DNA of 64,000 nt from Hydrogenimonas sp. (lineage in GTDB: Bacteria > Campylobacterota > Campylobacteria > Campylobacterales > Hydrogenimonadaceae): positions 186,001-250,000 of the forward strand of contig AP019005.1 of assembly GCA_003945285.1 (NCBI GenBank). The letters run 5' to 3'. The position numbers and the translations under genes are program-made. Of this stretch, positions 1 through 64,000 are shown piece by piece. The notes beneath the pieces are model-generated. The model had not been told where the DNA came from. It was given only the letters and a program-made list of their open reading frames with translations, and did no database searches. Within the stretch, counting starts at the first letter, position 1; each line of letters opens with the position of its first letter.

Positions 1-2
1 TC

Positions 3-704
3 TACATCAATGCGATGAGGCGCCTGCACCTTTCGCAGCCGATCGTACAGAGCGATCTGCCTGATGACTGGGAGGTTCTGGTTAAGCTCGAAAACGAGAT
101 GAGGGGAAGCTACAGATACTCCAGCGGCGAAGATATCTGGAACGAGGTGCGTGAAGTGGCTCACAGGCGCTTCAGCCAGGCTACCTACCTACGTCTGAAG
201 CGCCATCGAAAGCGTGGGCTTCAATGGCCCGTATATACCGAAGATACACCCGTTCTTCACCTGCTCGACTTCAGAACCGACGACGGGCTCGGAAAGTTTA
301 TCTACCACGGCTACAGGGAGCGGGGAATGGTAAAGGAGTTGAGGTCCACAGGTATGGGGTCCGGGTTCTACCTCACGACAGGCAGGACGCTCGCCCAGTA
401 CAACAATGCCGCCCAGACACACAGGTGTGAAAAACTGGAGAGCCGCTACGGTGAAGATATTCTGCTTGCGAGCGAAGATGATGCAAAGCGCCTCCCCGGC
501 AGCGAATATGTGGTTTTGAAGAGCGAATATGGCGAGAGTGCGCCTTTGCGCCTGAAGCTTACAGGCAAGATAAAGCCCGGTACACTCTTTGTGACATTCC
601 ACCATGCGAAATCGAAGATCAACTATCTCTTCGGCGACGAAAGCGATGAGCTCATACTTACTGCGGCTTTCAAATCCGTGAAAGTGGAAGTTCTGCCGGC
701 ATGA
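3..704 (+). CDS. Molybdopterin oxidoreductase, C-terminal part (formate dehydrogenase alpha-like), 5' truncated
   Basis: The reading frame is open to the left edge of the window, so the ATG at 15 is probably internal and only the last ~230 residues are present. The C-terminal half looks like the molybdopterin-dinucleotide-binding domain of formate dehydrogenase and related enzymes: FYLTTGRTLAQYN, then a D-D-A-K-R-LPGSEYV stretch where a family member usually has its x-x-D-A-x-x-L-G-I segment, and GTLFVTFHHAKSKINYLF near the end. Family knowledge puts this domain over the bis-MGD cofactor. The catalytic Cys/SeCys and Fe-S sites would lie outside the window, so substrate (formate, nitrate or other) is not decided. 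It overlaps yraN by ATGA. Confidence 0.72.
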   Translation, partial: YINAMRRLHLSQPIVQSDLPDDWEVLVKLENEMRGSYRYSSGEDIWNEVREVAHRRFSQATYLRLKRHRKRGLQWPVYTEDTPVLHLLDFRTDDGLGKFIYHGYRERGMVKELRSTGMGSGFYLTTGRTLAQYNNAAQTHRCEKLESRYGEDILLASEDDAKRLPGSEYVVLKSEYGESAPLRLKLTGKIKPGTLFVTFHHAKSKINYLFGDESDELILTAAFKSVKVEVLPA

Positions 705-1027
705 GCCGCGCAACCGGGGATATAGCCGAGTCCGCAGCGGTAGAGTTCCTGAAAAAAGAGGGGTGCAGGATCGTCGGGCGCAACGTCTCCTGTCGCTTCG
801 GAGAGATCGATATAGTGGCCGAAAAGAGCGGTGTCCTGCACTTCGTTGAGGTTAAAAGCGGCAGAGGTTTCGAACCGATCTACAATATTACGCCGGCCAA
901 ACTCTCGAAACTTCTTCGCACGATCGAGTGGTATATACAGAAGAAGAGGATAGATATGCCCTATCAGCTGGATGCTCTTGTCGTGAAGGGTTCTAAGTGT
1001 GAATGGATTGAGAATATCACTATCTGA
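701..1027 (+). CDS. yraN: YraN / UPF0102 family putative endonuclease
   Basis: A 108-residue protein with the UPF0102 hallmarks: an N-terminal GDIAESAAVEFL helix, the core GEIDIVAEKSG and the following LHFVEVKSG. The spaced E-x-D and E-x-K residues match a restriction-endonuclease-like (PD-(D/E)xK) active site. The biological role of this family is not settled; a DNA- or Holliday-junction-related nuclease role is usually assumed. The start ATG overlaps the stop of the preceding oxidoreductase (ATGA), so the two are translationally coupled, although trxA downstream has its own promoter. Confidence 0.85.
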   Translation: MSRATGDIAESAAVEFLKKEGCRIVGRNVSCRFGEIDIVAEKSGVLHFVEVKSGRGFEPIYNITPAKLSKLLRTIEWYIQKKRIDMPYQLDALVVKGSKCEWIENITI

Positions 1028-1218
1028 AAGCGAAACAGAAGCAGTACCCGACTCTGATGTGTGAAAAAACGTAACGTCACCGTAAAATCTACGATTTAAC
1101 CGCTTTTCGAGGTTTCAGAAGAGTTATGGGAGTGTGTCGCCTTCCGCCAAATCCGGTGTTTGACCCAAGCTTTGTATGACATTGGCGGATGAGTAAAAAC
1201 TTTTAAAGATTTAAAGGG

Positions 1219-1224
1219 TATAAT
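1219..1224 (+). promoter_or_regulatory. -10 element of the trxA promoter
   Basis: A perfect TATAAT lies 33 bases before the trxA ATG, after an A/T-rich stretch, with no convincing -35. That is usual for sigma-70 promoters in Campylobacterota. The ribosome-binding site AAGGAG follows at 1244-1249. The rest of the 229-base gap holds only a possible inverted repeat (CCGCCAA at 1144-1150, TTGGCGG at 1182-1188). Confidence 0.6.
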
Positions 1225-1256
1225 CGAAGCATCTATTTTTTTCAAGGAGATCCGAA

Positions 1257-1577
1257 ATGGGCAAATATATCGAGCTTACAAGCAGCAACTTCGACGAGAC
1301 GGTGAAAGAGGGTGTTACACTGGTAGACTTCTGGGCACCGTGGTGCGGACCGTGCCGCATGATAGCGCCGGTTATAGAGGAGCTGGCCGACGAGTATGAA
1401 GGCAAAGCCAAAATCGCGAAAGTGAATACGGATGAAGAGCAGGATCTTGCTATCAAATTCGGTATCCGCTCCATCCCAAGCATCCTCTTTTTCAAAGACG
1501 GCCAGGTGGTCGACCAGATGGTAGGTGCCGCTTCAAAGCAGGCGTTTGCCGAAAAACTAGACGCACTCATCGGCTAA
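1257..1577 (+). CDS. trxA: Thioredoxin
   Basis: A 106-residue classical thioredoxin, a cytoplasmic dithiol reductant. The active site W29-C-G-P-C33 sits in FWAPWCGPCRM, and the cis-proline loop is seen in GIRSIPSILFF. Length and order match the family. The start is supported by AAGGAG eight bases upstream. It lies just ahead of a membrane protein of unknown function and of thioredoxin reductase (trxB), its expected electron donor, so the three genes form a thiol redox group with separate promoters possible before trxA and trxB. Confidence 0.97.
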   Translation: MGKYIELTSSNFDETVKEGVTLVDFWAPWCGPCRMIAPVIEELADEYEGKAKIAKVNTDEEQDLAIKFGIRSIPSILFFKDGQVVDQMVGAASKQAFAEKLDALIG

Positions 1578-1586
1578 ACAGCTCCC

Positions 1587-2054
1587 ATGGCTGACGGAAG
1601 AAGGAGGTCTCCGTTCTCCTTCTCCTATGTCTTTGCGTCGTTCTTCGGCGCGGCTATGATAGCCGCCGCTTTCGCATACTTCAACTATAAATACTCCCAG
1701 TACAGATTTATCAATTTCAAAGAGATGATACTCTATACTAAGTCCCAAATATTCGTGCCTGACAAAGAGCGGTACATAGTCGTGATCTACAGTTCGCACA
1801 TGGGAGATATAGAGGAGTCTCTGAAGCGTCTCGGGAAGAAGAACAGCGTGCTAGCGATCGATCTCTACCAGCAGCGCAGGGAGAGCGGAGCGGGAGTGAT
1901 ATATGCGACGGCAGGTACAAATACGCTGCTGAAGATTATCCACAGATTCCATATTCGTGAGGTTCCCAGCTACTTTATGATCAAAAGGGAGAACGACAAA
2001 GGTCTATACAAGCAGGATAGCAGGGTCTATCTGCTAAACGGTGCAGATGAGTGA
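1587..2054 (+). CDS. Membrane-anchored protein of unknown function, possible thioredoxin-fold remnant
   Basis: A 155-residue protein with one N-terminal membrane segment (about residues 13-31, F-A-S-F-F-G-A-A-M-I-A-A-A-F-A), then a soluble domain. The pattern RYIVVIYSSHMGDIEESLKRLG, a second strand VLAIDLY, and HIREVPSYFMIK resembles the strand-helix-strand plus cis-Pro loop of thioredoxins (VPSYF compares with IPSIL of TrxA). There is no CxxC pair, so no thiol chemistry is expected. Its place between trxA and trxB suggests a redox link, but that is inference. No strong ribosome-binding site precedes the ATG at 1587. Confidence 0.7.
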   Translation: MADGRRRSPFSFSYVFASFFGAAMIAAAFAYFNYKYSQYRFINFKEMILYTKSQIFVPDKERYIVVIYSSHMGDIEESLKRLGKKNSVLAIDLYQQRRESGAGVIYATAGTNTLLKIIHRFHIREVPSYFMIKRENDKGLYKQDSRVYLLNGADE

Positions 2055-2301
2055 AAACAGACAACCTTCCATCGGAAACTCTGTTTTATCCGCTGACGCC
2101 CTCGGCGCCTTGACGGGCAAGCGCGGTTTTTTGAACGATATTTTTCCGCTCAAATCCCGGGGCTGACTGATTTTGCGTAAGGCCAGTTATCCGTTTTCGC
2201 GGTTCGGAGAGGTGCGCTGCCTTCCGAAGAAGGTCGTTGTTCCGTTTTTCGCGTAACATAAGCCGTTAACCATATCACGGCTTGAAAAAAAAGGAGAGAA
2301 G

Positions 2302-3258
2302 ATGCTCGATTTGGCGATTATAGGCGGCGGGCCGGCAGGATTGACCGCCGGTCTCTACGCTACAAGGGGAGGTCTTGAAAACGTTGTGATGTATGAAAAG
2401 GGTATGCCGGGCGGGCAGATAACCCAGAGCAGCGAGGTGGAGAACTACCCGGGAATCACCGAAGTGGTCACCGGTATGGAGTTGATGCAGGATTGGCCGA
2501 AGCAGTGTATGCGTTTCGGCCTGAAACACGATATGGCCGAGGTTGTAAGGGTGAGCAGGCCCGAAGGCCCCTGCTTCAGGGTCGAGTTGAGTGACGGGAA
2601 TGTCGTATCCGCAAAAAGTGTGATCGTAGCAACCGGAAGCACGCCAAAGCGTGCCGGTTTCAAGGGCGAAGATGAGTTTTTCGGAAGAGGAGTAAGTACT
2701 TGCGCCACTTGTGACGGCTTCTTCTACCGGGATAAAGAGGTCGCCGTTATAGGAGGCGGAGATACGGCACTCGAAGAGGCGCTCTTTCTTGCCAATATCT
2801 GTTCGAAAGTCTATCTGGTCCACCGGCGCGACGAGTTTCGCGCCGCCCCCTCCACGGTCAGGCGCGTCAGGGAGAACGGTAAGATAGAGCTGGTTCTAAA
2901 TGCCGTTCCGGAAGAGGTATACGGCGATAATATGGGTGTGCGGGGATTGAAGGTTAAAAAGAGAGATAGCGGTGAAGTTATCGATATTCCTGTTCCCGGA
3001 GTCTTCGTCTTTGTAGGCAATATCGTCAACAACGGTGTACTGAAGCAGGAAGACGGCACATTTCTGTGCGACGTGAACGAGTGGGGAGAGGTGGTCGTGG
3101 ATCTTGCCATGAGAACGAGCGAAGAGGGGCTTTTTGCGGCCGGCGACGTGCGCATCATGGCGCCGAAGCAGGTTGTGTGTGCGGCCGGAGACGGGGCAAA
3201 CGCCGCGATAGGAGCCATCGCATACGTCGAACATCTTAAACGGGAGAATATATGCTGA
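2302..3258 (+). CDS. trxB: Thioredoxin-disulfide reductase
   Basis: A 318-residue FAD- and NADPH-dependent flavoprotein that reduces thioredoxin. Seen in order: the FAD dinucleotide fold [12 protein letters not shown] (residues 6-17), the redox disulfide C134-A-T-C137, the second fold [12 protein letters not shown], and HRRDEFRA, whose arginines are the usual NADPH-phosphate ligands. The FAD-binding GDV segment comes near the C-terminus (LFAAGDVR). An AAGGAG site precedes the ATG. Its last seven bases overlap dapB. The 247-base gap upstream holds two GCGTAA motifs but no gene. Confidence 0.96.
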
Positions 3259-4019
3259 AAGTAGGAGTCTACGGAGCCAACGGACGGGTAGGACAGCTGT
3301 TGGTCAAAAACCTTCTGGAAGATCCGGATACGGAGGTCGCCGCACTTTGCGAGAGGGACCGTATAGAGTATCATGCGCCCGAGGGCTCGATGGTGACTAA
3401 CGATGCGAAGATATTTCTCGACAGCTGCGATGCGGCTATCGATTTTACGGTACCGGAAGCTACGGAGGCGCTGCTACGTGCGGCTATGGAGCGCCCCAGG
3501 CCGCTGGTCATAGGGACGACCGGACTCAACGACGCACAGCGCGCACTGCTCGAGGAGGCGAGCGGCATAATGCCGATTCTCTATGCCACCAACATGTCTG
3601 CCGGTATCGCGCTGCTCAAAAAGCTGGTGCAGATGACGGCTGAAAAGCTGGCCGATTTCGACATAGAGATCGTGGAGCAGCACCACCGCTACAAGAAAGA
3701 TGCACCCAGCGGCACGGCTCTTACACTGGCCGAGTATGCAGCGAAAGGGCGCGGTCTCGATCTGCAGAAGGTGCGTGTGAGCTGCCGTGACGGTATGACC
3801 GGAGAGCGCACGAAAGATGAGATAGGTGTATTGGCGGTCCGCGGCGGGGATGTCGTGGGGCGTCATACGGTCGGGTTCTACAACGACGGCGAATTCATAG
3901 AACTTAACCACACGGCGACCAGCAGGGAGACCTTCTCCAAGGGTGCTGTACGTGCCTGCAAATGGCTTGCCGGACAGCCGGCCGGCCTCTACGATATCAG
4001 CGACTGTTTGGGACTCTGA
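3252..4019 (+). CDS. dapB: 4-hydroxy-tetrahydrodipicolinate reductase
   Basis: A 255-residue enzyme of the diaminopimelate/lysine pathway that reduces HTPA to tetrahydrodipicolinate with NAD(P)H. The N-terminal fold [11 protein letters not shown] binds the nucleotide; GTTGL (88-92) follows. The catalytic signature H144[12 protein letters not shown] carries the family's His-His and Lys residues. It overlaps trxB by seven bases and is one base from purF, so trxB-dapB-purF read as one transcript. Confidence 0.96.
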
Positions 4020-4020
4020 G

Positions 4021-5367
4021 ATGAACGATTTGAACGAAAAGTGTGCGGTAGTAGGTGTTTTCGGTGTGAAGGGGGCGTCCCAGATCGCCTATTTCGGGCT
4101 TTTTGCCCTCCAGCACAGGGGCCAGGAGGCAGCCGGGATCTGCTCCAACAGGGACGGAAAGTTCCATATGATCAAAGACAGGGGGCTCGTTACCAGGGTC
4201 TTCAGCGAGAAGAAGATCAAGAAACTGAAGGGTGACATGGCCATCGGCCACACCCGCTACTCGACCGCCGGAGACGACTCAATCCTGGATGCGCAGCCTG
4301 TATATGCCCGATACGATCTCGGTGAGCTGGCCATCGTCCATAACGGTAATCTGACCAACGCAAAAGAGGTGCGTGACCAGCTCATAAAACGGGGTGCTAT
4401 TTTCCAGACGTTCATGGATACGGAAAATATGATACACCTGATCGCCAAAAGCGAGAAGGAGAGGCTGATAGACCGTATCGTAGATGCCCTTCACAAAGTC
4501 GAGGGAGCATACTCCTTCGTTATCCAGAGCAGAAGCAAGATGTACGCCATAAGAGACCGTTTCGGTTTCCGTCCGCTCTCCCTGGCAAAGCTGGGAGACG
4601 GTTACATGGTGGCAAGTGAAACGTGTGCCTTCGATCTTGTGGGCGCCGAGTTCATAAGAGATGTCAAGCCGGGAGAGATGATTGTCTTCGAGAAGGGGAA
4701 GACGCCTAAATCTATTCAGGTTTTCGAGCCCAATCCCCATAAATGTATCTTCGAATATATCTACTTCGCGCGTCCGGACAGTGTGGTATTCGGCAAAAAT
4801 GTATACGCCCTGCGTAAAAAAATGGGGGCGGAGCTCGCGGATGAGCTCCCCGTAGAGGCCGATATGGTCGTACCGGTTCCGGACAGCGGCGTGGCCGCCG
4901 CACTGGGCTATTCACAGCGAAGCGGTATTCCGTTCGAGCTGGGTATAATGCGAAACCACTATGTGGGCAGAACATTCATAGAGCCGACGCAGGAGCTTCG
5001 GAACCTGAAGGTCAAGATGAAACTGAGCCCCATCCGTGAAGTGATAGAGGGAAAGAGTCTGGTTGTCATAGACGACTCGATAGTCAGGGGAACGACAAGC
5101 CGGCAGATCGTATCCATGCTCAAAGAGGCAGGAGCCAAAGAGGTGCATATGCGCATATCCTCCCCCCCTACGACCGATCCCTGTTACTACGGTGTGGATA
5201 CGCCCGAAAAACAGAATCTTATAAGTGCAAGAATGGGTACCGAAGAGCTTTGTGAATTTATAGGTGCAGACTCTCTGGCATTCATCTCCATAGAGGGTCT
5301 CATCAGAAGTGTAGGTGATGACCAGAACTACTGTAAAGCCTGTTTCGACGGGAACTATATCGTATAA
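4021..5367 (+). CDS. purF: Amidophosphoribosyltransferase (Fe-S type)
   Basis: A 448-residue enzyme that makes phosphoribosylamine from PRPP and glutamine, the first committed step of purine synthesis. The start at 4021 puts the N-terminal nucleophile at Cys8 (M-N-D-L-N-E-K-C), implying a seven-residue propeptide. An upstream in-frame start at 3943 lies inside dapB and is unlikely. GHTRYSTAG marks the glutaminase domain and VVIDDSIVRGTTS the PRPP loop. Cysteines in HKCIFEY, TDPCYYG and the terminal CKACFDGNY match the four [4Fe-4S] ligands of the Bacillus-type enzyme, so a cluster is inferred. Confidence 0.96.
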   Translation: MNDLNEKCAVVGVFGVKGASQIAYFGLFALQHRGQEAAGICSNRDGKFHMIKDRGLVTRVFSEKKIKKLKGDMAIGHTRYSTAGDDSILDAQPVYARYDLGELAIVHNGNLTNAKEVRDQLIKRGAIFQTFMDTENMIHLIAKSEKERLIDRIVDALHKVEGAYSFVIQSRSKMYAIRDRFGFRPLSLAKLGDGYMVASETCAFDLVGAEFIRDVKPGEMIVFEKGKTPKSIQVFEPNPHKCIFEYIYFARPDSVVFGKNVYALRKKMGAELADELPVEADMVVPVPDSGVAAALGYSQRSGIPFELGIMRNHYVGRTFIEPTQELRNLKVKMKLSPIREVIEGKSLVVIDDSIVRGTTSRQIVSMLKEAGAKEVHMRISSPPTTDPCYYGVDTPEKQNLISARMGTEELCEFIGADSLAFISIEGLIRSVGDDQNYCKACFDGNYIV

Positions 5368-5368
5368 A

Positions 5369-5424
5369 CCGCGCAAGGGCGGCAGACGGGGAGTCTCTCT
5401 TTTCGGGGTGTCGCCTCTGCGCGG
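5369..5424 (+). other. Intergenic hairpin between purF and the radical SAM gene
   Basis: CCGCGCA (5369-5375) pairs with TGCGCGG (5418-5424), and an inner GGCG with CGCC, so almost the entire 72-base gap can fold into one long hairpin that ends just before the ribosome-binding site of the next gene. There is no T-run after it, so it is a poor intrinsic terminator; it may tune read-through or mRNA stability. Confidence 0.45.
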
Positions 5425-5439
5425 AAACAAAGGGGGAGC

Positions 5440-6393
5440 TTGAAAAAAGTCTATACAATAGGGCGATACTTTCGTAAGAAGTATGGTGAAGATGTATATA
5501 AAGTACCGCTCAGTATCCAGGGGTTCACCTGTCCGAATATTGACGGAACGGTGGCAAAAGGGGGGTGCACCTTCTGCCTGAACGAATCGTTCAGCCCCAA
5601 TCTCTCCAAGCCTTCCAAAAAGTTCTATCTCAATCCGCGGAGCGAAGAGAACCCGCTGCTGCTGAAACAGCTCGAGCAGGTCCGCATCCAATACTCGGCA
5701 ACCTCCGCGAGGCTGCGCGGAAAATATGGAGTGAAGAAGTTCATAGCCTACTTCCAGTCTTTCACCAATACATACGCCCCGATAGAGACACTGAAAGCCC
5801 TCTATGAAGAGGCGCTCCGTCAGCCCGGCTGCATAGGCCTGAGTATAGGAACCAGAAGCGACAGCGTTTCAGACGAGATACTGGACTACCTTGCAAAACT
5901 CTCCGAAAGCTGTGAAGTGTGGGTCGAGTACGGGATACAGTCTATATATGACGAAACGCTGGAGGCGATAAACAGGGGACACGACAGTGCGAATGTCAAA
6001 GAGTGGATAGAGCGGACCAAAGAGAGGGGGCTCAATGTCTGCGGGCATGTAATTTTCGGTCTCCCCGGAGAGAGCGGGGAGATGATGCTGGACACCGTCA
6101 GAGAGTCTATAAGATGGGGAATCGACTCCATAAAGATACATCCTCTTTATGTAGTCAAAAACACAGCTCTCGCGGTAGACTATGCAAAAGGGAAGTTTAC
6201 ACCGATCGATGAGAGCAGCTACATCAGACTGCTCGTCGAGTCTGTAAAAATGCTCCCGCCGTCCATCAGCGTACAGAGAGTGACGGCCGGAATAGAGGAT
6301 AGTTCGCTTCTCGCCCCGGAGTGGTGCAGAAACAAGCATGATCAGATGAAACATATAAGAGAGGCTCTGCGCGAAGCCGGGTATATATACTGA
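5440..6393 (+). CDS. TIGR01212-family radical SAM protein (YhcC-like)
   Basis: A 317-residue radical SAM protein. The cysteines C31, C43 and C46 (CPNIDG...GGCTFC) match the widely spaced C-x11-C-x2-C cluster of the TIGR01212/YhcC group, and the following sequence has the TIM-barrel strands seen in these proteins (IGLSIGTRSDS, VEYGIQS, HVIFGLPGES). The substrate of the family is not established; tRNA or other RNA modification is often guessed. The start is TTG at 5440, supported by a strong AGGGGGAG just upstream. The gene ends convergently with the DUF2393 genes. Confidence 0.88.
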   Translation: MKKVYTIGRYFRKKYGEDVYKVPLSIQGFTCPNIDGTVAKGGCTFCLNESFSPNLSKPSKKFYLNPRSEENPLLLKQLEQVRIQYSATSARLRGKYGVKKFIAYFQSFTNTYAPIETLKALYEEALRQPGCIGLSIGTRSDSVSDEILDYLAKLSESCEVWVEYGIQSIYDETLEAINRGHDSANVKEWIERTKERGLNVCGHVIFGLPGESGEMMLDTVRESIRWGIDSIKIHPLYVVKNTALAVDYAKGKFTPIDESSYIRLLVESVKMLPPSISVQRVTAGIEDSSLLAPEWCRNKHDQMKHIREALREAGYIY

Positions 6394-6423
6394 GAACTCT
6401 CTGCCGTCGGCGTTGCCGTATCG

Positions 6424-6969
6424 TCAGTGGCAGTAGAGTTTGTATATCATCCGTGTTTTCCGGAAATAGGGCGGATATTTCATATGGATTGTAAAGGGGC
6501 GGACCTCTCTCGGCTCGAGGTTTTTCGCAACCACGAACTCTCTTTCGATCGTATTGGGGCGCTCCTGTTTTGACTCTTTCATGGAGAAGAAGTCGCCGAG
6601 TCCGGATGGTTTGAAGACCTGACTTCCGCTAAGTTTGCCGGCCTCGAGCGGATTGTTGATCATCTTTATCGTCAGCTTGCACTGGCCGATTTTGAACTTT
6701 CCTACATTCTCGACCTTCCCTTTGAAAACGATCTCCTCGCTTCTGAGCAATCTGGTGTTTTTTATGGAGACGAGCTTCGCCTTTTTGGTATATTTGTCGA
6801 GGACGAACATACTGAAAACCGCAGCGGTAGATGTGACCAGAAAAGATGCGAATACCATTGACCAGAAGACGTTCGGGCGGGACTCCTTTTTTGAAACCAC
6901 TACCAGCAGAATGAAGAGAACGATGAAAAAAACCAGTACAAGCCAGTGTAGTATCGTCATGTAGGTCAT
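6424..6969 (-). CDS. DUF2393-like membrane protein (second of a tandem pair)
   Basis: A 181-residue protein with two N-terminal membrane segments (LVLVFFIVLFILLVVVS and FWSMVFASFLVTSTAAVFSMF), followed by a beta-rich outer domain that starts KAKLVSIKNTRLLRSEEIVFKG. This layout and the pattern 'I-x-x-T-x-x-L-x-x-S-x-x-I-x-x-x-G-x-V-x-N' fit DUF2393, a family of unknown function in Campylobacter and relatives. The start chosen is ATG at 6969, which gives an ATGA overlap with the upstream paralogue; GTG at 6978 is also in frame. It is the last gene of a hisIE-DUF2393-DUF2393 transcript. Confidence 0.72.
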   Translation of the reverse strand: MTYMTILHWLVLVFFIVLFILLVVVSKKESRPNVFWSMVFASFLVTSTAAVFSMFVLDKYTKKAKLVSIKNTRLLRSEEIVFKGKVENVGKFKIGQCKLTIKMINNPLEAGKLSGSQVFKPSGLGDFFSMKESKQERPNTIEREFVVAKNLEPREVRPFTIHMKYPPYFRKTRMIYKLYCH

Positions 6970-7490
6970 GGGTAGCACCTCGGTTGCACGCTGAGATTGA
7001 AGTCGGACATATTGAAATGATCGACCAATATCCTGAAGGGTTTAGATTCGCCGCGCAAGACCGGAGAGTCGAGGTGCTCTATACGTACCAGTGCCGGCTT
7101 CAGGATCGCTGCGGCGCGCTTGAGTGGATTGTCAGACGGTCTATATATCATGACGGCGAGGTCGCAACGGCTGAAGTCGAGTCTGCTGCTGTTTTTCAAC
7201 TCCCCCTCGATGACCAGAGAGCTGCTGTATTTGAGAATCTTGGTCTCTTTTACCTTCGCATCGGCGGCTCTAAGATAGCCGTCCATTATCACTTTTGCCG
7301 CTATAGGACCGGTAAAAAGAAGCATAACGCCTGTAAGCAGAAGAAGATAGGAGAGGGCTCTTTTTCTGACTATCGCGGCCAGCACAAGAAGAAGAAAGGC
7401 CAGGAAAAGAGCCCAGCCTATCGCCATGTAGTCATATTTTGTCAGTGAATGGAGAGTGTAGTATATGTAGCTGCGAAGATATTCAGCCAT
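6966..7490 (-). CDS. DUF2393-like membrane protein (first of a tandem pair)
   Basis: A 174-residue paralogue of the following gene: two membrane segments ([19 protein letters not shown] and [18 protein letters not shown]) and then a soluble domain beginning [21 protein letters not shown], which lines up with the same part of its neighbour. Function unknown. It overlaps the end of hisIE by eight bases and the next paralogue by ATGA. The pair probably arose by duplication and may form a heteromer in the inner membrane; that is inference. Confidence 0.72.
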
Positions 7491-8154
7491 CTTTTCTGCT
7501 GTTTTTCTCTTCTATGCCGCTTACGCCGAAGCGGCGGGCCAGCTCCTGGCGTATCAGATCGGGAGATACCCCTTTTTTGCCGAGGGCGACCAGTGTATGG
7601 TATACAAGGTCGGCACACTCGTAGATGATCTCCTCTTCGTTGTCGTCTTTGACTGCGAAGCAGAACTCTCCCGCCTCTTCGACAATCTTTTTCAGCATAC
7701 TGTTTTCATTGCCCTGAAGAAGCTTTGCGGTATAGGAGCTTTCAGGGTCGCTCCTCTTTCTCTCCAGAATCGTATGGTAGAGTCTGTCAATTACTCCGTA
7801 TACCGCGGCGGTATCGACTTCCGACTCCGTTGTCGCCCTTTGCGACTCTATATCGTTGAAGAAGCAGCTCTTTCGGCCGGTATGGCAGGCTACACCCTTT
7901 TGGTGTACCTGCAGGAGCAGTGTGTCGGCATCGCAGTCGAGCAGCATCTTTACGATCTCCTGCGTATGGCCGCTGCTCTCACCCTTTTTCCAGAGCCTCT
8001 TTCTGCTTCTGGAGTAGTAGTGGGCATAGCCTGTATCACGGCTAAGATCGAACGCCTCCTTGTTCATGTATGCGAGCATCAGAACATCTTTTGTATCGGC
8101 ATCCTGCACGACCACAGGAACTAGAGGACTCTTTTCCCAGTCGGGTTCAACCAT
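7483..8154 (-). CDS. hisIE: Bifunctional phosphoribosyl-AMP cyclohydrolase / phosphoribosyl-ATP pyrophosphatase
   Basis: A 223-residue fused histidine-biosynthesis enzyme (steps 2 and 3). The HisI part (about residues 1-110) shows [29 protein letters not shown], the metal-site [10 protein letters not shown] and [12 protein letters not shown]. The HisE part follows a short linker and contains [19 protein letters not shown], then the acidic [13 protein letters not shown] helix. The ATG at 8154 has a GAGGTAAAG-like site before it. The gene leads the DUF2393 pair. Confidence 0.95.
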
Positions 8155-8196
8155 TCTTTACCTCTGCTTTCTTCGGGAGCGGACCGCATAAGCGGT

Positions 8197-9258
8197 CTAG
8201 CGCTCCATGGATGTTGTCTTCTGCTTATCCTTGCTGTCGATCCAGATGTTGGGGACCGCACCGCCGGGTGTAAGGAATATTTTAGCATCTTTATTCGTTT
8301 TGAGAGCCTCGTTGAACTTGCCCTGTACCTCGATCTGGCGAAGCTGCAGAAGTTCGTTCGTGAGTGATTGGCTTATAAGCCTGTTGGCCTTGGCCTGGGC
8401 TTCGGCCTCTATGCGTATCTTGTCGGCCTCTCCCTGGGCCTGTATCTTCTTCGCTTCTGCCGTACCCTTTGCGAGAGCCGCTTTCTTCTCCGCTTCCTGC
8501 TGCGCTCGCAGAACCTCGTATTTCACCCTTTCAGCTTCCTGTTTCGCGATCTGAACACGCTCTATCTGATCTTTGATCTTGGAAGGAAGTACGATGGCCC
8601 GCAGCTGTACCGCTACAAGTTCAACAGGATTGTGTTCAAGCTTGTCTATCTCTCTGGCTATATCGTTTTGGATCTTTACTGCGATCTCGTTACGCTTCAC
8701 CGGAAGCTCTTCCGCTTTGTACTGGCCGATTACGTTCCTGACCACATCGCGTACCACAGGGTTTATGATCTTCTCTTCCCAGTTGAGGCCCCACTCCGCT
8801 ATTGTCTGGGGTGCATTCTCCGGGTTGAGCCTGTACTGAACGGTAAGCTCGATGTTTACGGGAAGTCCCCTGGCATCCAGCACCTCGATGGCGGGTTTTA
8901 TCAGAACCCCTCCCCTGCGGTTGAAGTCGCCCTCTCCAGCAGTGGTTTTATAGTTGACGATCCTGACCTTGGTGTCTACGACTATTACATCCTGAATAGC
9001 CGGTATGAACATGTGAAAGCCCGGAGTCAACGGCTGCGGGTCGAATTTTCCGGCCGTCTTCAATATTCCGACCTCGCCCGAGTTGATTACGACGAACGGT
9101 TTGAAGAATATCAGAAGTGCAGCCACTATCACCACTACATAAAGCAGTGTCGCCTTTTTGCTGAAGTCCTGTATGAACTGCGGAGGTTTCGGAGGACGGT
9201 TTTCGCCTCCGCCTCCGCCGTTTTTCTTGTTGAAGTAGTCGTTCATGTCTGCCGGCAT
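8197..9258 (-). CDS. SPFH/band-7 (prohibitin-like) membrane protein
   Basis: A 353-residue bitopic protein: a glycine-rich N-terminus, one membrane segment (about 36-54), the SPFH domain starting GEVGILKTAGKF, and a long Ala/Glu/Lys coiled coil (KQEAERVKYEVLRAQQEAEKKAAL, cut here for reference only to its heptad character). The C-terminus has an FLTPGGAVPNIW segment as in prohibitin-like proteins. Such proteins form large ring assemblies at the inner membrane and often steer FtsH-type proteases; that role is inferred. No NfeD or HflC partner is adjacent. The start at 9258 follows AAGGA; ATG at 9246 is an alternative. A structured repeat begins right upstream. Confidence 0.88.
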   Translation of the reverse strand: MPADMNDYFNKKNGGGGGENRPPKPPQFIQDFSKKATLLYVVVIVAALLIFFKPFVVINSGEVGILKTAGKFDPQPLTPGFHMFIPAIQDVIVVDTKVRIVNYKTTAGEGDFNRRGGVLIKPAIEVLDARGLPVNIELTVQYRLNPENAPQTIAEWGLNWEEKIINPVVRDVVRNVIGQYKAEELPVKRNEIAVKIQNDIAREIDKLEHNPVELVAVQLRAIVLPSKIKDQIERVQIAKQEAERVKYEVLRAQQEAEKKAALAKGTAEAKKIQAQGEADKIRIEAEAQAKANRLISQSLTNELLQLRQIEVQGKFNEALKTNKDAKIFLTPGGAVPNIWIDSKDKQKTTSMER

Positions 9259-9284
9259 GAAAATCCTTTTTATTTTGATTTAAC

Positions 9285-9568
9285 ACGTCTTCAGAAGCAA
9301 AGCTCCTGAAGACTACGCTGGCCGCTGTGGCACTAAAGCTAGCCCCATTCGGGGCAGGCTGTTATGTTACTTCTTTTGCAGGCCAAGCCTGCAAAAGAGC
9401 AGGGACTAAAGTCCCTACAACCCCCTAAAGCTACGAAATCAGAGATTTCGAGAAGGGGGGAAACCTAAAACAGAGTTTCGCTTCCCGCGAACAAAGTGAG
9501 CGTCTACCCCGAACGGGGCCGATTATTATGTTGCTTCTTTTGCGGGCTTGGCCTGCAAAAGGCTCCGC
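9285..9568. repeat. Family A structured intergenic repeat (copy between the SPFH gene and ilvE)
   Basis: This gene-free stretch is a mosaic of palindromes. A hairpin GTCTTCAG (9287-9294)/CTGAAGAC (9306-9313) lies against the 5' end of the SPFH gene. It is followed by the module TACGCTGGCCGCTGTGG and the GCCCC-ATTC-GGGGC stem. A core from about 9378 (AGGCCAAGCCTGCAAAAG, AGGGACTAAAGTCCCT, GAAATCAGAGATTTC) to about 9560 matches the tandem units at 24533-24963 almost base for base. No transposase, no coding sense. See the pgk copy for the comparison. Confidence 0.8.
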
Positions 9569-10483
9569 TCAGATATAGGTCAGATAGTGTTCGAAATCGC
9601 TGTTTCGTCCGTATACCACGTTGAAGTACTCCCGCTGCAGCTGCTCTGTAACGGGTCCTCTCTCTCCTTTTCCGATCACTCTGGCGTCCACCTCTCTGAC
9701 CGGTGTCACCTCGGCGGCGGTTCCGGTAAAGAAAGCTTCGTCGCAAATATATACTTCATCCCTTGTTATACGCCTGAATTCTACGGTGTAACCAAGTTTT
9801 TCAGCCAACTCTATGACCGTGGCCTGGGTGATCGACTCGAGACTGTTGTCGTGGGGCGGAGTTATTATGACCCCGTCTCGGACGATGAAGAAGCACTCGC
9901 CGCTGCCTTCGGCTACAAACCCCTCTTCGTCGAGCAGCAGCGCCTCTTCGTATCCGGCTTCGATCGCTTCGAATTTGGCCATCTGTGAGTTGAGATAGTT
10001 GGCTACCGCCTTCGCTTTTCCCATTGTCGACTTTATAGAGTTCCGGGTGAAAGAGGAGATCTTTACGCGTATCCCCTTCTCCAGCCCCTCGTCTCCGAGG
10101 TAGCTTCCCCACTCCCAGGCGGCTATGGCCGTCTCTACCGGAGCGTTGACGTGGTAGACTCCCATTACCCCGTACCCGAGGTAGATGATCGGACGGATGT
10201 AGACGTTGCTTTCGAAACGGTTCTCTCTCAGAAGCTCTATCTGTGCCGCCTCCAGCTCCTCCAGTGCATAGGGGCATTTGATCATCGTGATTTTCGCCGA
10301 GTTGAGCAGCCTTTTCGTATGGTCCCTGAGGCGGAAGATCGCCAGCCCTCTCTCCGTTTTGTAGGCGCGCGTACCTTCAAATACTCCGTTGCCGTAGTGG
10401 AGTGTGTGTGTCAGGATGTGGACTTTGGCTTCGTCCCACGGAACGAGTCTGCCGTTCATCCAGATGGTATCAGATTTTTTCAT
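9569..10483 (-). CDS. ilvE: Branched-chain amino acid aminotransferase
   Basis: A 304-residue class IV PLP aminotransferase, last step of Val/Leu/Ile synthesis. Supporting motifs are the N-terminal LTHTLHYGNGVFEGTRAY, RNSIKSTMGKAKAVANYL around the cofactor lysine region, EALLLDEEGFVAEGSGE, and the C-terminal EAFFTGTAAEVTPV phosphate-binding loop. Full length for the family. The ATG at 10483 follows TTGGAG, and an A/T-rich region with TAAAAT upstream is a candidate promoter, divergent from the aldehyde dehydrogenase. Confidence 0.95.
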   Translation of the reverse strand: MKKSDTIWMNGRLVPWDEAKVHILTHTLHYGNGVFEGTRAYKTERGLAIFRLRDHTKRLLNSAKITMIKCPYALEELEAAQIELLRENRFESNVYIRPIIYLGYGVMGVYHVNAPVETAIAAWEWGSYLGDEGLEKGIRVKISSFTRNSIKSTMGKAKAVANYLNSQMAKFEAIEAGYEEALLLDEEGFVAEGSGECFFIVRDGVIITPPHDNSLESITQATVIELAEKLGYTVEFRRITRDEVYICDEAFFTGTAAEVTPVREVDARVIGKGERGPVTEQLQREYFNVVYGRNSDFEHYLTYI

Positions 10484-10532
10484 TCAGTGCTCCAAAAGGG
10501 ATAATTCGATAAAAAACTGGTAGATTTTATCT

Positions 10533-10538
10533 TATAAT
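10533..10538 (+). promoter_or_regulatory. Candidate -10 element upstream of the aldehyde dehydrogenase gene
   Basis: TATAAT in an A/T-rich intergenic region between divergent ilvE and the dehydrogenase gene. It would leave a leader of about 90 bases. No -35 is evident. Confidence 0.4.
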
Positions 10539-10635
10539 AGATTAAATGCAGTTTTTGGATAATGATTTTACAGGAACTCCATTGTAAAATCGGGGTTGAA
10601 ATTATAAACAGTATATGAATCAGAAGGAGTCGGGA

Positions 10636-12054
10636 ATGGTTGAAGCGAAACTTTTCATGGGTTCTAAGGAGGAGACGAAGCCGGAGCGTGCCGTAAGGTA
10701 TTCGCCGTACGATGCAAGAGCGGTCTCCACGCACCCGGTCTGCGGTGCCGAGGATGCTAAGAGGGCTCTCGCGATAGCCGAGTCCGCCTTTGCAGTTGCC
10801 AAAAAAGCGCCTCTTTCACAGAGAGTCTCGTGGCTGAGAGATGTGGCCTCCTCTTTGAGAGAGCAAAAAGAGCTCTTCGCGCGTACCATTACCGACGAGA
10901 TAGGAAAGCCGCTTATGTTCAGCCGCATAGAGGTGGAGCGCTGCATCGAGACGGTTGAGCTGACGGCGGACTCTCTCATCAATCTCAACGGGGAGACCTT
11001 TTCTACCGACGCTACAGCCAGCGGAAGGGGTTCGACGGCTTTCTGGAGGCGTGTTCCGGCGGGAGTAGTAGTGGCCATCACGCCGTTCAACTTTCCGCTC
11101 AATCTGACCGCACACAAGCTGGCTCCCGCACTGGGCGCAGGATGCAGCGTGGTTTTGAAACCGACCCCCGAGGCGCCAGCCACAGCCTACCTGTTCGCAA
11201 AACTCTTCATAGAGAGCGAATTTGCGGTGGAGGATGCGCTGAGTGTGGTATATGGCGATGCGGAAGTGGGAGGAGCACTGGTATCCAGTCCGGTTCCGAG
11301 GGTCATAAGTTTTACCGGCAGTGTTCCGGTCGGTAACATCATAACGAAGAGCGCCGGAATAAAAAAGGTGAGCCTGGAGCTTGGAGGCAACGCCGCCACA
11401 TTCGTCGAGAGAAGTGCCGATATATCTGGTGCCGCGGCAAGATGCGCCTTCGGAGCGTTCGTCAACTCCGGACAGGTGTGCATATCACTGCAGAGAATCT
11501 ACGTCGATTCGCCGATATACGACGAGTTTGCCGAGAAGATCGCCGAAGAGACCGGGAGGCTCAAGGTGGGAAGCCCATACGAGGAGGATACCTTCATGGG
11601 GCCGCTCATAGACAAAGAGGCGAACGAGCGTGCCTTGAAGTGGGTGCAGAGTGCGAAGAGCGAAGGAGCGCGCGTGGTCGCCGGCGGAGAGGTAGTCGAC
11701 GGCATATTCGCACCGACCGTCATGGCCGATGTGACCGACGATATGGAGATAGTCTGTGAAGAGGTCTTCGCCCCGATCGTGAGTCTTGTCAAGGTCGACA
11801 GCTTCGAAGAGGCAGTGCAGAAGATGAACGACTCACCCTACGGTCTTCAGTTTTCGATATTCACGAACGATCTGGCTCTCGTGCGAAGATCGCTGGATCT
11901 CTTCGAGTGCGGCGGCATAGTGGTGAACGACGTTCCTACGGTGCGTTTCGATATCCAGCCCTACGGCGGCATGAAGCTGAGCGGCGTCGGACGGGAGGGT
12001 CCGAGATTCGCACTCGAGGAGTTTACCGAGATACAGTCGGTGGTGATATTCTAA
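10636..12054 (+). CDS. NAD(P)-dependent aldehyde dehydrogenase family protein
   Basis: A 472-residue soluble ALDH. Motifs in order: the cofactor segment PAGVVVAITPFNFPLN, LKPTPEAP, the oxyanion/general-base region VSLELGGNAATFVE, the nucleophile in FVNSGQVCISLQR, and the C-terminal GGIVVNDVPT. The aldehyde substrate cannot be read; it resembles the lactaldehyde/phosphonoacetaldehyde/semialdehyde branch. The start at 10636 is chosen over an in-frame ATG at 10615 because AAGGAG (10624-10629) sits six bases before it. The DUF523 gene follows without a gap. Confidence 0.92.
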   Translation: MVEAKLFMGSKEETKPERAVRYSPYDARAVSTHPVCGAEDAKRALAIAESAFAVAKKAPLSQRVSWLRDVASSLREQKELFARTITDEIGKPLMFSRIEVERCIETVELTADSLINLNGETFSTDATASGRGSTAFWRRVPAGVVVAITPFNFPLNLTAHKLAPALGAGCSVVLKPTPEAPATAYLFAKLFIESEFAVEDALSVVYGDAEVGGALVSSPVPRVISFTGSVPVGNIITKSAGIKKVSLELGGNAATFVERSADISGAAARCAFGAFVNSGQVCISLQRIYVDSPIYDEFAEKIAEETGRLKVGSPYEEDTFMGPLIDKEANERALKWVQSAKSEGARVVAGGEVVDGIFAPTVMADVTDDMEIVCEEVFAPIVSLVKVDSFEEAVQKMNDSPYGLQFSIFTNDLALVRRSLDLFECGGIVVNDVPTVRFDIQPYGGMKLSGVGREGPRFALEEFTEIQSVVIF

Positions 12055-12498
12055 ATGGCGAAAAAGGTCGCTCTGAGCGCATGTCTGGCGGGTGTGAACT
12101 GCCGTTACAACGGGGAGCCCAAAGCGAACCCGGATCTTGTCGGGAAGTTGGAGAAGGAGGGGTGTGAGATTCGGCTCTTCTGCCCGGAGGATAGCTGCTT
12201 CGGCACTCCCAGGGAGGCGATGGATCTTGTACTGACTGATGAGGGCATAAAGGCTCTAGGCAAACTTTCGGGAGAGGACAAGGCCCCGGAGGTGGCTGAG
12301 TATGCCCGCTCTTTTTTTGATGAAAACGGAGATATCGACCTTTTTGTAGGCAAAGCCAGGAGCCCCAGCTGCGGGGTTTGTACCGCTCTTCTTTACGATG
12401 AAGCCGGTAATCTTATAAGCGACGGGGAGGCGGGGATAATGGCGGCCGAAGCCAGGGCCAGGGGTATCGAGACGGTCGATGACGAAGATCTGCTTTAG
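12055..12498 (+). CDS. DUF523 family protein
   Basis: A 147-residue protein starting on the base after the preceding stop. It has the DUF523 features: SACLAGVNCRYNGE at the N-terminus, FCPED with a following GTPREAM, and ARSPSCGVC in the middle, with a run of cysteines suggesting metal or cluster binding. The family is widespread and uncharacterised. It is translationally linked to the aldehyde dehydrogenase, though a shared function is only inferred. Confidence 0.88.
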   Translation: MAKKVALSACLAGVNCRYNGEPKANPDLVGKLEKEGCEIRLFCPEDSCFGTPREAMDLVLTDEGIKALGKLSGEDKAPEVAEYARSFFDENGDIDLFVGKARSPSCGVCTALLYDEAGNLISDGEAGIMAAEARARGIETVDDEDLL

Positions 12499-12510
12499 CC
12501 GGGCGGAACT

Positions 12511-13320
12511 TCACTCTTCAAAGGGTCTTTTGATCCTCTTTTTCAGCTGCGACTTATCCCGGTACATCTTTTCGTCCGCTATCTTGAGCGCTTCATTGAA
12601 CGGCTCCCCCTCTTCGCAAGTGTGAATACCGTAGGAGAATGAGGTCGTGAAGGAGCGATCACTGTATTTCAGCCGCTTGTTTAGAACCTCTTCGCGGCAC
12701 TTCTCCATCTTTTTCGACTCCTCCGGCGAGTCGAAGAAAACCAGAAACTCGTCCCCCCCGTAACGGACGACCGGTGCACCTAGAGCCATCAGGTGCGAAC
12801 TTATATACTTCAGAACCTTGTCGCCGGCGATATGGCCCAGCGTATCGTTTATCTCTTTGAAATGGTTCAGGTCCACCATCGCCATGGTATACCCGTTTTT
12901 GAAATTTCCATCATCGTCCAGCAGGTTGGCATGGAGCCACTCCCTGTTCCATGCTCTGGTCAGCGTATCCTTGTAGACACTCTCTTTGAGCTGCTCTATC
13001 TCACGCCGCAGAGCCTCGGTCTCTTTTATGCTCTCGTTCAGTAGTTCGTCGTCATGCTCTTTCATAGCTTTCAGCGCTTTTTTCGAAGCTCCGTCCAGAC
13101 TCATCACCTGTTCGCTGCTCTTTCTGTTCAGATCCAGCAGCTGCACTATCTTCTCGTCTATCGTTACTTCTGTAGCCTCGATGAGACTCTCTTCGTCCAG
13201 ACCGTGTTTTTGCGCGATTTTGGAAAATATCGAACTATATATCGGCGGAGTTACGATATCCAGAGGCTCTATCGCCTCCTTACACTCCTGTGACGCCGCT
13301 TTGAGGGTATGCTTATCCAT
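12511..13320 (-). CDS. GGDEF domain protein, probable diguanylate cyclase
   Basis: A 269-residue soluble protein. The first ~110 residues are mostly helical with no recognised sensor domain; residues ~115-260 form a GGDEF domain with TRAWNREWL, MVDLNHFKEINDTLGHIAGD and an intact RYGGDEFLVF. The residues before GGDEF (GAPVVRY) do not show the RxxD inhibitory site, so product inhibition by c-di-GMP is not expected by that route. It converges with DUF523. Confidence 0.92.
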   Translation of the reverse strand: MDKHTLKAASQECKEAIEPLDIVTPPIYSSIFSKIAQKHGLDEESLIEATEVTIDEKIVQLLDLNRKSSEQVMSLDGASKKALKAMKEHDDELLNESIKETEALRREIEQLKESVYKDTLTRAWNREWLHANLLDDDGNFKNGYTMAMVDLNHFKEINDTLGHIAGDKVLKYISSHLMALGAPVVRYGGDEFLVFFDSPEESKKMEKCREEVLNKRLKYSDRSFTTSFSYGIHTCEEGEPFNEALKIADEKMYRDKSQLKKRIKRPFEE

Positions 13321-13474
13321 ATATGCTCCAGCCTTATTTATGTATCGTCTCTTGATGTACGGCAGTTTAAAACTTGTCTGACACTCGATCTGTTCGAAAC
13401 ATAATCGGTTAAAAAGTTACTTTTTTGAGCCTTTTTCATGCAGAGCCGGCAAGCGCCCCGTGTAGAGATCGATT

Positions 13475-13693
13475 TTAATCCATATTTCGCGTAGTATCGG
13501 AATCTGATTTAAACTGCCGCATCCACTCCAGATTCTCTTCAACCATATTTTCATATCTTTTTTCGAGCTCCTGCAGAATATTTTCGAGCTCCCGGAGAGT
13601 GAAATACTTCAGGTATGCAGGATTTATCGCGGTATCGTTCCCGTCAAAGCTTAGCAGCTTCTCTATTTTCTCCAGAATTTCCTCTTTTTCCAT
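13475..13693 (-). CDS. Small conserved helical protein of unknown function
   Basis: A 72-residue highly charged protein, mostly helix by eye (EEILEKIEKLL and LRELENILQELEKRYENM). No membrane segment or known motif. It is divergent from bcp with overlapping upstream regions. I do not recognise it beyond its resemblance to short coiled-coil proteins; its coding status rests on codon pattern and clean placement. Confidence 0.6.
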   Translation of the reverse strand: MEKEEILEKIEKLLSFDGNDTAINPAYLKYFTLRELENILQELEKRYENMVEENLEWMRQFKSDSDTTRNMD

Positions 13694-13697
13694 AATG

Positions 13698-13703
13698 GTA
13701 TAC
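13698..13703 (+). promoter_or_regulatory. Candidate -10 element of bcp
   Basis: TATACT in the short gap ahead of bcp, about 27 bases before its start, with the ribosome-binding site AGGAG at 13720-13724 in between. Confidence 0.45.
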
Positions 13704-13730
13704 TAACGCAAAAATATTTAGGAGTAGATG

Positions 13731-14207
13731 ATGGTTGAAACAGGTCAGAAAGCACCGGAGTTTTGTCTGCCGAATCAGGATAACGTCGAAATATGCCTAA
13801 GAGATCTGAAAGGGAAATGGGTTGTTCTCTACTTCTATCCGAAAGATCTCACTCCCGGCTGTACCACCGAAGCGTGTGATTTCACGGAGGCTCTGCCCGA
13901 TTTCGAAGATCTCGATGCGATCATTCTCGGAGTGAGTCCAGATTCGCCGCAGAAGCATCAGAGGTTCATAGAGAAGAAAGATCTGAAAATCACGCTGCTC
14001 AGCGATGAGGATAAAGATGTTCTTAAAGCCTACGGAGCGTGGGGGCCGAAGAAGCTTTACGGCAGGGAGTACGAGGGTGTGATCCGCTCCACATTCATTA
14101 TAGACCCTGACGGGAAAATCGCCGCCGTCTGGCCCAAGGTCAGGGTAAAGGGGCATGTGGAAGCTGTAAAGGAGAAGCTGAGAGAGCTGCAGGAGAAAAG
14201 CGATTAA
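13731..14207 (+). CDS. bcp: Peroxiredoxin, Bcp/PrxQ type
   Basis: A 158-residue thiol peroxidase that reduces hydroperoxides using thioredoxin. The peroxidatic site lies in DLTPGCTTEACDF with C44 and the resolving C49 five residues later, the helical-type PrxQ arrangement. GVSPDSPQKHQRF and IRSTFIIDPDGKI also fit. The start at 13731 is six bases from AGGAG; ATG at 13728 is next to it in frame. TrxA and TrxB at the start of the window are the expected reductants. Confidence 0.94.
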   Translation: MVETGQKAPEFCLPNQDNVEICLRDLKGKWVVLYFYPKDLTPGCTTEACDFTEALPDFEDLDAIILGVSPDSPQKHQRFIEKKDLKITLLSDEDKDVLKAYGAWGPKKLYGREYEGVIRSTFIIDPDGKIAAVWPKVRVKGHVEAVKEKLRELQEKSD

Positions 14208-14235
14208 ATACAGCTTAATTTAAGAGCTTTTTTAG

Positions 14236-14366
14236 TATTATTGCACTCCCTTTGTCGGGAAACCTCACATGTGTCAATCCTTGACAGGTTGCGCGAAAGC
14301 GTTGATGGGCACAGAGGAACAAACCTGGGCATATGCCACAGTAAAAATTTTTCTCAAGGAGAACCC
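14236..14366 (+). promoter_or_regulatory. rpsB promoter and structured leader
   Basis: TATTAT at 14236-14241 is a likely -10, giving a leader of ~120 bases before rpsB. It can form TGTCAA-TCC-TTGACA (14272-14286), a small GCG-CGAAA-GCG hairpin, and GGCATATGCC near 14329-14338, ahead of AAGGAG. r-protein S2 operons commonly carry autoregulatory leaders; that this is one is inference. Confidence 0.45.
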
Positions 14367-15176
14367 ATGGTCACAATGAAAGACCTTCTAGAGTGCGGTA
14401 TGCACTTCGGACACCAGACACGTCGTTGGAACCCGAAGATGAAGAAGTTCATTTTCGGAGTAAGAAAAAACATTCACATTATCGATCTGCAGAAGACGCT
14501 TCGATACTTCCGCTATACATATAATGTTGTACGGGATGCCGCTGCGGAAGGGAAGACGGTAATGTTCGTAGGAACCAAAAAGCAGGCGAGAAACGCGATA
14601 GTCGAGCACGCTCAGCGCTGCGGTATGCCCTACGTTCAGACCCGCTGGCTCGGCGGTATGCTCACAAACTACCAGACTATAAGAAAATCTATCCGCAAAC
14701 TCGAAGTGATCGAAGAGATGGAAGAGAGCGGAAAGATGGATCTTCTGACAAAAAAAGAGGCGCTTATGCTCAAGCGCAAGAAAGAGAAGCTGGAGAGCTA
14801 TCTCGGCGGTATCCGCAACATGAAGAACCTTCCTGATTATCTTTTCGTTGTAGACGCCGTTAAAGAGCGAATCGCGATCAAAGAGGCCAAAAGGCTCGGT
14901 ATTCCGGTTATAGCTCCGCTCGATACAAACTGCGACCCGGACGTTATAGACTATCCGATCCCAGGCAATGATGATGCTATCCGCTCCATTCAGCTCTTCT
15001 GCCGGGAGATGGCCGACGCCATCATCGAAGGGCGCGAACTTGCCGCTCAGGAGGCCGAAGAGGAGGAGCCTGTTAGTGAAGAGGAGATGGCTGCCGTGAC
15101 AGAAGAGGCGGTGGCTGAAGGCGAAGCGGAAACCCAAGAGCCTGCCGAAGCGGCAGCAGAGACAAAAGGAGAGTAA
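14367..15176 (+). CDS. rpsB: Small-subunit ribosomal protein uS2
   Basis: A 269-residue S2 starting [17 protein letters not shown], the conserved N-terminus, with [29 protein letters not shown] and the C-terminal block [21 protein letters not shown] (reduced here to its key words). A tail of ~35 acidic residues, common in this phylum, follows. An in-frame ATG at 14241 would add 42 residues unlike any S2 and lies in the leader; AAGGAG at 14355-14361 supports 14367. Confidence 0.97.
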
Positions 15177-15178
15177 CC

Positions 15179-16099
15179 ATGGCAGTAACTGCGGCAATGG
15201 TAAAAGAGCTGCGCCAGATGACAGGCGCGGGAATGATGGATTGCAAAAAGGCGCTGACAGAAACAGACGGCGATATGGAAAAAGCTGTCGAGTGGCTCCG
15301 TAAAAAGGGCCTCTCCAGTGCAGCGAAAAAAGCGGGCAGAATCGCAAGTGAAGGTGCCATCAGCATCGAGATCTCCGACGACCACAGAAAAGGGACCATC
15401 GCCGAGATCAACAGTGAAACAGATTTCGTCGCGCAGAACGACAACTTCAAAGCGCTTCTGAAAAAAGCGACCCGCCACGTTCACTGCTCTACTGCGACCA
15501 CTGTAGAGGATCTTCTTCAGACAGAGATCGACGGTACCACCTTCGAAGAGTACCTGAAGGGTGAGATAGCCAAAATCGGCGAGAATATAGTGATGAGACG
15601 TTTCGTCACCGTAGATGCGGGTGAAAACGGTACGGTAGAGGGCTATATTCACGGTAACGGTAAGGTCGGTGTTCTCATTGCGGCCAAATGCGACAGTGAC
15701 AAGACCTGTGAAGCCGTCAGACCGACACTCAAAAACATAGCGATGCACATCGCGGCCATGAATCCGGCCTTCCTCGATGAAGAGGCGGTACCTGCCGAGG
15801 TACTTGCGAAAGAGGAGGAGATCGCCAAGGAGCAGCTCAAGAAAGAGGGTAAGCCGGAAGCGATCTGGGACAAGATCATACCCGGAAAGATCAAACGCTA
15901 CCTCAAAGACAACACACTTCTGAACCAGCCGTTTGTAATGGATGACAAGAAGACGGTGGGAGAGGTACTCGACGAAGCGGCCAAAGCCGCAGGCGGAACG
16001 GCCAAGATAGTGGAGTTCATCCGTTTCGAACTGGGTGAAGGAATCGAAAAGAAAGAGGAAGATTTCGCGGCTGAAGTCGCGGCTCAGATGGGCAGCTGA
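15179..16099 (+). CDS. tsf: Translation elongation factor Ts
   Basis: A 306-residue nucleotide-exchange factor for EF-Tu. The N-terminal helical module reads VKELRQMTGAGMMDCKKAL, followed by EINSETDFVAQND, which contacts EF-Tu. It lies two bases after rpsB, the near-universal rpsB-tsf pairing. Confidence 0.97.
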   Translation: MAVTAAMVKELRQMTGAGMMDCKKALTETDGDMEKAVEWLRKKGLSSAAKKAGRIASEGAISIEISDDHRKGTIAEINSETDFVAQNDNFKALLKKATRHVHCSTATTVEDLLQTEIDGTTFEEYLKGEIAKIGENIVMRRFVTVDAGENGTVEGYIHGNGKVGVLIAAKCDSDKTCEAVRPTLKNIAMHIAAMNPAFLDEEAVPAEVLAKEEEIAKEQLKKEGKPEAIWDKIIPGKIKRYLKDNTLLNQPFVMDDKKTVGEVLDEAAKAAGGTAKIVEFIRFELGEGIEKKEEDFAAEVAAQMGS

Positions 16100-16106
16100 T
16101 CAGATT

Positions 16107-16793
16107 ATGCTATCTTCCGACCGTTCGGCACCCTCTCTTGAAGAGGGTACCGGACTGCTCAAAGCCCGAAACCTCTCTCACTCCTTCGACTACCCTCTCT
16201 TCAACGACATATCACTGGATATAAAGGAGTCTGAAAAGGTTGCCGTCATAGGTGTAAGCGGCAGCGGGAAATCGACACTACTCCATATACTTGCCACACT
16301 TCTGGAGCCGCAAAACGGCAGCGTCAATCTTCTCGGTTCGGATATCTATTCGCTTACTGAGAGGGAGAGACTCGCTATAAGGCGCTACGAGATAGGTATC
16401 GTTTTCCAGTTTCACTACCTTTTCAAAGGGATGAGCGGAGCCGAAAATATAGAGATCGCCGCGCTTCTTAGCGAAACCGAGCCGGACGCAGCGCTTCTGG
16501 AGAGGCTGGGTATAGCCGATCTTATGCACAAACGTGTAACGGAGCTCTCCGGAGGCCAGCAGCAGAGGGTCTCGATAGCGAGGGTGCTCTCGAAAAACCC
16601 GAGAATTATCTTCGCCGACGAGCCGACAGGAAACCTGGATGACGAGACTGCGCATATTGTCATGGATACCGTATTCGAACATGTGGAGAGGGTGCGCGGA
16701 GGACTCTTCCTGGTTACACACGACGAGAGAATAGCCTCCGGCTGCGACAGGGTCTACAGACTGGAGCGGAGCAGACTGGAGCTTCTGGGGTGA
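16107..16793 (+). CDS. ABC transporter ATP-binding protein (LolD-like)
   Basis: A 228-residue ABC ATPase with Walker A GVSGSGKST (49-57), signature LSGGQQQRVSIAR, Walker B IIFADEPTGNLD and a switch His in LVTHDE. The 'TGNLD' Walker B and size fit the LolD/MacB/FtsE branch, which drives lipoprotein export or similar mechanotransmission. The permease partner is not nearby. It sits between tsf and fliR, a placement I recall from other Campylobacterota. The ATG at 16107 follows the tsf stop by seven bases; a longer frame from 16035 inside tsf is rejected. Confidence 0.88.
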   Translation: MLSSDRSAPSLEEGTGLLKARNLSHSFDYPLFNDISLDIKESEKVAVIGVSGSGKSTLLHILATLLEPQNGSVNLLGSDIYSLTERERLAIRRYEIGIVFQFHYLFKGMSGAENIEIAALLSETEPDAALLERLGIADLMHKRVTELSGGQQQRVSIARVLSKNPRIIFADEPTGNLDDETAHIVMDTVFEHVERVRGGLFLVTHDERIASGCDRVYRLERSRLELLG

Positions 16794-17557
16794 GCTGGTA
16801 CAGCTTGCTGCAGCCCGACCATATATACACCTTTCTACTGCTGTTCGTACGTCTCTCCACCCTCTTCGTCTTTCTGCCTTTTTTCAACCATATGTCCATT
16901 TCGCCCCAGGTAAAAGGGGCATTTGCATTCTACCTGACGCTAGTTCTTTTTCCTGTCGTAACCGTAACACCGGAGCCGGAGAGCTACGGTATGCTCTTTG
17001 CCGCGATCTTCTCCGAAGTGATCATGGGGTTGATAGCCGGTGTGATTTTGAATATCGTCTTCGGAATCTTCTCCTATGCGGGTGAGCAGATAGCTTTCGT
17101 TATGGGCTTTTCCCTGGCGAGTGTCATAGATCCGCAGAGTCAGATCCAGTCACCGCTGGTCAGCCAGTTTCTTCTGCTTACGGCTATGGTGGTACTTCTG
17201 GCGTTCAACGGCCACCATATCATCCTGGCATGGATGGTGGATGCGATAAATGCGGCTCCTCCGGGAGGATTCGTACTGACCGACGATATATTCAACTATC
17301 TTACCGACGCAATGGCCCACCTTTTCGTTATGGGCTTCTCGCTCGCCTTCCCTATCATCGCACTCTCTCTTCTCTCCGATATCATCTTCGGAATGCTCAT
17401 GAAGACCATGCCGCAGTTCAACCTGCTGGTCGTTGGCTTTCCGATAAAGATCGCCCTCTCCATGGCGGTCTGGATCGCCGTTCTGGGCTCGATGATGCTC
17501 ATATTCAAAAATGAATTCCTCTCCGCGATGAAGGTTCTGGCGGAGTGGATTCAGTAG
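16790..17557 (+). CDS. fliR: Flagellar biosynthesis protein FliR
   Basis: A 255-residue polytopic inner-membrane protein of the flagellar type III export gate. The N-terminal helices (FLLLFVRLSTLFVFLPFF), the QVKGAFAFYLTLVLFP segment, IFSEVIMGLIAGVI and GEQIAFVMGFSLASVIDPQ are typical of FliR. The start GTG overlaps the preceding stop (GTGA). Its 3' end overlaps the convergent nuclease gene by seven bases. Confidence 0.93.
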   Translation: MSWYSLLQPDHIYTFLLLFVRLSTLFVFLPFFNHMSISPQVKGAFAFYLTLVLFPVVTVTPEPESYGMLFAAIFSEVIMGLIAGVILNIVFGIFSYAGEQIAFVMGFSLASVIDPQSQIQSPLVSQFLLLTAMVVLLAFNGHHIILAWMVDAINAAPPGGFVLTDDIFNYLTDAMAHLFVMGFSLAFPIIALSLLSDIIFGMLMKTMPQFNLLVVGFPIKIALSMAVWIAVLGSMMLIFKNEFLSAMKVLAEWIQ

Positions 17558-18090
17558 GGTTTGGCTTTTGAGAGCATCCTTTCGAACGACCTTTCCATTC
17601 CGGCGGCCTTCCGGTAATCTTCCGCAAATGCGAGAACCTCATGGTTCAATCCGAAAGCGGAGTAGGTCCAGTTGGCGGAGCCGAAGATCAGGTACCTGCG
17701 GTCAATTATCATCAGTTTCATATGCATCAGGCCCTCTCCGTCGCCCCTTCTGCGCGCTTTTCCGCTGAGCAGGTATGTGTCGATATTGCGGAACTTGGAG
17801 AGATACCCTATTCGGCTTCTTCTGTTGCGTATATTGGATTCGCGGTCGAATATGACTCTTATCTTCACGCCGCGTCTGGCGGCATTTGCCAATCTTTTAG
17901 CGATGGTCTTATGCGTAAAGCTGTATATCGCCGCATCGATTCTGTATTTTGCGGTATCTATGCGGTGGAGCATCTCTTTTAGCGCCGGTTTGGCTTCGTC
18001 CGGAAGGGTGTAGATTTTCAGTTTCGTATCGGCGGCAAGAATCGCGGCCGTAAAAAGGAGTATAAGCATAAAGGCTCTGTGCGGATACAT
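17551..18090 (-). CDS. Phospholipase D-family nuclease with signal peptide (NucT-like)
   Basis: A 179-residue exported protein. ATG at 18090 has AAGGAG four bases upstream and opens a signal peptide (FMLILLFTAAILAADTK); a longer frame to 18168 lacks these. The HKD signature is H123-x-K125-x4-D130 with G137-S-A-N140 (LMHMKLMIID, FGSANW). Single-HKD proteins such as Nuc and H. pylori NucT act as dimers on DNA outside the inner membrane. Its place beside ChePep-gmk-tatA-argS matches the order I recall for H. pylori HP0323-HP0319, supporting a NucT-type role in degrading external DNA or in uptake. Confidence 0.87.
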   Translation of the reverse strand: MYPHRAFMLILLFTAAILAADTKLKIYTLPDEAKPALKEMLHRIDTAKYRIDAAIYSFTHKTIAKRLANAARRGVKIRVIFDRESNIRNRRSRIGYLSKFRNIDTYLLSGKARRRGDGEGLMHMKLMIIDRRYLIFGSANWTYSAFGLNHEVLAFAEDYRKAAGMERSFERMLSKAKPY

Positions 18091-18281
18091 GCGGCTCCTT
18101 AATTGGGTTTGTCCAGTCCCGCGTCGCGCCTTGTCTGCGCAAATGCTTGCAAAGCTATGGCCGGGCATGGGTTTTTAGAGGTGACCTAAAGCAAAAATAA
18201 ATGATCATGATTATACAATAAAATATTCAGCCGGTCCGCATTCGGGAATCCGGCCTCAGACAACAGATAAAAGGCTTAAGA

Positions 18282-19673
18282 ATGCGCATGCTCCTGATAA
18301 ATCAAAATCCTGTCGTTTCGAAGCTTTCCGGCCTTAGTGCACAAAAGTCGGGGTTCGAGGTCGTAGAGACACCCTATGCGGAAGAGATAGAGGAGGGGCC
18401 TTACGATGCCCTTTTCATAGACGACGCGAAGCTGGACGAGATAGATTTGGAAGATCTGAAAAAGCGGAGCGGAGCCAAAAGAACCTGCCTTATATACTCC
18501 GATGAACAGAGCAGGGCGGAGAGTTTCGACTACTACCTGAAAAAGCCCTTCCTCCCGACGGAGATGGTAGATCTTCTTTCAGAGATCAAAGATGAGATGC
18601 TTCTGCCGGAGATGGATGAGGGCGGCGAAGAGAGTGCGGAGGAGGAGGTCGAGGGCGCAGCGGCCGAGGAGGAGCTTTCTTTGGAGGAGCTTTCTTTGGA
18701 GGAGCTTTCTTTGGAGGAGCTTCCCGGGGAGGAGGCCGCTGCCGCGCAGCAGCCGGCCGAACCGCTTGAGCCGGAAGAGAGCAGTGATAGAGGCGAAGAG
18801 GAGAGTGTGCAGGAGGAAGAGGACTTCGAAGCACTGCTGGAGCAGTTGGAAGAGGTTGAAGAGGGGGATGTAACCGAAACTGTGTCGGAAGAGAGAGAGG
18901 AGCCGGAAGAGGGAGTCTCCGGGAATGCGGAAGAGACCGAAACCGAAGAGGTGCAGGCAGGCGCGGAAGAGGCCGCCGGTACGGAGGAGTCGGAAGAGAT
19001 CGACTTCGAAGCCCTGATGGAAGAGGTTAAAGATATCGAGAGTGAGGAGTTGACACAGGAGCCTGCCGCGGAGAGTATCGAGGATGAGGATATTGAGGCT
19101 CTGCTGGAGGGAATAGATATTCCCCTGACGGAGGAGGAGGCTCTTGCGGAAGAGGCGGGTTCGGAGGAGTCTGAAGTACTTGAAGAGCTTCCCGATATCG
19201 AGGGGGGGGTTTTGGACGAAGAGCAGGTAAATGTTGTAAAAGAGCTTCTCGAAGAGAGTACGGAGCCGGAAGAGGAGAGCCTGGAGAGTGAAGAGCTTTT
19301 CGAAGAGCAGGATATTCTCGGGGAGCCGATTCCGGAGGAGGAGCTTTTGCCGGAAGCCGAAGAGGTGCAAGAGGGTATCGAAGAGGCAGCGGTTACGGAG
19401 GAGGAGCCTCTGCCGGAAGAGGAGGAGCCCGGCCTGGAGAGAGAAGAGGAGGAGGATGAGCTGGACCTTATAAACGAAGAGGAGCTTGCCGCCGCGCTCG
19501 AAGTCGGCGCCCCCGCCGCAGCCGCAGCCGTCGAAAAGGAGCCTGCCGGGGCAGGAGCCGAAGATGGGGCGAAGCTGCTCGCTTCGCTTTCAGGTATCGA
19601 TCCTGAAGCGTTGAGGAAGCTGCTTGCCGGTGCACAGATCACGATAAACATAACCTTCCCGAAAGAGGTGTGA
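18282..19673 (+). CDS. ChePep-like chemotaxis protein: receiver-like domain plus poly-Glu region
   Basis: A 463-residue, extremely acidic protein. Residues ~1-110 resemble a receiver domain (LLINQNPVVSKLSG, YDALFIDDAKLDE, TCLIYSDEQ, YYLKKPFLPTEMVDLL with a K-P pair). Residues ~110-430 are Glu-rich with three near-copies of D-F/I-E-A-L-L/M-E and a tandem EELSL run. A short conserved-looking C-terminus reads GIDPEALRKLLAGAQ then INITFPKEV. The composition, domain layout and the nuc-chepep-gmk-tatA-argS order match ChePep (H. pylori HP0322), which localises to the pole and controls swimming reversals. It overlaps gmk or abuts it. Confidence 0.85.
   Translation: MRMLLINQNPVVSKLSGLSAQKSGFEVVETPYAEEIEEGPYDALFIDDAKLDEIDLEDLKKRSGAKRTCLIYSDEQSRAESFDYYLKKPFLPTEMVDLLSEIKDEMLLPEMDEGGEESAEEEVEGAAAEEELSLEELSLEELSLEELPGEEAAAAQQPAEPLEPEESSDRGEEESVQEEEDFEALLEQLEEVEEGDVTETVSEEREEPEEGVSGNAEETETEEVQAGAEEAAGTEESEEIDFEALMEEVKDIESEELTQEPAAESIEDEDIEALLEGIDIPLTEEEALAEEAGSEESEVLEELPDIEGGVLDEEQVNVVKELLEESTEPEEESLESEELFEEQDILGEPIPEEELLPEAEEVQEGIEEAAVTEEEPLPEEEEPGLEREEEEDELDLINEEELAAALEVGAPAAAAAVEKEPAGAGAEDGAKLLASLSGIDPEALRKLLAGAQITINITFPKEV
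18667..18724 (+). repeat. 15-base in-frame tandem repeat inside the chePep-like gene
   Basis: GAGGAGCTTTCTTTG is repeated three times and partly a fourth, encoding E-E-L-S-L units. The copies are identical at the DNA level, so recent slippage is likely, and the repeat number may vary between strains without breaking the frame. Confidence 0.85.
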
Positions 19674-19675
19674 AA

Positions 19676-20293
19676 GTGCATAGATTCGGAGCAGTTTTAA
19701 TCGTTTCCGGCCCGAGCGGCGCCGGAAAGAGTTCCCTGATAAAGGCGGCCAAAGAGCAGATCGGAGACCACTACTTCTCTATCTCCACAACAACGAGACC
19801 CCCCAGGGAGGGTGAGAGAGACGGTGTAGACTACTTCTTCGTAGACCAGGAGACTTTCGAAGCCGATATCAAGGCCGGGGAGTTTCTGGAGTATGCGCAG
19901 GTCCACGGAAACTACTACGGTACATCTTTGAAACCGGTACGAAAAGCGCTCGAAGAGGGAAAACTGGTAATATTCGATATAGATGTGCAGGGGCATGCGA
20001 TAGCGAGGGAGCGAATGGGGGATCTGATAACCTCGGTCTTCGTAACGACTCCGTCGCTCGGAGAGCTTGAGCGCCGCCTTCGAAGCAGGGGGACAGACGG
20101 GGAGGAGGTTATCAGGAGCCGCATACAGAATGCTCTGGTGGAGATAGAGTATATCAGTGCATACGATTACCTGATCGTCAACGATGACTTCGAAAAAGCT
20201 CTGGACTCGTTCATAGCGGTCGCGAAGGCAGCGAGGCTCAAAAAGGGGCGCAAACAGTCGCTCTCGTTCATAAACCGGTGGCGGGAGTCCTGA
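19676..20293 (+). CDS. gmk: Guanylate kinase
   Basis: A 205-residue kinase that converts GMP to GDP. The P-loop SGPSGAGKSS (11-20), STTTRPPREGERDGVDYFFV for GMP binding, and LVIFDIDVQGH are all present. Starts are GTG at 19670 (overlapping the previous stop) and GTG at 19676; 19676 is preferred because GAGG lies seven bases before it but only one base before 19670. An intrinsic terminator overlaps its stop codon. Confidence 0.95.
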   Translation: MHRFGAVLIVSGPSGAGKSSLIKAAKEQIGDHYFSISTTTRPPREGERDGVDYFFVDQETFEADIKAGEFLEYAQVHGNYYGTSLKPVRKALEEGKLVIFDIDVQGHAIARERMGDLITSVFVTTPSLGELERRLRSRGTDGEEVIRSRIQNALVEIEYISAYDYLIVNDDFEKALDSFIAVAKAARLKKGRKQSLSFINRWRES

Positions 20294-20316
20294 GAGAGCC
20301 GACCCGCCCGGTTTTT
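20275..20316 (+). terminator. Intrinsic terminator overlapping the end of gmk
   Basis: CCGGTGGCGGG pairs with CCCGCCCGG across a loop that contains the gmk stop codon, followed by TTTTT. This ends the chePep-gmk transcript; tatA then needs its own promoter in the ~260 bases that follow, where TATAAT occurs near 20374 and two GCGTAA-type motifs are seen. Confidence 0.65.
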
Positions 20317-20574
20317 ATAGTCTACTTTGATTCGGGTGCACTGCCCATAAGGCATGCAACAGCCAACGAGAGATATAATATCAAAAACTATTGTTACGCA
20401 AAATCTGCACGGCGGAGGGGATTTGTCCCGCGGGGTGCCGCAAAGTACGGAAAAACAGCGATACCTTCGGTATTCAAGCGGACCGGGAATGGTTTTTTTC
20501 AACCTCTTTTCCACGCTAAAACCGTGGGTGACGAATTCTGCGTAACTTCAGTCAAAAACTTGTAAGGAGACAGC

Positions 20575-20823
20575 ATGGGAATGCCATCTATGCCGGAACT
20601 GTTGATTATTCTGGCGATCGTAGTACTGCTTTTCGGAGCGAAGAAGATTCCTGAACTCGCCAAAGGTATGGGGAGCGGAATCAAGAATTTCAAAAAGGCT
20701 ATGAAAGAGGATGACGATGAGGAGGTGAAGAGCGCCTCCGTCGAGACAAAGGGTGAAAAGCGTGTCGAGCAGAAGGGCGAGGCGGGCGAAAGCGCCAAGC
20801 CTGAAGAGAAAAAAGAGGCGTAG
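20575..20823 (+). CDS. tatA: Sec-independent protein translocase TatA
   Basis: An 82-residue protein with the TatA plan: a short periplasmic start MGMPSMPE, one hydrophobic helix [12 protein letters not shown], the hinge [10 protein letters not shown], an amphipathic helix ([14 protein letters not shown]) and a charged tail. TatA forms the pore for folded, often cofactor-bearing, proteins such as molybdoenzymes. AAGGAG precedes the ATG. argS follows after eight bases. Confidence 0.95.
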
Positions 20824-20831
20824 GGTTATCT

Positions 20832-22418
20832 TTGAGACACAGAGTATACACTATTCTTCAGAAGCATATAGACCATCCGGTCGTTCTTGAGAAGCCGAAA
20901 GAGAAGAGCTTCGGCCACTATGCGACTCCTATAGCTTTCTCTCTTGCAAAGGTACTTAGGCGCAACCCGATGCAGATCGCGGAGGAGCTCGTAGAGAAGC
21001 TTGAGAAAGAGGAGATGTTCGAGAGGGTAGATGCTCTCAAAGGGTATGTCAATATCAAGCTGAGCCGAAACTTTCTCAACGAATATGCGGTCTGGGCCCT
21101 GAAAAACGAAGATCAGTTCGGGGCCTCGGAGGCTGCAGAAACCATTCTGCTCGAATTTGTAAGCGCAAATCCGACCGGCCCTCTGCATATAGGTCATGCG
21201 CGGGGTGCCGTATGGGGAGATGTGCTCGCCCGCATAGGCAGGCGCCTGGGGTACGGAATAGAGCGTGAATATTACGTTAACGATGCCGGAAACCAGATAT
21301 ACCTGCTCGGCCTTTCGGTATATCTCGCCGCCCGTGAGTCGGTTCTGGGCCTAGAGGTAGAGTGGCCTCAAGAGTACTACAGAGGCGAATATATAACCGA
21401 TCTTGCCAAGAAAGCCGTCGAAGCCCTGGGGCCAGAACACTTTGCCGATGAAGCTTTCATACCGGAGATATCCGAATGGGCCAAAGATCGTATGATGGAG
21501 CTTATCAACGAAAACCTGCACGAAGTAGGAATCCACTTCGACCACTATGTGAGCGAGAAGTCTCTCTACGACAGATGGGACGAGGTTCTTACCAAACTGG
21601 CCGATGCGGGGGCCGTTTACGAGAAGGATGGCAAATGGTGGCTGAAGTCTACCGAGCACGGTGACGAGAAGGATCGTGTAGTGGTGCGTGAAGACGGCAG
21701 GCCCACATATCTTGCCGGGGATATCGTATACCACTATCTGAAGTTCGAACGCGGATATGACCACTACATAAATATATGGGGGGCGGACCACCACGGGTAC
21801 ATAGCGCGTGTAAAAGCCGCCATAGCCTTTTTCGGCCACGATCCGCAGAAGCTGGAGATAATTCTTTCACAGATGGTATCCCTGCTCAAAGGGGGAGAGC
21901 CGTACAAAATGTCCAAGCGTGCGGGAAACTTCATTCTTATGCACGATATTGTGGAGGAGATCGGCCCAGATGCACTCAGATTCATATTTCTGACCAAGAA
22001 GAGCGATACGCACCTTGAGTTCGACGTGGAAGATCTGAAAAAAGAGGATAACTCAAACCCGATATACTATATAAACTATGCACATGCGAGGGTCTTTTCC
22101 CTGTTCGAAAAGGCGGGAAAGAGCCGGGAGTCGGTATATGACGCTTCTCTGGAGAATCTGGGTGAAGATGCCTACGACCTTCTATTTACGGCGCTCCTTC
22201 TGCCGGAAGTTTTGGAGGATGCATTCAAAAGCAGACAGCTGCAGAAGGTTACCGAATATCTGAAGCAGCTGGCCGGAATGTATCACAAGTTTTACTATGA
22301 CAACAGGGTCATAGGTACGCCTGACGAAGATGCCCTGCTCAAACTTTCGGCGATGACCGCCCTATCTTTGCGGGTAGGACTCAAAATGCTCGGAATCGAA
22401 GCCGCAAAGAGGATGTAG
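20832..22418 (+). CDS. argS: Arginyl-tRNA synthetase
   Basis: A 528-residue class I synthetase. Residues ~1-100 form the Add1 domain; ANPTGPLHIGHARG holds H119-I-G-H122, YKMSKRAGN is the KMSKS loop, and the C-terminal helical anticodon domain ends KRM as in most ArgRS. The start is TTG at 20832. Gene order tatA-argS is as in Helicobacter. Confidence 0.95.
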   Translation: MRHRVYTILQKHIDHPVVLEKPKEKSFGHYATPIAFSLAKVLRRNPMQIAEELVEKLEKEEMFERVDALKGYVNIKLSRNFLNEYAVWALKNEDQFGASEAAETILLEFVSANPTGPLHIGHARGAVWGDVLARIGRRLGYGIEREYYVNDAGNQIYLLGLSVYLAARESVLGLEVEWPQEYYRGEYITDLAKKAVEALGPEHFADEAFIPEISEWAKDRMMELINENLHEVGIHFDHYVSEKSLYDRWDEVLTKLADAGAVYEKDGKWWLKSTEHGDEKDRVVVREDGRPTYLAGDIVYHYLKFERGYDHYINIWGADHHGYIARVKAAIAFFGHDPQKLEIILSQMVSLLKGGEPYKMSKRAGNFILMHDIVEEIGPDALRFIFLTKKSDTHLEFDVEDLKKEDNSNPIYYINYAHARVFSLFEKAGKSRESVYDASLENLGEDAYDLLFTALLLPEVLEDAFKSRQLQKVTEYLKQLAGMYHKFYYDNRVIGTPDEDALLKLSAMTALSLRVGLKMLGIEAAKRM

Positions 22419-22521
22419 CCCTCTTCCCCTGCCTTTTTGCCGCTTCGTGTGCGGCGTAGAAGCTGTCCCCCCGCTCTTCTATATTCACGATTGGAACACG
22501 GTTTGCTTATATCATATACAA

Positions 22522-22569
22522 GAGTTCCGGGCATATAGCTTGCAGACTGTTCCGGTCAGCCCGGAACTC
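22522..22569 (-). other. Inverted repeat at the end of rsfS
   Basis: GAGTTCCGGG (22522-22531) and CCCGGAACTC (22560-22569) form a 10-base-pair stem overlapping the rsfS stop. There is no T-run on either strand, so it may be a weak or factor-aided terminator between the convergent argS and rsfS transcripts. Confidence 0.45.
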
Positions 22570-22912
22570 AATCTTCGGGTTCTCTTTTTCCAAGTGATTC
22601 CAGAAACTCCTCAAGGTTGTATTTTGCGCGGTAGGAAGGTACCATCAGGTGTATCATTATATCCCCAAGATCCACAATGGTCCACTGCTCTCCCTCCTCA
22701 ACGGCAAGAAACTTCTCACCTGCCGGCTTCAGTTCATCTTTCAGATATTTCAGCAGCGCCAGTGTGTGCTTGTCTCCGAGTGTTGTCGCTATGATGACGT
22801 ATCTGGTCAGATAATCTTTGTCGCTCAAGTCGAAAACCTGGATATCTTCCGCTTTTTTACGGTCCAGGATATCTATTATTCTCTCGATTCTCTCTTCTGT
22901 TTCCTGTTTCAA
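22568..22912 (-). CDS. rsfS: Ribosomal silencing factor RsfS
   Basis: A 114-residue RsfS/Iojap protein that binds uL14 and blocks subunit joining. It shows IIDILDRKKAEDIQVFDL, YVIIATTLGDKHTLAL and the conserved VDLGDIMIHLMVPSYRAKYNLE (abridged to its W-x-x-V-D-L-G-D-I-x-x-H character). It overlaps nadD by ATGA, the usual nadD-rsfS pair. Confidence 0.93.
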   Translation of the reverse strand: MKQETEERIERIIDILDRKKAEDIQVFDLSDKDYLTRYVIIATTLGDKHTLALLKYLKDELKPAGEKFLAVEEGEQWTIVDLGDIMIHLMVPSYRAKYNLEEFLESLGKREPED

Positions 22913-23466
22913 TTACTCTCCTGTTCTCTCTTTTGTGAATAGTAGTTTACCACCTCTTCGCGAATCGGCTCCGGAATCCACTCCGGATCGATCTTTTCGC
23001 GCAGCGCCGTGGAGCTGACAGGCATATCTACATCGAGGCGGATGAATTTTTCGGGTATATCCGTACCCGAACGGGTGGCGACAACCCATTTCACCATTTT
23101 CTCCAGATCTTTGTAGCGGTACCACCTGTCGAGCGTTTCGAGGTTGTCCGCACCGATTATGAGGTAAATTGTATCAAAAAACTGTTTGAAATGGCTGACT
23201 GTGTCGTATGTGTAGGATTTTCCGTCTCTTCGTATCTCATAGTCACTCACCTCTATTCTGGGATCGAACGCCGTAATCTTCCGGAGCCATTCGAGTCTGA
23301 GCCGCGCAGGGGCCGTATGACCCTTTTTGAATGGGCTCGTGTAGGCGGGCACCACTATGAGCTTATCGATATCGAGCACTTCAAGCGCCTTTTTCATTAC
23401 CGCAATGTGGCCGAGGTGCGGCGGATCGAAGCTTCCGCCGAATATCGCAATTCGTTTCTCTTTCAT
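22909..23466 (-). CDS. nadD: Nicotinate-nucleotide adenylyltransferase
   Basis: A 185-residue NAD-synthesis enzyme. The nucleotidyltransferase signature GGSFDPPHLGH (10-20) and the C-terminal VSSTALREKI (family I-S-S-T-x-x-R) are both clear. Its -10 element lies only ten bases before the ATG, so the leader is very short. Divergent from gap. Confidence 0.95.
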   Translation of the reverse strand: MKEKRIAIFGGSFDPPHLGHIAVMKKALEVLDIDKLIVVPAYTSPFKKGHTAPARLRLEWLRKITAFDPRIEVSDYEIRRDGKSYTYDTVSHFKQFFDTIYLIIGADNLETLDRWYRYKDLEKMVKWVVATRSGTDIPEKFIRLDVDMPVSSTALREKIDPEWIPEPIREEVVNYYSQKREQESN

Positions 23467-23475
23467 TTAATAATC

Positions 23476-23481
23476 ATTATA
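23476..23481 (-). promoter_or_regulatory. -10 element of nadD, implying a near-leaderless mRNA
   Basis: On the minus strand TATAAT is followed by GATTATTAA and then the nadD ATG. With a normal 6-8-base spacing the transcript would begin within a few bases of the start codon, and no ribosome-binding site is visible. Confidence 0.5.
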
Positions 23482-23530
23482 CACTTAATTCGATAAAATC
23501 AAGCCGATATTTTGGTTCAAGGAAACTGCA

Positions 23531-24526
23531 TTGGCTCTAAAGATTGCAATCAACGGATATGGACGAATCGGGCGCAGTGTCGCACGTATCGTCTCCAAGA
23601 TGGAAGATGTGGAACTGGTTGCGATTAACGATCTGGCCGATCCGCGGACTATGGAGTATCTTACACGTTTCGATTCCGTCCACGGCCCGATGGATGAAGA
23701 GATCTTCGTGGATGGAGAGAGTCTGGTAATCGGCGGCCGGCATATAAAGATTTTCAGAGAGCCTGAACCGGCCGACCTGAGATTTGCCGACGAAGGTGCC
23801 GATGTGGTTCTGGAGTGCAGCGGCCGCTTTCTGCGCAGGGAGCAGGTAGAGACCCACATAAAGCGCGGTGCCAAAAGGGTCATCATATCTGCCCCTGCAG
23901 AGGATGATACGCCCACCTACGTGTTCGGAGTCAACGCTTCGGACTACAGGGGTGAGCAGATAGTCTCCAACGCCAGCTGCACCACCAACTGTCTCGGCCC
24001 GATAGCCAGAATTCTCGATGCCGAATATGGTATTAGAAGCGGTCTGATGACGACGATACACGCCTACACCGGCGGCCAGAGCCTTATGGACAGCGCAGTA
24101 TCGAAAGATATGAGAAGATGCAGGGCGGCGGCGGTGAACCTGGTACCGACCGGCACACATGCCGCGGAGGCGATATACAAGGTTCTGCCGTCTCTGAAAG
24201 GGAAGCTGCACGGGCAGAGTGTAAGGGTTCCGACGCCGGATGTATCTTTGATGGACCTGAACCTTGTACTCTCGAAAGAGACGAGCGCCGAAGAGGTGAA
24301 CTTCCTCTTTATGGAGTATGCGAAAGGGGAGTTGAACGGAATTCTGGGCATCGACAACCGCTACGGCGTGAGCCAGGACTTCTGCGGAGATACCAGAAGC
24401 GCAATAGTGGCCGAAGACCTGACCCAGGTAGTTGGAGGAACGATGCTCAAAGTGATGGCATGGTACGATAACGAATGGGGTTACGCCAACAGGCTGGTCG
24501 AGATGGCGAAATATATAATGAAGTGA
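23531..24526 (+). CDS. gap: Glyceraldehyde-3-phosphate dehydrogenase
   Basis: A 331-residue type I GAPDH. The NAD fold INGYGRIGRSVAR and the catalytic C150 in SNASCTTNC are present, with the later NEWGYANR. The start is TTG at 23531, with AAGGA upstream. It works in glycolysis or, in a likely autotroph, gluconeogenesis. It is followed by a 489-base repeat mosaic before pgk, its pathway neighbour. Confidence 0.96.
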   Translation: MALKIAINGYGRIGRSVARIVSKMEDVELVAINDLADPRTMEYLTRFDSVHGPMDEEIFVDGESLVIGGRHIKIFREPEPADLRFADEGADVVLECSGRFLRREQVETHIKRGAKRVIISAPAEDDTPTYVFGVNASDYRGEQIVSNASCTTNCLGPIARILDAEYGIRSGLMTTIHAYTGGQSLMDSAVSKDMRRCRAAAVNLVPTGTHAAEAIYKVLPSLKGKLHGQSVRVPTPDVSLMDLNLVLSKETSAEEVNFLFMEYAKGELNGILGIDNRYGVSQDFCGDTRSAIVAEDLTQVVGGTMLKVMAWYDNEWGYANRLVEMAKYIMK

Positions 24527-24532
24527 GTTTAA

Positions 24533-24989
24533 AGGCCAAGCCCGCAAAAGAGCAGGGACTAAAGTCCCTACAACCCCCTGAAGCTACGAAATCGGAGATT
24601 TCGAGAAAGGGAATAACCTAAAACAGCGTTTCGCTCCCCGCGAGCGAAGCGAGCGTCTGCCCCGCATGGGGCGGACCATTATGTTACTTCTTTTGCAGGC
24701 CAAGCCCGCAAAAGAGCAGGGACAAAAGTCCCTACAACCCCCTGAAGCTACGAAATCGGAGATTTCGAGAAAGGGAATAACCTAAAACAGCGTTTCGCTC
24801 CCCGCGAGCGAAGCGAGCGTCTGCCCCGCATGGGGCAAGCTTTAGTGGCACAGCGCCCAGCGTAGCAGACAGGGGCTTTGCTCCTGTCTGCGTGTTAAAA
24901 TAAATAAAAAGCGAGCGTCTGCCCCGCATGGGGCAAGCTTTAGTGGCACAGCGCCCAGCGTAGCCTTCGGGAGCTTCGCTTCCGAAGGC
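24533..24989. repeat. Family A structured repeat mosaic upstream of pgk
   Basis: Almost the entire 489-base gap is repeat. A unit of 164 bases starts at 24533 and again at 24697; a truncated third piece spans 24910-24963. Each full unit has AGGGACTAAAGTCCCT-type, GAAATCGGAGATTTC and GCCCCGCATGGGGC palindromes. Border hairpins are GCAGACAGG/CCTGTCTGC (24865-24891) and GCCTTCGG/CCGAAGGC (24963-24989); the latter stands just before the pgk leader. The 9.3-kb locus carries the same border module, inverted relative to the core. No protein is encoded. Confidence 0.85.
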
Positions 24990-25015
24990 GTATAAATCAA
25001 AATGAAAGGATTTCA

Positions 25016-26224
25016 ATGAAGCTTCTTACCATCAAAGATATGGAGCTTGCCGGAGAGAAGGTATTTATCCGATGCGACTTCAATGTGCCGCAGGATGAGT
25101 TCGGCAATATTACGGACGATCGGCGCATACGTGCGGCTCTGCAGACAATACGATACTGCCTAGATCATGATTGCGCGATAATTCTGGCAAGCCATATGGG
25201 GCGTCCGAAGGGGGAGTTCGATGAGAAATATTCGCTCAAAGCGGTCGCCAAGAGGCTTCAGTCGCTGCTTCATCATGAAGTTACACTCGCAAAGGATGTC
25301 GTAGGGCCCGATGCCACGGCAAAGGCGAAAGCTCTGAAAGGGGGTGAGATACTTCTGCTGGAGAATGTAAGATTTGAGCCCGGAGAGACAAAAAACGATC
25401 CCGAGCTTGCCGGCAAGATGGCCTCTATGGCCGAATTCTATGTAAACGACGCATTCGGTGTGAGCCACAGGGCGCACGCTTCCGTGGAGGCGATAACCCA
25501 CTTTTTCGACAACAGCCACAAGGGGGCCGGCTTCCTGCTCCAAAAAGAGATCAAATATTTTCACAAGCTGCTCAAAAAGCCGACCAGGCCGTTTATGGCG
25601 ATAGTCGGAGGAAGCAAAGTCTCCGGCAAACTAGAAGCGCTCATAAACCTTCTGCCGAAGGTTGACAAGATGGTGATAGGCGGGGCGATGGCCTTTACAT
25701 TCTGGAAGGCCCGCGGTTACGAGGTAGGCAAGTCGCTGGTGGAGGATGACCTTCTCGAAGAGGCGCGCCACATTATGGATGAGGCCAAAAGGCTCGGGGT
25801 CAAGTTCTATCTGCCGGTAGATTTCGTGGTGGCGCCGGAGTTCAAAGAGGATGCGCAGGTCAAATATGTCACTTTTCAGGAGATTCCGTCAGACTGGATA
25901 GGGCTCGATATCGGACTTGCCTCTACAAGGCTTTTCAGGGAGGCGCTAAGTGATGTTCAGACTATCCTCTGGAACGGTCCGATGGGAGTCTATGAGATGG
26001 ATAAATTCGCCCGGGGAAGTTTCAAGCTGGCCAACTATGTGGCGGAGTCGTACGCTACAAAGATAATAGGAGGCGGAGATACGGCAGATCTGGTCCAGCG
26101 CGTAGGTGTCGATGACGAGATGACATTCATATCGACCGGAGGAGGAGCCAGCCTGGAGCTTCTGGAGGGTAAGACACTGCCGGGTATAGCGGCGCTGGAA
26201 GTGAAGGAAGAAGATGATGCGTGA
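25016..26224 (+). CDS. pgk: Phosphoglycerate kinase
   Basis: A 402-residue two-domain kinase that interconverts 1,3-bisphosphoglycerate and 3-phosphoglycerate. [44 protein letters not shown] and the C-terminal GGGDTADLV / STGGGASLE are diagnostic. AAAGGA lies before the ATG. It overlaps tpiA by 11 bases. Confidence 0.97.
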
Positions 26225-26936
26225 AAAGATCATTGCTGCGAACTTCAAAACAAACCATACGCGCGGCTCGACAGCCGACTATGTTGCTTCACTGGACAGA
26301 TTCGCAGCCGAAAAGGGGGTGAAAAACCCGATATATATCTTCCCTCCGGCTACGGCACTGGATAGGTTTGAGACGAAAAGCGGTATAAAAATCGGCGCCC
26401 AGAACGCATATCCGACTGTAAAAGGCTCTTTTACCGGGGAGATAGGTCTGGAGCAGCTTGGCGAGTTCGATATAGATACCGTACTTGTAGGCCACAGCGA
26501 GAGACGCCATATTGTTGGTGAGACGCAGGAGTTTATTGCCCGGAAGTTCAGATGGTTCAAGGAGCAGGGCTTCGAGATCTTCTACTGCATAGGGGAGCCG
26601 CTTGAGGTGAGAGAGGCCGGAGAGGAGGCGGTCAGGCGCTATCTGGTGGAGCAGCTCGAGGGGATAGACACTACCTACGAAAGGTTGATCCTGGCTTATG
26701 AGCCGGTCTGGGCCATCGGGACCGGCAAGACGGCGACAACTGAGCTCATAGAGCAGACTCACGCCGTCATAAAGGCACTGAGCGACAGGCCGCTTCTGTA
26801 CGGCGGCAGTGTCAAACCGGCGAATATTGCCGAGATTCTCTCGGTACCGGGTTGCGACGGTGCACTGATAGGAACTGCGAGCTGGGAGGTCTCCGGTATG
26901 CAGAGTATGCTCGAGATATCGAAAAGTGAAGATTGA
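26214..26936 (+). CDS. tpiA: Triose-phosphate isomerase
   Basis: A 240-residue TIM barrel, slightly short, as in Helicobacter and relatives. Catalytic residues are N10 and K12 (AANFKTNH), H94 (VGHSERR) and E163 ([11 protein letters not shown]), with LYGGSVKP closing the phosphate site. ATGs at 26214 and 26217 are both possible; AAGGA lies five bases before the first. It overlaps pgk. Confidence 0.96.
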
Positions 26937-27043
26937 GCGGAGATTGTCAATCTGGATTTTCGATATTAGTCTTAGATAGATAGTATGGAAATAGCAGTAA
27001 CAAGCTGAAGCGGCAGGCTCTGCTCGAGCTTTGTGTAATATAA

Positions 27044-27892
<849 letters not shown>

Positions 27893-27968
27893 ACGTTACA
27901 TAATGTAAACGATATATACAATAACCCTGATTTATGCTTAATAATGGTGGTTTAAGTTTACCGTATGA

Positions 27969-27974
27969 TATAAT
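27969..27974 (+). promoter_or_regulatory. -10 element of the major porin gene
   Basis: TATAAT 39 bases before the porin ATG, followed by an A-rich leader and the ribosome-binding site AAGGAG. A strong promoter is expected for an abundant porin. Confidence 0.6.
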
Positions 27975-28013
27975 GGCGCTTGCAAGCTAACAAATAAACC
28001 CTAAGGAGTAGGA

Positions 28014-29222
28014 ATGAAATTTGCAAAACTGAGCCTCGCGGCTGTTATGGCAATGGGTATATCTGCATTCGCGGATGTTAAAAATATCAAAGTAAGCGGC
28101 GATGCCAAGCTTTACTACAGCACAACAGATGCGAACAACGGAGATCTTTTCGATCAGAAGAGCTCTGCAGGTCAGGCTGCTCTCGATATAGCTGCCAGCG
28201 CCGATCTCGCTGACGGTGTTGCAGGTAAAATCGGTGTTACCATGCTCAACACTCTGGGCCTCGAAAACAACCTCGTAAGTCAAGTGTGGGATGCAGGTCT
28301 CAGCAATCAGTGGTGGGTAAGCGAAGCGTGGCTGGCGAAGAAGATTGCCAATACTACAATTAAAGTAGGTCGACAGACTCTCGATACACCTCTCGCATTT
28401 ACCGAAACATGGTCTATAGCCAAGAATACATTCGATGCCGCTGTTGTTCTCAACAACGATATTCCCAACACTACACTCGTAGCTGCATGGGTAGGTCGCG
28501 GTAACGGTACAAGCGCTACACCTTCAATAGCGAGCCCCAATTCTGCCGTAGCACCTGTTGCATCTTTGGCAGGCGTGGTAAACAACGCTCAAGACGGTAA
28601 CGATCCGTTCGGAACATATCAGCAAGACGGCGCATATGCTTTCGGAGCCGTCACAACTGCGATTCCTATGACAACAGCCCAGGGATGGTACTATAATGTA
28701 GAGGATGTCGCTACTGCCTACTGGCTGCAGGCTGATGTAGCGCTTGAGAACGAGCTCAAAGGCCTCACTCTCGGTGCTCAGTATGCTACTCTTAACCTCG
28801 ACGCTGCCAATACCGATGACGGCTCAATCTGGGCTCTGAAAGTCGGTTATGCAATGGATAACGGCCTCTCGCTCTCTGCGGCATACTCTTCTAGTGACAA
28901 GTCTACTGCAGGTGCGGGATGGAATACCGCAACAAATACAGGAGCATCTAAAATATACACTGAAGCATGGTGGGCATACGGTGAAGTTACCGCTTCCGAT
29001 ACAGACTCTTACTCTTTCGAAGCAGAGTATAGCGTGGAAGATGTAGCCGATTTTGCCGCATACTACACAAATGCAGATCACGCAACCGGTGATGATATGA
29101 CAGAGATCACAGTTACAGCTTCAAAATCTTTCGGTTCACTTGATGCCACACTCGCTTATATCAATACCGATAAAGTGGAAAATGACAACATGGTTCAAGT
29201 CTACCTCACTTACAACTTCTAA
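28014..29222 (+). CDS. Major outer-membrane porin-like protein
   Basis: A 402-residue beta-barrel with a signal peptide (LSLAAVMAMGISAFA, cleavage about residue 21). Alternating hydrophobic strands and the C-terminal QVYLTYNF, ending in Phe, mark an outer-membrane barrel. Low-charge Asn/Thr/Ala/Asp-rich composition and codon use that differs from its neighbours (T-rich third positions) suggest high expression. It resembles Campylobacterota major porins in plan, though exact family is not certain. A strong terminator follows. Confidence 0.83.
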   Translation: MKFAKLSLAAVMAMGISAFADVKNIKVSGDAKLYYSTTDANNGDLFDQKSSAGQAALDIAASADLADGVAGKIGVTMLNTLGLENNLVSQVWDAGLSNQWWVSEAWLAKKIANTTIKVGRQTLDTPLAFTETWSIAKNTFDAAVVLNNDIPNTTLVAAWVGRGNGTSATPSIASPNSAVAPVASLAGVVNNAQDGNDPFGTYQQDGAYAFGAVTTAIPMTTAQGWYYNVEDVATAYWLQADVALENELKGLTLGAQYATLNLDAANTDDGSIWALKVGYAMDNGLSLSAAYSSSDKSTAGAGWNTATNTGASKIYTEAWWAYGEVTASDTDSYSFEAEYSVEDVADFAAYYTNADHATGDDMTEITVTASKSFGSLDATLAYINTDKVENDNMVQVYLTYNF

Positions 29223-29241
29223 TAACGCTTATCAAAGCTTC

Positions 29242-29275
29242 AGCCGCTTCCGCATCTGCGGAGGCGGCTTTTTTT
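29242..29275 (+). terminator. Intrinsic terminator of the porin gene
   Basis: AGCCGC-T-TCCGCA / TGCGGA-G-GCGGCT with a two-base loop and one mismatch, followed by seven T. A textbook rho-independent terminator. Confidence 0.9.
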
Positions 29276-29299
29276 ATGCCTAAATTTTCATAATTTTGA

Positions 29300-29305
29300 T
29301 ACAAT
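29300..29305 (+). promoter_or_regulatory. Candidate -10 element of the DUF3157-like gene
   Basis: TACAAT preceded by TTTTGA, about 100 bases before the next start codon and just after the porin terminator. Confidence 0.4.
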
Positions 29306-29403
29306 GCTCCAAAGCCCGAATCCGGAACCCGGCCTACAGCAGCCGTCACAAAGATTTCATTCTGTGCACTTCTCCCGTTCGGGCAAGAGGGTAAGGAGAC
29401 TCT

Positions 29404-29961
29404 ATGTTAAAGAAGATTCTGTTTATGCTGATTGCCGCTCTTACGGTTTTCGCTTCCGAATTCGTTACGCTGGAAGACGGTAGAACTATAATGCTCAAAG
29501 ATGACGGCACCTATGAAGAGGTGACACTCATCATCAAGGATGGGAAGCAGATAGCCCTGAAAAAGGACGGCACATGGGAAGCTCTGCCGCATGAAGTTCC
29601 CGTAGTGGAGAGCGTAGGAGTGCAAAGGCAGAAAATGGGTCCGGCCGCTTCGGCCTTTGCAAAGATTCTCATCGGCCGCTGGGAGTCTAGAGACGGGGCC
29701 ACGGTGTATGAGTTCAAACCTGACGGTACTATGCGCCTGAAACGCAACAACAGGTGGAAGAGTACGACCTACAGGGTTGACGATGTCAACGAATCCAAAA
29801 GAAACATCGTTGTCAACATAGGCGAGGGGAGCAGGCTCGGGTTCCTCTCGATAGGCGGGGAGCATAGAGTGCTCCATATCGAAGAGGATGGCAGGACGAT
29901 GCATGACGAGAGTTACAAGGTCAAACATCTAAGAGACCTGGTACTGATAAAGAGCAGATGA
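29404..29961 (+). CDS. Secreted protein of unknown function (DUF3157-like N-terminus)
   Basis: A 185-residue protein with a signal peptide (ILFMLIAALTVFASE). The mature N-terminus has two copies of a 'V-T-L-x-D-G-R-x-I-x-L-x-D-D-G-T-Y' motif (VTLEDGRTIMLKDDGTYEE and IIKDGKQIALKKDGTWEA), reminiscent of DUF3157 repeats. A C-terminal lipocalin-like part (GRWESRDGATVYEFKPDGTM) follows. It overlaps the permease gene by ATGA, so it may serve it, but no ligand can be named. Confidence 0.65.
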   Translation: MLKKILFMLIAALTVFASEFVTLEDGRTIMLKDDGTYEEVTLIIKDGKQIALKKDGTWEALPHEVPVVESVGVQRQKMGPAASAFAKILIGRWESRDGATVYEFKPDGTMRLKRNNRWKSTTYRVDDVNESKRNIVVNIGEGSRLGFLSIGGEHRVLHIEEDGRTMHDESYKVKHLRDLVLIKSR

Positions 29962-30917
29962 GACTGATTTTCGACAAGATAGTCTATATAGGCGGAATGC
30001 TGCTGCTCATTTCGCTGATCTCCTTTATAGCCATACACGCCGCACCGAACAGCTTTTTTGCCGCCGGAGAGCTCAACCCGAACATAACCAAAGAGTCCAT
30101 AGAGCACCTAAAGGCCATCTACGGCCTCGACAAGCCTCTTTGGGAGCAGTATCTACGGTGGGTCTGGGCCATGCTTCATCTCGATTTCGGCCTCTCCTTC
30201 TCCAGCGGGGAGCGGGTAAGCAGTGAGATAGCCTCCCGTATTCCGATAACCCTCGTGATGAATATTGTATCTATGGTATTTGTATTTTTCATCTCTTTGA
30301 GGCTCGGCATAAGAGCCGCACTCAAAAGCTACACCGCAGAAGAGAGGGCGATCAAGCAGCTGTCGCTGGTCAGTTTCGCTATGCCCTCGTTCTACCTGGC
30401 TCTTCTGCTCATTCTGCTGCTCGGATTGAAACTGGGCTGGTTCCCTATAAGCGGGCTTCAGAGTATCGAGCCCAAAGAGGGTCTCATGAAGTGGCTCGAT
30501 GAGGCCTGGCACTTAGTGATACCGATATTCGTAATGGTTTTCGGAGGGATAGGCGGCCTTACCATGTATATCCGCTCTTTGACGCTGGAGATACTCAAAA
30601 GCGACTACATCTTCTTCGCCAAAGCCAGGGGAATAGATGATGCAACCATAAGAAAAAGATTCATACTTCCGAACCTGATGCCCTCGGTCATTACGATTCT
30701 GGGCCTCTCACTGCCGGGTCTTATCGGGGGAAGCGTCATTATAGAGTCGATATTTTCGATAAACGGTATGGGGCTGCTCTTCTTCCAGTCGGCACTGAGC
30801 CGCGACTATCCGGTCATAATGGGGATATTGATAATTACCGCGTTTTTGACGCTTCTGGGAAACGTGCTTGCCGATCTTGCGCTCTGGAAGCTCAATCCGT
30901 ATGCGAAGCGGGAGTGA
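29958..30917 (+). CDS. ABC transporter permease, DppB/OppB type
   Basis: A 319-residue permease with about six membrane helices. It has the N-terminal DppB layout (helix, then a periplasmic loop with LDKPLWEQYLRWV and LDFGLSF) and the cytoplasmic EAA loop (AKARGIDDATIRKRFILPNL). Dipeptide/oligopeptide/nickel importers use it with a DppC-type partner, ATPases and a binding protein, none of which is near, so the transporter is split or this permease works with others elsewhere. Confidence 0.85.
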   Translation: MRLIFDKIVYIGGMLLLISLISFIAIHAAPNSFFAAGELNPNITKESIEHLKAIYGLDKPLWEQYLRWVWAMLHLDFGLSFSSGERVSSEIASRIPITLVMNIVSMVFVFFISLRLGIRAALKSYTAEERAIKQLSLVSFAMPSFYLALLLILLLGLKLGWFPISGLQSIEPKEGLMKWLDEAWHLVIPIFVMVFGGIGGLTMYIRSLTLEILKSDYIFFAKARGIDDATIRKRFILPNLMPSVITILGLSLPGLIGGSVIIESIFSINGMGLLFFQSALSRDYPVIMGILIITAFLTLLGNVLADLALWKLNPYAKRE

Positions 30918-30938
30918 GTTTTTTAGTGTGTAGTGGGT

Positions 30939-30987
30939 AGCTGGCAGCTGGCAGCTGGCAGTTTGCAGTTTGCAGTTTGCAGTTTGC
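30939..30987 (+). repeat. Heptad tandem repeat (3 AGCTGGC + 4 AGTTTGC)
   Basis: Seven consecutive 7-base units between the convergent permease and nusA genes. The two blocks differ at two positions within the unit. It is non-coding here; length change by slippage is expected. Confidence 0.9.
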
Positions 30988-31057
30988 AGTGGGGCGCCCG
31001 CTGGTTGCGGGCTTGGAGTCAAAACCGCTCACTGCTAGCTGCACACTGTCCGCTTTT

Positions 31058-32173
31058 TTACTCTCCGAAGAGCGCTTTCAGGGCATCGGGGTTGAGCTGT
31101 TTCTCCTCTTCGGAGGTGCCTTCGGCTGTCGGGGCTGATGCTATCTCGTTCAGCTCTATCTGGTAGCCGGTGAGCATTGAGGCGAGTCTTATGTTTATCC
31201 CGCTCTTGCCGATCGCTTTTGACTTCTGGTCGCTCGGAAGAGTGACTATCGCCTTTTCGCCCTCTATCTTTACACTGCTTATTATCGCAGGGCTGAGGCT
31301 TCTGGCTACGAAAATCTCCGGTATGGGCGAGTACTCTATGCAGTCGATGTTCTCATTATGCAGCTCTTCGCTGACGGCGTTGATGCGCACACCCCGTACA
31401 CCGACGGTCGCTCCCACGGGGTCGACCCTGGGGCTGACTGCCGTAAGGGCCACCTTGGCTCTCTCCCCCGGTATTCTCGCAGACTTCTCGATGACCACCA
31501 GGCCGTCGGCTATTTCCGGAACCTCCTGCCTGAGCAGCTCTTCGAGAAACTTCGGCATGGTTCTGGATATTTCAAGATGGATGCCGAACTTCTTGTCTAT
31601 GCCGACATAGCGGAGTATACCCTTGATCGTATCTCCGACACGGAAAGATTCGCCTTTGATGCGGTTTCTTTTCGGAAGAACGGCCCGCACCTCGTCTATC
31701 TCTATATAGGTATTCTGTTCACTGTCGACACGTGTCACCGGACCGTTCACTATGGTTCCTATCATCGCTTTGTACTTGTTGAACATCTGCTCTTCGACGA
31801 AGCGCTGTATGTGGTACTCTATTTCGTGGTAGAGTGCGGATGCCGCACTGCGGCCGTAATCTTCGAGAACCACTTCGCTAGTGAGTTCGTCGCCGAGCTC
31901 TACATCCGGGTCGATCTCTTTGGCCTCATCTATCGATATGTACTTTTCCGGCTCATCCACGAGCCTGGGGTCCGTCGGTTCTACGACGGTGATTTTCTGA
32001 TAGAGGGCATACCGCTTGCTCTTTTCGTCTATCTCGGCTTCGAAGTCGCACTCTTCGCATATGACACGTTTCGCGGTCTGCACCAGGGCGGTTTTGAACG
32101 CCTCTTTGGCCGATTCGGGCGGCAGCCCTTTTTCATGGGCAATAGAGTCGATAATATCAATAATTTTTTCCAT
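31058..32173 (-). CDS. nusA: Transcription termination/antitermination factor NusA
   Basis: A 371-residue NusA. N-terminal RNA-polymerase-binding region (MEKIIDIIDSIAHEKGLP...), S1 domain around GTIVNGPVTRV and IDEVRAVLPKRN, then KH1 with PVGATVGVRGVRINAV and KH2 with AIGKSGINIRLASML. It lacks the C-terminal acidic repeats of E. coli NusA, normal for this phylum. The start at 32173 is the family start; an open frame upstream to 32329 contains the promoter and is not NusA-like. Confidence 0.96.
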   Translation of the reverse strand: MEKIIDIIDSIAHEKGLPPESAKEAFKTALVQTAKRVICEECDFEAEIDEKSKRYALYQKITVVEPTDPRLVDEPEKYISIDEAKEIDPDVELGDELTSEVVLEDYGRSAASALYHEIEYHIQRFVEEQMFNKYKAMIGTIVNGPVTRVDSEQNTYIEIDEVRAVLPKRNRIKGESFRVGDTIKGILRYVGIDKKFGIHLEISRTMPKFLEELLRQEVPEIADGLVVIEKSARIPGERAKVALTAVSPRVDPVGATVGVRGVRINAVSEELHNENIDCIEYSPIPEIFVARSLSPAIISSVKIEGEKAIVTLPSDQKSKAIGKSGINIRLASMLTGYQIELNEIASAPTAEGTSEEEKQLNPDALKALFGE

Positions 32174-32272
32174 ACTTTGACAATTCCTTTTGATTTCCGT
32201 CTGATTGTTTTTCGTGCGCAGTAGAGAGGGTTTCGTGAAGCAGAACCCAATTTTGCGGCGAATGAGTGCCCT

Positions 32273-32278
32273 ATTATA
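32273..32278 (-). promoter_or_regulatory. Candidate -10 element of nusA
   Basis: TATAAT on the minus strand about 100 bases ahead of the nusA start, back-to-back with the promoter of the HP0268-like gene. Confidence 0.5.
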
Positions 32279-32324
32279 CTGAAAGCAATCTTTATCATTT
32301 ATAAAAGCTTTACCTTTGTTTTGA

Positions 32325-32330
32325 TACAAT
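32325..32330 (+). promoter_or_regulatory. Candidate -10 element of the HP0268-like/miaB operon
   Basis: TACAAT within TTTTGATACAATG, 40 bases before the start codon; the same TTTTGATACAATG string precedes the DUF3157-like gene at 29.3 kb. Confidence 0.45.
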
Positions 32331-32369
32331 GTATAGAGTATTTACGCACTTTATATAGAGGATTGATAT

Positions 32370-32615
32370 ATGGAACTGAAAGCGGCCAGAACGGAGCTGA
32401 ACGCCAAACCGAAAGCGATTACGGTAGAGAAGATAGAGAAAGAGCTCGAAAAAGAGGGTCAGAAGATATTCTATTTCGACAGGGAGAATTCGCACAAGGA
32501 TCTCATGGAGATGGTTGAGCACTTCGAGTCGAAAGGCTATAGTGTCTACTTCAGGGAGATCCGCTTCGGTCTCAACGAGAACGACTATCTCTACGAAGTC
32601 CACATTCTAACTTGA
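32370..32615 (+). CDS. HP0268-like small protein (Smr-like fold, putative nicking nuclease)
   Basis: An 81-residue protein ending [13 protein letters not shown], with an [20 protein letters not shown] core. Both segments and the position directly before miaB match what I recall of H. pylori HP0268 (upstream of miaB HP0269), a structurally solved protein reported to have an Smr-like fold and nicking/RNase activity. It overlaps miaB if the TTG at 32612 is used. The activity here is inference by similarity. Confidence 0.72.
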
Positions 32616-32632
32616 TCCGGAGAGCTAGGCGA

Positions 32633-33934
32633 GTGGGGAAAAAGTACTACATCGAGACGCTCGGCTGCGCAATGAACGTTCGCGACAGCGAGCATATGAT
32701 AGCGGAGCTCTCTTTGAAAGAGGGGTATGAAGAGGCGAAGAGCCCGGAAGAGGCGGATCTCATACTGATAAACACCTGCAGTGTGCGGGAGAAGCCGGTT
32801 AACAAGCTCTTCAGCGAGATAGGCCAGTTTGCAAAGAGGAAAAAAGAGGGTGCCAAGATAGGTGTATGCGGATGCACCGCCAGCCATCTCGGTGAAGAGA
32901 TAATCAAAAGGGCCCCCGTCGTCGACTTCGTGCTGGGAGCCAGGAACGTAAGTAAGATAACTGAAGTGATCCACAGGCCCAAAGCGGTCGAGGTAGATCT
33001 GGACTACGACGAGAGCGGCTACGCATTCGGAGAGTTCAGGACATCGCTCTACAAGGCCTATATAAACATCTCCATAGGCTGCGACAAGCAGTGTTCGTTC
33101 TGTATAGTTCCGCATACACGCGGCGAAGAGATATCCATACCGGCGGATCTGATACTGCAGGAGGCTGCCAAGGCGGCCCGGACCGGAGCCAGGGAGATAT
33201 TTCTTCTGGGGCAGAATGTCAACAATTACGGCCGCAGGTTCAGCGGCAAGCATCCGAAGATGGGCTTTACGGATCTGCTCAGGGCGGTAAGCGAGATAGA
33301 GGATGTCGAGAGGATAAGGTTCACATCTCCGCATCCTCTCCATATGGATGACGAATTTCTCGAAGAGTTCGCGAAAAATCCGAAAATCTGCAAATCGATG
33401 CATATGCCGCTGCAGAGCGGTTCGAGCCGCATACTCAAAAGCATGAAGAGGGGATACACAAAAGAGTGGTTTCTCGAAAGGGCGGCGAAGATCAGAGAGA
33501 TGGTGCCGGAGGTATCGATAAGCACGGATATAATCGTAGGCTTCCCGGGTGAGAGCGAAGAGGATTTCGAAGATACCATGGATGTCGTCGAAAAGGTGAG
33601 ATTCGAGCAGATATTCAGCTTCAAGTACTCTCCCAGACCACTGACTCCCGCCGTCGATTACGAGGGGCAGGTTCCCGACGAGGTGGGATCAAGGCGCCTG
33701 AGCAGGCTTCAGGCACGCCACAACGAGATGCTCGACGAGATGAAAAACGATAGGCTGAACAGGATCTACGAGGTCTATTTCGAGGAGCTCAAGCCCGGCG
33801 GAAGAGTGGCGGGCCGTACAGATAACAACTGGCTGGTGCAGGTCGAAGGGAGCGAAGAGCTTCTCGGAAGAACCGTCCCGGTCAAGATAGTGGAGACGAG
33901 CCGCCTCGGAAGCATGGGGGTAGTTGTTGCGTAA
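32633..33934 (+). CDS. miaB: tRNA-2-methylthio-N6-dimethylallyladenosine synthase MiaB
   Basis: A 433-residue methylthiotransferase that adds ms2 to i6A37 in tRNA. N-terminal UPF0004 domain ([33 protein letters not shown] give three cluster cysteines), radical SAM domain with CDKQCSFC, and a C-terminal TRAM domain. GTG at 32633 gives the family-typical start ([11 protein letters not shown]); TTG at 32612, overlapping the previous stop by TTGA, adds seven residues and is possible. Confidence 0.94.
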
Positions 33935-34553
33935 GCGGCTTCTGCGCCGGCTCTCTCTGATTGTGATACCGCCTCTGGGCCGGTTTATAATATGGTTTCT
34001 CTATCTGACCAACAGAAAGAGGTGGCACATAGAAGGGAGACTGCCCGATACCCCCGTGGTCGTGGCATTTTGGCATGCCGAACTTCTGCTGGCCCCTTTC
34101 ATCTACAGAAAAGTGGCTCCCGGCCGCCATATCGATGTCATGATCAGCGAACATTTCGACGGTGAACTGATCGCCAAAACGATGGAGTTTTTCGGTATCG
34201 GTTCAATACGCGGATCATCTAGCAAGGGTGCCGCAAAGGCTCTGATTCAGGCGATAAGAAAGATAAAGGACGAGGGCGGCGACGTAGCGATAACCCCCGA
34301 CGGACCCAAAGGGCCGAGACACACACTTTCAGACGGAATCGTAGCCATAGCGCGCAAGACCGGAGCGCCCGTGGTCATATTCAACTACAGGCCCTCCAGG
34401 TACAGGCAGGCGAAGAGCTGGGACCGCTTTCTCATTCCGCTGCCGTTCGGAACTATCGACTTTTTCTGTTCGGAGCCGATATATATATCCGACATGGAGC
34501 CGGAAACGGCGAAGAAGGTGATTCGCGAAAGGATGCTCGAACATGCGATCTAG
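33924..34553 (+). CDS. Lysophospholipid acyltransferase-like protein (DUF374)
   Basis: A 209-residue protein with an N-terminal membrane-associated helix ([18 protein letters not shown]), [13 protein letters not shown], an [11 protein letters not shown] segment and [11 protein letters not shown]. These fit DUF374, a relative of the LPLAT acyltransferases, expected to act on lipid or lipid A precursors at the inner membrane. Starts are adjacent TTG codons at 33924 and 33927 inside the end of miaB. It overlaps the next gene by 11 bases. Confidence 0.84.
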
Positions 34554-34998
34554 GTTGGTATATCTTCTACTCGCCCTCTCCCTTCTCGCCGCGATGGCGA
34601 TATTCGCACTGACCAACCCGTCTTACGAAAAGGCGCTGGAGGCGAGATGGCAGTACTTTATGGGCAACTACGACGAAGCCTACAGAATCGCCAAAGAGGC
34701 TTACGAGCTGGATCGCTACAACCGTATGGCGTTCACCGTCATGACCCAGACCGAAGTGGCCAAGCGCTATCTCGACTACATTAGAGAGGGTGAACGCTAT
34801 CTCGATCTGATAGAGGATGTCGCGAACCACCCGCCGATAGGCGAGGCGGACAGGGTTCGCATAAAGATAATGTGCGAAGTGATGATGGGGAAGTATGAAA
34901 AGCTCTCCCCCACCAAGCTGACCGACAGAGATCTGGTCGAGCGTGCCGAAGAGATATATAAAAAGTTCGAAAGTCTCTATAGGTCGTTGTTTAACTGA
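34543..34998 (+). CDS. Membrane-anchored helical protein of unknown function
   Basis: A 151-residue protein with one N-terminal membrane helix (LVYLLLALSLLAAMAIFAL) and a helical domain with a TPR-like rhythm (WQYFMGNYDEAYRIAKEAYELD, abridged). No enzymatic motif. It is coupled by overlap to the DUF374 gene and is followed by a terminator, so it closes the miaB operon. Function unknown. Confidence 0.68.
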   Translation: MRSRLVYLLLALSLLAAMAIFALTNPSYEKALEARWQYFMGNYDEAYRIAKEAYELDRYNRMAFTVMTQTEVAKRYLDYIREGERYLDLIEDVANHPPIGEADRVRIKIMCEVMMGKYEKLSPTKLTDRDLVERAEEIYKKFESLYRSLFN

Positions 34999-35024
34999 TG
35001 TATACAGCGTAACATCAGTTTTTT
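34995..35024 (+). terminator. Intrinsic terminator with a possible alternative pairing
   Basis: CTGATGT (34995-35001) pairs with ACATCAG (35012-35018), followed by six T. GTAACATCA (35009-35017) can instead pair with TGATGTTAC (35048-35056), which would break the terminator stem. The remaining gap to 35195 carries another GCGTAA-ATCAG motif and a candidate TAATAT promoter. Confidence 0.6.
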
Positions 35025-35195
35025 AAGCAAAAATAGTTTAAGATTATTGATGTTACACAAAATTTCTCTCACCGGGGAGATTTGAGCGGAAAAAGAGGTC
35101 AAAAGATCGCGATTTGCCTGTCAGGTCTCCGAAAACGGCGGCGATTTTAAGATATTTTGCGTAATATCAGAGTGTAAATCTACCAAAGGTTGAGC

Positions 35196-36146
35196 GTGGG
35201 CAAGCTTGGACGCTATTTCTGGCCGAAGACGGCTCTTCTGTTTTACGTTATGGAGGAGACGATATTCTCCGCATTCGGTTATATCGAAGACGGAAAGTTC
35301 GATATACAGCAGAGGCGTGAATTTGAAGTGTCGAAGAGCTCCGGGTTTGTCGGTTGGTTCGAGGAGATAAGAGAGACCTACCCCAAAACATATCTATGTG
35401 CGATGCTCGATACCTCCAACCAGGGTGCCGTTCCGGGCTGCTCCAAAAGCGCCCTTGAGAAGTACGGTATAGATGCCGCTCTGGTACATACCCACTGCAT
35501 TGGCGGGAGCTGGATGGTATACACATCTCTTGTGGAGATGAAGTGGTTCGAACAGAGGTTCAAAGGGGTCGAATTCGATCTTCTATACTCCCCTTTCGTG
35601 CTGCTCTACAGGAAGTGTATGCCTATGCTCGACGAGAAGCCGGCACTCTTTCTGCTCCATCAGAAGGGTTTCGCGTTTCTGGCCATATTTTCTGCCGGGA
35701 AGCTCTGGTATGCCCAGGTGCTCGTCATCGGCGGCGCAGAAGAGGGCGAGAGCGGCACGGGAGGTGCGGATGAGGGCGAACCGGCGGATCTGGCTTTCGA
35801 CCTCGAGCTGATAGACGAGGAGGTGGAGTCTATCAGCGATGTGGATCTGCTTGGAGATTTCAGTGAGGAGCTCGGTGAAAAAAGCGAGGAGGATGAGTCC
35901 GCTTTCGAGCTTCTGGAGTACAATCTGAACCTTTTCGAAGAGATAAAGTCGGCACTTTCACGCTTCTACCGCGACGAGAGGTACAGCCACGATTTTATAG
36001 AGAGAGTCGTCATTTTCGATATGGACGATCTGGGGAGTGATCTCGTACGGTATATAGAGGATGAGCTTTTCATGAAGGCGAGTCTCCATACTTTCGATCC
36101 GATAGAGGTTATGGCCGAGATCGTTGCAGAAGATCTGGAGAGCTGA
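35196..36146 (+). CDS. GspL/PilM-like cytoplasmic protein of a reduced pilus/secretion platform (tentative)
   Basis: A 316-residue protein with no membrane segment. Residues ~1-180 have beta-alpha repeats and the stretch PALFLLHQKGFAFLAIFSAGKLWYAQVL, which resembles the divergent actin-like fold of GspL/PilM. An acidic linker (~185-240) and a further helical domain (NLFEEIKSALSRFYRDERYS) follow. The ATP-binding loops of PilM are not evident. GTG at 35196 is chosen since AAAGG lies six bases before it; TTG at 35190 is adjacent. It directly abuts a PilN-like and then a PilO-like gene. Confidence 0.55.
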   Translation: MGKLGRYFWPKTALLFYVMEETIFSAFGYIEDGKFDIQQRREFEVSKSSGFVGWFEEIRETYPKTYLCAMLDTSNQGAVPGCSKSALEKYGIDAALVHTHCIGGSWMVYTSLVEMKWFEQRFKGVEFDLLYSPFVLLYRKCMPMLDEKPALFLLHQKGFAFLAIFSAGKLWYAQVLVIGGAEEGESGTGGADEGEPADLAFDLELIDEEVESISDVDLLGDFSEELGEKSEEDESAFELLEYNLNLFEEIKSALSRFYRDERYSHDFIERVVIFDMDDLGSDLVRYIEDELFMKASLHTFDPIEVMAEIVAEDLES

Positions 36147-36674
36147 ATGAGTTACAGTTTTATAAAGCCCAAAAGAAAGCCCAGGTTTGACTCTGAGAGC
36201 AGAATGATCCTGATATTTCTGACGGTGACCCTTTTGCTTGTTTTCGGTTTTACCGCCTATATTCTTCTGAAAAAAAGGTCTATGCAGAGCGATATCGTCT
36301 CCATGCGTGAGCGTACCGCCTCTTTCCATCTGAAAAGCAGAGAGTTCAAAGAGGAGATATCCCGTATAGAGCGTCTCGTTCGCAAATATGACACCATAAG
36401 CACCAACAACACCCTTATGAAAGAGAGTATTCAAAATCTCTTCGACCTGGTACCGGACCAGATCACGCTGACCAAAGCGATACTGGACAGAAACGGGCTG
36501 GTCCTCTACGGCGTGACTCCCTCAAAGGATGTATACAACTATCTTCTGCTTGCACCGCTCAAGTCGGTGTTCCAGAGAAACGTTACGACATTCTACCCTC
36601 TTGAAAACGGCTGGTGGCGTTTCGTTTCTGTCAACGAGGGCAGCATAGAGGCTGGAAGCGAGGTGGAGGAGTGA
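36147..36674 (+). CDS. PilN-like bitopic inner-membrane protein
   Basis: A 175-residue protein: short basic cytoplasmic tail, one membrane helix (MILIFLTVTLLLVFGFTAYILL), a coiled coil (SMRERTASFHLKSREF...), and a ferredoxin-like domain (DQITLTKAILDRNGLVLYGV, TPSKDVYNYLLLAPLKSVF). This is the plan of PilN/GspL-C. It starts on the base after the previous stop and overlaps the next gene by GTGA. Assignment is from architecture and motif, not from strong identity. Confidence 0.62.
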   Translation: MSYSFIKPKRKPRFDSESRMILIFLTVTLLLVFGFTAYILLKKRSMQSDIVSMRERTASFHLKSREFKEEISRIERLVRKYDTISTNNTLMKESIQNLFDLVPDQITLTKAILDRNGLVLYGVTPSKDVYNYLLLAPLKSVFQRNVTTFYPLENGWWRFVSVNEGSIEAGSEVEE

Positions 36675-37249
36675 GTCTCAAAGAGGTGCGCCTGATACGG
36701 ATGCTGATATGGATACTTCTCTACCTGGTCGTTCTTTTTGTGCTGATATTCGCACTTGTCATTCCGTCGGTGAAGGAGTACAAGCGGATAAACGGTGCGT
36801 ATATCCAGGGCAAAGCGGAGTATATGGCCGCACAGCAGGAGTATGACGAGATATACGAGAGGCTGAAACATCTTCAGAGCAGACATAGAAAAGTTACCGA
36901 AGCTTTCGAAAACCGGTGGGATGAAAAGCTCTTTATGGAGAGTGCGAGAAAGTTTTTCAAAAAGGCCGATTTGAAACCGGTCGACATAAACCTCTCCGAC
37001 CCATACTTCAAAATCTATGAGCTCAATGCGATGACGAAGATGGAGTCTCCGCAGAACTTCTACCGTTTTCTGGATGCCCTCCCATCCCTTCCGTATGTGA
37101 TAGAGGCTGATTTCCCTATAGCGTTCCGTGCGGCAAAAGGGGAGATAGAGGGGGTTTTCAGAATCAAGGTCTATGAGGAGAAGAGAGCCGAAGATCAGAA
37201 CGGAAGCGACGATAACATCTCTTCGTCGGCTCCGCAGGAGAGTAGATAG
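36671..37249 (+). CDS. PilO-like bitopic inner-membrane protein
   Basis: A 192-residue protein with a membrane helix (LIWILLYLVVLFVLIFALVI), a coiled coil up to about residue 75, and an alpha/beta domain with ESPQNFYRFLDALPSLPYVIEADFPI, which recalls PilO/GspM. GTG at 36671 overlaps the previous stop (GTGA). The last 55 bases overlap the end of convergent tilS, a rather long tail-to-tail overlap. With its two upstream partners it may form an inner-membrane assembly platform; which machine it serves is unknown. Confidence 0.62.
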   Translation: MSLKEVRLIRMLIWILLYLVVLFVLIFALVIPSVKEYKRINGAYIQGKAEYMAAQQEYDEIYERLKHLQSRHRKVTEAFENRWDEKLFMESARKFFKKADLKPVDINLSDPYFKIYELNAMTKMESPQNFYRFLDALPSLPYVIEADFPIAFRAAKGEIEGVFRIKVYEEKRAEDQNGSDDNISSSAPQESR

Positions 37250-38187
37250 GGGCGTACCTTGGGGGGTATTTTCAGCCTGCGGCACAGCTCTTTGAAATCT
37301 TTCGGCATCTTCTCCAGGGAGTAGGGTGCTATCCATATGCCCGGACCGGATATATCCACGGCCCACTCACCGCCTACAACAACCGACCTCTGTTTCAGAA
37401 TCTCCTCCTTTTGCGCCGCCGAGAGCAGGTATCCGCTCTTCTTGAGATAGCTGTCGATAAGGCGGAGGGCCGCGGCTTCGTCATCCGGTTTTCTGAGTAG
37501 TACCGCACGTCCGCACCTGAAGAGCTCTTCACCTTTTTGCGCAAGGATCTCCTTGTCTTTGAGCATGTAGCGGAAGCTCCTGGCCACCCCGTCGGCACAC
37601 TCTCTCATCAGAAAAGAGGCCGCCTCTTTTCTGAATCTGTTTCTGGTATATTTCGGGCTGAGGTTCGATTCGTCGAAGAAGTATTTTATTCCTCTCTCTT
37701 CGAGATAGTCCAAAAGCCTCTTTTTGGGTGTAAAAAGGAGCGGTCTGACCAGGAAATACCCCTCTCTCTCCTCCACCGGCCGCATACCGACGAACTCGAC
37801 CGTTCCGCACCCTTTGCATAGCTGCATCAGTCCCCATTCGAGCATATCGTCGAGCTGGTGGGCGGTGATCAGGTTTTCATACCCCTCTTCACGAATGATT
37901 TTTTCGAAAAACCTATAGCGCTCCTCCCGTGCGCGGCGTTCGAAGTCTGATGTAGAGAGGGAGCACCTGTGCAGGTAGAGCCTCCTGTTGTCCCTTGCCG
38001 CCAGCTCTTTGGCGTAGTTCTCCTCTTCTACGCTCTGAGCCCTGCTGCAGTAGTTGACCGTCGCTATATCGAAATCTGTCTTCAGCTCTTTGAGTAGATG
38101 GTAGAGTGCGGTAGAGTCTACACCGCCGGAGAAGGCCAGCAGGCTCTTTCTCCCCCGAATCCGCTCGAGAGCCTCTCCGTCAAGCAT
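37195..38187 (-). CDS. tilS: tRNA(Ile)-lysidine synthase
   Basis: A 330-residue N-type ATP pyrophosphatase that modifies C34 of tRNA-Ile(CAU). The PP-loop LLAFSGGVDSTALYH opens the protein; ITAHQLDDMLEWGLMQLCKG and the later YFFDESNLSPKYTRNRFR are conserved. The long C-terminal domains of E. coli TilS are absent, as usual in this phylum. It overlaps rimO by eight bases and the PilO-like gene by 55. Confidence 0.93.
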   Translation of the reverse strand: MLDGEALERIRGRKSLLAFSGGVDSTALYHLLKELKTDFDIATVNYCSRAQSVEEENYAKELAARDNRRLYLHRCSLSTSDFERRAREERYRFFEKIIREEGYENLITAHQLDDMLEWGLMQLCKGCGTVEFVGMRPVEEREGYFLVRPLLFTPKKRLLDYLEERGIKYFFDESNLSPKYTRNRFRKEAASFLMRECADGVARSFRYMLKDKEILAQKGEELFRCGRAVLLRKPDDEAAALRLIDSYLKKSGYLLSAAQKEEILKQRSVVVGGEWAVDISGPGIWIAPYSLEKMPKDFKELCRRLKIPPKVRPYLLSCGADEEMLSSLPF

Positions 38188-39490
38188 CTACGACACGTCC
38201 TATAAGCTGGGTTCCGGCCAGCTCCGTAATCTCCACGGTATAAAGGCTTCCAAACTCCAACCCCTCTATTTCGCTCTCGTTTATCAGCAGCTCTCCGTCT
38301 ATATCCGGTGCCCAGAGCAGCGGTCTTGCGGAAAGTAGATACTCATGCTCTTCGCTCGGCCCCTCCACTATCGCTTCGACTCTCCTTCCCACCATCGCGT
38401 TCAACGAGGCTTCGGTACTCTTGGCGACCACCTTTTCGAGCGCTTCCACTCTGCGGTTTACGGTTTCTGGATCGACTTTCGGTTCAAGGTTGTACGACTC
38501 GGTCCCCTCTTCGTCCGAGTAGGCGAATATGTTCACCCTGTCGAAGCCGAACTCTTCTAAATAGTTGCGGAGTTTTTCGAAGGCCGCCTCATCTTCCGTA
38601 GGGAATCCCACTATCACACTCGTTCTCACGAAGCTCCCTTCGACACCTCTCATCGCCTTCAGAAGGTCATCTATTCTGTCACTCCCTATGCCGCGTTTCA
38701 TCTTTTTCAAAATCAGCGGGTCGATGTGCTGGATAGGCATATCGAAATAGTTCTGAAAAACCGGAGATTCCGCTATCTTGCCGATGAGTTCGAAAGATGT
38801 CGTACTTGGGTAGAGGTAGAGAATACGGGCACTCTTTACACCCTCTATCTTCTCTATCTCCCCGATCAGTTTCACGAGACCGTCTCTCATGCCCATATCG
38901 TAGAGGTAGCTGCTCGAATCCTGCGAAATGAAGCTGAAGTCGTAGAAGCCCTCTTTCACGAGACGGCCAACCTCCTTTACGACGCTCTCGAGGCTCCTGG
39001 AGTGTAGCTTTCCCTTGAATCCCGGTATCGCGCAGAAGCTGCAGGTCTGGTTGCACCCCTCCGCCAGTTTGATGTATGCGTGGGAGGTCGAACCGGTGAT
39101 TATCCTCTCCTGGTTGTCGCTAAGGAAGACGTGCGGTGTGAAACGGCTCTGTTTCGAGCTTATCAGTTCGTCGATCCTGTCGTAATCGCCCACCCCGGTG
39201 AAGATATCCACTTCGGGCATCTCCTTTTGGAGTTCGGCTTTGTACCGTTCGCTCAGGCATCCGGCCATCACCAGGACGGAGTCGCTTTTGCGGGTCTCAT
39301 GCAGCCCGAGAACGGTCCGTATGCTCTCCTCCTTCGCCGCATCTATGAAGCCGCATGTATTCACGATGATTACATCCGCTTCGTCGGGAGCATCCGTCAT
39401 ATCGAAATTTTTCAGTCGGCCGAGCATCACTTCGGTATCTACGAGATTTTTTGTACAGCCGAGTGAAACGACATGAAGTTTTCTGTTCAT
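38180..39490 (-). CDS. rimO: Ribosomal protein uS12 methylthiotransferase RimO
   Basis: A 436-residue radical SAM methylthiotransferase acting on an Asp of S12. N-terminal domain with VSLGCTKNLVDTEVMLGRL, VNTCGFIDAAKEES and VMAGCLSERY; radical SAM site CNQTCSFCAIPGFKG; C-terminal TRAM. 'SLGCTKN' and 'GCNQTCSFCAIP' separate it from MiaB. ATG at 39490 follows AGGA; an open frame to 39535 adds non-conserved residues. It heads the rimO-tilS transcript. Confidence 0.95.
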   Translation of the reverse strand: MNRKLHVVSLGCTKNLVDTEVMLGRLKNFDMTDAPDEADVIIVNTCGFIDAAKEESIRTVLGLHETRKSDSVLVMAGCLSERYKAELQKEMPEVDIFTGVGDYDRIDELISSKQSRFTPHVFLSDNQERIITGSTSHAYIKLAEGCNQTCSFCAIPGFKGKLHSRSLESVVKEVGRLVKEGFYDFSFISQDSSSYLYDMGMRDGLVKLIGEIEKIEGVKSARILYLYPSTTSFELIGKIAESPVFQNYFDMPIQHIDPLILKKMKRGIGSDRIDDLLKAMRGVEGSFVRTSVIVGFPTEDEAAFEKLRNYLEEFGFDRVNIFAYSDEEGTESYNLEPKVDPETVNRRVEALEKVVAKSTEASLNAMVGRRVEAIVEGPSEEHEYLLSARPLLWAPDIDGELLINESEIEGLEFGSLYTVEITELAGTQLIGRVVDA

Positions 39491-39614
39491 AACAATCCTA
39501 AACTTTTTTCCGAATTCTACCATAACGAAGGTCAACCCGATACGATTTTCACAATAGATTCACATCGAATACGCTAACATACCGGATACGAAAATAGGTA
39601 AAAAAGGAGGAAAA

Positions 39615-40325
39615 ATGAAAAAAATGGTTGCAGTCGGACTTCTTGGTTGCGCTCTATGGGCTGCAGACACTGCTGGGACAATGAAGCAGAGCGTGGAGCT
39701 GGGATATATCGGCTCTACGGGAAACTCGGAGAGCCAGTCTCTGAATGCCGCGTACAAAAACGACTATAGGTACGATTCGGCGACGGATATGCACCTCAAA
39801 GCGGATGTTCTGTACGGTGAGAAGAGCGGAGTCACTTCGGACGAGCGCTACAGGCTCTTCTACGATATAAACCGCTACCTTAACCGCGATCTTTTCGTAT
39901 ACGGTGAGGCTTCCGCGCTAAGAAACACGTTCGAGGGGTATAACCAGCAGTACAATCTCGGTGCCGGTATGGGCTATAACATACTTAAAGACAACAAGCA
40001 GTCTCTAAAAGGGAAGGGCGGTCTGCAGTTCAGAAGAAGCAACTACACTTCGCAGCCGCACGACAACTTCTACTATCTGAAAGGCGGCCTCGACTATCTC
40101 TACAACTTCAGTAAAACCAACCGGTTCACCGCTTCCTGGAGTGTGCTGGACAACCTCAAACGTATAAAAGATTATGAAACTGTTGTCAACCTCGGTCTTA
40201 AAATGCTGATAGTCGACCAGCTCTCATTCAGAGTGGGCTTCGAGATCAAGTACGACAACGTTCCGCCCGCCGGGAAGAAGAAGACCGATACCACCACCAC
40301 TGCCGGTATAGTCTACAGTTTTTAA
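39615..40325 (+). CDS. DUF481 family outer-membrane protein (YdiY-like)
   Basis: A 236-residue beta-barrel with a signal peptide (MVAVGLLGCALWAADT). The N-terminal VELGYIGSTGNSESQSLNAAY and a C-terminal strand TAGIVYSF fit DUF481, a family seen as salt-induced outer-membrane proteins. The AGGAGG site is strong. Its role is unknown. Next is a mechanosensitive channel, which would suit an osmotic link, but they have separate leaders. Confidence 0.85.
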   Translation: MKKMVAVGLLGCALWAADTAGTMKQSVELGYIGSTGNSESQSLNAAYKNDYRYDSATDMHLKADVLYGEKSGVTSDERYRLFYDINRYLNRDLFVYGEASALRNTFEGYNQQYNLGAGMGYNILKDNKQSLKGKGGLQFRRSNYTSQPHDNFYYLKGGLDYLYNFSKTNRFTASWSVLDNLKRIKDYETVVNLGLKMLIVDQLSFRVGFEIKYDNVPPAGKKKTDTTTTAGIVYSF

Positions 40326-40389
40326 GGGCCGACGTCCCGCTTTTTGCGTAAGGCCAGGTCAGTTACATAGCTTCGGTTAAGGGGTAAAA

Positions 40390-41223
40390 GTGGATTTCGA
40401 CTTTTTGAAAGATATAGATATAAACCATTTCATCGACCTAGGCATAACCTACGGTCTGAAGCTACTGGGTGCAGTTGCGATATTCGTTATCGGAAAGTGG
40501 ATCGCCGGGGGTTTGACGAGGAGCATAAAGAGACTTATGGAGCGCGGCAAGGTGGAGGCTACGCTCGTATCGTTCACAGGAAGTCTCGTATATGTCGTAT
40601 TGATGATCGTCGTCATCCTGGCGGCGCTCAACAATCTGGGGGTAAATACGACCTCCTTCGTCGCCATCCTGGGTGCGGCCGGCCTGGCCGTAGGTCTGGC
40701 TCTGCAGGGTACGCTCTCCAATGTCGGTGCAGCGGTCCTGCTCATACTGTTTCGACCGTTCAAGGTCGGTGACTTCGTGGAGGCCGGGGGTACGGCAGGA
40801 GTGGTTGAGGAGATAAATATGTTCTCCACCATCTTCAAAACCGGTGACAACAAAGTGGTTATCGTTCCCAACGGTGCGGTTATCGGCGGGACCATCACCA
40901 ACTACTCGGCCAAAGAGACTAGACGTGTCGACTGGACCTTCGGCATAGGTTACGACGACGATCTGAAACTGGCCAAAAAGACGCTCGAAGAGATACTGGG
41001 CGAAGATGAGCGGATTATGAAAGATCCCGCACCATTCGTCGCGGTTTCGGAACTTGCCGACAGCAGTGTCAACTTCGTATGCCGCGTCTGGGTAAAGAGC
41101 GGTGACTACTGGGGAGTCTATTTCGATACTCTTGAAAAGGTGAAGCTGGTATTCGACGAAAAGGGTATATCGATTCCCTATCCGCAGATGGATGTACATC
41201 TGGATAAACCGCAGGAGAGCTGA
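40390..41223 (+). CDS. Small-conductance mechanosensitive channel (MscS family)
   Basis: A 277-residue channel with about three membrane helices. The pore helix is Gly/Ala-rich (AAGLAVGLALQGTLSNVGAA), followed by RPFKVGDFVE and the beta domain with VIVPNGAVIGGTITNYS. Length matches E. coli MscS. GTG start with AAGGGG six bases upstream. It opens on osmotic downshock. Confidence 0.94.
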   Translation: MDFDFLKDIDINHFIDLGITYGLKLLGAVAIFVIGKWIAGGLTRSIKRLMERGKVEATLVSFTGSLVYVVLMIVVILAALNNLGVNTTSFVAILGAAGLAVGLALQGTLSNVGAAVLLILFRPFKVGDFVEAGGTAGVVEEINMFSTIFKTGDNKVVIVPNGAVIGGTITNYSAKETRRVDWTFGIGYDDDLKLAKKTLEEILGEDERIMKDPAPFVAVSELADSSVNFVCRVWVKSGDYWGVYFDTLEKVKLVFDEKGISIPYPQMDVHLDKPQES

Positions 41224-41259
41224 TGCTTCTCTTTTCTCCCCTTTTCTGGAGGAATGTCT

Positions 41260-41265
41260 TATAAT
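41260..41265 (+). promoter_or_regulatory. -10 element of modE, suggesting leaderless mRNA
   Basis: TATAAT ends seven bases before the ATG at 41272, the usual distance to a transcription start, so the mRNA may begin with the AUG. An in-frame ATG at 41254 sits one base after GGAGG, too close to use, and lies upstream of the -10. Confidence 0.45.
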
Positions 41266-41271
41266 ACCTGC

Positions 41272-42048
41272 ATGAAAATCAAAAGCAATCTCTGGTTCGA
41301 GAGCGAAGAGAGGGCCTTTTTCGGCAAAGGGCGCATCGAGCTTCTGGAGCAGATAGCCCGCTGCGGCTCCATATCGAAAGCCGCGAAAGCGATGAAGATG
41401 AGTTACAAAGCGGCATGGGATGCGGTTAACGAGATAAACTCCCTCTCCAAAGAGCCGATAGTTGTCAAAGAGACCGGCGGCAGGGGAGGCGGAGGAACCA
41501 GGCTCACGGAAAAAGGGCTTGAGTATATCCGTATCTACAAAGAGCTCGAAAAGCTGCAGAGCAGGTTCTTCGACCTCCTTGCCGAGCGGGCTGAAGATAT
41601 GGATCGTCTCGGCTCCATCGGCGGAAGGCTGACTCTTCAAACGAGTGCCAGAAACCAGTTCTCCGGGACGGTCGTAAAGATCGAGTGTACCGATGTCGAG
41701 TGCGGAGTGGAGCTTGATATCGGTGAAGAGCGGCCCATAAGAGCGCTTATAACCAGAAAGAGTGCCGAAAATATGGCGATAGAGGAGGGGATGGAGCTCT
41801 TTGCGCTGATCAAGAGCAGCTGGGTATCGATCGGGAGAGAGCCATCTGTAGACGGAAGCCTGAACTCCCTGGAGGGGAGGGTCGCCTCTTTGAGAGATGA
41901 CGGTGACTTTACAGAGACGGAGCTGCTTTTGAAGGGCGGTAGGGTCGTAGTTTCAGTAACCTCTTCAGTAGATGCCGCCGAAGGGTTGAAGGTGGGCGAA
42001 AAGGGCTACGCGGTTTTCAGCCCCTCCGATATCATTTTGGCGAGATAG
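41272..42048 (+). CDS. modE: ModE family molybdate-responsive transcriptional regulator
   Basis: A 258-residue regulator. Residues ~1-110 are the winged helix domain (RIELLEQIARCGSISKAAKAM, SYKAAWDAVNEIN, then the GRGGGGTRLTEKG wing), as in ModE. Two Mop/TOBE domains follow (NQFSGTVVKIECTDVECGV; SLEGRVASLRDDGDFTETEL), which bind oxyanion. A ModE-type operator lies 220 bases downstream, ahead of the porin-mod operon. It would repress molybdate uptake when molybdate or tungstate is plentiful. Confidence 0.92.
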   Translation: MKIKSNLWFESEERAFFGKGRIELLEQIARCGSISKAAKAMKMSYKAAWDAVNEINSLSKEPIVVKETGGRGGGGTRLTEKGLEYIRIYKELEKLQSRFFDLLAERAEDMDRLGSIGGRLTLQTSARNQFSGTVVKIECTDVECGVELDIGEERPIRALITRKSAENMAIEEGMELFALIKSSWVSIGREPSVDGSLNSLEGRVASLRDDGDFTETELLLKGGRVVVSVTSSVDAAEGLKVGEKGYAVFSPSDIILAR

Positions 42049-42230
42049 GGGATTTTCCCAAATCCCGAAATAGAGATAGAAGAACTCGTCACGATCATTG
42101 CAGCCATGCACTTCCGGGAAAATCATCGACGCACCTGACGGGTGCGCCTCAAATTTTCCCGAAACCGCTTGGCCACAAGCATCGCAACGATTTCAAACTA
42201 TTCTATTTCGAGATTTGGGATTTCCCGTTT
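42049..42230. repeat. ~180-base imperfect palindrome between modE and the mod operon
   Basis: Arms of about 85 bases pair around GCACC-TGAC-GGGTGC (42131-42146). Outer arms read CCCAAATC-C-CGAAATAGA versus the complement of TCTATTTCG-AGATTTGGG; the inner part is CCGGGAAAAT / ATTTTCCCG. No open frame with coding character. It could be a miniature transposable element, a structured RNA or a terminator complex for modE. Confidence 0.7.
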
Positions 42231-42267
42231 CGGCTAAGCTTCCATTCAGTCGGTTGGGAATAGAATT

Positions 42268-42291
42268 CGTTATATATAAAAAGATATAACG
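42268..42291 (+). promoter_or_regulatory. ModE operator at the porin-modA promoter
   Basis: A perfect inverted repeat CGTTATAT-N8-ATATAACG. E. coli ModE sites have the same half-sites and eight-base spacing. It covers a TATATAAA stretch that could be the -10, so binding would block transcription of the 42313-46487 operon. Confidence 0.85.
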
Positions 42292-42312
42292 CTATGGAGA
42301 AGGGAGAAATCT

Positions 42313-43779
42313 TTGCGGTTCGGTTTGTTTCTGGCTTCACTCACTCTCTCTGTTCCTCTGCTCTGCAGTGCAGCAGGGGAGGATACAAAAGCTCTTTTAT
42401 GTTCCAACGGTTCGGTCTGTTTTACAGAGCCGCCGGCAGATGTGCAGAGTCTCTCCCGGATTTTCGCCCAAGGGGAGTTTGTCGGGCGATTGAGAACGAA
42501 CAGCTTCTTTTACGACTACAGAGACGACTCTTATGCCGGCCGCAAGGATAACCGGGCGGTTGCCGTCGGGGGTTCGCTCATTTTCAGGTCGGCACTTTAT
42601 AGAGGCTTCGGTGCGAAAGCGGCACTATATACATCCCAGAATCCGTACCATATGGATGATGCCGATGTTGTCTACCTCAAGTCGGGTAAAGATGTAACGG
42701 ACCGGTACAGGGTTTTGAAAAACGGAGATTGGGGAATGAGTGTTCTTGCCGAAGCCTTTCTCAGGTATATGAAGGGTGGCACGCAGTTAAGAGCCGGAAG
42801 GTTGGCCTTCGACTCTCTGCTTACGGCTGCCAACGACTCCAAGATGATACCCAACACCTTCGAAGGTTACACGCTGGAAACCCCTGTTTTCGGTGACGGC
42901 TGGCTCAAGGCGGCATGGCTGGTGCGCCAGAAGCTCAGGGGCCACACCTCTTTCCACCATCTGCTCGCATACGGTGACGACCCGGCCGATCCCTACTCGA
43001 AATACAGCCAGAACGACGACTCGGCCATGCACCGCGGGCTGACACTTTCGAAACTGAATGCGCTCGGCATAAAGGATAGGCTTCTGGTTGCCGAGTATAG
43101 AGGCGGTGTCGGCAAAAGAGCCGGGGTGATGCTGAACTACAGCACGGTTCCGGACCTGCTCTCCTATGCGGCGGCGGATATCTACCTCTCCTTCCGTGCC
43201 GCCGGGGTGAAGATCTCTCCGGCGCTCAGGTATCTCAGGCAGATGGACGAGGGTGCCGGTGCCATTGGAGGCGCAAATCTAAAAGGCGACACCGCCGGAT
43301 ATGCAGACCCAGACTCGCTTGACGGCGCTCTTTACGCGGCCAGAGTCGATTTTGCGCGGGGGGATGTGTGGCGTCTGAGGGTAGGGGTGTCGTACGTGGA
43401 GGACAGGGGTGACATAGTGGCTCCCTGGCGCGGTTTCCCCACCGGCGGCTTTACGCGCGCCATGGGGCAGTACAACTGGTATGCCGACACGCAAAGCTAT
43501 ATGGTACGTGCAGATTACGACTTCGGTGAAGCCGGCATCGCAGGGGGGCTCAAGGGCACCGTAAAGTATGTGATAGAGGATTTTGACGATGCCAAACCGG
43601 GTGTCCCGGCCGATATCGATGTTGTAAATATAGATATTACGGAGAGATTCGAAGCGGTTCAGGGACTCTATGCAAGGCTGCGGATGGCGATAGGCTTTGG
43701 GAGCTCACAGGCTCAACCCGTACAGAAGCCAGACCCATCCTATTCGGAATACAGGTTCGAAGTGAACTATCTGTTTTAA
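42313..43779 (+). CDS. Outer-membrane porin in the ModE-controlled molybdate operon
   Basis: A 488-residue barrel with a signal peptide (LFLASLTLSVPLLCSAAG) and the C-terminal YRFEVNYLF. It resembles OprD-like porins of this phylum (ARAGRL-type 'LRAGRLAFDSLL', NDSKMIPNTFEGYTLE). TTG at 42313 follows AAGGGAG. Direct placement behind a ModE operator and nine bases before modA suggests that it admits molybdate or tungstate through the outer membrane. Two cysteines near the mature N-terminus (LLCSNGSVCF) are unusual for a porin. Confidence 0.82.
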   Translation: MRFGLFLASLTLSVPLLCSAAGEDTKALLCSNGSVCFTEPPADVQSLSRIFAQGEFVGRLRTNSFFYDYRDDSYAGRKDNRAVAVGGSLIFRSALYRGFGAKAALYTSQNPYHMDDADVVYLKSGKDVTDRYRVLKNGDWGMSVLAEAFLRYMKGGTQLRAGRLAFDSLLTAANDSKMIPNTFEGYTLETPVFGDGWLKAAWLVRQKLRGHTSFHHLLAYGDDPADPYSKYSQNDDSAMHRGLTLSKLNALGIKDRLLVAEYRGGVGKRAGVMLNYSTVPDLLSYAAADIYLSFRAAGVKISPALRYLRQMDEGAGAIGGANLKGDTAGYADPDSLDGALYAARVDFARGDVWRLRVGVSYVEDRGDIVAPWRGFPTGGFTRAMGQYNWYADTQSYMVRADYDFGEAGIAGGLKGTVKYVIEDFDDAKPGVPADIDVVNIDITERFEAVQGLYARLRMAIGFGSSQAQPVQKPDPSYSEYRFEVNYLF

Positions 43780-43788
43780 AGGATCGGC

Positions 43789-44532
43789 TTGAAAGTTCTC
43801 TTTTTGACTCTTCTTCTACTTTTTTGCGAGAGTCTGGGCGCTACCGTTACGGTCGCATCCGCCGCTAATGTAAGTTACGCCCTCGAAGAGCTGTGCGAAG
43901 ATTTCGAAAAGGGGAGCGGAGTGGATGTCAGGGTGGTTGTCGGCTCTTCCGGGAAGCTCACCGCACAGATAGAGAGGGGAGCCCCTTTCGACCTGTTTCT
44001 ATCCGCGGATATGAGCTACCCGGTGCGTCTCTGGAAGAGGGGGTTCGCGGTGAGCAGGCCGCGGGTATATGCCGGGGGTTCGCTGGTGGTATGGAGCCTC
44101 AAGGGTGCTGATATAAGCGGGGGTGTAAGATCTCTTCAGGACGGCTCCATCGGGCGAATCGCCATAGCCTCCGTGAAGAGCGCACCCTACGGCAGGGCGG
44201 CCGAAAGAGCGCTCAAGGCGGCCGGGGTCTACGAGAAGGTAAAGAGCAGGCTGGTCTATGCGGAGAGCGTTTCGCAGACCAACAGATATATCGTCTCGAA
44301 AGTTGTAGATGCGGGCATAACGGCGAAGTCTGTCGTTATGTCGCCCAAAATGGCCGGAAAGGGGGAGTATGTGGATGTGGATCCCTCTCTCTACACCCCG
44401 ATAGAGCAGGGTATAGTCATACTGAAACATGCCGAATCGGGGTCGATGGAAGATGCCAGGAGATTTTATAACTACATCTTCAGCGACAGGGCGAAGGCGA
44501 TATTGAAAAAGTACGGGTATATCGTGGAATGA
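43789..44532 (+). CDS. modA: Molybdate ABC transporter substrate-binding protein
   Basis: A 247-residue periplasmic binding protein with signal peptide (LFLTLLLLFCESLGA). ModA motifs: VASAANVSYALEEL, VVVGSSGKLTAQIERGAPFDLFLSAD and the C-terminal half APYGRAAERAL. The Ser residues in ASAAN and GSSGKL would bind the oxyanion. TTG start at 43789 with AAAGGAT before it. It overlaps the next gene by ATGA. Confidence 0.92.
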   Translation: MKVLFLTLLLLFCESLGATVTVASAANVSYALEELCEDFEKGSGVDVRVVVGSSGKLTAQIERGAPFDLFLSADMSYPVRLWKRGFAVSRPRVYAGGSLVVWSLKGADISGGVRSLQDGSIGRIAIASVKSAPYGRAAERALKAAGVYEKVKSRLVYAESVSQTNRYIVSKVVDAGITAKSVVMSPKMAGKGEYVDVDPSLYTPIEQGIVILKHAESGSMEDARRFYNYIFSDRAKAILKKYGYIVE

Positions 44533-44933
44533 ACAGGCTCAGAGGCAGAATTAGCGCCATAGAGAGTTCTGGTGAGCTTTCACGAACGGATATAGAGTGC
44601 GGAGATACGGTATTGACGGCGTATCTGATGGGCGGTGTGGAGGAGAGTTTCCGCGAAAAAGTGGGGAGTGAAGTGTGGGTTCTGTTCAAGGAGAGCGAAG
44701 TGGCGCTCGCCAAGGATTTCAGCGGTCAGATCAGCCTCCGCAACAGATTCGAAGGGCGCATAGAGTCGATAGAGCGCGGAGATCTTCTTGCGCAGGTCAC
44801 TATTGGATACGGCAACGATACGATAGTCTCAATAATAAGCCGCCGCGCATGTGACGCCATGAAGCTTCAAGTCGGCGAGAGTGTTACCGCGCTCGTCAAG
44901 GCAAACGAGATAACGCTGATGGAGTGCTCATGA
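44529..44933 (+). CDS. Di-Mop (molbindin-like) molybdate-binding protein
   Basis: A 134-residue protein made of two Mop/TOBE repeats: NRLRGRISAIESSGELSRTDI... and NRFEGRIESIERGDLLAQVTI..., each about 65 residues. It has no DNA-binding domain. Molbindins store or buffer molybdate or tungstate in the cytoplasm. Its overlaps on both sides (ATGA with modA and with modB) tie it to the transporter. Confidence 0.88.
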   Translation: MNRLRGRISAIESSGELSRTDIECGDTVLTAYLMGGVEESFREKVGSEVWVLFKESEVALAKDFSGQISLRNRFEGRIESIERGDLLAQVTIGYGNDTIVSIISRRACDAMKLQVGESVTALVKANEITLMECS

Positions 44934-45607
44934 GTGATCCGATGTTCTGGGATACAATGGAGCTTACATTCCTGCTCGCTTCGGTTACGACGATGATTCT
45001 TCTCGTCATAGGCATACCTATTGCATACTACCTCGCCACTACCGAGTCACGCATCAAGCCGGTCGTGGAGACCTTAGTCAGTATGCCGCTGGTGCTCCCG
45101 CCGACCGTGCTCGGCTTCTATCTGCTCGTAGCGTTCAGTTCTGAGAACGCTTTCGGTCGCTTTTGCGAAGAGGTTCTGGGGTTCAGGCTCGTCTTCTCGT
45201 TCTGGGGGCTGGTTCTCGGCTCCGTGATCTTCAGCCTTCCATTCATGGTCCACCCGATTCAATCGGGCCTGCAGTCTCTTCCCAAATCTCTGGCTGAGGC
45301 TTCCCAGATGCTTGGAAAGTCCGGAGTGACGACACTTTTTAGGGTACTTCTGCCGAATATAAAGCCCTCTTTGCTCACCGGAATCGTTATAACTTTCGCC
45401 CATACGGTCGGAGAGTTCGGAGTGGTTTTGATGATAGGAGGCAACATACCGGGCGAGACGAGAGTGGCTTCGATAGCCATATACGATGAGGTGGAGGCTC
45501 TGAACTACGCGGCGGCGAACAGCTACGCCATGGTACTTTTCGCCGTGACATTCTCCATTTTGCTCTTTGTCTACATCTTCAACCGCTCATTTTTGAGAAA
45601 GATGTGA
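44930..45607 (+). CDS. modB: Molybdate ABC transporter permease
   Basis: A 225-residue permease with about five membrane helices. PLVLPPTVLGFYLLVAF, AEASQMLGKSGVTTLFRVLLP (EAA loop) and FAHTVGEFGVVLMIGGNIPGETR (shortened to its G-E-F-G core) are ModB features. ATG at 44930 is five bases after GGAG and overlaps the previous stop. Confidence 0.93.
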   Translation: MSDPMFWDTMELTFLLASVTTMILLVIGIPIAYYLATTESRIKPVVETLVSMPLVLPPTVLGFYLLVAFSSENAFGRFCEEVLGFRLVFSFWGLVLGSVIFSLPFMVHPIQSGLQSLPKSLAEASQMLGKSGVTTLFRVLLPNIKPSLLTGIVITFAHTVGEFGVVLMIGGNIPGETRVASIAIYDEVEALNYAAANSYAMVLFAVTFSILLFVYIFNRSFLRKM

Positions 45608-45608
45608 C

Positions 45609-46487
45609 ATGGTGAAGATAGATATCGTAAAGAGGCTGCACTCCGCCGAAGGAGACATGGAGTTGAAGATACGAGCCTCTTTCAAGAAGGGTGACTTCGC
45701 GGCCTTTTTCGGAGAGTCGGGAGCCGGAAAGACTACGCTTCTTAGGATTGTCGCAGGTTTGCAGAGACCGGACTACGGCCGTATAGAGGCGTGGGGCGAA
45801 GTGTGGTTCGACAGTGAAAAGGGGATAGACGTTCCGCCGCAGAAAAGAGAGGTCGGTTTCGTTTTCCAGGACTATGCACTCTTTCCGAACATGAGTGTGA
45901 AGGAGAACCTGAAGTACGCCCTGAAAAAGGGTGACGACGCATCGATCGTGGATGAGCTTATAGAGACGACGGGACTTGGCGCGCTGGCATCCAGGTACCC
46001 ATCCACTCTCTCCGGCGGACAGCGGCAGCGTGTAGCGGTGGCACGTGCGCTTGTAAGACGCCCGAAGATTCTCCTGTTGGATGAGCCGCTATCCGCCCTC
46101 GACCACTCGATGCGCTCTAAACTTCAGGACGAACTGGCGCAGATACACAGAAGATTCGGCCTGACCACCATACTTGTAAGCCACGATCCCGGCGAGATAT
46201 TCCGCCTATGCAACTACATGTACCGTATAGAGAGGGGGAGTGTGGTAAAGGAGGGAAACCCGTCGGACGTCTTCGTCAGGGAGCGTATAGGCAGCAGTTT
46301 CAAATTCGCCGGCGAAGTACTGGCCATTGAGAAGTGTGAAATGGTCTATCTGCTCACCGTTGCCATCGGAACACAGATAGTGAAGATCATGGCTACGGAA
46401 AAAGAGCGTGAAGGGTTGAGAGTTGGAAGCAGGATACAGATAGTATCAAAAGCGTTTCATCCGATGATTTTCAAAATAGAGTCTTGA
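45609..46487 (+). CDS. modC: Molybdate ABC transporter ATP-binding protein
   Basis: A 292-residue ABC ATPase. Walker A GESGAGKTT (35-43), signature LSGGQRQRVAVAR, Walker B ILLLDEPLSALD, H-loop LVSHDPGE, and a C-terminal TOBE-like part of ~75 residues (SSFKFAGEVLAIEKC). One base after modB; last gene of the mod operon. Confidence 0.93.
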   Translation: MVKIDIVKRLHSAEGDMELKIRASFKKGDFAAFFGESGAGKTTLLRIVAGLQRPDYGRIEAWGEVWFDSEKGIDVPPQKREVGFVFQDYALFPNMSVKENLKYALKKGDDASIVDELIETTGLGALASRYPSTLSGGQRQRVAVARALVRRPKILLLDEPLSALDHSMRSKLQDELAQIHRRFGLTTILVSHDPGEIFRLCNYMYRIERGSVVKEGNPSDVFVRERIGSSFKFAGEVLAIEKCEMVYLLTVAIGTQIVKIMATEKEREGLRVGSRIQIVSKAFHPMIFKIES

Positions 46488-46514
46488 GTTTTTGTTGAAA
46501 AGAAGGTGAGTCAG

Positions 46515-46590
46515 TGGTGGCCAGAGGCAGAATCGAACTGCCGACACGCAGATTTTCAGTCTGCTGCTCTACCGACTGAGCTATCTGGCC
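46515..46590 (-). tRNA. tRNA-Phe (GAA)
   Basis: A 76-base tRNA on the minus strand with an encoded CCA (complement of 46515-46517). Acceptor GGCCAGA pairs with TCTGGCC, the D-arm has AGCTCAGTCGGTAGAGCA, the anticodon arm CAGACT-GAA-AATCTG gives GAA, and the T-arm contains GTTCGATTC. It lies between convergent modC and murD. Confidence 0.96.
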
Positions 46591-46626
46591 GTCGTTTGAG
46601 TGGTCGAAATTATATGTGAAATCCGC

Positions 46627-47886
46627 TTAAAAACTGCTGATTGCTTTTTTGAAGATTTCGCCTCTTTGAACGTAGGAGTCGAACTGGTCCAGGCTTGCGG
46701 CCGCAGGTGAAAGCAGGGCTACCGAGTCGCGCGTATGCTCTTTGTCTATCAGCTTCACGGCTCTTTCGAGATCGCCGCAGAATATGTGCTCTATGGAGTG
46801 CTCTTCTGCCGTTTCGCACAGCTTTTTCGCGTTGGAGCCTATTGCGAAGATCTTTACGTCGTACTCTTTGAGCCCCCTCATGAGAGGGGTAGGGTCCACC
46901 CCTTTGTCGTCTCCGCCCAGAATGAGAAGAACTCTTTTGCCGGCGTGGGGAACCAGAGCCTGAAGAGCGGCATCTATGTTTGTCGCTTTCGAGTCGTCTA
47001 TCCAGACCCTTCCTTTCGAATCTTTCAGAGGCTGCTGACGGTGGGGCTCTATCTCGAAGGAGTTTATCGCATCGTAATCGACTTCGTCAAAGAGTATCCT
47101 GCTTACCCCGAGCGCAAGAAGCGCATCGAGCAAAAATGCCCCTTCGAAGCGGACTTTTTGTATATCTATGCCGAAATAGTCTGCAAGAGAGTCCGGCCCT
47201 TCGTAAGCGATTTTGTAGCCGTCGGAGGGTGTGTCGGCAAGGGCCCGCGGCAGCAGGACGGCTTCGCCTTCACGCATACGCCCCAGCGGCATCAGCTTGT
47301 CAGAGAGGTATCTCTCCTCTCCGCCGTGCCACTCCAGGTGGTCCGGTGTTACGGGAAGCAGAAGATAGAGGTCCGGTTTGGCGTATCTTGTGTAGTGAAG
47401 CGTGAAGGAGCTGGTCTCGAGAACCCATATAGGGGCTTTGTGATCCATCTCTGCCAGAGGGGTGCCTATGTTTCCGCCGCTTACGGCTCCACGTCTCTCA
47501 AGCAGGTGCGTAACCATCCCGGTGGTCGTCGTCTTCCCGTTTGTACCGCTTATCCAGATGGTGTAGGGGGGGCGGGTTGGAGGTGTCTGGTTTTGGGTGT
47601 CGGGTTTTAGGTTTTTGGTTAGTTTACGGCCGTAGTCGGAGAGGAAGAGGTCGTATTCGCTTATCAGGTTCTTCGCTTTTTTGATCAGGGGGTGGTTTGG
47701 CGGGAATCCGGGGCTAGGAATCTCCAGATCGCTTCTGCTTTCGTCGAAGAGTGATGTAGGGAGCAGGAGGTTTCCCTCTCTGTCACGTTGCGGCACGGTA
47801 ACCTTGTCGTCGAAAAAAGTAGAGGGACCGAACCTTTTGGCTATAGCTCTGGTTGTTTTTCCGTATCCAAACAGGGAAATCTTCAT
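46627..47886 (-). CDS. murD: UDP-N-acetylmuramoylalanine-D-glutamate ligase
   Basis: A 419-residue Mur ligase adding D-Glu to UDP-MurNAc-L-Ala. The N-terminus is the short type of this phylum (ISLFGYGKTTRAIAKRFG), the ATP loop GTNGKTTTTGM is at ~114-124, and the C-terminal domain has WIDDSKATNIDAALQAL and LLILGGDDKGVD. Just before the ATP loop is a Lys/Asn/Pro/Thr-rich stretch (KNLKPDTQNQTPPTRPP) encoded by low-complexity DNA that looks inserted. It follows mraY on the same strand. Confidence 0.93.
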   Translation of the reverse strand: MKISLFGYGKTTRAIAKRFGPSTFFDDKVTVPQRDREGNLLLPTSLFDESRSDLEIPSPGFPPNHPLIKKAKNLISEYDLFLSDYGRKLTKNLKPDTQNQTPPTRPPYTIWISGTNGKTTTTGMVTHLLERRGAVSGGNIGTPLAEMDHKAPIWVLETSSFTLHYTRYAKPDLYLLLPVTPDHLEWHGGEERYLSDKLMPLGRMREGEAVLLPRALADTPSDGYKIAYEGPDSLADYFGIDIQKVRFEGAFLLDALLALGVSRILFDEVDYDAINSFEIEPHRQQPLKDSKGRVWIDDSKATNIDAALQALVPHAGKRVLLILGGDDKGVDPTPLMRGLKEYDVKIFAIGSNAKKLCETAEEHSIEHIFCGDLERAVKLIDKEHTRDSVALLSPAAASLDQFDSYVQRGEIFKKAISSF

Positions 47887-47944
47887 GAACTGCTCTCTTT
47901 CACTACGCTATCGGCACACGGAAACTCCGGGCGGATGACCGGCA

Positions 47945-49009
47945 TCATCTTATCTTCAATGTTATAAGCGCGACGAGGTTGGCTATGAAGGCGATGATCC
48001 AGAACCTTACGATTATCTTGTTCTCCGCCCACTGCTTCATTTCGAAGTGGTGGTGGATCGGCGCCATCAGGAATATTCTCTTGCCGCGCAGCTTGTAGCT
48101 TCCGACCTGTGCGATGACGGAGACGGTCTCTATGACGAATATGAGGCCTATCAGGATGAGCAGGATTTCACTCTTGCCCAGAATGGCCATATAGCCCAGA
48201 AAGGCTCCCAGCGCAAGGCTTCCGCTGTCACCCATGAAGACCTCCGCGGGGTTGCAGTTGTACCATAGAAACCCTATAAGAGCCCCGCTTAGAGCCGCCG
48301 CCACCACCGCTACTTCTCCTACGCCTATGATCTTTGGCCAGAGCAGGTAGCTGCTCAGGACGGCGTTACCGGTTACATAGACGATGACCCCGAGCGAGAA
48401 GAGTGCGAAGACTGAGGGGACCGTCGCAAGCCCGTCGAGCCCGTCCGTAAGGTTCACCGCGTTGCTGGCGGCGACTATCACCACGGCCCAGAATATAAGT
48501 GCCCCCCACCCCATATCGAAGATGGCGAACTTCACGAAGGGGACATAGAAGTGCGAATCGAAACCTATATAGTAGAGCAGAAAAGAGGCCGCAGCCACTC
48601 CGAGCAGCATCTGGAGCCCGAATTTCGCGCGTGCACTGAGGCCGTGGAGGTTGTTTTTGCTCACTATCTTTCCTATATCGTCTCCGAATCCGATTGCGCA
48701 GAACGAGATGAGTGTAAAGAGTGCACCTACGGTGTATGGGTTTGAGAGGTTGGCGCTCAAAACCGTAGCTATAACTGTAGAGAATATGAAAACAACCCCG
48801 CCCATCGTCGGAGTGTCGCTCTTTTTTAGGTGGTTTTTGGGAACGAATTTGTTTATAGGCTGACTCGCCTTTTTCGATTTCGCCCACGCAATGAAGCGCG
48901 GCATGAGATATATTGTCAAAACGAAGGCTATGAAGAATGCAAAGCCCGCCCGGACGGTAATATATTGAAATAGGTTGACGTCCATATGACGGTAGAACCA
49001 GTAGAGCAT
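47945..49009 (-). CDS. mraY: Phospho-N-acetylmuramoyl-pentapeptide transferase
   Basis: A 354-residue polytopic enzyme making lipid I. It shows [27 protein letters not shown] with the catalytic Asp residues, [23 protein letters not shown] and the C-terminal [11 protein letters not shown]. Full length. murD follows 58 bases downstream, so the two share a transcript. Confidence 0.96.
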
Positions 49010-49043
49010 ATCGTTTAATACCTGTACATTAATATTTTAAAAG

Positions 49044-49049
49044 TATAAT
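49044..49049 (+). promoter_or_regulatory. Candidate -10 element of gpmI
   Basis: TATAAT in an A/T-rich gap between the divergent mraY and gpmI genes. The opposite strand of the same stretch has TATACT and may serve mraY. Confidence 0.4.
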
Positions 49050-49178
49050 TTTAATATAGTTGCGCATAAAATTGTATAAATCGATATATATGCCGTGTAA
49101 ACGGACTGCAGGGAGTCGACGGGTCGGACGGGTACGCAGCCGGCCTGTTTGCACGGCTTCATTTGAAGGGATATAGAA

Positions 49179-50654
49179 GTGGCGAACAGATGTATACTTG
49201 TAATAACCGACGGCATAGGTTATAAACCGAACGGCAGAGCCAACGCCTTTTTGACGGCGAAGAAGCCGACATACGACAGAATATTCAAGACTCTGCCCCA
49301 CTCGCTGATTCACACCTACGGACTGCATGTAGGGCTTCCCGAGGGGCAGATGGGAAACTCGGAGGTGGGCCATATGACGATAGGGAGCGGCAGGGTGCTC
49401 TACCAGGATCTCGTTAAGATCTCCCTCGCTCTCAAAGATGGAACTCTGGAGAGCAACGAGACTCTTCGTGAGCTACTCTCAAAGAGCGGACGGCTCCATC
49501 TTGTCGGACTCATGAGCGACGGCGGGGTCCACTCGCACATAGAGCATACCATCGGCCTCGCCGCGATTGCCGCGAAAGCCGGCAAGAGGGTCTTTTTGCA
49601 TCTCGTTACCGACGGAAGGGATGTCTCCCCCACTTCCGCACCTGAGTATCTGAAGCGGCTGGAGGAGATAGAGGATGAAAATATCACCGTAGCGACCCTC
49701 GGCGGGCGCTTCTACACGATGGACCGCGATCAGAGGTGGGAGCGGATAGAGAAGGGTTACAGGGCAATAGTGGAGGCTACTCCGAAAACCGGCCTTTCTC
49801 CTCTGGAGTATATGGAAAAATCGTATGGGGAGGGGGTTACGGACGAGTTTATAATTCCGACCGCTTTCGAGGGTTACGACGGGGTGCAGGAGGGCGACTC
49901 CATGCTCTTTACCAACTTCAGAAGCGACCGGATGAGAGAGATAGTCAGCGCGATAGCCGACCCGGCGTTTGACAAATTCAAAAGAGAGAGGGTCCATCTG
50001 CATGTCGCGACCATGACAGAGTACGACAAATCTTTCCCCTACCCTGTACTCTTCAGAAAAGAGGTGCCGAAGCAGACGCTGGCCGAGGTGATCTCCGATG
50101 CGGGGCTGACGCAGCTGCATACCGCAGAGACCGAGAAGTACGCTCATGTTACCTTCTTTTTCAACGGCGGGGTGGAAGAGCCGGTTATGAACGAGTCGCG
50201 CGTGCTTATTCCGAGCCCGAAGGTAAAGACTTACGATATGAAACCGGAGATGAGCGCTCCGCAGGTCGGCGATGCGGTACTGACCGCGATGGATGAGGAG
50301 TACGACTTCATCGTCGTCAATTTCGCGAACGGCGATATGGTGGGGCACACCGGAAACTTCGAAGCGGCCGTACAGGCTGTAGAGGCGGTGGATCGCGAAC
50401 TGGGGCGAATTCTGCAGAAGGCTGAAGAGAAGGATTACCGCCTGGTACTCACCTCGGACCACGGTAACTGCGAAGAGATGGTGGATGAAGACGGAAATGT
50501 CCTTACCAACCATACGGTCGGCGATGTCTGGTGTTTCGTGATGGCGCCCGGAGTCAAAGAGGTGAAGCCCGGTGCACTCAACAATATCGCACCGACTGTT
50601 TTGAAGCTGATGGAACTTCCGATTCCCGATGTTATGGATGAGCCGCTGATTTAG
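49179..50654 (+). CDS. gpmI: 2,3-bisphosphoglycerate-independent phosphoglycerate mutase
   Basis: A 491-residue metal-dependent mutase of the alkaline phosphatase fold. [11 protein letters not shown] provides the first metal Asp, [14 protein letters not shown] the phosphoserine region, [13 protein letters not shown] and [11 protein letters not shown] further metal ligands. GTG at 49179 with GAAGGG eight bases ahead. It completes the gap-pgk-tpiA set. Confidence 0.96.
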
Positions 50655-50693
50655 CGCAAGTTCAGCTATTAGTTCAATTTTGAAGGAGATTTG

Positions 50694-51440
50694 ATGAGAT
50701 TTAGTGGTAAAAATGTTCTGGTTACAGGAGCAAGCCGCGGTATAGGCGCGGAGATAGCGAAGACTCTTGCCGGGTACGGTCTCAAGGTCTGGATAAACTA
50801 CAGAAGCGGTGCCGAAGCCGCCGACGGTGTGAAGGCCGAGATAGAGGCTGCCGGGGGTGAAGCCGCCGTAATAGGTTTCGATGTAAGCGACGAAGCGGCA
50901 TATGTGGATGCCGTCAAGACCATCGTCGATGCTGACGGCGAGCTTTCATATATTGTCAACAATGCCGGAATAACCAAAGACAAACTTGCAATGCGCATGA
51001 AAGCGGAAGAGTTCGAAGCGGTACTTCGTGCAAACCTGACATCCGCTTTCGTCGGCTGCAGAGAGGCGATAAAGGTGATGGGCAAAAAACGGTTCGGAGC
51101 CGTAGTCAATGTGGCATCGATAGTAGGTGAGACCGGAAACGCCGGACAGACAAACTACAGCGCCTCCAAAGGGGGGCTCATAGCGATGACGAAAAGCTTC
51201 GCTCTGGAAGGCGCGCCGCGCAACATCAGGTTCAACACCGTAACACCCGGTTTCATCAAGACAGATATGACAGATGAGCTCAAAGAGGAGATAAAAGAGG
51301 CCTTCATCGACCGCATACCCCTCTCGCGCTTCGGAGAGCCTAAAGAGGTGGCGGATGCGATAGCCTTCCTGCTGAGTGACCACGCAAGCTACATCACAGG
51401 AGAAACCCTAAAAATAAACGGCGGAATGAATATGGCTTGA
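50694..51440 (+). CDS. fabG: 3-oxoacyl-[acyl-carrier-protein] reductase
   Basis: A 248-residue short-chain dehydrogenase. TGASRGIGAEIA binds NADPH, NNAGITKD and the S-Y-K triad (VNVASIVGE, YSASKGGLIAMTK) follow, with the C-terminal YITGETLKINGGM. ATG at 50694 is five bases after AAGGAG; TTG at 50691 is in frame. Two terminator copies separate it from acpP. Confidence 0.96.
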   Translation: MRFSGKNVLVTGASRGIGAEIAKTLAGYGLKVWINYRSGAEAADGVKAEIEAAGGEAAVIGFDVSDEAAYVDAVKTIVDADGELSYIVNNAGITKDKLAMRMKAEEFEAVLRANLTSAFVGCREAIKVMGKKRFGAVVNVASIVGETGNAGQTNYSASKGGLIAMTKSFALEGAPRNIRFNTVTPGFIKTDMTDELKEEIKEAFIDRIPLSRFGEPKEVADAIAFLLSDHASYITGETLKINGGMNMA

Positions 51441-51449
51441 GCCGTGAAG

Positions 51450-51474
51450 AAAACGACACCTGCGTGTCGTTTTT
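51450..51474 (+). terminator. Intrinsic terminator after fabG, copy 1
   Basis: A 10-base-pair stem AAAACGACAC / GTGTCGTTTT with loop CTGC and a five-T run, ten bases after the fabG stop. Confidence 0.85.
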
Positions 51475-51607
51475 AGGCTCAAGCGGGTTTTGGCGTCTGC
51501 ACTTGTGCAGCCCGAAACCCCGGACCGCATGAACCGGGCCGGAAGTGAAGAGAGAGTGAGAGCTGACTCCGCTAGGTAACGAATGGCGAGAGGCGCCGGT
51601 GCGGAAG

Positions 51608-51632
51608 AAAACGACACCTGCGTGTCGTTTTT
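51608..51632 (+). terminator. Intrinsic terminator, duplicated copy 2
   Basis: Same stem, loop and T-run as copy 1, 158 bases further on. Confidence 0.8.
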
Positions 51633-51828
51633 AGGCTCAAGCGGGTTTTGGCGTCTGCACTTGTGCAGCCCGAAACCCCGGACCGCATGAGCAGATGGCC
51701 GAAATCGCATTCTCACCGGGGTCGGAGGCCAGGCTTGGCGAAAAAATGGACCTTTTCCGGTCAAAGCAGTACTTCATTTAAAGAAAATTTTGCTACCATA
51801 ATACGATTCATTTTAAAAGGAGAATACA

Positions 51829-52059
51829 ATGGCAATTTTTGACGATGTAAAAGAGGTAGTTGTAGAGCAACTCAATGTCAGCCCTGACGAAGTAAAGATG
51901 GAATCGAAATTCGTTGAAGACCTGGGTGCTGACAGCCTCGACGTTGTTGAACTGGTAATGGCCCTTGAAGAGAAATTCAATATCGAAATTCCGGATGATC
52001 AGGCTGAAAAGATTCAGACGGTAGGCGATGCCGTCAAGTTCATCGAAGAGAACAAGTAG
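51829..52059 (+). CDS. acpP: Acyl carrier protein
   Basis: A 76-residue acidic protein that carries acyl chains on phosphopantetheine. The attachment Ser lies in [27 protein letters not shown] precedes the ATG. It is followed by fabF after 72 bases; a GGCCGGG/TCCGGCC hairpin (52086-52105) lies between. Confidence 0.97.
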
Positions 52060-52131
52060 AGCCCGTTTCCGGGGAAAAGAGTGAAGGCCGGGTGTTTTTC
52101 CGGCCCAATTTCAGAGTGCGAAGGAGAGTAT

Positions 52132-53355
52132 GTGAGACGGGTAGTCGTAACCGGACTTGGGATGATAAACGCGGTAGGGCATGATAAAGAGAGTTCTTTT
52201 AAAGCCATACTTGAAGGACAATGTGGCATTGAAAGAATTACTTTGTTCGACGCGGAGAAGCAGAGCGTCAAGATAGCGGCGGAGGTAAAAGATTTCGATC
52301 CGACCGTAGTGATGGACCCCAAAGAGGTTAAGAAGGCCGACCGTTTCATTCAACTCGGAATAAAAGCCGCCGACGAGGCGATGAAAGATGCGGGAATCGA
52401 TGAGAGCGTTGAGCGGGAGCGCTTCGGAATATCCAGCGCTTCCGGTATAGGCGGTCTTGCAAATATAGAGAGAAACGCGGTCATATGCGAAACCCGCGGA
52501 CCCCGCAGGATATCTCCCTTCTTCATTCCTTCCGCACTCGTCAATATGCTCGGCGGATTCGTATCTATCTACCACTCTCTCAAAGGTCCCAACCTCTCCA
52601 GTGTTACCGCATGTGCGGCCGGAACGCATGCCATAAGTGAAGCTGCAAAAACCATCATACTCGGAGGGGCGGACAGAATGTTGGTAGTGGGTGCCGAGGC
52701 TGCCATCTGCCCCGTAGGCATCGGCGGCTTCGCGGCTATGAAGGCGCTCTCTACGCGCAATGACGAACCGAAAAAGGCCTCCAGGCCTTTCGATGCGGAC
52801 CGAGGCGGTTTCGTCATGGGTGAGGGTGCCGGTTCCCTGGTGCTGGAGGAGTATGAGGCGGCCGTCGCACGCGGTGCGAATATATATGCGGAGCTTATAG
52901 GCTTCGGTGAGAGCGGGGACGCCAACCACATAACCACTCCAGCCCCGGAGGGGGAGGGAGCATACAGGGCGATGAGGGCCGCACTCGAGATGGCCGGAAA
53001 TCCGAAAGTTGACTATATAAATGCCCACGGTACCAGCACCAAGTATAATGACTGGTACGAAACCATGGCTATCAAAAAGGTATTCGGCGGAAAAGAGAAC
53101 TGTCCTCCTGTAAGCTCCACAAAGGGGCAGACGGCCCACTGTCTCGGAGCCGCCGGAGCCATAGAGGCCATCGTCTCTCTCCTGGCTATGCGTGACGGCG
53201 TAATTCCACCGACCATCAACTACGAGACTCCGGACCCGGACTGCGATCTCGACTACGTTCCAAACACTCCGAGAGAAGCTTTGCTGGATGTGGTCATGAG
53301 TAATTCGTTCGGCTTCGGCGGTACCAACGGTGTAGTAATCTTCAAAAAGGTCTGA
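52132..53355 (+). CDS. fabF: 3-oxoacyl-[acyl-carrier-protein] synthase II
   Basis: A 407-residue condensing enzyme. The Cys nucleophile is in [12 protein letters not shown], the two His in [11 protein letters not shown] and [12 protein letters not shown], and the glycine-rich C-terminus in [16 protein letters not shown] at 52132 is five bases after AAGGAG; an open frame from 52081 lies mostly within the hairpin and is not FabF-like. Confidence 0.96.
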
Positions 53356-53356
53356 C

Positions 53357-54304
53357 GTGGCAACATACCTTCCGTTCGAGGAGAAGCTGAAAGAGATCGA
53401 GAACGAGATTGCCGCGGCAAAGGTAAGAGGCGACACCGATGCCATAGTCATTCTTGAAAAAGATCTCGAGAAAGAGCTCTCCAAAATTTACAAGAATCTC
53501 TCCGATTTCCAGAAGCTTCAGCTTGCACGCCACCCCGACCGCCCGTACGCACTGGACTATATCCGCTTCCTGATGCGTGACGCGGTGGAGATTCACGGTG
53601 ATAGAACCTTTCGGGACGACCCTGCAATCATATGTTACCTCGGCTATATAGGTGACGAGAAGTGCCTTGTAATAGGTGAGCAGAAGGGGCGCGGAACGAA
53701 AAACAAGCTGAAACGGAACTTCGGCATGCCCAATCCTGAGGGCTACAGGAAAGCGTTGAGAACGGCAAAGATTGCGGAAAAGTTCGGCCTTCCCATACTT
53801 ATGCTCATTGACACTCCCGGCGCGTATCCCGGTTTGGGAGCAGAAGAGCGTGGACAGAGTGAGGCGATAGCCAGAAATCTTCTGGAGTTGAGCCGGCTGG
53901 ACACCATTACCGTATCCATTGTTATAGGAGAAGGGGGGAGCGGGGGAGCACTTGCGATAGGGGTGGCCGACAGGCTCGCCATGATGCGCTATTCAATCTT
54001 CAGCGTCATCTCCCCGGAGGGGTGTGCCGCGATATTATGGAACGATCCCTCGAAGGTGGAACAGGCTACGAAAGCTCTTAAAATCACCCCCGACGAACTT
54101 CTGAAGATGGATCTGATCGACGATATAATCGATGAACCGATGATAGGGGCCCACCGTGACAAAGAGGGTGCCGCACAGGCTGTCAGGGACTACTTTCTCT
54201 CACAAGTGGAGCAGTTGAGAGAGATGGGGAAAGATGAGCGGATGAAGCAGAGATACGATAAGATGATGAGTTTCGGAGCCTTTCTGGATCCGAATGAGGA
54301 GTGA
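53357..54304 (+). CDS. accA: Acetyl-CoA carboxylase carboxyltransferase subunit alpha
   Basis: A 315-residue subunit that with AccD moves CO2 from biotin to acetyl-CoA. [25 protein letters not shown], the [15 protein letters not shown] segment and [18 protein letters not shown] with [13 protein letters not shown] are all present. GTG start one base after fabF. accD is not in the window. Confidence 0.96.
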
Positions 54305-54351
54305 GTTGCGGTAAACGGTCGTCAGCCGGATAGCTCCGGCCGCGCCCGCTG

Positions 54352-54579
54352 TTACAGGTTGTGTTTCTTTTTATAATCCAGAATCATTCTGTAGGCTTCG
54401 TCTTTCAGTCTAAGCTTCTCTTTTTTGAGCTTCTCCAGCTCCAGGTCATCCATATGTTGCCGACCCTCTTCCACTTCCGTTACGATCTTGTCCAGCTCGT
54501 TGTGGCGTTCGAATATCTTGGCGAAATGCGCATTCTCTACCTTCAGTTTGCTGATGATATCGCGGTATTCATGAAGCAT
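54352..54579 (-). CDS. DUF465 family protein (YdcH-like)
   Basis: A 75-residue coiled-coil protein: MLHEYRDIISKLK, then FAKIFERHNELDKIV and a second helix ending LKKEKLRLKDEAYRMI. These match DUF465, small helical hairpin proteins of unknown function. It lies between convergent accA and argJ. A GCCGGA-TAGC-TCCGGC hairpin (54325-54340) follows accA. Confidence 0.85.
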   Translation of the reverse strand: MLHEYRDIISKLKVENAHFAKIFERHNELDKIVTEVEEGRQHMDDLELEKLKKEKLRLKDEAYRMILDYKKKHNL

Positions 54580-54628
54580 TGTTCTACTCTCCTGTCAAAT
54601 TTTTCTGATTATATTCAAATATTGCTTA

Positions 54629-55816
54629 TCAGGTCCTGTAGTCGGCATTTATCTTGACATATTCATACCCAAGGTCGCAGCCGTAAGCGGTGAAGGCACC
54701 CTCTCCTATACCCAGATCGCAGTGGATGGCGAAAGAGCTCCTCTTCATCACATCCGCCGCTCTCTTCTCGTTTTCGGTATCGAAAAGAGTCTCTCCCCTC
54801 TCGTAAACAGTTACGTTTCCGAAGGCTATCGTAAGGGTAGAGGGGTCACACTCTATACCGCTGGCACCTATCGTCGATGCTATCCTCCCCCAGTTGGGGT
54901 CCTCTCCGTAGAGTGCGGTTTTCACCAGTAGTGAATTTGCCAGGGCTTTTGCGGCGACAGCGGCCTCTTCGCGGTTTGCGGCACCGGTTACTTTGAACGC
55001 CACGCACTTCGTAGCCCCTTCGCCGTCTGCTACGATTTTCAGCGCCAGTTCGTGCATGACCTTTTTCAGTGCGAAGAGGAAGGCCTCTTCATCGAAGATA
55101 CCCGATTTGCCGTTGGAAAGAAGCATAACGGTATCGTTCGTGGATGTGTCACCGTCGACGCTGATCGCATTGAATGTATCCTCCGCGCACTCCTTCAGCA
55201 TCGGTTCCATCTTCCTGGCAGGTACCGAGGCATCGGTGGTTATGAAGCAGAGCATCGTAGCCATGGCAGGGTTGATCATGCCGGCTCCTTTCGCCATGGC
55301 GCCTATTCTGAAGCTCTCCCCGTTTTCGAGTCTCACTTCGAAAGCTATCTGCTTCTCGTAACTGTCTGTGGTCATAATCGCCTTTGCGGCATCGTCGGGT
55401 GACTTTTTCGAAAGATCGAACCTCTCTATGCCTTTAAGAATCTTCTCTTTGGGAAGGCGGACACCTATTACGCCGGTGGAGCTCATGAGAGGATTCTCTA
55501 TTTTTTCGAAAATGCTCTTTGCATATCCCAGTATGGATTCGATATCTTCGATCCCTTTGCTGCCTGTCATGGCGTTTGCATTTTTTGCGTTGATCAGGAT
55601 GAAGTTCGTTCTCCCGGTTCCGCTCTTTATGTAGTGTTGAATTGGTGCAGCTTTGAATCTGTTGGTGGTGAAGATAGCACGTATGTCGCAAAGAGTATCG
55701 GAGTAGATAAAGGCCAGGTCTTTCTGGCTGTCCGGTTTCAGCCCTGCGCTGATACCGTCTGCGTAAAAACCTTCCGGAGCACATATGCCGCCGTCAATAG
55801 ATAGAAGTGTAAACAT
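54629..55816 (-). CDS. argJ: Bifunctional ornithine acetyltransferase / N-acetylglutamate synthase
   Basis: A 395-residue Ntn-like enzyme of arginine synthesis that recycles the acetyl group. The self-cleavage site is in [16 protein letters not shown], where the Thr after A-M-A becomes the nucleophile. [12 protein letters not shown] and [16 protein letters not shown] support it. It follows rpmB by 106 bases. Confidence 0.95.
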
Positions 55817-55922
55817 GTAAACTCCTGATTAGTATCGCTGAAGCTGGAAATGTCGGGTTGCAGTTGTCGAGAAGACGACGGAGCAGAAGGGGCCAAAGGT
55901 ATACCCTTTGGCATAGTAGGAC

Positions 55923-56114
55923 TTATACGCCCTTTTTCTTCATTGTGCGGAGTGTGGACGCCGCGACCTTGATCTTTTTGCGTGTACCGTCTTCGAGCGT
56001 TATTCTTACCGTACGAAGGTTCGGCAGGAAGCGTCGTTTGGTTTTGTTGTGAGCGTGGCTTACATTGTTTCCGGACATCGGACCCTTGCCTGTTATTGAG
56101 CATTTGCGTGCCAT
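55923..56114 (-). CDS. rpmB: Large-subunit ribosomal protein bL28
   Basis: A 63-residue L28: [20 protein letters not shown], then [13 protein letters not shown] and the terminal [11 protein letters not shown]. The length fits. A CCAAAGG/CCTTTGG hairpin at 55890-55909 lies downstream but lacks a T-run. Confidence 0.96.
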
Positions 56115-56284
56115 TGTTTTGCCTTTTTGAAAATTTATGGTGAAAAAGTTGGCTAATTCTATTGAAACAAACCATATATTTCGCTTAAATTAAGCGGCAA
56201 TTTATAAAAGCGGAGTGCCATCTTTGGTAATATGAAAACTTTTACGATAAAATTGTATCAAAACAGCTATAAGGCTTATTCACG

Positions 56285-57079
56285 ATGGTTACGCCCCAGC
56301 AGATTTCTGAATATATGAAGAGAGTTCCTCCGCTTCCGGAGGCGTTGAGCAGATCTTTGAAATCTCTGGCCGAGGGAGATTTGGCTGCGGCGGCGAGAGC
56401 CGCTTCTGCCGATCCGGCGCTCATTCGATATCTAAAAGATGTCGTCAACAGCGCCGCATACGGCTTCAAACAGGAGCTCAAAGAGCCGATGCAGATATTT
56501 TCTGCTCTGGGTATCCAGCGTGCCAGGCAGCTCCTCTATGCATATATGGTCAACTCTGTCGCACCGGAGAAATGGGGATATTTTGCTCTGGAGAGAGAGG
56601 AGTTCGGAAATTTCCAGCTCTCTTTCATGCGGAAGTGGGAGAAGATAGTCTCAGCAGAAAATTTCGACGAGAGATTCATGAGTGCTGCTGCCGTTATGAG
56701 TGCCGGGCTGATTGTAGCCGACGCCATATTCGCCGACCGCGCTTCCGATGTGGCCCTTATCAGGGAGAGCGGTGATTTCGATCTGGATACAATTCTGGAG
56801 CGTGTGAGCAGTCTGAACTTCGAACGGCTGGTTGCGACCATCGCCGAAAAGTGGGAAGTGCAGAGTGATATCGTCAGGCTCGTTTCACTCGCTTTCGGAA
56901 AAGAGGAGTGTGACGGTGACGAACTGTGCAGAGCCGCCCGTTTTCTGCATCTTCTGCTCTTCTATGAGCTCAGTAGGCCACGGATGCTCGAAGCCGGCGC
57001 AAACTCCTTTATATCATTCAACCAGGAGTTTGCAACACCGGTACTGGAGCGATTCGAAGAGATTGTGGGTGTAGAATGA
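56285..57079 (+). CDS. HDOD domain protein
   Basis: A 264-residue helical protein with the HDOD pattern: VPPLPEALSRSLKSLAE, DPALIRYLKDVVNSAAYGF and IFSALGIQRARQLL. HDOD proteins are non-catalytic relatives of HD domains used in signalling; one in Campylobacter (Cj0248, as I recall) affects motility. It overlaps the STAS/CheX gene by ATGA, so they likely act together. Confidence 0.82.
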   Translation: MVTPQQISEYMKRVPPLPEALSRSLKSLAEGDLAAAARAASADPALIRYLKDVVNSAAYGFKQELKEPMQIFSALGIQRARQLLYAYMVNSVAPEKWGYFALEREEFGNFQLSFMRKWEKIVSAENFDERFMSAAAVMSAGLIVADAIFADRASDVALIRESGDFDLDTILERVSSLNFERLVATIAEKWEVQSDIVRLVSLAFGKEECDGDELCRAARFLHLLLFYELSRPRMLEAGANSFISFNQEFATPVLERFEEIVGVE

Positions 57080-58476
57080 GACCGGTAATAAAAAAGCAGC
57101 GAATCGCCCTTTTCACTCCGCAGGGTTTTCTCGACGGTAACAGCGCTACCGGGCTCATCACGATGCAGGATATGGAGGTAACTAAATCTTCGGGTGTACA
57201 TATGGTGCTCGTTTCGATGAAGAAGGTTGTCTTTTTCAACAAAAACGGTGTGACCATACTGCTAGATATCCTGACGAAGCTGCAGAAGGAGATGAAAGCG
57301 ACCATAGGTTTCTGTGACTACAACAGAAAGCAGTACGAGGCGTTTTTCAACCTTTTCGAAGGGGAGATCCCGTTCAGCCTCTTCAAAACCCTGGAGATTG
57401 CGATGCTCTTTGCAGGCGGAAGGGACTCCAAGGGCGAATCCGAAGAGAATGTGCTCATATATAACGAAGATTCTACCCAAAGGAGTATGCAGGCGATAGA
57501 GATATATGACCGGGGCTACAATCCCGTAGTGGTGCAGAAGCGGGATGATTTCAACCAGAAAGCGCAGGATAGAGAGAAGTTTGTCGAGGTGATCGATATA
57601 ACCTATCTGGGTTTCATGGGCAGCAGGATAGCCGCGAAGACCAGGGGTAACTGCGTCATCTACTACCTGAAAGGTTTTCTTGACGGTTCGGTAACGGAAC
57701 AGTTCGATGTTATGTACCATCGAAACTGCCTGAAGGTCGGTTTTCAGCTCTTTATGTTCGATGCGACGAGAGTCAGTTCACTCAACATACATGCAGCCAA
57801 CTTCTTCTCGAGGTTATCGACGGCCGGCGCGGAATACGGTGCTCTCATCGCTATCGTGGGACTGGACATGGATAAGACTCCAAAGGCGTTCGTGGAAGAG
57901 TTGGAAGATGCCGGAATCATGTTTTTCGAGAGTGAAACGGACTTCTTTGCGGATGAGATTGTAAAATCCATGACAGGCGGCGGGGCGGCGGTGAAAAAAG
58001 AGAGAAACAGGTTGACAAAGCCGGTAGTGGCGAGACTGCCGGTATTCGTTGACGCGGCGATGGATACGCTGCAGATGATGACGAATATGATTGCCGTGAA
58101 AGAGGATATGAAGATACAGCCGCTGGTTACGGCGGGGAAAGATCTGATGGCCAGCTCCGTAGCCTTCTATGGGGATATTGAGGGAATGGTTACGCTTATC
58201 ATGCCCAAGAAGCTCGTGCAAAGGTCATGTATGCTCCTTGTAGGGGAGGAGAGCGATGACGAGGAGGTGCTCGGTGACGCTCTGAGCGAACTCGTGAACA
58301 TTGTCGCCGGAAAGTCGAAGACGATGCTCCAGGAGGCCGATGTAAATATAAACATAACGCTTCCGAGAAGCTATACGTCCATCGATGACCTGACCGCCAC
58401 ACTGGAAGGGCTCCAGGGGGTTCAGGTGAATTTCAGTTTCGATCAATATCCTTTCACATTCTATCTGAGCCCGTAG
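57076..58476 (+). CDS. Multidomain STAS-like and CheX-like signalling protein
   Basis: A 466-residue cytoplasmic protein. Residues ~5-110 and ~195-300 each look like a STAS domain (FTPQGFLDGNSATGL; YLKGFLDGSVTEQFD). Residues ~120-190 (NVLIYNEDSTQRSMQAIEIY) may be a degenerate receiver. Residues ~320-466 resemble CheX/CheC CheY-P phosphatases: SSVAFYGDIEGMVTLIMPKK, then E-L-V-N in ALSELVNIVAGKSKTM and a later L-P-R. The catalytic E-x-x-N pair is intact. Partner of the HDOD gene; phosphatase activity is inferred. Confidence 0.72.
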   Translation: MRPVIKKQRIALFTPQGFLDGNSATGLITMQDMEVTKSSGVHMVLVSMKKVVFFNKNGVTILLDILTKLQKEMKATIGFCDYNRKQYEAFFNLFEGEIPFSLFKTLEIAMLFAGGRDSKGESEENVLIYNEDSTQRSMQAIEIYDRGYNPVVVQKRDDFNQKAQDREKFVEVIDITYLGFMGSRIAAKTRGNCVIYYLKGFLDGSVTEQFDVMYHRNCLKVGFQLFMFDATRVSSLNIHAANFFSRLSTAGAEYGALIAIVGLDMDKTPKAFVEELEDAGIMFFESETDFFADEIVKSMTGGGAAVKKERNRLTKPVVARLPVFVDAAMDTLQMMTNMIAVKEDMKIQPLVTAGKDLMASSVAFYGDIEGMVTLIMPKKLVQRSCMLLVGEESDDEEVLGDALSELVNIVAGKSKTMLQEADVNINITLPRSYTSIDDLTATLEGLQGVQVNFSFDQYPFTFYLSP

Positions 58477-58562
58477 AGTCTCTATCCGGGATACCGGATA
58501 TGGTTGTAGATATTGGATATTCGTATAAAGTTTTCGGTACCGTTTGATTAAGGAGTCTGTAT

Positions 58563-59204
58563 ATGTTGGTGGCACCCAGTATTTTGTCGGCCGATTTCGG
58601 CCATCTGGCACGCGATGTAAAAGCGATCTGTGACGGGGGATGCGACCTGGTCCATGTCGATGTGATGGACGGCCATTTCGTTCCCAATCTCACTATAGGG
58701 CCGGTGGTCGTGGAGGCGGTGGCAGAGGCGGCCACGAAACCGCTGGATATCCATCTTATGGTGGAGAACAACACCTTTTTCGTAGAGCTCTTCGCTCCGC
58801 TTAAACCGGAATATATCTCTTTCCATCTCGAGGAGGAGAAGCATCCCCACAGGCTTATCCAGAAGATTCGCGGACTGGGAATAAGGCCCTCTATCGTTCT
58901 GAACCCGCATACCCCTCCCCAATGTCTGGAGTATCTCCTTGAGGATCTGGATATGGTTCTTTTGATGAGTGTAAACCCCGGCTTCGGCGGGCAGAAGTTC
59001 ATTCCGAGCGTTCTGGAGAAGGCAAAGCGGCTGAAAGAGCTTATAGAGAAGCGAAACCCCAAGTGTCTCATAGAGGTGGACGGCGGAGTCAACGATAAAA
59101 ACGTACATGAGCTTAAAAGTGCCGGAGTCGATGTGGTCGTGGCGGGAAGCTACGTTTTCAAACATGAAAATATAGCCGGCGCCATAGAGAGTCTGAAGGT
59201 CTGA
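58563..59204 (+). CDS. rpe: Ribulose-phosphate 3-epimerase
   Basis: A 213-residue TIM barrel of the pentose-phosphate or Calvin route. VAPSILSADFGHL, VDVMDGHFVPNLT, LMSVNPGFGGQKFI and EVDGGVND carry the metal His/Asp residues. An AGGAG precedes the ATG. trpF and dnaQ follow closely, as part of one transcript. Confidence 0.96.
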   Translation: MLVAPSILSADFGHLARDVKAICDGGCDLVHVDVMDGHFVPNLTIGPVVVEAVAEAATKPLDIHLMVENNTFFVELFAPLKPEYISFHLEEEKHPHRLIQKIRGLGIRPSIVLNPHTPPQCLEYLLEDLDMVLLMSVNPGFGGQKFIPSVLEKAKRLKELIEKRNPKCLIEVDGGVNDKNVHELKSAGVDVVVAGSYVFKHENIAGAIESLKV

Positions 59205-59212
59205 AAAAAGGA

Positions 59213-59863
59213 TTGAAAATAGTTCCCTCAGCAGAGTCAGAAAAGAGTGTTTCCTCAGTTCCGAAGGTCAAGATATGCGGAATCACATCCATAGAGGATG
59301 CCCTGATGGCGGTAGAAGCAGGGGCGGACGCCCTCGGGTTTGTCTTTTATGAAAAGTCCCCGCGCTATATCGGAGTCAAAGAGGCGCGAAAGATTACCGA
59401 AGTTCTCCCCCCTTTTATCGAGAGGGTGGGGCTTTTTGTAAACAGAACCCCTCTGGAAGCGGATCTGGCGTGTGCAGAGAGCGGAATGAGCCTGGCCCAG
59501 ATCCATTTCGATGTAGACGGGAGCTATTTCGATTCGCTTCGTACAAAGGCGCTGCCGGTCGTGAGGGCCGGGTCGAAAGAGGATATCATGAAATTCGCTC
59601 CGCGCTACAGGCTGGTGGATGCATACTGTGAGAGCTACGGAGGGGCGGGAAAGCGCCTCAACCTGGAGTGGTTCGACGGAGTGGACTGCTCCAGAATCGT
59701 ACTGGCGGGCGGACTGGACCCGCAAAACGTTCGTGAAGCTCTTGCTTACGGTTTTTACGGGTTTGACGTCAGCAGCGGCGTGGAGATCAGGAAAGGGAAG
59801 AAGGACCCCGAAAAGGTGCGCGCCTTCATCGAGGCTGTAAAAGGGGGAGTATGCGCCCCCTGA
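59213..59863 (+). CDS. trpF: Phosphoribosylanthranilate isomerase
   Basis: A 216-residue isomerase of tryptophan synthesis. The catalytic Cys is in VKICGITSIEDA, followed by GADALGFVFYEKSPRYI and the C-terminal GLDPQNVREAL with FDVSSGVE (catalytic Asp). The first ~18 residues precede the usual start; TTG at 59213 has AAAAAGGA in front, so the extension is plausible. It stands between rpe and dnaQ, apart from other trp genes. Confidence 0.94.
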   Translation: MKIVPSAESEKSVSSVPKVKICGITSIEDALMAVEAGADALGFVFYEKSPRYIGVKEARKITEVLPPFIERVGLFVNRTPLEADLACAESGMSLAQIHFDVDGSYFDSLRTKALPVVRAGSKEDIMKFAPRYRLVDAYCESYGGAGKRLNLEWFDGVDCSRIVLAGGLDPQNVREALAYGFYGFDVSSGVEIRKGKKDPEKVRAFIEAVKGGVCAP

Positions 59864-60639
59864 TAGACAATATAGTCGCAGCCGTCAAAAAGAGAGGCGG
59901 CAGGATGGATCTGGAGGGGTTCAAGGAGCTTATACAGAAGAGCAGGGACTCCCTTTTCGAGACTGTAGATACCCTGATGGAGCTGGTTATAGCCTCCGGG
60001 GTGCCCATCGAGATAGAGGGTGACGAGGTGGTGCTCAAGACCGCATTCATGCCGTGGCGGGAGGAGACTTTCTGCATTGTCGACGTCGAGACCAACGGCA
60101 GCAAGCCGAGCCGCTCCCAGATCATCGAGATAGGGGCCTTGAAGTGGAGAAACGGGGAGGTGGTCGACAGGTTCGAATCTTTTGCCGAGTGCAGCTACCT
60201 TCCATACCAGATAAGCGAGATTACGGGAATAAACCCGGAAGATCTCGAGGGTGCCCCGCCGCTGCAGAAGCTGCTACCGCAGTTCAAGGAGTTTCTCGGC
60301 GATGCGGTTTTCGTGGCCCACAACGCCACGTTCGACTACAACTTCGTCTCGTCATCGTTCGAACGCTTCGGACTAGGTGTTCTCGGAAACAGGAGGCTCT
60401 GTACGATAGATTTGGCGAGAAGGACCATAGAGGCGGAGCGCTACGGGCTCGGACACCTTAACATCGCTCTCGATATCAACACCCTGGTGCACCACAGGGC
60501 ATATGCGGACGCGGTTACAGCTGCGAAAGTTCTGGAGATAGGTCTGAGAAATCTGCCGGAGTCCGTTGTGACGGTCGAAGAGCTCATCGATTTTACGAAG
60601 CTTCCCGTCAAAAAGGCGAGGGAACTGGTCTCCCGTTGA
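59851..60639 (+). CDS. DnaQ-like 3'-5' exonuclease
   Basis: A 262-residue DEDDh exonuclease. An ~70-residue N-terminal domain precedes ExoI (CIVDVETNGSKP), ExoII (VAHNATFDYNF) and ExoIII (HRAYADAVTAAK), so all metal ligands and the His are present. It may be the proofreading epsilon subunit of DNA polymerase III or a separate repair exonuclease. It overlaps trpF by 13 bases; rpe-dnaQ adjacency is known in Campylobacter. Confidence 0.88.
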   Translation: MRPLIDNIVAAVKKRGGRMDLEGFKELIQKSRDSLFETVDTLMELVIASGVPIEIEGDEVVLKTAFMPWREETFCIVDVETNGSKPSRSQIIEIGALKWRNGEVVDRFESFAECSYLPYQISEITGINPEDLEGAPPLQKLLPQFKEFLGDAVFVAHNATFDYNFVSSSFERFGLGVLGNRRLCTIDLARRTIEAERYGLGHLNIALDINTLVHHRAYADAVTAAKVLEIGLRNLPESVVTVEELIDFTKLPVKKARELVSR

Positions 60640-60674
60640 ACGGGCGGAGGCAAAAACCTCTTCTTCCACACGTT

Positions 60675-60900
60675 GATTCAAAATTCAAGACAGATGAAGA
60701 GACGGGTTGGCGAAATCTGCTAGCATTGCGATTTGAGCGGCAACGGGGCGTTAAGAAAACCGCTCGTGCCCGAAGGGTTCCGTAGGAATTTGCGGTTTTT
60801 AGCCTCGTTGCCGCGTCCCGAAGGGCAAATCGCATCTGCGTACAGGTTTTGCCGACCCGTCTCGGGTTTTTCTCTTTACGCTCGAGTTTTGAGTTACCTT
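60675..60900. repeat. Family B long-hairpin repeat, copy 1 (full)
   Basis: The gap after the exonuclease gene is one giant imperfect hairpin. ACGGGTTGGCGAAA and GCGATTTG, CGGCAACG on the left pair with CGTTGCCG, CAAATCGC and TTTTGCCGACCCGT on the right, with AAAACCGC/GCGGTTTT nearer the tip. The left arm recurs at 63361 in the same orientation. It has no coding sense. The remainder of the 313-base gap shows no gene. Confidence 0.8.
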
Positions 60901-60952
60901 GTCTCCCGTAACAGATCCGGCGTGCAGGTTTTGTGCAGGATCGGTTCTATAA

Positions 60953-62143
60953 TCAATCCCGTATAAATCTATTCAGAACCTTCGTAGCCAGCAGGTCTCC
61001 CCATACGTTTATCGAGGTTCTGAACATATCGAGTATCCTGTCCACGGCGGCGATGAGCCCTATCGCCTCGAGCGGAAGCCCGACCGCGCTTAGAATCATC
61101 GTCATCATCACCAGTCCGGCTCCGGGAATTCCTGCCGCCCCGATCGAGGCGAACGTCGCCGTGACGAAGATAATAATCTGCTCCGTAAAGCCAAGCTCCA
61201 CGCCGAAGCTGTTGGCTATGAACATGACCGCGATCGCTTCATAAAGAGCCGTACCGTCCATATTCACCGTCGCACCGAGCGGCAGGATGAATCCTGCACT
61301 CTCCTTTTTCACTCCCCCCTTCGTCTCGCTCACCTCTATCGAGACCGGAAGCGTAGCCGAGCTCGAAGCGGTTGAGAAGGCGACCAGCACCGCTTCACGC
61401 ACCTTCATGAAGTAGGTGTAGGGGTTGAAGCGGCCTATCAGGTAGGCGACGGCGGGCAGAATCACCAGTGCGTGCAGAAAGAGGGCGACAAGAACCGCTA
61501 TGACGTAATCTTTCAGCTGGTAGAGAGTCTCCAGGCCCTCTTTGGCGATGACGTAGCCTATGAGTGAAAATACCCCCAGAGGCGTCAGCAGAATGACCCA
61601 TCCGGCGATCTTGCCCATAGCATCGTTGAGAGCGTCGAAAAAAGAACTTAGCGTATCGCGCTTCTTCGCCTCCAGATGGAGAGCCGCTACGGCGAAGAAG
61701 ATGACAAAGACCAGAACCTGCACGATTCTTCCTTCCGAAAGGGAGGCGAAGATGTTTGCAGGTACGAACGAGAGCAGTAGAGCCGATATGGAGTGCTCCT
61801 TCGGAGGAGAGACAGGAGCGCTTCCGGCGAGCTGGTGTGCACTTCCGGGCTCGATTATGTTTACGACCAGCAGGCCGGCGGTGACCGCCAGCGCCGTAGT
61901 GAGGAAGTAGTATCCGAACGCTTTCAGACCGAGATTTTTCAGGGCCTCTCCGCTTCCCAGGGAGACGATCGCCACGAAGACGGATGCGAAGACCAGAGGC
62001 ACTATCAGCATTTTAAGAAGCATAAGGAAAAGATCGCCCATCCATTTGAGCGACAGCATCGCTTCGGGCAGCCAGACTCCGCCGGCGATTCCGGCAAAGA
62101 TGGCCGCAAGCGTAAGAGTCTCGGTAGACAGATACTTTTTCAT
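60953..62143 (-). CDS. Dicarboxylate/amino acid:cation symporter (DctA/GltP family)
   Basis: A 396-residue polytopic carrier of the DAACS family. FSTASSSATLPVSIE (re-entrant serine motif), PLGATVNMDGTALYEA and the late RTSINVWGD with Asn/Asp ligands are diagnostic; it moves C4-dicarboxylates or Glu/Asp with Na+ or H+. ATG at 62143 follows GGGAG and overlaps the UPF0126 stop by ATGA; a longer frame to 62263 overlaps that gene and is rejected. Confidence 0.92.
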   Translation of the reverse strand: MKKYLSTETLTLAAIFAGIAGGVWLPEAMLSLKWMGDLFLMLLKMLIVPLVFASVFVAIVSLGSGEALKNLGLKAFGYYFLTTALAVTAGLLVVNIIEPGSAHQLAGSAPVSPPKEHSISALLLSFVPANIFASLSEGRIVQVLVFVIFFAVAALHLEAKKRDTLSSFFDALNDAMGKIAGWVILLTPLGVFSLIGYVIAKEGLETLYQLKDYVIAVLVALFLHALVILPAVAYLIGRFNPYTYFMKVREAVLVAFSTASSSATLPVSIEVSETKGGVKKESAGFILPLGATVNMDGTALYEAIAVMFIANSFGVELGFTEQIIIFVTATFASIGAAGIPGAGLVMMTMILSAVGLPLEAIGLIAAVDRILDMFRTSINVWGDLLATKVLNRFIRD

Positions 62144-62757
62144 TTCTCTCCCCCTATTTTCGGCAACTGCCACTTTTTTCTGTAGGCTATCAGCCTCAGC
62201 GCCAGAGCCGCCGAGGCAATGATACCCAGTGTAAAACTGTTGAGGCACCCTAACCGGTCGCAAAGATATACGGATGCGGCTATAAGCAGTGCGATTGTAC
62301 CGTAAAAATCGCTTGTGAGCACCATTGGTACTTCGTTCACCATAATGTCGCGCAGCATTCCGCCGCCGACCGCGGTAATGAACGCCAGAAGCATGACACC
62401 GAATATGTTGAAGCCGGACTCTATGCCCACGAGTGCACCCGTTACCGCAAACGCCACGAGACCTATGCTGTCCATCAGGATGAAGATGGCGAACCTCTCG
62501 GGCTGCTTTTTGGAGTGGAGTTTCAGTATGTAGGCTGCGGCTACCGCAAGTGTGACGATTATGAGTACCGAACTTTCGGTAAACGCTACCGGCATACGGC
62601 CTACGATCACGTCACGTATCACACCGCCGCCCAGTGCCGTAAGAAAAGCGGCGATAAGTATGCCCAGTAGATCGAGCCCCTTCCGTACCCCCATAAGGTA
62701 TCCGCTTATCGCGAAGCTGGCCAGACCAAGTGCGTCGGCGACCGAAAATAGTATCAT
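62140..62757 (-). CDS. UPF0126 (TRIC-like) membrane protein
   Basis: A 205-residue protein of about seven membrane helices built from two repeats with GGGVIRDVIVGRMPVAF and GGGMLRDIMVNEVPMVL. This internal duplication is the UPF0126/YicG hallmark; relatives include bacterial TRIC-type channels and glycine-utilisation transporters. Substrate unknown. Coupled by ATGA overlaps to the genes on both sides. Confidence 0.9.
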   Translation of the reverse strand: MILFSVADALGLASFAISGYLMGVRKGLDLLGILIAAFLTALGGGVIRDVIVGRMPVAFTESSVLIIVTLAVAAAYILKLHSKKQPERFAIFILMDSIGLVAFAVTGALVGIESGFNIFGVMLLAFITAVGGGMLRDIMVNEVPMVLTSDFYGTIALLIAASVYLCDRLGCLNSFTLGIIASAALALRLIAYRKKWQLPKIGGEK

Positions 62758-63290
62758 GCCAGATGGTCTATATAGTCGTCTTTGAAACCTACATAGCGGC
62801 GTGCGGATGCGTAGAGCTCATCCACCTCCAGATCGCTCAGCTCCCTTACCGCTTTGGCCGGAGAGCCTATTATGAGGCTTCTTGGAGGAAACTCTTTGCC
62901 CCCGGTAACGAGCGCCCCCGCGCCCACGATGGACTCCCTGCCTATAACGGCTCCGTCGAGTATCGTCGCGTTCATTCCGATAAGGCAGGCGTCGCCTATG
63001 GTGCATCCGTGCAGCATAACCCTGTGCCCTACCGTCACATCGCTGCCGATGATCGTAGGATATCCGTCGCTCATATCCGGGTTTTTGTAGTGGGTAACGT
63101 GGATCATGCTCAAGTCCTGGATGTTGGTCCTGTCGCCTATGCGTATCTTGTGGACGTCGGCGCGTATGACGCAGCCGAACCAGATGGAGCACTCCTCCCC
63201 CGTTTCTAGATCTCCTATCAGGGTGGCGTCGGGAGCCACCCAGCTCTTCTTCCCGATTTTCGGAAACCACTCCTTGTAGCGTAAAAGCAT
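62754..63290 (-). CDS. Gamma-class carbonic anhydrase-like protein
   Basis: A 178-residue left-handed beta-helix protein with hexapeptide repeats. Metal ligands fit LSMIHVTHYKN and VGHRVMLHGCTIGD (His x3). The family includes true gamma carbonic anhydrases and YrdA/CaiE-like proteins, so catalysis is not assured. ATG at 63290 is five bases from AGGAG; the open frame upstream to 63473 is translated repeat and not real. Confidence 0.9.
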   Translation of the reverse strand: MLLRYKEWFPKIGKKSWVAPDATLIGDLETGEECSIWFGCVIRADVHKIRIGDRTNIQDLSMIHVTHYKNPDMSDGYPTIIGSDVTVGHRVMLHGCTIGDACLIGMNATILDGAVIGRESIVGAGALVTGGKEFPPRSLIIGSPAKAVRELSDLEVDELYASARRYVGFKDDYIDHLA

Positions 63291-63360
63291 CTGCACTCCT
63301 TTTTGGTTTGTAGCCGCTCTTCGGCGGGGATTGACTCTCCCTGCCCTCCGTTTCCGCAAT

Positions 63361-63525
63361 AATTCAAAACTAAAGATAGATGAAGAGACGGGCCGGCAAA
63401 ATCTGCCGGTATTGCGATTTGAGCGGCAACGGGGCGTTATGAAAACCGCTTTTGCCAGAAGGGTAAACCGCACCTGTGTACAGGTTTTGCCGGCCAGTCC
63501 GGGTTTGTTTGTTTGCGCTTGACTT
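63361..63525. repeat. Family B long-hairpin repeat, copy 2 (apical part deleted)
   Basis: TGAAGAGACGGGCCGGCAAAATCTGC and ATTGCGATTTGAGCGGCAACGGGGCGTTA (both near-identical to copy 1; quoted in part) are followed directly by GTACAGGTTTTGCCGGCC, so the distal right arm is kept while ~60 bases at the tip are missing. It lies between uvrB and the gamma carbonic anhydrase gene. Confidence 0.78.
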
Positions 63526-63530
63526 AACTC

Positions 63531-64000
63531 TTACAGCTTTTTTATCTTCTCTATCTCGTCTCTCAGCCGTGCAGCCTCCTCGAACTCCAATCTTTTGGCA
63601 GCCTCTTTCATCTTTTTTGTCAACTCTTTTACTATCTTCTGGCGCTCTTTCGCCGGCATCTTCTCTATTTTGCTACTCTTTTGATACAGAATGCCGTGGT
63701 CTTCGAGCCTTAGGTTCTCATCTAGCCGTCTTCCAACCGATTTGGGTGTTATGCCGTGCTCCTCGTTGTAGAGCTTCTGCCTTTTTCTTCTGTGCAGGGT
63801 TATATCTATGGCATTTTTCATCGAGTCGGTCATCTTTTGTGCATACATTATCACCCTGCCGTTGAGGTTTCTGGCTGCACGCCCCATCGTCTGTATAAGC
63901 GCAGTTTCCGAGCGTAGAAAGCCCTCTTTGTCGGCATCCAGGATCGCCACGAGGCTGACTTCCGGAAGATCGAGCCCCTCTCTGAGCAGGTTTATCCCTA
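63531..64000 (-). CDS. uvrB: Excinuclease ABC subunit B, C-terminal part (5' end outside the window)
   Basis: The frame is open to the right edge; only the last ~156 residues are seen. [23 protein letters not shown], then QTMGRAARN (helicase motif VI) and a C-terminal UVR domain ([20 protein letters not shown]) identify UvrB, the damage-verification helicase of nucleotide excision repair. Confidence 0.96.

Follow-up and report, generated by a model that had tools for sequence, protein, structure and literature searches.

An apparently undescribed ~85-nt repeat family with a covarying fold at gene edges in Hydrogenimonas and other Campylobacterota

Repeat copies at the gap-pgk and SPFH loci

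The window, the whole 64,000-nt stretch of DNA analyzed here, spans positions 186001-250000 of a 2.19-Mb contig of Hydrogenimonas sp. Within it, gap (glyceraldehyde-3-phosphate dehydrogenase; 23531-24526, +; Pfam Gp_dh_N/C) and pgk (phosphoglycerate kinase; 25016-26224, +; Pfam PGK) are separated by a repeat array that begins directly past the gap stop codon and is followed by an A-rich pgk leader with a ribosome-binding site (24990-25015, +). A gene for an SPFH/Band 7 protein (8197-9258, -; Pfam Band_7), also with an A-rich leader (9259-9286, -), is preceded by a further copy. Gene names without a Pfam match (e.g., dcd) were taken from the translated sequence.

Three hairpins had been predicted here, and all were present: GTCTTCAGGAGCTTTGCTTCTGAAGAC (copy 1, 9287-9313, -; stem type TCTTCAG), with its end 28 nt upstream of the start codon of the SPFH gene; GCAGACAGGGGCTTTGCTCCTGTCTGC (copy 2, 24865-24891, +; stem type CAGACAG; 12 bp with a TTT loop); and GCCTTCGGGAGCTTCGCTTCCGAAGGC (copy 3, 24963-24989, +; stem type CCTTCGG), with its end 26 nt upstream of the start codon of pgk. 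They had been described as fixed loops on variable paired stems. The stems were indeed paired, but most of the loop proved to be stem: the hairpins in the window have 12 bp and a three-base loop, TTT (TTC, TTA), with an inner 4 bp (GAGC/GCTT, GGGC/GCTC) that also pairs, including G.T wobbles, four further pairs thus lying inside the supposed loop AAGCAAAGCTC.

The unit was larger than these hairpins, which form the last part (H3) of an ~85-nt element. A variable hairpin, H1 (5-6 bp), is followed by a near-invariant 29-nt core ending in GTAG and then by the variable H3 (11-12 bp, TTT loop). The consensus of 118 copies is TCT-H1 (GCCNN-loop-NNGGC)-WAGCTTYAGTGCCACAGCGGCTAGCGTAG-H3-CGTGT, followed by an A-rich stretch. 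The GTAG foot lay directly at the base of H3 in 104 of the 118 copies; besides GTAG, approximately 25 bases 5′ of H3 were conserved, as was the second variable hairpin upstream. The two hairpins, H1 and H3, are not related to each other and differ in their feet, and the element showed no terminal inverted repeats. In copy 2, H1 (GCCCC-GCAT-GGGGC; 24823-24836, +) is followed by the conserved core AAGCTTTAGTGGCACAGCGCCCAGCGTAG (24837-24865, +) with its GTAG foot at 24862-24865 (+). Copy 3 belongs to a 98-nt tandem repeat, with H1 at 24921-24934 (+) and the conserved core, including the GTAG foot, at 24935-24963 (+), whereas copy 1 lies on the reverse strand, with H1 (GCCCC-GAAT-GGGGC) at 9342-9355 (-) and the conserved core and foot at 9313-9341 (-). 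The latter two copies were matched at 24933-24996 and 9280-9343, respectively, by R1, a covariance model built from the nine copies of this genome.

A second repeat family had the GTAG-H3 end and a different 5′ part (GCACC-AAA-GGTGC-GYGGGC...GCCRAAGGAAAC-CAGTGTTAACGTAG), from which we infer that the H3 end is modular. It was found at the loci L164, L191, L250 19911, L272 16304, L274, L278, L279 16431, L283 15765, L311, and L060.

The rest of the gap-pgk array consists of two copies of another repeat, module A, plus spacer (24527-24822, +; genome 210533-210672 and 210690-210911), and module A with spacer also lies beside copy 1 (9373-9519, +; genome 195373-195519). Module A (CTTTTGCRGGCCAAGCCYGCAAAAG-AGCAGGGACTNAAGTCCCTACAACCCCC-GAAGCTACGAAATCGGAGATTTCGAG) is a separate dispersed repeat with several palindromes, present at approximately 45 places in the genome; it occupies 9373-9519, 24533-24672, and 24690-24836 of the window. 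It joins the element in this genome, carries on its opposite strand a GTAG adjoining a palindrome (GTAGGGACTNAAGTCCC), and occurs in relatives in tandem at ~120-bp spacing. Elsewhere in the window, an exact 87-nt repeat that includes the palindrome GAAAACGACACCTGCGTGTCGTTTTT was found at 51446-51532 and 51604-51690, 158 nt apart. Related repeats at 60676-60871 and 63362-63509 were 87% and 80% alike, and part of them resembles DNA to the left of some element copies (CGACCCGTCTC).

The genome held nine element copies at six sites. Seven lay before genes, namely dcd (two), the SPFH gene (one), pgk (two), and a gene at 1194 kb (two); the remaining two followed the stop codon of a sodium/calcium exchanger gene and that of a gene located at 1506 kb. 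Stems were fully paired in seven of the nine copies. Unpaired copies had been named as evidence against a selected fold, and the outer stems were unpaired in two copies (genome 1194287 and 1506071), but both combined a left arm of the TCTTCAG type with a right arm from the CAGACAG type or a relative of that type, so that their stems appear to have arisen by recombination between two types and not by free mutation.

Covariation of the fold and the strand that folds

The pairing was not a product of chance. Among the nine copies of this genome, 93.5% of pair cells were paired, against 87.8% after shuffling and at most 52% when partners were slid by 1-3 columns. The corresponding values for 24 gap-free copies from several genera were 98.2%, 76.0%, and at most 46.8%; for the full structure in this set, changes on both sides occurred at 17 of 21 pairs, and the covariation score was 0.678 (0.225 shuffled). 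Across all 118 copies, H3 had 98 different 5′ arms with 93.6% of positions paired (64.7% with arms shuffled), and H1, which also covaries, had 35 different arms with 98.4% paired (81.5% with arms shuffled). The original prediction of a maintained fold was thus borne out.

An unguided scan of the 29-nt core for mutual information (92 copies) ranked the pair 11-19 first (C-G 71, G-C 18, U-G 3), 17-23 second (C-G 75, U-A 15), and 10-20 fourth (G-C 79, A-U 9); the third-ranked columns, 13-17, do not represent a pairing. Because 17-23 crosses 10-20 and 11-19, we propose from these pair counts that the core covaries as a small H-type pseudoknot, which in copy 2 would pair 24847-24849/24855-24857 and 24853-24854/24860-24861 (+). 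Changes at 11-19 and 10-20 occurred in several families, whereas those at 17-23 were concentrated in one and may represent a single event. A protein-bound fold could also give rise to such short crossing pairs.

The folded strand was identified from wobble pairs, with the register set by Watson-Crick pairs alone. On the GTAG strand, the outer H3 stem contained 48 G.T and 5 A.C cells (P = 7e-10; cells not independent), and copies antisense to their right-hand gene contained 15 G.T and no A.C cells. This excess, which includes the antisense copies, indicates that it is the GTAG strand that folds, irrespective of the direction in which the neighboring gene is read, which argues against an mRNA leader and in favor of single-stranded DNA or an independently made RNA.

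Some of the paired changes are not independent compensations. Exchange between copies is suggested by the stem types common to several sites of this genome and by the two hybrid stems. These same observations, along with the similarity of copies within a genome, would be expected if template switching at quasi-palindromes and gene conversion kept the arms matched without any selection. A purely mutational origin of the pairing nevertheless seems improbable to us, as it leaves unexplained why G.T outnumbers A.C (48:5), why the core that separates the hairpins is invariant, and why the 3- and 2-bp crossing core pairs covary.

Distribution, dispersal, and placement

Of 399 genomes sampled from the order, 90 (in 18 of 87 genera) had the element according to the R1 search, as did, at a stricter cut-off, 57 of 397 genomes of a phylum-wide sample; Sulfurospirillum diekertiae was among the hosts. 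Eight relatives searched more deeply had 38, 30, 38, 13, 21, 13, 11, and 41 copies (range, 11-41). Across the 84,980 species of one collection, exact core matches were confined to Sulfurimonas, Sulfurospirillum, and Sulfuricurvum and to records with broader titles (Helicobacteraceae, Helicobacter, Campylobacterales, and Epsilonproteobacteria). Plasmid and phage record collections gave no element match; in a Mu-like phage contig (IMG/VR 3300001594_000424), one copy (1294-1350) lies between the terminase gene and the Mu-type portal gene, and phage carriage is a possible route of transfer. Three genomes (G036 545199, G146 566473, and G196 657308) share one copy that does not differ over 80 nt, and the coding flanks in the most distant of these were only 83-87% identical.

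Rfam 15, at gathering and at permissive thresholds, gave no relevant match, the hits being a tRNA in the window and weak unrelated ones elsewhere. We found nothing on such repeats in Campylobacterota in open-access papers; one survey gives counts of REP candidates in Sulfurimonas gotlandica, apparently without family descriptions (PMC12306157). The hairpins are part of an apparently undescribed ~85-nt repeat family that is widespread in the sulfur-world relatives of Helicobacter.

The element had been suspected to be amplified or mobile, and several observations agree. A relative with a 94% identical Pgk has a gap-pgk spacer of only 14 nt, and in the genome studied here the ~490-nt array occupies precisely the interval from the gap stop codon to the pgk leader. 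The compound repeat DNA was 87-99% identical at six unrelated sites of this genome, and for 58 of 96 copies, against 15.6 expected, the closest relative was another copy from the same genome. The empty gap-pgk site, the identity among the six sites, the phage-contig copy, and the strand test together support dispersal. Occupied and empty sites were too diverged for base-exact element ends or target-site duplications to be read.

Several copies have long been resident at orthologous sites. Behind the stop codon of the sodium/calcium exchanger gene, the element was antisense in six congeneric genomes, often in tandem; its stems differed among the six congeners yet remained paired, and its wobbles were still on the GTAG strand.

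Copies were placed tightly against coding regions. When the right-hand gene was on the same strand, its start codon lay a median of 26 nt from the H3 end (n = 69); when it was on the opposite strand, its stop codon lay a median of 5 nt away (n = 47). The medians on the H1 side were 28 and 76 nt, and the differences were significant (P = 0.0012 and 1.8e-6); the genes were simple ORF calls, and 116 copies had a called right-hand neighbor. In sense copies the ribosome-binding site lies between the H3 end and the start codon, for which 26 nt leaves room. The placement is thus not random, but neither is it specific to start codons. The neighbors were housekeeping genes of diverse kinds: 87 proteins matched 120 Pfam families, and no family occurred more than three times. 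No T run followed H3, the tail being GT and then an A-rich stretch in both contexts, and an intrinsic terminator was rejected.

The original prediction had gone further and proposed a mobile or amplified 5′-leader element; in such a role it would control the downstream gene. The narrow distance to a start codon in 69 of the 116 copies, with the ribosome-binding site in between, agrees with that proposal. A cis-regulatory 5′ leader RNA lies in sense orientation before the gene it regulates, however, and approximately 40% of copies (47/116) face the opposite way, with an antisense stop codon even closer to H3. The leader common to pgk and the SPFH gene, AAATCAAAAT(A/G)AAAGGA, is real, but relatives without the element keep nearly the same A-rich ribosome-binding stretch (e.g., CAAATCAAAACAAAGG and AAAAAGGATTTTC, the latter also part of the SPFH leader here), so it is the host genes' own and lies outside the element. 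We consider the leader proposal, already disfavored, highly improbable.

The main rival is a structured RNA, an intercistronic or untranslated-region module (processing, stability, or insulation) whose copies were recruited beside housekeeping genes. It owes this standing to the orientation bias in tandem gene pairs, where sense exceeded antisense copies by 44:17 (P = 0.0007) or 52:33 (P = 0.05) with two gene callers, and to the slightly better pairing of sense copies, with broken pairs in 23 of 493 cells where the upstream gene reads through the element and in 22 of 243 otherwise (P = 0.02, cells not independent). A pure DNA element predicts neither observation, and both count against the mobile-repeat reading below. 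The small conserved pseudoknot, the confinement of G.U wobbles to one strand, and the complete conservation of one copy across species would likewise suit an RNA. Against this, approximately one-fourth to one-third of the copies in tandem pairs were antisense to both neighbors, the exchanger-locus copy keeps its antisense orientation and its GTAG-strand wobbles in six congeners, no Rfam family matched, and the neighbors have no function in common. On balance, a functional RNA appears rather unlikely.

Relation to known repeats and the proposed element

GTAG next to a stem-loop is a hallmark of RAYT-type REPs (PMC2817692, PMC3733652). Similar to these, the element is extragenic, moderately repeated, and structure-based, with the foot directly 5′ of the stem-loop; the GT(A/G)G head beside an imperfect palindrome was present in 104 of 118 copies, and genomes with the element often have a Y1 transposase. 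The differences are several. REPs are set-sequence palindromes in high copy, whereas the stems here have no fixed sequence (98 H3 arms in 118 copies), and a 29-nt pseudoknotted core and a second hairpin are kept instead. Copies number 9-41, not hundreds, with 11-41 per relative, and stand in direct tandem rather than in inverted pairs. No transposase gene flanked by the element was found.

Y1_Tnp genes were searched for in the genome itself, 40 related genomes, and 31 chosen genomes, and their flanks were scanned by BLAST, by the R1 model, and for GTAG hairpins. None of the 53 loci had the element within 1.5 kb of an IS200-like Y1 transposase, and a RAYT partner was therefore rejected for these genomes. 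Four complete genomes with 5-10 R1 matches each (G164, G194, G293, and G383) had no Y1 transposase. The only Y1 gene of the genome studied here (1004517-1005287) has GGGGTCAG/GGGGTCAGGTGATAACAATAAC repeats on both sides and is of the TIRYT type, in which Y1 transposases are flanked by GGGGWSAS repeats (Di Nocera et al., PMC3733652); its flanks gave no hairpin match, and its ends are unrelated to the element.

Other known systems resemble the element in part. MITEs and IS200/IS605-derived palindrome-associated elements are likewise small, non-autonomous, intergenic repeats with hairpins near both ends, but here there were no terminal inverted repeats and no autonomous parent was found. BIMEs of enterobacteria are also composite intergenic arrays of hairpin modules but differ in order and orientation, the present copies standing head to tail. 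The element therefore resembles a RAYT-type REP yet lacks two of its defining features, and its core is new. It is best filed among the GTAG-tagged palindromic repeats as a previously undescribed variant, and the pseudoknotted core may set it apart as its own class.

The shape kept while stem letters change, and the close packing of copies beside ordinary genes, suggest that the element is small, mobile, and recognized by its fold. We give roughly even odds (approximately 0.5) to the reading that it is an ~85-nt, non-autonomous, fold-recognized, intergenic mobile repeat family of Campylobacterota, which accommodates the data on fold, strand, placement, and dispersal together; the lack of an element-linked Y1 transposase locus and the old residents at orthologous sites were counted against it. 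Such a mobile repeat would spread as a single strand and would be recognized by its fold, GTAG foot, and core, not by its stem sequence. The enzyme would act in trans and, by analogy with GTAG-tagged REPs, would most plausibly be an IS200/RAYT-like HUH (Y1) nuclease; with none of 53 Y1 loci carrying the element and four host genomes lacking Y1 genes, this enzyme is proposed by analogy only. Insertions would survive only between coding regions. Resident copies may duplicate in tandem and swap sequence with other copies in the genome, an exchange that would renew stems as matched pairs and sometimes leave hybrid, unpaired ones. More tentatively, the element could represent a new class of pseudoknotted, fold-recognized mobile repeat that acts either in the form of single-stranded DNA or through an RNA of its own. 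Such a repeat would be modular, would insert with H3 toward the edge of a gene, and would require a recognition protein.

If the mobile-repeat reading is right, REP-like palindromic repeats extend to a phylum in which we found no such family described, and they include a mobile element whose identity is a pseudoknotted fold and not a sequence. The free paired changes of stems at orthologous sites make recognition by fold directly testable. Because copies abut genes so closely, they are relevant to the question of how compact operons such as gap-pgk-tpiA tolerate insertions. The case also cautions against reading such hairpins as gene-specific leaders.

Follow-up and report, generated by a model that had tools for sequence, protein, structure and literature searches.

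A porin gene of the OprD/Occ type behind a predicted ModE operator at the head of a molybdate operon in Hydrogenimonas sp.

In E. coli and other bacteria, the ModE-modABC operon combines a full-length ModE regulator, a promoter operator of the CGTTATAT-N8-ATATAACG type and the gene order modA-modB-modC. For their passage through the outer membrane, molybdate and tungstate generally depend on unspecific porins. For phosphate, PhoE and OprP are starvation-induced porins linked to import genes. In Geobacter sulfurreducens, a Fur-regulated porin is located ahead of feoAB (PMC545781). Elemental sulfur raises the OprD-like porins of Sulfurovum indicum, for which a role in sulfur uptake has been proposed (PMC10045233). 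Co-regulated nutrient porins are already known, as in the case of the Fur-controlled porin before feoAB (PMC545781); searches of open-access literature gave no report of a molybdate porin or of a porin belonging to a ModE regulon.

The locus described here belongs to a 64,000-nucleotide stretch of contig AP019005.1 (the window) from Hydrogenimonas sp., a vent-type bacterium. It resembles the known ModE-modABC operons by its full-length ModE, its type of promoter operator and its modA-modB-modC order (Table 1). In contrast to E. coli-type modABC, the porin gene comes first, mop is separate while ModC has no Mop domain, and a MITE parts modE from the operon promoter. With PhoE/OprP and the Geobacter feoAB porin, the porin would share co-regulation with the matching inner-membrane importer; it differs from them by its link to molybdate and ModE instead of phosphate or iron, and by its porin family. 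We propose that the locus is a molybdate-uptake operon under ModE control whose first gene, for an outer-membrane anion porin, is an addition. With molybdate (or tungstate) bound, ModE would occupy the 24-base operator over the transcription start and switch off porin-modA-mop-modB-modC. When cytoplasmic molybdate drops, ModE would be released and the porin made together with ModABC, and the outer-membrane permeability for oxyanions would rise alongside periplasmic capture and inner-membrane import. The sign of this regulation is taken from E. coli ModE, and we infer molybdate or tungstate to be the relevant porin solute. A probability of about 0.65 was attributed to this model as a whole, in which the porin serves oxyanion entry.

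Table 1. Features of the porin-mod locus, in positions of the window.
Feature	Position	Strand	Basis
modE, full-length (DNA-binding domain and two Mop/TOBE domains)	41272-42048	+	TIGR00637, TIGR00638, alignment
MITE-like near-palindromic repeat, 163 bp	42057-42219		copy number, inverted repeats, target duplications
Putative -10 box TAGAAT	42261-42266	+	TACAAT at equivalent place in G005, G006, G008
Predicted ModE operator CGTTATAT-N8-ATATAACG	42268-42291		exact palindrome, unique in genome, kept in relatives
Outer-membrane porin, OprD/Occ fold, 488 aa, signal peptide, TTG start	42313-43779	+	PF03573, model, Foldseek
modA, periplasmic molybdate-binding protein, TTG start	43789-44532	+	TIGR01256
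mop, separate molybdate-binding (Mop/TOBE) protein	44529-44933	+	TIGR00638 78 bits, cut-off 55
modB, molybdate permease	44930-45607	+	TIGR02141 227 bits, cut-off 182.6
modC, ATPase, without C-terminal Mop domain	45609-46487	+	TIGR02142 best NCBIfam match

The identity of the mod genes was established by profile searches. ModE scores 107 bits against TIGR00637 (cut-off 98.5) and 102 bits against TIGR00638 (cut-off 55), and it aligns with E. coli ModE (1o7l) along residues 9-257 with an identical TSARNQ motif. ModA is a TIGR01256 equivalog (187 bits, cut-off 62.5) whose best match among solved structures is the molybdate-binding protein 9wgd. ModC is shorter than its E. coli counterpart and, with 223.8 bits over positions 4-263 of the 353 positions of the profile, remains under the TIGR02142 cut-off of 285. 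In the order porin-modA-mop-modB-modC, the genes overlap or are separated by at most 9 nt. The genome codes for NapA, formate-dehydrogenase-like and other molybdoenzymes, and no TupB-type tungstate permease scored above cut-off in it; on these two grounds, the cell probably imports Mo/W mainly through ModABC. A tRNA gene (46518-46590, minus strand; Rfam tRNA, 73 bits) is found just 3' of modC.

The full 24-base palindrome reads CGTTATAT-ATAAAAAG-ATATAACG and is the sole site with fewer than three mismatches in the whole genome (2,193,435 bases), whereas about 0.0004 exact copies are expected by chance in a genome of equal size and composition. No further site with up to three mismatches was detected in the window, for 0.08 expected by chance. 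Compared by eye, its inner core agrees with 15 of the 16 specified bases of the E. coli ModE consensus, ATCGNTATATA-N6-TATATANCGAT (quoted in PMC545781). The original prediction of a perfect E. coli-type palindrome at the porin-modA-mop-modB-modC promoter, with modE adjacent, is thus confirmed: the site is exact and unique, and the gene families are those announced. Six other genomic sites were considered as additional ModE sites and rejected, since each has three mismatches and their number is no more than chance allows; a reversed-pattern control likewise gave 7 matches per strand, and most of the six overlap long open frames. The putative -10 box ends one base before the operator, and the TACAAT boxes of three congeners (G005, G006 and G008) end one or two bases before theirs. 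Because a -10-like box occupies the same place in these genomes, the operator probably covers the transcription start, whose position we infer, as expected for a repressor.

Two of these congeners, G005 and G006, whose ModE proteins are respectively 72% and 69% identical to that of the window, possess modE, a 16/16 operator and modA without porin, in the midst of syntenic genes. As the same perfect operator, with its -10 box, directly precedes modA in both, sequence comparison indicates that the porin stands at the head of an operon that ModE already controls. The nearest relative examined, judged by MraY, GpmI and MurD identity, is G006, whose mod locus has no porin, while in the tree the porin has its sister in G008, with a further close homologue in G007, both with the TTG start and the Shine-Dalgarno sequence; this distribution implies a loss of the porin from G005/G006 or else repeated gain. 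Absence of the porin from the mod loci of close relatives, named by the original prediction as evidence against itself, was observed in at least three congeners, G005, G006 and G013, and counts in part against it. In G009, G014 and G017, the order is modE-porin-modA and the porins belong to another clade; in G010 (L183) a distantly related porin precedes modA, without modE, at the syntenic position after DUF481-mscS. In a hand count of 47 modA-bearing loci of the order, window included, which were a non-random selection made mostly on ModE score, 12 had the porin in the locus and 35 did not. Given this absence and that from G005, G006 and G013, the porin appears as an optional element that is not needed for molybdate uptake.

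Two minor observations were made in these congeners. In G010 (L183), a divergent porin-modA-mop-modB-modC operon lacking modE appears to have taken the place of the mod operon, and a second, distant porin-like gene (62-66 bits) is present 3' of modC in G009 and G017 (L181, L182).

A porin scan of bacterial genomes provided 80 loci, and with the congeneric loci 99 porins, duplicates of the latter included, were labelled by their neighbours: 37 mod, 29 sox, 7 with chorismate-binding-enzyme neighbours, 6 AnmK/symporter, 4 FtsW/RodA-type, 2 wtp and 14 other. The operator was then counted after removal of redundant loci and of those with fewer than 200 upstream bases, as a site matching at least 14 of 16 bases, with an N8 spacer, within 1200 bases upstream. 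In this comparison of linked porins and operators, which the original prediction had suggested for the mod loci of Campylobacterota, the site was found upstream of 22 of the 30 mod-linked porins versus 0 of 52 porins in other contexts (Fisher p ~1e-13, the loci being counted as independent and relatedness ignored). Two layouts were distinguished. In the first one, modE is followed by the operator, the porin and then mostly modA (the window, G008, L052, L056, L072 and L084, as well as G007, on two contigs, and L085, whose contig stops after the porin). In the second one, the operators are 5' of modE, often as a pair about 33-45 bases apart, and the porin directly follows modE (for example L039, L040, L075, L080, L087, L091, L099 and L106). 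Single or twin operators ahead of a modE-porin-modA operon are predicted to give the same regulatory outcome as the first layout.

These data also bear on the possibility that the palindrome does not function as a ModE site, or that ModE acts on modE/modA only and a separate promoter drives the porin. In agreement with it, a few mod loci with a porin lack a recognisable site (no operator of at least 13/16 was found in those of G009, G014 and G010). However, many species keep the site, at a fixed length of 24 bases, ahead of the porin, of modE or of modA, and in the window 21 bases separate the operator from the porin start and just 9 bases the porin from modA; this explanation was considered very improbable. 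Membership of the porin in the ModE regulon, claimed from the start, is well supported by an operator that is conserved before mod-linked porins across Campylobacterota, absent from porins in other contexts and placed directly ahead of modA in porin-less congeners. The porin being first behind the ModE switch, in an arrangement repeated many times in relatives, the cell, when short of the metal, probably makes a further outer-membrane gate for molybdate or tungstate. Regarded as a molybdate-starvation-induced anion porin, it is likely as to regulation and plausible as to substrate.

The porin itself was assigned by sequence and by structure. Its match to PF03573 (OprD) is borderline, with 25.4 bits for the whole protein, marginally above the cut-off (25), and 18.9 bits, under it, in the genome search; a profile built from 85 homologues matches solved Occ channels. 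The AlphaFold2 model (pLDDT 93.5) retrieved OccK9/OpdK by Foldseek (E ~1e-22), and nearly all of its 42 best PDB matches are Occ/OprD-family channels. The protein thus resembles the Pseudomonas channels OpdK, OpdG and OpdO in fold (query TM 0.67 and target TM 0.83-0.87 with OpdG/OpdK), in a short sequence match and in conserved basic residues, but it is only 11-18% identical to Occ channels in the structural matches, is longer and stands in an oxyanion-import operon. At 22 positions, 85% or more of the family members carry Lys or Arg, whatever the gene context; this is suggestive of an anion channel and does not single out molybdate. A molybdate-specific residue signature was searched for and not found, only 5 weakly discriminating columns separating mod-linked from sox-linked porins. 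A plasmid search with the porin gave one match, in Sulfurovum mangrovi.

In the tree, the mod-linked porins occupy several separate clades. A single origin was rejected, as the tree needs 9 label changes; some labels are uncertain (contig ends, L067, L082) and "several" is safer than this number. The porin-mod linkage thus seems to have arisen or been reshuffled several times. In two deltaproteobacterial MAGs (L043, 463-6000, and L053, 4860-10156), a related porin adjoins a substrate-binding/helix-turn-helix (PBP-like) regulator and a WtpABC-type (tungstate) transporter, the L043 binding protein being a WtpA equivalog above cut-off.

The main alternative to be weighed here is a different cargo: a general anion porin, or one for sulfur compounds or carboxylates, may by chance have been inserted behind the ModE promoter and serve permeability alone, so that molybdenum starvation raises it. 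Its homologues in sox operons (29 of the 99 labelled loci) and beside AnmK/symporter and other genes, the basic residues common to all contexts and the sulfur uptake proposed for the S. indicum OprD-like porins (PMC10045233) are in agreement with such a cargo. The likeness to the Sulfurovum/Sulfurimonas porins, from the same phylum, is at the level of the broad OprD annotation (PMC10045233); homologues of the porin described here occur in sox loci. On the other hand, repeated placement of different porin lineages in mod operons, and also beside wtpABC, would hardly be expected of a random cargo, and the search of the genome for SoxB, run without positive control, was empty; an unrelated cargo was judged rather unlikely. 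A dedicated molybdate/tungstate route through the porin is plausible because porins of unrelated lineages share the association with mod genes, and because such an association also exists with wtpABC. The same family is, however, also common in sox loci, and its conserved pore-type residues do not tell the two groups apart.

In sox operons (e.g. L117, L112, L095 and L111), the homologous porin is directly 3' of a soxB-like gene, in a set coding for SoxZ, a SoxA-like cytochrome, SoxB-like, porin, metallo-beta-lactamase-like, thioredoxin-like and DsrE-like proteins. This sox-operon porin is a candidate porin for thiosulfate or another sulfur anion. More tentatively, the subfamily, found in Campylobacterota and some deltaproteobacterial lineages, could consist of outer-membrane gates for tetrahedral oxyanions and their thio forms recruited repeatedly to mod, wtp and sox loci. 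If so, the vent porin would admit molybdate/tungstate or thiomolybdate, and the cargo of the subfamily would be molybdate, tungstate and thiosulfate. A porin under ModE control that mod operons have acquired repeatedly would give a trace metal oxyanion a step of its own at the outer membrane. The locus offers a directly testable system for the entry of molybdate and tungstate through the outer membrane and gives a lead to the substrates of a large set of Campylobacterota porins that are uncharacterised.

The 163-bp repeat between modE and the promoter of the mod operon is a MITE-like element expanded in this lineage. At least 40 copies, with 86-98% identity, are present in the genome (e.g. G000:C1:1963926-1964088), 40 of about 100 candidates having been scored, and the true copy number may be higher. 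Among 17 congeners, matches were obtained only in G015 and, weakly, in G007, with at most one or two per congener. The element is bordered by the terminal inverted repeats CCCAAATCTCGA/TCGAGATTTGGG, is flanked at most copies by 5-bp target duplications and folds as one hairpin of -70 kcal/mol.
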